From contig JAPCJN010000003.1 of assembly GCA_027886925.1 (NCBI GenBank), forward strand, positions 1 to 14,458: 14,458 nt of DNA. The letters run 5' to 3'. A program made the translations under genes and the position numbers. A model generated the notes under the pieces. The model was not told the origin of the DNA. It did no database searches and worked only from the letters and a program-made list of their open reading frames with translations. The DNA comes from Nitrososphaerota archaeon. Lineage in GTDB: Archaea; Thermoproteota; Nitrososphaeria; Nitrososphaerales; UBA183. Positions 1-14,458 of this stretch are shown here, piece by piece (position 1 is the first letter of the stretch; each line of letters opens with the position of its first letter).

Positions 1-82
1 GTCGCCCAGCCTGGTCAACGGCGCGAGGCTCAGGACCTCGTCCCTCAGGGGTTCGTGGGTTCGAATCCCACCCCCCGCACCA
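1..82 (+). tRNA. tRNA-Leu (anticodon CAG), 5' end cut by window edge
   Basis: The window opens at acceptor position 7; the first six acceptor bases lie outside. D-stem GCC/GGC pairs 4-6 with 20-22. Anticodon stem CGAGG/CCTCG (24-28/36-40) encloses loop CTCAGGA, giving anticodon CAG (31-33). A class II variable arm with a CCC/GGG stem follows (about 41-54). The T-arm is GTGGG-TTCGAAT-CCCAC (55-71), then acceptor strand CCCCCGC (72-78), discriminator A79 and an encoded CCA (80-82). Long variable arm, A73 and anticodon CAG identify leucine. No intron is seen in the visible part. Confidence 0.95.
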
Positions 83-156
83 TCCATCCACCAATATCGT
101 CTGAACCTGAGCGTCTGGTCCGTAGGTCAGCACCTACTGCAAGGGCCGAGGAAGTA

Positions 157-1026
157 TCAGTTGAATTCTTTCCTCTCGAAGAGGAACAGTCCCAAAGCTG
201 CGGTGACCAAGAAATAGAGCCCGATTATCGCGAGCCCCTCTGGGATCGTGACGTTGTAGGTCGTGAAGCTAGGAGCGCCAGGGCGACCGCCGCCGAAGAC
301 GCCGGTTACCGTCGTCACGTGTTGGGGGTAGGTAACCGCGAGCACGTCGCCTATTATCTCAGAGCCGTACGTGAGGATGAACCACGGCTCGATTTGGGCG
401 AGGGCTGCGACGAGCGTCTGTATGAGCGTGAACGCGAAGAGGAACAGGATGGCGGTGACGAGGATGGAGTACGACGTGCTCTTGAAGAGCGAGCTGAAGA
501 AGAACGTGAAGCCGAGTACGGCTACAAGGTAGAACCACGCGAACAGGAACGACTCGCCGAACTGCCACGGGATGTTCAGCCCGAAGTAGTAGGCTTCGTT
601 GGCCAAGGTTATCGCCGTGAAGATGAAGAGGATTATCGAACTGGCGATGAACGCGGAGAGCCACTTCCCGATGTATACACTGGATCTGCGGATCGGGTTC
701 GGCAGCGTGAAGTAGCCGGTCTTGTTCTGGAACTCACCGGATATCGCGTCACCGCCGAAGAAAATCCCAGAGAGGACCACGATGAAAGTCACCGACATCC
801 CCCACCACCCAGAGTAGAACGATAGTGGGGAGCTGAGGAAACTCGCCGGCCTGTAGTACCCGACGACACCTGTCAGGATTGCGCTTATTATGAGCATGAT
901 GGCCAGAAGTATTACGAATCTTCTGGATCTAAGGTAGTCCAAGAAGGTGTACCTCATGGTGACCCCGACCTGGGCCATGCTGTTCGGAACCCTGCTCACG
1001 TGTGTCTGGGATTCTGCCATGTCCAT
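157..1026 (-). CDS. ABC-2 type transporter permease (second exporter of the operon)
   Basis: This is a 289-residue integral membrane protein with about six hydrophobic segments (roughly residues 36-56, 75-92, 122-144, 158-180, 186-210 and 262-284). Between the second and third lies a cytoplasmic stretch (about 93-122, GGDAISGEF...TLPNPIRRSS) typical of ABC-2/NosY-like permeases. It should form the membrane channel of an ABC exporter with the ATPase encoded just upstream; the genes are separated by only 3 bp (TGA-TAG-ATG). The first ATG (1026) is used because of that spacing; an internal Met24 (MRYTFLDYL) is an alternative start giving a tail more usual for the family. It is the last gene of the four-gene operon. 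The substrate cannot be inferred from sequence. Confidence 0.88.
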   Translation of the reverse strand: MDMAESQTHVSRVPNSMAQVGVTMRYTFLDYLRSRRFVILLAIMLIISAILTGVVGYYRPASFLSSPLSFYSGWWGMSVTFIVVLSGIFFGGDAISGEFQNKTGYFTLPNPIRRSSVYIGKWLSAFIASSIILFIFTAITLANEAYYFGLNIPWQFGESFLFAWFYLVAVLGFTFFFSSLFKSTSYSILVTAILFLFAFTLIQTLVAALAQIEPWFILTYGSEIIGDVLAVTYPQHVTTVTGVFGGGRPGAPSFTTYNVTIPEGLAIIGLYFLVTAALGLFLFERKEFN

Positions 1027-1029
1027 CTA

Positions 1030-1977
1030 TCACAGTGTGTCCTTGATCAAGTTGAGGTAGGATTCCTCGAGGGCTGAAGAGGCTGGCTTGTAGCTGACTA
1101 CTCCGATGTTCAATCTTACCAGTTCTGTGAGCACCTTCTCCTGGACGTCCAGACCGCCGCTGCATTTGATTCGAAGGTTCTTGTCGTCTTTCTTCTCCGC
1201 CGAGACTATGCCCTGGATGGCCGCGACGCTCTTTTCCATTACGGAGGAGTCTATCGGGCGTAACAGTTGCACCTCGACTATGTTTGCGCCTCCTGCGAAC
1301 TTTGCGGTGACGTTGGGTAGCGTGTCGTAGACCAATAACTTGCCGTGATCGATCATGGCCACCTCGTCGCAAACGTCGGCGACCTCGCTCAGGATGTGGG
1401 AGCTCATGAAAATCAACCTGTCCTTTTTCTTCAGCGCCTTTACGATGTCCCTGACTTCGCTCATCCCTCGAGGGTCGAGGCCCGTGGTGGGCTCGTCGAG
1501 CAACACGATCGTCGGGTCACTGAGGAGCGCCGACGCGATGCATATCCTCTGCTTCATCCCCTTGGAGAACTTGCCGACCCTCTTGTCGCCCCATTCTTGC
1601 ATTCCGACTTCTACCATGACTTCTTCTATCTTCTTGCTTCTCTCGGATTGAGAGACGCCCCTGATCGCAGCGACCATCCCGAGGGCCTCTTTCGGAGTCA
1701 AGGACGGGTAGATCTCAGGGGTCTCGATTACGGTGCCCACTGACGCCAGTGCCGCCTTCTTGTGCGTGTGCACGTTGTTGCCGTTGATCAGTGCTTCGCC
1801 CGAAGACTGCCTTATCAGGTCGGTGAATATCTTGAGCGTGGTGGTCTTTCCGGCGCCGTTCGGGCCCAGGAACCCTACGCATTTGGAGCCCTCGATTTTC
1901 AGGTTCAGGTTGGAAAGTGCGGTGAAGCTTCCATAGACCTTGGAGAGGTTGATGGCCTCGATTGACGAGTTGGTCAC
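1030..1977 (-). CDS. ABC transporter ATP-binding protein (second exporter)
   Basis: This 315-residue nucleotide-binding subunit has all key motifs: Walker A GPNGAGKTT (about 38-46), signature FSKGMKQR (137-144), Walker B TIVLLDEP (156-163) followed by TTGLDP, and H-loop His194. The Q-loop position appears to be Glu (GTVIETPEIY, about 81-90), which is common in CcmA/NatA-like ATPases. A C-terminal regulatory region of about 100 residues follows. The start is GTG at 1977, 12 bp after the upstream permease's stop; no good alternative lies before it in frame. It would energise export through the permease encoded 3 bp downstream. Substrate unknown. Confidence 0.92.
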   Translation of the reverse strand: MTNSSIEAINLSKVYGSFTALSNLNLKIEGSKCVGFLGPNGAGKTTTLKIFTDLIRQSSGEALINGNNVHTHKKAALASVGTVIETPEIYPSLTPKEALGMVAAIRGVSQSERSKKIEEVMVEVGMQEWGDKRVGKFSKGMKQRICIASALLSDPTIVLLDEPTTGLDPRGMSEVRDIVKALKKKDRLIFMSSHILSEVADVCDEVAMIDHGKLLVYDTLPNVTAKFAGGANIVEVQLLRPIDSSVMEKSVAAIQGIVSAEKKDDKNLRIKCSGGLDVQEKVLTELVRLNIGVVSYKPASSALEESYLNLIKDTL

Positions 1978-1989
1978 GGAGCATCTTCC

Positions 1990-2766
1990 CTATCTGATGA
2001 CCTGCCTAAAGAGGTAGAGGGTCGCTCCCATTGTCACTATGGTGATGCCAGCGATGACGGCTATAGCCTCCAGGATCGTGCCGGTAGAATACGACCCCGC
2101 CAGCGTCAGCGCCCGGATGGCATTCACGGCGATGCTGATCGGGTTTACGCTGGAGACGTCATTAATCCAGGCTGGCATGGCGGCCGCAGGGACCAGGGCT
2201 GTGCTCATGAAGAGCAACGGGAAGGTCAGGAAGCCGCCTATCCCGAAGACCGTCTCTGAACTCTTTGTCTTGAGCCCGAGCGCGAGCGAGATCCCCGACC
2301 AAGCAAGACCGAAGAACGCGATGATGAAGAGCGTGAGCAGGATTCCCAATATTCCGGTTGCCGAGCGGAAACCCAGCGCATACGCCAGCAAGAGTATGAT
2401 GATCGACTGGATGATGGCCCTGGTCGCGTCGCTCAACAGCCTTCCTAAGAGGATCGCGGCTCTGCTCACGGGCGTCACCAGCATCTTCTGAAGGTATCCG
2501 GTCGTCAGGTCCTCCACCATCGAAGTCCCGGACTGAAGGGCGCTGCTGAACGCGTTCTGCAAGAGGATTCCGGCAGTCGCATATTGGAGATAGCTGACTC
2601 CTGGAGGGAAGAGGCCTGGGGCCGAAGCGAACTTGGAAAACAGCTGCGTGAAAAGGACTAGGAATATGATAGGCTGGAAGAGCGAGAAGAACAGCAAGAT
2701 GGGGTTGCGGACGAGCTTCTTTAGCGCCCGTACGTAGAGATATTCGCTGTCGGAGAGGAGTCCCAT
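1990..2766 (-). CDS. ABC-2 type (DrrB-like) transporter permease (first exporter)
   Basis: This is a 258-residue permease with about six hydrophobic segments (near 23-43, 59-79, 115-133, 137-165, 173-193 and 231-252). The central motif VTPVSRAAILLGRLLSDATR (about 97-116) is the classic ABC-2 signature region. Length and motif agree with DrrB-type permeases of drug or lipid exporters. Its ATG follows the upstream ATPase stop with only AGG between (TAG-AGG-ATG), so the two are translationally linked. It is expected to be a membrane-embedded homodimer coupled to the DrrA-like ATPase. The exported compound is unknown. Confidence 0.9.
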   Translation of the reverse strand: MGLLSDSEYLYVRALKKLVRNPILLFFSLFQPIIFLVLFTQLFSKFASAPGLFPPGVSYLQYATAGILLQNAFSSALQSGTSMVEDLTTGYLQKMLVTPVSRAAILLGRLLSDATRAIIQSIIILLLAYALGFRSATGILGILLTLFIIAFFGLAWSGISLALGLKTKSSETVFGIGGFLTFPLLFMSTALVPAAAMPAWINDVSSVNPISIAVNAIRALTLAGSYSTGTILEAIAVIAGITIVTMGATLYLFRQVIR

Positions 2767-2769
2767 CCT

Positions 2770-3783
2770 CTATCGTCTCCTTCTGCCGAACATCATCGGC
2801 GGGGCGTTGGACTTGCTGACCTCCTCTGTCCTTATCCTCCTCCCAGTGTGCTGCAGGAAGATGTCGTCTAGCGTCGGCGACGAGAAACTTACCGAGCCCA
2901 GATGAATCTTGTTGCTGTCGAACGCTCTTACTATGTCGGCGATGATCAAGCCGGCGTTCTTGGCGTAGATGGTCAGCCCCTCGTCGGAGATGATTACGTC
3001 CTTGACGCCCGGGATGCCGGTGAGGACGTCTTTTGCCTTCGAGTAAAGCTGCTGTTTGTCAGTCCCGTTTTCTAACGACAGCTTGATTGTATCCGCCCCG
3101 ACCTGGCTCTTGAGCTCGGTCGGCGAACCCCCGGTGACGATCTTCCCTTTGTCGATGATCGAAAGCCGCTTGCAGAGCTTGTCGGCCTCGTCCATGTATT
3201 GTGTAGTAAGGAATATCGTGACGCCTTGCTCCTTGTTCAGCTTCTCAAGGTAGTCCCATATCCCGGCGCGCGACTGGGGGTCGAGCCCCGTAGTCGGCTC
3301 GTCGAGGAAAATCAACTTCGGGTTGTGGACGAGCGCCGACGCGAGGTCGAGCCTCTTCTTCATCCCTCCGGAATAATGACCCGCGCGCTTCTCTGCGACA
3401 TCGGAAAGCTCTACGAGCTTTAACAGTTCTTCGACGCGTTTCTTTAGCGCGTCGCCCTGCATCTGCTGAAGATGACCTTGGAGTACGAGGTTCTCCCTTC
3501 CGGTGAGGTCGGGATCGACGACCGTCTCTTGGGCCTCCACGCCGATCAGCTTCCGGACGTCTTTCGCTTGTGCTTCCACATCAAAGCCCGCGACTGTGAC
3601 GGAGCCAGAGGTCTTCCTCAGAAGCGTGGTAAGAATCTTGATCGTCGTGCTCTTGCCGGCGCCGTTTGGGCCCAGAAAACCGAAAAACTCGCCCTCTTTC
3701 ACGTCGAAAGAGATCCCGTCTACTGCCTTGGTTCCATCGGCGTAGACCTCGACAAGGTCTTTGACGGATATGATTTCGGTCAT
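2770..3783 (-). CDS. ABC transporter ATP-binding protein, DrrA-like (first exporter)
   Basis: Numbered from Met at 3783, the protein has 337 residues: Walker A GPNGAGKST (38-46), Q-loop region GVEAQE (81-86), signature YSGGMKKR (137-144), Walker B LIFLDEP (157-163) and TTGLDP. The switch position is Gln in LTTQYMDEAD, as in daunorubicin-exporter DrrA rather than the usual His. The C-terminal SSPTLDDIFLQHTGRR is also DrrA-like. A basic tail (FGRRRR) ends the protein. Longer reading is open to 3855, but a TATA box (3817-3825) lies downstream of that point, so the start is 3783 (or the in-frame ATG at 3801). It is the first gene of the four-gene exporter operon, divergent from the PadR regulator. 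Confidence 0.92.
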   Translation of the reverse strand: MTEIISVKDLVEVYADGTKAVDGISFDVKEGEFFGFLGPNGAGKSTTIKILTTLLRKTSGSVTVAGFDVEAQAKDVRKLIGVEAQETVVDPDLTGRENLVLQGHLQQMQGDALKKRVEELLKLVELSDVAEKRAGHYSGGMKKRLDLASALVHNPKLIFLDEPTTGLDPQSRAGIWDYLEKLNKEQGVTIFLTTQYMDEADKLCKRLSIIDKGKIVTGGSPTELKSQVGADTIKLSLENGTDKQQLYSKAKDVLTGIPGVKDVIISDEGLTIYAKNAGLIIADIVRAFDSNKIHLGSVSFSSPTLDDIFLQHTGRRIRTEEVSKSNAPPMMFGRRRR

Positions 3784-3816
3784 GCTACAGTCAGTTCCCA
3801 TGGCGGGAAAAATATG

Positions 3817-3825
3817 ATTTATAAG
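3817..3825 (-). promoter_or_regulatory. TATA box of the four-gene exporter operon
   Basis: On the minus strand this reads CTTATAAAT, a near-consensus archaeal TATA box. Transcription would start about 25 bp downstream, near 3796, giving a leader of roughly 12 nt before the ATG at 3783. It directly abuts the inverted repeat at 3827-3842, so a protein bound there would block TFB/TBP access. Confidence 0.75.
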
Positions 3826-3826
3826 T

Positions 3827-3842
3827 ATATCGAATGCGATAT
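3827..3842. promoter_or_regulatory. Candidate operator for the divergent PadR-type regulator
   Basis: The sequence ATATCG-AATG-CGATAT is a perfect inverted repeat with 6-bp arms and a 4-bp spacer. It lies one base upstream of the exporter operon's TATA box and about 40 bp upstream of the padR-like TATA element. A related but imperfect element, ATATTACGATAT, follows at 3854-3865. PadR-family proteins commonly bind such dyads between their own gene and a divergent transporter. That this protein binds here is inference. Confidence 0.6.
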
Positions 3843-3879
3843 GGGTATTTGACATATTACGATATAGTATTTCAATGAC

Positions 3880-3886
3880 TTTAATA
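3880..3886 (+). promoter_or_regulatory. Probable TATA box of the padR-like gene
   Basis: TTTAATA is centred about 30 bp before the GTG at 3913, the spacing expected for a leaderless or nearly leaderless transcript. A weaker alternative (GATATAGTAT, 3861-3870) lies upstream. Confidence 0.5.
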
Positions 3887-3912
3887 CGGCGGGACTGGAT
3901 GAACCGAGCGCC

Positions 3913-4473
3913 GTGAAAACGAGCACTGATGGGTGGATGAAGCGATGGATACGCCCGCAGGCCGTGCCTCGAGGGATTCTCCGGCTGTATGTCATCTCGA
4001 TGCTGTCCAAGAAACCGGAGACTGGTTACTCGATAATGCAGACCATAGAAGACAAGACAGAAGGGGCGTGGCGGCCAGGGCCAGGGACAGTCTACCCGTT
4101 GCTGCGTGGCCTGGTCAAGGAAGGACTGCTGGAGGCTAGTGATTCAGTCCAGAAAGGAGGCGGGAGCGTCACCTATTCGGTTACCAAGAAAGGGAAGCAA
4201 CAGTTCGAGGAGATGCAGCGCATGCTTACTTCCGCGGGGAAGAAAGAAAGGGTCATGATACATCTTTTTGCCGACATGCTGCCTCCCACTGTCTGGGCCT
4301 CGATGTTTGTCAACCGCCAAAGAGAGACTTTCGAAATCTTCTCGGAGAAGGTCACGCAGCTACCGGAACCCCAGAGAGACCTGATCCTCAAGGAGGCCCG
4401 GGCCTTGATGGAAAGTCATCTGTCTTGGCTGAATTCTCAGCACGTCTCCAAGAAATCCAAGTCGACGAGTTGA
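3913..4473 (+). CDS. PadR-family transcriptional regulator
   Basis: This is a 186-residue DNA-binding protein. Residues about 19-90 form the PadR winged helix: VPRGILRLYVISML, then GYSIMQTIED and the diagnostic GTVYPLLRGLVKEGLLE, with the wing at GGGSVTYSVTKKGKQ. The remainder (about 95-180) is helical and probably the dimerisation/effector region. It is transcribed divergently from the DrrAB-like operon, the usual arrangement for a local repressor that responds to the exported compound. The start is GTG 3913, supported by the TATA spacing; an internal ATG (3937) is possible. It ends 8 bp from the convergent winged-helix gene. Confidence 0.9.
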   Translation: MKTSTDGWMKRWIRPQAVPRGILRLYVISMLSKKPETGYSIMQTIEDKTEGAWRPGPGTVYPLLRGLVKEGLLEASDSVQKGGGSVTYSVTKKGKQQFEEMQRMLTSAGKKERVMIHLFADMLPPTVWASMFVNRQRETFEIFSEKVTQLPEPQRDLILKEARALMESHLSWLNSQHVSKKSKSTS

Positions 4474-4481
4474 GCTTGACT

Positions 4482-4805
4482 CTAGTGAGCCTGCTGCGCG
4501 GCCGGTTGGCCTAGAATCCGCGAAAGGACGGTCTTTCCTAAATCCGTCAGCTGGTATTTCCCTGGGTCGCCGAAGAAGTGGACCTTGTATTGCACGAACC
4601 CCAAGGCGGTCAGCTCCATCATGTGCGACACCGTCCTCCATTGAGAATTGTTTCGGAGCAAGTTGTCAATCTGGGCGTTCGAGAAGCCTTCAGGGCTTCT
4701 CGCCAAGGCGGCAAGGATGGTGGCCAGCTCGTCTTCCTGTCTCATTTTTCGCAGGACTTTGTCTTGTTCCTTCGGTTCGGACGGCCAGAACCAAAACCCT
4801 TTCAT
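4482..4805 (-). CDS. Small winged-helix DNA-binding protein
   Basis: The 107-residue product has an N-terminal tryptophan-rich stretch (MKGFWFWPSEP) and a winged-helix-like core (about 24-95): helices around DELATILAALARSPEGFSN and QIDNLLRNNSQW, then VSHMMELTALGFVQYK and a wing ending in KYQLTDLGKTVLSRIL. This pattern is typical of archaeal small HTH regulators. The start is ATG 4805, since a TTTTTAT box lies 29 bp upstream; an in-frame extension reaches 4868 but would begin upstream of that promoter. It is convergent with the padR-like gene (8-bp gap). Target genes are unknown. Confidence 0.75.
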   Translation of the reverse strand: MKGFWFWPSEPKEQDKVLRKMRQEDELATILAALARSPEGFSNAQIDNLLRNNSQWRTVSHMMELTALGFVQYKVHFFGDPGKYQLTDLGKTVLSRILGQPAAQQAH

Positions 4806-4830
4806 CGGGCAAGGCCACCTTGGAGGGTTG

Positions 4831-4837
4831 ATAAAAA
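4831..4837 (-). promoter_or_regulatory. TATA box of the small winged-helix gene
   Basis: The minus strand reads TTTTTAT, centred 29 bp upstream of the ATG at 4805, consistent with a leaderless mRNA and deciding the start codon. Confidence 0.6.
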
Positions 4838-4918
4838 CTCCGAAACGGAACGATTGAATTGGTTTCACGATTGAATCAACTGTTTTTCGTCTGACTGGAC
4901 AAAAACAATTACGGCGTC

Positions 4919-5188
4919 ATGAGAGAGGTCATCATGGAAGTAATCACCGAATACGTGGATCATAGAGCCGAGCTAGAGGAAAGGATTCGTTCGCTTGAGT
5001 CGGAGCAGACCACTCTGACGACCGAGATAGCAAGCCTGAAGGAGAAACTTACCACATTGGAACTTGAGAGACACGCAACCTCTCTCTCCAACGAGGTAGA
5101 GGCATTGCGGACAGAGAAGGCTGTCCTCGAGGAGAAAATCTCGACGTACTCAAGCCCGATCGCCCAAATGGAAAGCTATCAAGTCTAG
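4919..5188 (+). CDS. Small coiled-coil protein, function unknown
   Basis: The 89-residue acidic protein is almost entirely helical heptad repeat from about residue 15 to 75 (RAELEERIRSLESEQ, LKEKLTTLELERHA, VEALRTEKAVLEEKI). There is no signal peptide, membrane segment or metal motif. The start is ATG 4919 or the in-frame ATG 4934; no convincing TATA box decides between them. It lies tail-to-tail with the zinc-ribbon/coiled-coil gene (27 bp between stops). I do not recognise a family. Direct homology claims from coiled coils are unreliable; a structural or scaffolding role is possible but unproven. Confidence 0.6.
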   Translation: MREVIMEVITEYVDHRAELEERIRSLESEQTTLTTEIASLKEKLTTLELERHATSLSNEVEALRTEKAVLEEKISTYSSPIAQMESYQV

Positions 5189-5191
5189 TCA

Positions 5192-5209
5192 AGTTATCAA
5201 AAAATAACT
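5192..5209. terminator. Possible bidirectional terminator hairpin between convergent genes
   Basis: AGTTAT-caaaaa-ATAACT forms a 6-bp inverted repeat with an A-rich loop in the 27-bp gap between two convergent stop codons. The stem is short and AT-rich. The T-runs expected of archaeal termination are present on the minus strand only. Confidence 0.3.
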
Positions 5210-5215
5210 GACTAA

Positions 5216-5641
5216 CTAACGGAACTTGGTCGCCTTCCCCTCCAGCTCTTCCTTCTCTTTTCTTAGATAGCCGACATGGGTTTCCAAGGCCTGGACCTTC
5301 GCTTCCAAGACTCTCGTTTCGGTGTCGATTTTGCTCTTGTCTAGCGCCTTCTGAAGGTCCTCGTACTCCTTGTCCATCGCCCTGACCTTCTTCTCGAGGT
5401 CTTGGTTCGTCTTCTTGAGGCTGCGGATGTCCGCCTGAATCTGGGTCAGCTGTTCCTCAGCGACCAGCAAATAGTGCTGCCTACTGACGACCGTCGGGAA
5501 CCTCGTGCCGCACTTTTCGCACTGGTACATCCCGACCTTCCTCTGGGTAAGGCCCCGCTCGCCTTCCTTCGGCTCCACAATGACTGTGAAGACTTTCGAA
5601 GGGGTGGCTACCGCAGTTCCGCAGTTTGGGCAAGCAGGCAA
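5216..5641 (-). CDS. Zinc-ribbon protein with C-terminal coiled coil
   Basis: The 141-residue protein starts with two CxxC knuckles, CPNC (4-7) and CEKC (41-44), which together would bind one zinc ion as a zinc ribbon. A long charged coiled coil follows (about 60-138, including QIQADIRSLKKTNQDLEKKV). The start is TTG at 5641: the next upstream in-frame codon pair ends in a stop, and the CxxC begins at residue 4. A TATA-like TTTAACA lies about 30 bp upstream. Proteins of this shape are found in several archaea, but their function is not established. Nucleic-acid or protein-complex binding is plausible from the ribbon alone. Confidence 0.7.
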   Translation of the reverse strand: MPACPNCGTAVATPSKVFTVIVEPKEGERGLTQRKVGMYQCEKCGTRFPTVVSRQHYLLVAEEQLTQIQADIRSLKKTNQDLEKKVRAMDKEYEDLQKALDKSKIDTETRVLEAKVQALETHVGYLRKEKEELEGKATKFR

Positions 5642-5685
5642 GCGCTAGCGGCGGTATGGCGGACTTGTTATGTTAAATCTTGCTA

Positions 5686-5973
5686 CTACTCTCTAATCGA
5701 TTCCAGTTCTGAAACCGCCGACCAGAGGATGACTCTGGCGAAAGAGGACATGTTGGGATCCTGCGAGACTTCGTCGAGCATGCTTATCGCGTTAGCCGCT
5801 CTGACGGCGAGGCTCACCTTCGGATCTTGGAGCGCAATGATAGAGTCTTTGACTATCTTCCTGATGTTTCGCGGCGTGATGTTCGAGTCAGCTATCTGCT
5901 GAAGACTCGCGCTGGCTTTCGCCAGTTTGCCGTCGTTCTGTTGTTGTTTCTTTATCTTGTTACTGGTGCTCAT
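5686..5973 (-). CDS. UPF0147 family protein
   Basis: The 95-residue helical protein matches the archaeal UPF0147 family by its core: NITPRNIRKIVKDSI, DPKVSLAVRAANAISMLDEV and SQDPNMSSFARVILWSAVSELE. The family is widespread in archaea and of unknown function. The start chosen is ATG 5973; a TTG at 5985 would extend it by four residues. The N-terminus (about 1-25) is lysine/glutamine-rich and probably disordered. It lies 44 bp upstream of the zinc-ribbon gene on the same strand, so the two may be co-transcribed, although a TATA-like element sits in the gap. Confidence 0.88.
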   Translation of the reverse strand: MSTSNKIKKQQQNDGKLAKASASLQQIADSNITPRNIRKIVKDSIIALQDPKVSLAVRAANAISMLDEVSQDPNMSSFARVILWSAVSELESIRE

Positions 5974-6056
5974 CGTTTTACTCAACTAAGATTTAACGCG
6001 GAGTTTCTTGTGCCTTCTAGCCTTGCATATTTGGCTTTCTATGTTTGATTAAATCG

Positions 6057-6064
6057 TTTATAAC
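6057..6064 (+). promoter_or_regulatory. TATA box of the p27-like gene
   Basis: TTTATAAC is centred about 33 bp upstream of the TTG start at 6094, which predicts a leader of only a few nucleotides. Confidence 0.6.
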
Positions 6065-6093
6065 GCTGGGTCGGAACAAAAATCGGGACCACC

Positions 6094-6435
6094 TTGAGCA
6101 AGACCCCTGGAAAGACGCAACTCACGGTCGAACTGATGCGGCGGGGAGCCGTGATGCTCAAGGAGCCCTGTCCTGTTTGCAACGGAGTTCAGCTTCGCTA
6201 CAAGGGGAAGGTATACTGTTCGAACCATGACGACCTGAGCCTCGCCCTTCAGGCAAAGGAGATGGCGTTCCCGGACGTCGCGAACGACCTCAGGAACTTG
6301 TTGTTGACCAAGCTCAGAGAGTCGATGTCCCTCCTAGAGGGCGAGAAGGATTTGGAGAAGATGGACCGGCTCGTCTCCTTGATGACCGGATACGTCGAGC
6401 TTGTCCGAAAGCTGGAGCCTGCTCAAAGAACTTAA
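6094..6435 (+). CDS. Sjogren's/scleroderma autoantigen p27-like zinc protein
   Basis: The 113-residue protein has the p27 autoantigen-type zinc motif: CPVC (26-29) followed by KGKVYCSNH (38-45), that is C-x2-C...C-x2-H, where many relatives have a fourth Cys. The preceding stretch LMRRGAVMLKEPCPVC is the family's hallmark. The C-terminal half (about 55-108) is helical. Its role in archaea is unknown; eukaryotic homologues are poorly characterised. The start is TTG 6094, placed by the TATA box. Its stop codon overlaps the TATA box of the next gene. Confidence 0.82.
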   Translation: MSKTPGKTQLTVELMRRGAVMLKEPCPVCNGVQLRYKGKVYCSNHDDLSLALQAKEMAFPDVANDLRNLLLTKLRESMSLLEGEKDLEKMDRLVSLMTGYVELVRKLEPAQRT

Positions 6436-6437
6436 AT
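6431..6437 (+). promoter_or_regulatory. TATA box of the peroxiredoxin gene, overlapping the previous stop codon
   Basis: CTTAAAT is centred 29 bp before the ATG at 6463 and contains the TAA stop of the upstream gene. The spacing predicts a leaderless transcript. Confidence 0.6.
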
Positions 6438-6462
6438 CAGTTCGCGTCAGTCGGCCGTTCGT

Positions 6463-6936
6463 ATGGTCCTACGAATAGGGCAAAGGGTGCCGGATTTTTC
6501 GCTGCCTGACACAGAAAAGAAGGAGAGGAGGTTGTCAGAGTTCACGCAGAAAGGGAAGACCGTGCTGCTCTTCTTCCCTTTCGCATTCTCCGGGCCTTGC
6601 GACAAAGAGATGTGTGTTTTCAGGGACGGCATGGTCAAAATCAATTCGATGAACGTCCAAGTGGTTGGGATAAGCGTGGACAGTCTATTCACGCTCAAGG
6701 TCTTCGCGCAGACCTACAACCTGCAGTTCCCGCTTTTGAGCGACTTCAACAAGAAGGTATCGAAGGCCTATGGCGTCCTTCATGAGACTTGGGTAGCCTT
6801 TGGGTACAAGGGCGTCTCAAAGCGAGCTGCCTTGGTGCTGGATGGTAAGGGAATCCTCAGGTACAAATGGGTTACCGACACGCCCTCGAACGAGCCTCCC
6901 TACGAGGAGATTATGGCGGCCCTGAACAAGCTGTGA
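6463..6936 (+). CDS. Peroxiredoxin (AhpC/TSA family, PrxQ/Bcp-like)
   Basis: This 157-residue cytosolic thiol peroxidase would reduce hydrogen peroxide and organic hydroperoxides. It has the thioredoxin-like fold pattern (GQRVPDFSLPD; VVGISVDSLFTLKVF; FPLLSDF) and the peroxidatic motif P39-x3-S43-x2-C46, with Ser in place of the common Thr. Arg121 (SKRAALVLD) is the conserved active-site arginine. Cys51, five residues after the peroxidatic Cys46, matches the resolving cysteine of atypical 2-Cys PrxQ/Bcp enzymes. Length fits Bcp. It is followed by an Fe-S assembly gene with its own TATA box; the pairing of oxidant defence and Fe-S maintenance is suggestive only. Confidence 0.93.
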   Translation: MVLRIGQRVPDFSLPDTEKKERRLSEFTQKGKTVLLFFPFAFSGPCDKEMCVFRDGMVKINSMNVQVVGISVDSLFTLKVFAQTYNLQFPLLSDFNKKVSKAYGVLHETWVAFGYKGVSKRAALVLDGKGILRYKWVTDTPSNEPPYEEIMAALNKL

Positions 6937-6960
6937 GACAGGGTAACGCAGTTCGGTTTG

Positions 6961-6970
6961 CTTTTTATAG
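6961..6970 (+). promoter_or_regulatory. TATA box of the IscA/HesB-like gene
   Basis: CTTTTTATAG is centred 27 bp before the ATG at 6993, predicting a leaderless mRNA. Confidence 0.65.
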
Positions 6971-6992
6971 GAGGCCGGGACGAGTACATTGA

Positions 6993-7355
6993 ATGTCAAC
7001 TGAAGCAGTGAAGACGATAAAGCCAGCCGTGGATATCACGGAGCATGCTGCTTCCGAGTTGCAGTCGTACCTGGAGAAACAAGGGAAGCCAGGCGCGGGA
7101 CTGAGAGTCTTCGTGTCGGCAGGTGGTTGTTCGGGACTTTCCTATGGTCTGGTCCCCGAGGACAAGTCGACCGACGACGACTATGTTATCACGCAATATG
7201 GTGCGAAACTCATTGTGGACAAGTCGAGTATGCCTTTCCTCGCCGGGTCTGTCATCGATTTTCAGTCCGACAAGCTGATGGGGGGAGGCTTCGTAGTGAA
7301 GAATCCCAACGCTGTCTCCACCTGCGGTTGCGGCGAGTCGTTCCGAACCGCATAG
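6993..7355 (+). CDS. HesB/IscA-type iron-sulfur cluster assembly protein
   Basis: The 120-residue A-type carrier has the three conserved cysteines of the family: Cys46 in GGCSGLSY and Cys111/Cys113 in the C-terminal TCGCGESF. Core motifs ITEHAASELQSYL, GLRVFVSAGGCSG, and GSVIDFQSDKLMGGGFVVKNPNA are typical. Such proteins bind Fe-S clusters or iron and deliver them to apo-enzymes in the cytoplasm. An N-terminal extension of about 12 residues precedes the domain. The start is ATG 6993, fixed by the TATA spacing. The tRNA-Ser gene begins 50 bp downstream with its own promoter. Confidence 0.94.
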   Translation: MSTEAVKTIKPAVDITEHAASELQSYLEKQGKPGAGLRVFVSAGGCSGLSYGLVPEDKSTDDDYVITQYGAKLIVDKSSMPFLAGSVIDFQSDKLMGGGFVVKNPNAVSTCGCGESFRTA

Positions 7356-7377
7356 AATCACCGAGAGGCTTCAAAGC

Positions 7378-7383
7378 TATATT
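7378..7383 (+). promoter_or_regulatory. TATA box of tRNA-Ser
   Basis: TATATT is centred about 25 bp before the first base of the tRNA (7406), the expected spacing for an archaeal RNA promoter. Confidence 0.6.
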
Positions 7384-7438
7384 GGGTTGAAAGCCCGGTG
7401 AAGGGGCCGGGGTGGCAGAGTCTGGTTAACGCGCGGGC

Positions 7439-7476
7439 AATTCGATTCATTCGCTGGACAAGTGACGAATCCGCAA
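7439..7476 (+). other. tRNA intron 1, at position 31/32
   Basis: The splice sites lie in a bulge-helix-bulge: helix GCGG (7433-7436) with CCGC (7471-7474), 3-nt bulges GC^A (7437-7439) and AA^C (7475-7477), and inner helix ATTCG (7440-7444) with CGAAT (7466-7470). Cutting after the second bulge base on each side gives a 38-nt intron at the end of the anticodon stem, a non-canonical position. The outer helix is absent, so this is a relaxed HBh' motif. Confidence 0.8.
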
Positions 7477-7482
7477 CTCGAG

Positions 7483-7497
7483 ATCAATCGGCTGGAC
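7483..7497 (+). other. tRNA intron 2, canonical position 37/38 (15 nt)
   Basis: Fifteen bases must be removed here for a seven-base anticodon loop. With boundaries at AG^A (7481-7483) and AC^A (7496-7498), the flanking anticodon stem is the outer helix and CTCG (7477-7480) faces CTGG (7492-7495), pairing at three of four positions (C34-U mismatch). The inner helix is minimal. Boundaries shifted by a few bases give other serine anticodon loops but place C rather than a purine at position 37. Confidence 0.6.
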
Positions 7498-7530
7498 AGC
7501 CCGTGACCCCTTGGGTCATGTGGGTTCAAA

Positions 7531-7562
7531 ACCTGGTGGACGCGGTGGTCCACGGGTGAAAG
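7531..7562 (+). other. tRNA intron 3, in the T-loop at position 59/60
   Basis: A complete bulge-helix-bulge is visible. The outer helix is the T-stem GTGGG/CCCAC (7520-7524/7564-7568). The central helix is TTCA/TGAA (7525-7528/7557-7560), with bulges AA^A (7529-7531) and AG^T (7561-7563). The inner arm is CC/GG continuing to GTGGAC/GTCCAC around a GCGGTG loop. Splicing restores the standard T-loop TTCAAAT. Confidence 0.9.
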
Positions 7563-7741
7563 TCCCACCCCCGGCGCCTACCCAATCTGTAACCGCGTCC
7601 TCGACCTGGCCAGAGACTCGGATTTTGGCTTGAGAGTCATCTCGAAACCCGTCCACAAAGGGCATCGGGAGGGTGGCCGACGACGCTCCTATTCTTTTTA
7701 GCCAGGCGGCGACTTGCTTTGGGTCTCACCTGAAATGCGAG

Positions 7742-8253
7742 TTGAGAGCCCCCAAAGTAACAACAACGACCATCCTAATCGGCGCGGGCGTCGGACTCAC
7801 GCTAATAGTAGAACTCTTGGTGCTTCAGGCGGCGGTTCAAGGTCTCTCCGTCAGTGATTGGGTTTCGACGACGAGCACGGTCCCCACCACGAGCGCCTCT
7901 GCTGCCCTGAATTCGGGCCGCCTTTACAACGTGACGTTCGTCGAGGGTCAAGATGGCTTTGGTAACTACTAACACAGAATGGGGTGTGACGTTTGGCAAC
8001 CTGACCAAGACTGAGCCGACCAACGCGATCGTTTCTGAGATTCAGGCCAATAGAGTCGAGGACGATAGCTTCAATTTGACGACAATCACCTTCTCGGTTC
8101 CAAATGGATCCCTATCCCTTCACCATCTACCCACCGAACTGCCTAGTCTTCTCGCAGTTGCCGCATGGGGTCATGGCGAGGTCGAGCGGGACAATCACCG
8201 TGGAAGATTTGGACGTAACGATACCGATTATTTCACTAGGGCCTTATTGCTGA
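7742..8253 (+). pseudogene. Frameshifted secreted/surface protein remnant with a repeat-type beta domain
   Basis: Three reading frames in succession give one recognisable protein. The first (7742-about 7968) has a signal/anchor segment (ILIGAGVGLTLIVELLVLQA), a Ser/Thr-rich linker (STTSTVPTTSASAA) and then YNVTFVEGQ. The second (about 7971-8110) gives TNTEWGVTFGNLTKTE and TITFSVPNGS. The third (8113-8250) gives YPFTIYPPNCLVFSQLPHGV and SSGTITVEDLDVTIPI, ending at TGA 8251. Joined, these match the pattern vTF-E-G-W-vt-(20-40)-TITFsVPNGsY-F-i--P-S-G-T-tV---vT-i seen in archaeal surface proteins. Each junction needs one extra base removed (one near 7968-7972; the other a C in the CCC at 8110-8112). 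A decayed gene or base-calling errors are both possible. The start TTG 7742 is tentative. Confidence 0.65.
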
Positions 8254-8445
8254 CCTCCGGCTATCAGGATACAGCTCTTCTCATTCTCAAGAAAAATCGT
8301 CGAGCGGTGCGCCATAATCCGTTCCCCGAACGGACGGACGCAGGTTCGACAGTAACAATGGTTTCAGGAACCGGCCACCACTGAATCCTCTAGGTGAGGA
8401 CTGAGGAGGGATTCACTCGGAACGCTTATGCCCATCTCCAGCGGG
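8254..8445. other. Gene-free stretch between surface-protein remnant and thyX
   Basis: No convincing coding frame is seen. A short hairpin CCGTTC-CCC-GAACGG (8319-8333) is the only clear structure and could be a transcript end or chance. This segment may be the eroded 3' part of the upstream pseudogene. Confidence 0.4.
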
Positions 8446-9240
8446 TCATACCTTCTTGTAAATAGGGCGCCAACTTCTGGTCTTGTCTTCCAGCTCGGTG
8501 TACTCGAAGTCGTGATAGATCAATGGGAACCTCTCCTTCATCATCCTGGCCACCTTGTCGAACACATACCTGATCTCTATCTCGGCCGACTCTGCCGTCC
8601 GCATGGCTATGACGTGACGGATGGTCCGATGATTGGCGGTCCAAACTATGGAGGTCGCCAACCCGTCAGGCATGATCCTCCTCAGCGCAGACGTGATGCG
8701 TTTCTTGACGTCGAAGTTCAGCTTATCCCACTCGTAGGAGCGTTCCAGGTCGTGGTAGTCCTCTTCGATGTCCTCTAGAATCGCTTTCACTTCCTTCTTC
8801 TTGTCCTGGAACTCGGGCGGCAGCCAGAAGCGGATGTGCGTCGGTCTGACATACCGGAGAGACTCTTGGCTTATCGCGACGCCGACCCTATGGCGGACGA
8901 GCTCGTGCGTGAACACCCTGCTCACGTCGATGAATGCGAATGTGCAGCTCGCGTGCTCGAATATCGAGCCGTCCCCCTTTGAGAGGGTGTTGTCGATGTA
9001 GTCGCTCGAGTTCTGCCTTATCTTTGTGACGTTCGGATTGAGGCCTACTCCAAAGCTCTTGTAGCAGATCCTTCCTGCCACCTCGATAAGAAGCTCGCCT
9101 TCTGACTTCGAGGTCTCCTCGGTCTTGGCGAACCATCCCAGCGCGGTCTCTTCGCCGACGGATGCGAGCATCTGCTTCAGTTGGTCTTGGTCGATTTTGC
9201 TCTCCGCGATCAAGAACACTTTGGGTTCGACGAATTCCAT
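8446..9240 (-). CDS. thyX: FAD-dependent thymidylate synthase
   Basis: The 264-residue flavoenzyme methylates dUMP to dTMP using methylenetetrahydrofolate and NAD(P)H, replacing ThyA and leaving tetrahydrofolate. The ThyX signature is present as RHRVGVAISQESLRY (116-130); after RHR there are eight residues before the serine, one more than in the commonly quoted RHRx7S. FEHA (94-97) and RPTHIRFW (132-139) are also family motifs, as is the C-terminal RTIRHVIAMRTAESAEIEIR. Length is normal for archaeal forms. The start is ATG 9240 with a TATA-like TTAAATA at 9283-9289, leaving a leader of about 20 nt. It is transcribed away from the phosphohexomutase/polymerase pair. Confidence 0.95.
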   Translation of the reverse strand: MEFVEPKVFLIAESKIDQDQLKQMLASVGEETALGWFAKTEETSKSEGELLIEVAGRICYKSFGVGLNPNVTKIRQNSSDYIDNTLSKGDGSIFEHASCTFAFIDVSRVFTHELVRHRVGVAISQESLRYVRPTHIRFWLPPEFQDKKKEVKAILEDIEEDYHDLERSYEWDKLNFDVKKRITSALRRIMPDGLATSIVWTANHRTIRHVIAMRTAESAEIEIRYVFDKVARMMKERFPLIYHDFEYTELEDKTRSWRPIYKKV

Positions 9241-9282
9241 TTTCTCTTTCTTGCTTCCTTCTATCCGTGCGTTCGGTGTCGC

Positions 9283-9289
9283 TATTTAA
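9283..9289 (-). promoter_or_regulatory. Probable TATA box of thyX
   Basis: The minus strand reads TTAAATA within AAATTAAATAGC. Transcription would start near 9260, about 20 nt before the ATG at 9240. Confidence 0.5.
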
Positions 9290-9339
9290 TTTGTAGATGA
9301 CTTCTGCGCGAAAGGAAGGCAATCATTCATTCATGATGT

Positions 9340-9368
9340 ACGCATGTATGCGTGCAAACCATGTTTGC
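9340..9368. repeat. Two abutting inverted repeats in the thyX/mutase divergent region
   Basis: ACGCAT-GT-ATGCGT (9340-9353) is immediately followed by GCAAAC-CAT-GTTTGC (9354-9368). Both have perfect 6-bp arms, with spacers of 2 and 3 bp. They lie about 95 bp from each of the two divergent start codons. A regulatory protein site or tandem RNA hairpins are the obvious readings; neither is demonstrated. Confidence 0.6.
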
Positions 9369-9431
9369 TTGTCATTTTCATCTACCGTGAGCATCTGAGC
9401 AGTTCCGTAGAGAATCTTCTGGGTGCTTAAA

Positions 9432-9438
9432 TTAAATA
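9432..9438 (+). promoter_or_regulatory. TATA box of the phosphohexomutase gene
   Basis: TTAAATA is centred 27 bp before the ATG at 9462. This makes the longer reading from a GTG at 9423 unlikely, because that codon would precede the promoter. Confidence 0.65.
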
Positions 9439-9461
9439 CGAGCTTGTCTATATTCGGTTTG

Positions 9462-10805
9462 ATGCCGGTCTTTGGGACTGCTGGAGCCAGGGGCATCTTC
9501 AACTCGACCCAGACCTTGGAGCAGGTTTACCGACTTGTCGAGACCTCCACGTTTGTCTTCGGAAAAGGCAAGTACGCGGTGGGATGGGACGGACGGAAGA
9601 GTTCTGAAGTCCTCGCTAGGGTGGTCTGCTCGGCGATCGCCGCAGGCGGTAGCGACGCGGTGTCGTTCGGCTTGGTCCCCACACCCGTGGTCGCATTCGG
9701 GACAAGAGAAATTCATGGCAATCTCGGCTTTTCTGTGACGGCGTCTCACAACCCTCCGGAGTTCTCCGGAGTGAAGTTCTTCGGCGCCGATGGGATGGAG
9801 TTGTCTAGGGGAGAGGAGGCAAGAATCGAGCGGGGCATGGTCGTAGAGTCAACGAAAGCATCGGCCAAGGCAGGGTCAATCACTACACATAATGCTCTGC
9901 TTCCCTACATCAGTTCACTCCTATCGAGGTTTGTCAAGGCCGAGAACCCCCTAAGGATAGTAGTCGATTGCGCCAATGGCCCAGGGGCCTTGGTGACGCC
10001 TCGCGTTTTGACCGGGCTAGGGAACACGGTCATCCCGTTCAACGCCCAGATTTCGTGGAGATTCCCTTCCAGGCTTCCTGAACCAACCCCCGAAAACCTG
10101 CAGGAGACTGCTTCATTGGTGGGCGGTATGGGGGTCGACCTTGGGATGGCTCACGATGGCGATGGTGACAGGCTGGTCCTGATCAACTCAGCAGGTCGGG
10201 TGCTCCCTGATTACGTGACCTCGATACTTGCGCTCGAGGCCATAGGCAAGAAGTCCGGATCTGTCATCCTGTCGGAGAACAGCTCGTTCGCTGTCGAGGA
10301 GGCAGCCGAAAGGATGGGACTCCGGGTCGTCAGAGGCAAAATAGGGAAGACGTTCGCTGAAATCGAAAAGGAGGGGGCAGTGCTGGCGACCGAGCCGAGC
10401 AAAATCGTCGACCCGAGTTGGGGGATGTGGGAAGACGGGATTTATTGCGCCGCGCTCATCGCCGACGTCCTCTGTAGGAGGCCTGAGCTGAAGAGCCTCG
10501 TGGACTCGGACCTCGGATGGATTTACAAACAAATCAACCTACCAATCGCGGTCGACCTGACAAGGTTGAGCGAACGGGTGGATGAGCACTTCTCGAGGTT
10601 CAGGATTTTGGAGAGGAGATGGGTCGACGGCTTGCGCGTGGTGTTCAGAGACAAGTCGTGGGTGATGTTCAGGCCTTCAGGGACCGAGCCCAAGACCAGA
10701 ATATACTGCGAAGCCAAGGACTATGTCAGGCTCTCCGAGTTGGCGGACACCGCGAAGATGCTAGTCGAGTGGTTGGCGGCCAAACCCTTGACGAACACTC
10801 GTTGA
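9462..10805 (+). CDS. Phosphohexomutase (phosphoglucosamine/phosphomannomutase family)
   Basis: This 447-residue alpha-D-phosphohexomutase would interconvert 6-phospho and 1-phospho sugars for nucleotide-sugar synthesis (UDP-GlcNAc or GDP-mannose, used in glycans). It begins MPVFGTAGARG, the normal family start. Catalytic phosphoserine is Ser95 in TASHNPPEFSG; the Mg-binding loop is DGDGDR (232-237); the C-terminal phosphate-binding loop is RPSGTEPKTR (404-413). The sugar-recognition loop reads TEPSKIVDP (310-318) instead of the usual GE-x-S-G-H type, so the substrate cannot be assigned safely. The start ATG 9462 is fixed by the TATA box. The polymerase gene begins directly after its stop, so the two are probably co-transcribed. 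Confidence 0.9.
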   Translation: MPVFGTAGARGIFNSTQTLEQVYRLVETSTFVFGKGKYAVGWDGRKSSEVLARVVCSAIAAGGSDAVSFGLVPTPVVAFGTREIHGNLGFSVTASHNPPEFSGVKFFGADGMELSRGEEARIERGMVVESTKASAKAGSITTHNALLPYISSLLSRFVKAENPLRIVVDCANGPGALVTPRVLTGLGNTVIPFNAQISWRFPSRLPEPTPENLQETASLVGGMGVDLGMAHDGDGDRLVLINSAGRVLPDYVTSILALEAIGKKSGSVILSENSSFAVEEAAERMGLRVVRGKIGKTFAEIEKEGAVLATEPSKIVDPSWGMWEDGIYCAALIADVLCRRPELKSLVDSDLGWIYKQINLPIAVDLTRLSERVDEHFSRFRILERRWVDGLRVVFRDKSWVMFRPSGTEPKTRIYCEAKDYVRLSELADTAKMLVEWLAAKPLTNTR

Positions 10806-12302
10806 TTGAAGATGCCGCCGGGAGAGCTGGCCTTCGCGGTTTCAAAGGTCCTGTCGCAAGGTTACCAGATAGAACCGGACGCGTTTTCGCTTCTTATTGA
10901 GCTGTCGTCGAGAGAAGATGTCGGCGCAATCTTGAGGACGGTAATCGAGAGGAAGGAATCTCTGAAGACTGAAAGAGTGATTCGAAGGTCCGACCTAGAC
11001 GTATTTCTCCCACGAGGGGGCGAAGAAGAAAGACGGAGCTCTGTGGTCCCGGAAGATTTCCCTGCCGACGTGTCGATTGTCAGCGACCCGACGACGCAGA
11101 TTTCTCCTGCGGAGGCCGAGGATGGTTTCAAGAAGCTTTTCCAGGACAGGTTCTTGCACCTGTTGGAGATAGCAAAGCGGCGGCCAGATTCGAAAAATAT
11201 AGTTCCCATAGAGTCGGCGAGGGACGGAAGGGAAAAGTCGCAGAGAATCGCTGGCTTGCTGTCTTCCAGGGTGAGCAAGAAAGGCGGAGGGGTAGAGCTG
11301 GTGATAGACGACCCCACTGGGAGTGCAAAGCTGTATTGCGGGGACGATGTGTCGGACGTTGCGCTAGCGTTCCCTTTTGACGGTCTTGTGATAGCCGAGG
11401 TCGCTCCCGGAAGAGGAGGACAGCTCTATGCGAAGGAGCTTCTCTTTCCGGACCTCCCAGCGAGAAAGGCGGTGGGCTCTTCGCACAGGGTCTACGCGGT
11501 CCTTCTCTCTGATTTGCACATAGGGAGCAAGCTCTTCCTGTCAGATGATTTCAACCGGTTCCTGGCGTGGCTCAACGGGAAGCTCGGAGACCTGGACATA
11601 GTCGAGAGGATAAGGTATGTCGTGGTCGCGGGCGACGTCGTGGACGGCATCGGCGTCTACCCTGGGCAGGAGTATCAGCTGTCGGAGAGGAACCTCAAGA
11701 GGCAGTATGTCGTCGCCGCGGAGTTCCTCCAGCAGGTTCCTAAACACATGAAGCTGATCATCTCCCCAGGCAATCACGATCCCGTGAGGCAGGCATTGCC
11801 TCAACCGGCGGTCTCAATCGACGTCGCGAATCCGCTTTACGGGCTGGCCAACGCGGTCCACATCGGAAGTCCGTCTAACATCAAACTCGATGGCGTGAAC
11901 TTCTTGGTCTATCATGGGAGAAGTCTCGACGACGTCATCGCGACAGTCCCCGACCTGACATATGACAGGCCGGTGGATGCGATGGAAGTCCTTCTGAAAT
12001 CAAGGCACCTGGCCCCGACCTATGGTAAGCGCACAGCGCTCGCGCCGGAGATAAAGGACATGTTGGTTATTGATCCGGTGCCAGACGTGTTTCACGCTGG
12101 TCATGTGCACACGCTGGACGTGGGTAGCTACAGAGGGACGCTCATGGTCAACTCCGGGACCTTCCAGGGCCAGACGCCTTTCCAAGCCAATATGGGAATC
12201 GACCCTATAGCTTCGATAGTGCCGATCCTGGACCTCTCCACTCTTGAGGTGATAAAGCGAAACTTCACCAGGAGCAGCTTCGGCGAACTACTGAAGGCCT
12301 AA
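10806..12302 (+). CDS. polB: DNA polymerase D (polymerase II) small subunit DP1
   Basis: The 498-residue exonuclease subunit of archaeal family D DNA polymerase proofreads with 3'-5' activity and binds the large subunit DP2, which is not in this window. The N-terminal 110 residues are variable; an OB-like region spans about 140-225. The calcineurin-like phosphoesterase domain shows all metal-binding motifs: SDLHIG (235-240), GDVVDG (276-281), PGNHD (321-325), YHGRS (369-373) and HAGHVHT (430-436). The C-terminus has the family's NSGTFQGQTPFQ (449-460). The start is TTG 10806, immediately after the mutase stop, or ATG 10812. The 3' end overlaps the convergent orc1/cdc6 by 15 bp. Confidence 0.95.
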   Translation: MKMPPGELAFAVSKVLSQGYQIEPDAFSLLIELSSREDVGAILRTVIERKESLKTERVIRRSDLDVFLPRGGEEERRSSVVPEDFPADVSIVSDPTTQISPAEAEDGFKKLFQDRFLHLLEIAKRRPDSKNIVPIESARDGREKSQRIAGLLSSRVSKKGGGVELVIDDPTGSAKLYCGDDVSDVALAFPFDGLVIAEVAPGRGGQLYAKELLFPDLPARKAVGSSHRVYAVLLSDLHIGSKLFLSDDFNRFLAWLNGKLGDLDIVERIRYVVVAGDVVDGIGVYPGQEYQLSERNLKRQYVVAAEFLQQVPKHMKLIISPGNHDPVRQALPQPAVSIDVANPLYGLANAVHIGSPSNIKLDGVNFLVYHGRSLDDVIATVPDLTYDRPVDAMEVLLKSRHLAPTYGKRTALAPEIKDMLVIDPVPDVFHAGHVHTLDVGSYRGTLMVNSGTFQGQTPFQANMGIDPIASIVPILDLSTLEVIKRNFTRSSFGELLKA

Positions 12303-13481
12303 GAATTGTGTGTCTTCTCCTAACACTTTTGTCAGCGTGTCGTTTTGGATGAGCAGCCGGATCCTCTTTGTTCTGCCCCTCCTTCCTTTGCTCACGACGG
12401 CAGCCTCGAGGAGACCGAGAAGGTCGAGCTCTGCGAGTATCCCGCTTACCCGCCTCTGCGTCAGCGCCTCCACTCCCAATCGGCGCGCAAGGCCCGCGTA
12501 TGTTATGTAGAGGTCTCCGGTGTTCGTCCCGTCGTTGAATCTCGACGCGGTAAGAAGGACCAGCTTGTTCTGGATGGGAAGGGAACGCAGGGCGTCTTCG
12601 ACTCGGTTGCTTTCCACCCTCTCCGACGCTCTTCGGATGCAGTCCTCGGTGATTTCGTGCATGCCTTCTCTTTCTGCGATTTCTCCTGCTACCCTGAGCA
12701 AATCGACGGCCCTTCTTGCGTCGCCGTGCTCCGACCCGGCCAGGGCCGCGCACAAGCTCAAAATTTCATCAGAGGCTACTCCAGGTCTGAAAGCGATTTT
12801 TGCTCGAGCCGCTAGAATTTCGCGGAGCTCCTCGGTGGTGTAGGGCGGGAAGACTAGTTCTTCCTCTCCCATGCTGCTAAGAACCCTTGGATCGAGGTCG
12901 TCCTTGAACCTGAGGTCGTTCGATATGCCGACCATGGTGAAGAAACCTGGTTCTACGTGCTCGCCGGCGCGGGTGAATTGATAGAGCACGTCGTCCCCAT
13001 ACGTGTTCACCAGGTAATCTATCTCGTCGAGGACCAGGATAAAGTGGGTTTTGGTCTCGCGAATAGCGGTGAAAATCCGGTCTAGTACCGTGCCAATCGA
13101 TAGGCCCGTCTGAGGTATTTTTTGGTCCTGCCGCAAAGGCAGGGTCTCTGCTATCTTGGCCAGCGTCCGGTATTCGGTGGCGGCAATCCTTGTGTTCACA
13201 TAGCAAGTCGAGATTTGGCTTGCATTGTCTTCATTCCGAAGCTTTTCTACGACGAGCCTGGCTACCGCTGTTTTCCCCGTCCCAGTCTTTCCATAGAGAA
13301 GCAAGTTGGAGGGTTTTGAGCCGTGTAGCGCGGGCGCAAGAATCTGGGCGACTAGGCCGATTTGGTTTTCCCGAAAAGGAAGTTTTTCAGGGATGTATTC
13401 TGTGGAGAGTGCGGCTCTGTTCCGGAACAGAGCACGGCCCTGTTTTGCCTTTCGAAATATCTCGTCTACGGAGTCATGCAA
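12288..13481 (-). CDS. cdc6: Origin recognition/initiator protein Orc1/Cdc6
   Basis: The 397-residue AAA+ initiator binds ORB elements and loads MCM helicase. It shows Walker A GKTGTGKT (64-71), Walker B ILVLDEID (148-155), sensor 1 GISND (185-189), arginine-containing DPRVLSSM (197-204) and sensor 2 GDARRAVD (253-260). The C-terminal winged helix covers about 300-385 (YITYAGLARRLGVEALTQRRV then LDLLGLLEA and a basic GRRGRTKRIRL). The start is TTG 13481, 27 bp from a TTAAAT box; the nearby ATG is out of frame. It lies beside the putative origin and is convergent with DP1. ORB-like sites flank its promoter, so autoregulation is plausible. Confidence 0.96.
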   Translation of the reverse strand: MHDSVDEIFRKAKQGRALFRNRAALSTEYIPEKLPFRENQIGLVAQILAPALHGSKPSNLLLYGKTGTGKTAVARLVVEKLRNEDNASQISTCYVNTRIAATEYRTLAKIAETLPLRQDQKIPQTGLSIGTVLDRIFTAIRETKTHFILVLDEIDYLVNTYGDDVLYQFTRAGEHVEPGFFTMVGISNDLRFKDDLDPRVLSSMGEEELVFPPYTTEELREILAARAKIAFRPGVASDEILSLCAALAGSEHGDARRAVDLLRVAGEIAEREGMHEITEDCIRRASERVESNRVEDALRSLPIQNKLVLLTASRFNDGTNTGDLYITYAGLARRLGVEALTQRRVSGILAELDLLGLLEAAVVSKGRRGRTKRIRLLIQNDTLTKVLGEDTQFLGLQ

Positions 13482-13504
13482 GGAAATCAGTGGAAATAGT
13501 GGTT

Positions 13505-13512
13505 CATTTAAG
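13505..13512 (-). promoter_or_regulatory. TATA box of orc1/cdc6
   Basis: The minus strand reads CTTAAATG, centred 27 bp upstream of the TTG at 13481, predicting a leaderless transcript. It lies between a degenerate ORB-like site and a good one. Confidence 0.65.
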
Positions 13513-13519
13513 CGCTCCT

Positions 13520-13539
13520 CCCCTCCATTTCCACTGGAG
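13520..13539 (-). promoter_or_regulatory. ORB-like origin recognition element, 1
   Basis: The minus strand reads CTCCAGTGGAAATGGAGGGG: the dyad core TCCAGTGGA followed by the G-run that Orc1/Cdc6 contacts in known ORBs. It lies 8 bp upstream of the cdc6 TATA box. Confidence 0.75.
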
Positions 13540-13692
13540 ACTAGTAAGAATGGTGATCGTGAAGGTTATGATTATAGTAAGAAGATGCTCGCTCTTGGTT
13601 CCATTCCAGTCTTAATCTGGTCTCTCATCTAACTACGGCGACTGATGGTCAACGAACCATCAAGAACCCGTAGGATTGAACTAGGATTGATC

Positions 13693-13712
13693 TGGACTGG
13701 AAACAGACGGGT
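13693..13712 (+). promoter_or_regulatory. ORB-like origin recognition element, 2
   Basis: The plus strand reads TGGACTGGAAACAGACGGGT. The dyad half ACTGGAAACAGA is identical to that of element 3; the G-run is interrupted at its first base. Its orientation is opposite to elements 1 and 3. Confidence 0.65.
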
Positions 13713-13826
13713 TCCTGGGTGATGTGAACACGCTGTGAAACACACCCCTTGACTCCCCACGTGACCCGCCATATTGGAATCCAAGGCCATCACGCCATGG
13801 TTCACAGGATTGCAGCTCTAAACTGA

Positions 13827-13846
13827 CCCCTCTGTTTCCAGTGGAA
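13827..13846 (-). promoter_or_regulatory. ORB-like origin recognition element, 3
   Basis: The minus strand reads TTCCACTGGAAACAGAGGGG, the closest match to the archaeal ORB pattern (TTCCAnTGGAAAC core plus GGGG). Confidence 0.8.
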
Positions 13847-13960
13847 CCTATGGAATACCATTAACCATTTTCCTCTTGTGAACCCCTGTGAACACCTCTA
13901 ATCGCTTCGTCAACCGGTCAACGTTTGTTTGCACTCGGTTCACAAGTTCACACCATTCTT

Positions 13961-13969
13961 AGTTTTAAC
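13961..13969 (+). promoter_or_regulatory. TATA box of the origin-side winged-helix gene
   Basis: AGTTTTAAC is centred about 30 bp before the TTG at 13995. It is bracketed by TGTGAAC-type repeats at 13938-13952 and 13979-13986. Confidence 0.55.
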
Positions 13970-13994
13970 CCGCCCATCTGTGAACCATCATCCC

Positions 13995-14381
13995 TTGCGG
14001 AAGAAAGTGAAGGTAGAGATCACAGACGAAGAAGGCACCACGTACTCTCTATCCCTTCAGGGAAAGTTCTCGCAGGACAAGGTCCTCATGGACGTCCTTG
14101 GCAACCAACCACACAACAAGGCCGAAACCAACGAACCAGACGAATCTACGGCATATGGCAAACTCCTGAAACTCATCCAATCTTCCTATTCTACGAAAGA
14201 ATTCTCCTCAGCTGACATCGCGCGCGACTACGAAGAGTACAACAACAGCCCGATACCCCTAAGCACCGTCTCCACTTATCTCTCGCGATTGGCAGATCGT
14301 GGCGCTCTCAAACGCCAAAAATTTGGTAATTCATGGGTCTACAGGCTTTCTCATTTGGCGGTAGACCAACTGCCCAAGTAA
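13995..14381 (+). CDS. Origin-adjacent winged-helix protein, function unknown
   Basis: The 128-residue protein has a small N-terminal beta region (RKKVKVEITDEEGTTYSLSL, about 2-21), an acidic linker (about 40-52) and a winged helix (about 54-120): AYGKLLKLIQSSY, EFSSADIARDYEEY, recognition helix PLSTVSTYLSRLADRGALKR and wing WVYRLS. The start TTG 13995 is chosen from the TATA spacing; earlier in-frame TTG 13929 and GTG 13980 would precede the transcription start. It abuts the putative origin and its promoter is embedded in the TGTGAAC repeat array, so it may bind those repeats (inference). Its 3' end overlaps the convergent gene by 31 bp. Confidence 0.75.
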   Translation: MRKKVKVEITDEEGTTYSLSLQGKFSQDKVLMDVLGNQPHNKAETNEPDESTAYGKLLKLIQSSYSTKEFSSADIARDYEEYNNSPIPLSTVSTYLSRLADRGALKRQKFGNSWVYRLSHLAVDQLPK

Positions 14382-14458
14382 GACCTTCCGTTGTCTGTGA
14401 GTTCGTACACATAGGGTTTGTTGCGGCTATTTCTAATCACCAAGCCTTTGTCAAAGAG
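14351..14458 (-). CDS. Winged-helix protein, C-terminal fragment (runs off the window)
   Basis: The minus strand is open from the window edge to a TGA at 14351, encoding 35 residues that include LFDKGLVIRNSRNKPYVYEL followed by TDNGRSYLGSW. This has the shape of the last helix and wing of a winged-helix domain (leucine-rich end of the recognition helix, beta hairpin, TDNGR turn) and resembles the same region of the convergent neighbour (DRGALKRQKFGNSWVYRLS). The start lies beyond the window. The 3' ends of the two genes overlap by 31 bp. Confidence 0.6.
   Translation of the reverse strand, partial: LFDKGLVIRNSRNKPYVYELTDNGRSYLGSWSTAK

Follow-up and report, generated by a model that had tools for sequence, protein, structure and literature searches.

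The window analysed here, a stretch of 14,458 nucleotides, very probably carries a functional tRNA-Ser(CGA) of the soil Thaumarchaeota group I.1c, with its own TATA promoter and three introns that would be excised by an (alpha-beta)2 endonuclease, the exons being joined by RtcB. The gene lies at 7406-7576 on the + strand and consists of a 33-nt exon, a 38-nt intron, a 6-nt exon, a 15-nt intron, a 33-nt exon, a 32-nt intron and a 14-nt exon (Table 1). A preliminary description of this DNA had claimed excisions of 38, 15 and 32 nt at 31/32, 37/38 and 59/60 that lead to an 86-nt serine tRNA. This was confirmed by ARAGORN, by our own solver and by the orthologues. With the three introns out, the 86-mer was called tRNA-Ser(CGA) by ARAGORN. 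It was a class II cloverleaf with a long variable arm, the anticodon CGA, G73 and one D-stem mismatch, A12-C23. Our solver excises candidate bulge-helix-bulge (BHB) introns and then checks for a cloverleaf, and splice positions were not supplied to it. The identical 86-nt tRNA was obtained from one of the 19 T-arm seeds in the window. In its output the 38-nt insert was divided into 27 nt and a nested piece of 11 nt, with total and product unchanged. In the scan of the window, the unspliced gene was invisible to ARAGORN and to the Rfam model RF00005 (E<=1). The sole RF00005 match in the window was at 1-79, a tRNA cut by the window start which reads as tRNA-Leu(CAG).

Table 1. Parts of the tRNA-Ser(CGA) gene and its promoter element in the window.
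Feature	Position	Strand	Remarks
BRE/TATA-like promoter element TTCAAAGCTATATTGG	7370..7385	+	conserved A/T run in orthologues
Exon 1: acceptor 5' strand, D-arm, positions 26-31	7406..7438	+	
Intron 1, 38 nt, position 31/32	7439..7476	+	central helix exon 26-29 (GCGG)/intron CCGC; bulges GC/A, AA/C; inner helix ATTCG/CGAAT
Exon 2: anticodon loop 32-37 (CTCGAG)	7477..7482	+	anticodon CGA at 7479-7481
Intron 2, 15 nt, canonical position 37/38	7483..7497	+	relaxed motif; outer helix = anticodon stem; C34 mismatched
Exon 3: position 38, anticodon stem 3' strand, long variable arm, T-stem 5' strand, T-loop to position 59	7498..7530	+	
Intron 3, 32 nt, T-loop position 59/60	7531..7562	+	full hBHBh': T-stem, central TTCA/TGAA, inner CCTG/CGGG
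Exon 4: position 60, T-stem 3' strand, acceptor 3' strand, discriminator G73	7563..7576	+	

The host belongs to group I.1c of the soil Thaumarchaeota (Gagatemarchaeaceae) and not to Thermoproteales. The window encodes DP1, the small subunit of PolD, at 10806-12302, as identified by profile matches and homologues. In a contig scan (best 80 of 443), the closest DP1 was that of palsa_1368 with 77% identity. The next four, which included AcS1-27 and AcS4-109, were at 60-62% and came from soil or other metagenome-derived genomes. In a DP1 tree of 29 rows, the window and palsa_1368 (L001) were grouped at 100/100; L142-L144 were left out of this tree, so that G003, G013 and G014 are absent from it, and L022 and several outgroups were on long branches. 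The palsa-1368 and AcS genomes have been placed in Thaumarchaeota group I.1c, family Gagatemarchaeaceae (PMC10640624). The same paper describes group I.1c as deeply rooted, and the family as one of acidic soils with a predicted growth optimum of 36-38 C in rows of its table. Several introns in one tRNA had been said to point to Thermoproteales or to deep thaumarchaeal relatives. By DP1 and PMC10640624 the second part of this claim stood, and Thermoproteales could be dropped. The rarity of multi-intron tRNAs had been somewhat overstated, because published tools already provide for thaumarchaeal tRNAs with several introns each (PMC8450103).

The gene was compared by BLAST with the 80 loci of the contig scan (best 80 of 443). 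It was found in 20 of them, always on the same locus as DP1 and at most 5 kb away. These 20 loci represent 19 genomes, because L012 and L023 are both from A_CRE_07 (G016). In the alignment, introns 1 and 2 were at identical positions in all 20 loci; the intron sequences diverged and the exons were nearly unchanged. A regular expression over the fetched sequences, in which intron 3 was optional, gave 27 distinct orthologous genes including that of the window, and this set gives no independent test of introns 1 and 2 because the expression required both. Intron 3, the T-loop intron, was present or absent as a unit and occurred in 11 of the 27 genes. Since introns 1 and 2 keep their positions in the 20 loci and the T-loop intron comes and goes whole, the insertions are more than chance. 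Mapped on the DP1 tree, where 26 rows had a state, intron 3 requires two changes: it was either gained twice or gained once and lost once. This presence and absence at one locus provides an ortholog series for timing intron gain and loss. The more distant Ser CGA genes of L026, L027, L030 and L034 had a single intron each by the ARAGORN call. When run with introns, ARAGORN mis-assigned the gene in several relatives as Thr-AGT, Ser-AGA or Ser-GCT. In the single genome record of A_CRE_07, L012 and L023 differed in both their DP1 and their Ser-CGA gene, which means that this bin may be mixed.

A putative TATA-type promoter is conserved upstream of tRNA-Ser(CGA). An A/T run of at least 5 was found at -38..-23 in 26 of the 27 orthologues and in none of the 27 in either -58..-43 or -18..-3, the stretch -38..-23 having been picked after the sequences had been viewed. 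The A/T content at -30..-26 was 0.93.

The conservation of the gene was weighed against decay into a pseudo-tRNA, in which the insertions would be damage and the UCG codons would be read by another tRNA. Such decay would fit the failure of ARAGORN and RF00005 to detect the gene, and also the A12-C23 mismatch. This mismatch had been pointed out before and was real. A12 is at window 7417, and the mismatch was common to L002 only (2/27), with G-C or A-U in the other 25 orthologues; it slightly weakens the D-stem and counts slightly against a functional gene. However, the exons are nearly unchanged and introns 1 and 2 are fixed in position across the orthologues in 20 loci, the pairs of the splice motifs are kept, and so is the promoter in 26/27. 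The preliminary description had named a second, uninterrupted tRNA-Ser(CGA) as the sign of a pseudo-tRNA, and none was seen in the genomes of 46 relatives at up to one mismatch. The pattern, which requires this anticodon stem, gave no match at zero mismatches in the 46 family genomes, whose completeness is unstated. At one mismatch it gave three matches in these genomes, none keeping the CGA anticodon. At two mismatches there were many matches, forward and control alike, and the set that was judged is the three matches at one mismatch. Decay is very improbable on these data, and a functional tRNA-Ser(CGA) with three introns is the best reading of the window gene.

We examined the splice motifs of the three introns. 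Intron 3 in the window had the full hBHBh' form, with the T-stem as outer helix. This agreed with the earlier claim of a textbook motif, as all motif helices were there and the central helix had 4/4 pairs in all 11 genes that carry the intron. The pairing was TTCA/TGAA in six, TTCA/TGGA in three and TTCG/CGAA in two of them. The last two, L119 and L120, showed a compensatory change from A57-U to G57-C. The inner helix began with a mismatch in L006 and broke after one pair in L001. A clear BHB had been claimed for the first intron as well as the third. This held for the third; in the first, a perfect central helix of 4 bp is accompanied by an inner but no outer helix. Intron 1 is thus the relaxed HBh' form and not the full hBHBh', because no outer helix adjoins its central helix. 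In this form it has the 4-bp central helix, the 3-nt bulges and the at least one flanking helix of an archaeal BHB. The central helix had 4/4 pairs in 26 of the 27 orthologues and 3/4 in L022, and the motif was already within the unconstrained minimum-energy fold of the precursor. Inner-helix pairs 1-6 were standard in 27, 25, 26, 26, 26 and 21 of the 27 genes, and both-side changes were seen at 6/6 scored pairs. In a swapped-arm control of the inner helices, intron 1 gave 5.59 vs 5.01 of 6 pairs and intron 3 gave 4.64 vs 4.31, a weak discrimination because the arms are conserved.

Intron 2, to which the preliminary description had assigned no motif, had a relaxed one. It lies at position 37/38 and has the anticodon stem as its outer helix. 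The central helix had 3/4 pairs in 25 of the 27 genes, the window included, and 2/4 in L022 and in L001, the closest relative. C32 and G35 were paired in 27/27, U33 in 25/27 and C34 in 0/27. When the motif was forced after removal of intron 1, the energy was -57.4 vs a free minimum of -63.1, which is 5.7 kcal/mol above the minimum, so the motif is not favoured by folding. The anticodon base C34 was never paired in this central helix (27/27), as if an opposing G were avoided, and by eye the same was seen in L026 and L027.

The same 85 nt might be removed in another number of events, for example with an 11-nt piece nested in intron 1. Our solver did score the parse of the 38-nt insert into 27 + 11 nt higher, but the motif of the 11-nt piece was weak (3/4 central pairs, inner helix 1, outer helix 5). 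Moreover, intron 1 of L019 is just 19 nt, too short for nesting, and the spliced product would be identical. We regard nested removal as highly unlikely and retain three excisions. A split or permuted gene, suggested by the junction motif that also occurs in split tRNAs (PMC3293823), is scarcely conceivable and was rejected, since the window gene has its exons one after another on a single strand, all inside 171 nt, and the remaining 26 distinct genes share this linear arrangement.

A broad-specificity splicing endonuclease had been expected in such a host, and the genome search found it in relatives. Both alpha and beta subunits were found in 8 of 15 genomes (G001, G002, G005, G006, G007, G010, G016 and G019). 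Alpha alone was found in four (G011, G014, G018 and G038) and beta alone in two (G009 and G012), with neither clearly in G013. The alphas of G005 and G011 were cut by contig ends. The test was a Pfam search for 14 of the 15 genomes and tblastn on part of a contig for G019; both were used for G012. The full-length alphas of the relatives keep Tyr, His and Lys at the places which we take to be the catalytic sites. In the deposited 3ajv chain the place of the catalytic His is Ala, and the beta subunits of the relatives are without the His. The full-length alphas also keep the lysine aligned with K44 of Aeropyrum pernix 3p1z, a residue with a role in the broad specificity of that enzyme (PMC6379350). 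By sequence, the relatives encode a two-subunit endonuclease of the (alpha-beta)2 type with the crenarchaea-specific loop, predicted to be a heterotetramer of catalytic alpha and non-catalytic beta. In G012 (two contigs, 1.19 Mb) alpha was not found by Pfam or tblastn, though beta and the same three-intron gene were there. This genome nevertheless has about 1.5 introns per solved tRNA gene; it may be incomplete or its alpha may be divergent. RtcB was found in all four of the relatives' genomes tested. The RtcB of palsa_1368 (G001:C76:8135-10948) had about 490 extra in-frame residues after profile position 50, which are probably an intein in the tRNA ligase.

These results suggested a splicing route. 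Transcription from the gene's own TATA promoter would give a precursor of about 171 nt, not counting any ends. The (alpha-beta)2 endonuclease would recognise the three BHB motifs and remove 38, 15 and 32 nt, and RtcB would ligate the exons into the 86-nt tRNA that reads UCG. The route draws on the gene anatomy, the orthology, the conservation of motifs and promoter, and both enzyme subunits and RtcB in relatives, all read from sequence. Intron 1 probably leaves before intron 2, because its central helix holds positions 26-29, and three of these (27-29) are part of the anticodon stem, the outer helix of intron 2. Excision of the T-loop intron could be independent, since the T-stem that serves as its outer helix is intact. 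Dependence of the excision of one tRNA intron on another is described as known by the authors of tRNAscan-SE 2.0 (PMC8450103). The ordered splicing is a prediction open to test with recombinant enzyme.

Multi-intron tRNAs are already known, and the window tRNA adds to them. What appears newer is the intron load across the family and the four-intron initiator tRNAs described below. In Thermoproteales, for example in tRNA-Pro(UGG) of Pyrobaculum islandicum, a tRNA likewise has up to three BHB introns, canonical and non-canonical, and position 59/60 is listed there (PMC4090602, PMC8450103). The window site 31/32 is absent from the example sites given for Thermoproteales in PMC4090602, a list that ends in "etc.". 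Unlike Thermoproteales, the host of the window belongs to another lineage, an acidic-soil family with a predicted optimum of 36-38 C (PMC10640624). In Caldiarchaeum subterraneum (Aigarchaeota), 3 of 45 tRNA genes are also multi-intron, with sites in the D-, V- and T-arms, but its introns are in other tRNAs and sites, such as 24/25 and 45/46 of tRNA-Thr (PMC3293823). The Thaumarchaeota treated with tRNAscan-SE 2.0 have the same motif class, with 107 non-canonical introns reported (PMC8450103); group I.1c is not named in the part of that paper on Thaumarchaeota introns available to us. The word "intron" has no occurrence in the main text of PMC10640624, one of the papers that name Gagatemarchaeaceae. 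The highest published number that we found is three introns per archaeal tRNA (PMC4033280, PMC8450103). No report of four was found, judging by titles and the starts of abstracts in a search outside which most subscription journals lie. The published average per tRNA gene is 0.21 introns in archaea and 0.84 in Thermoproteales, and Pyrobaculum calidifontis has 71 introns in 46 tRNA genes (PMC8450103).

The tRNA gene sets of the mesophilic soil group I.1c are rather likely to be among the most intron-laden known and would rival those of Thermoproteales, including initiator genes with four introns, above the published maximum. The window gene would be one sample of this load. The pattern of the 59/60 T-loop intron gave 38 matches in 25 of the 46 family genomes vs 5 for the reversed pattern. 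Among the matches listed, 28 loci were viewed, and these included several initiator and Ser GCU tRNAs and some with no visible tRNA. The 5' exon of the initiator tRNA was matched in 36 of the 46 genomes. Parsing was tried in 31 genomes and succeeded in 30, of which 2 had a single intron in the initiator gene, 15 had two, 11 had three and 2 had four. The 26 spliced initiator forms shown were called tRNA-Met(CAT) by ARAGORN, and we take them to be initiators from A1-U72 and the GGG/CCC anticodon stem. The four-intron genes were L228 (G005) and L237 (G016), from about locus position 1501, with sites in the D-loop, at 37/38, at 52/53 in the T-stem and at 59/60 in the T-loop. Both parses were reproduced by our own solver, with the D-loop boundary in G005 shifted by two bases. 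G016 (A_CRE_07) is possibly a mixed bin, and its four-intron gene is on one contig. If the four introns are true, the supply of initiator tRNA would depend on four partly ordered excisions.

A census of two genomes was made with the solver. In G012, whose two contigs were joined from stretches, a solver score of at least 21 was reached by 25 tRNA genes, compared to 0 in the reversed sequence. Of 39 printed introns, 37 were left after discounting two variable arms, about 1.5 per gene, and 4 of the 25 genes were without an intron. In G019 (1.18 of 1.50 Mb), 18 tRNA genes were found vs 1 in the control, with 18 printed introns, 17 after correction, or about 0.9 per gene. These densities are subset figures because the solver, which requires GTTCRA, misses some genes, such as the initiator tRNA of G019 and the tRNA-Thr(GGT) of L007 that was seen by ARAGORN. 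The solver also cuts some Ser and Leu variable arms as introns, and Leu-TAA and Ser-GCT in G012 and Ser-GGA in G019 were corrected by eye. A heavy tRNA intron load at many sites in soil archaea of moderate predicted temperature means that a hot habitat is not required. Since ARAGORN and the Rfam tRNA model miss such a gene as that of the window, a genome of this kind can seem incomplete when its tRNAs are counted without regard to introns. In G036, an initiator-like 3' fragment with T-arm inserts of its own was observed downstream of the initiator gene, at a distance of about 600 bases (G036:C44:159797 and 160392; L252 and L211).
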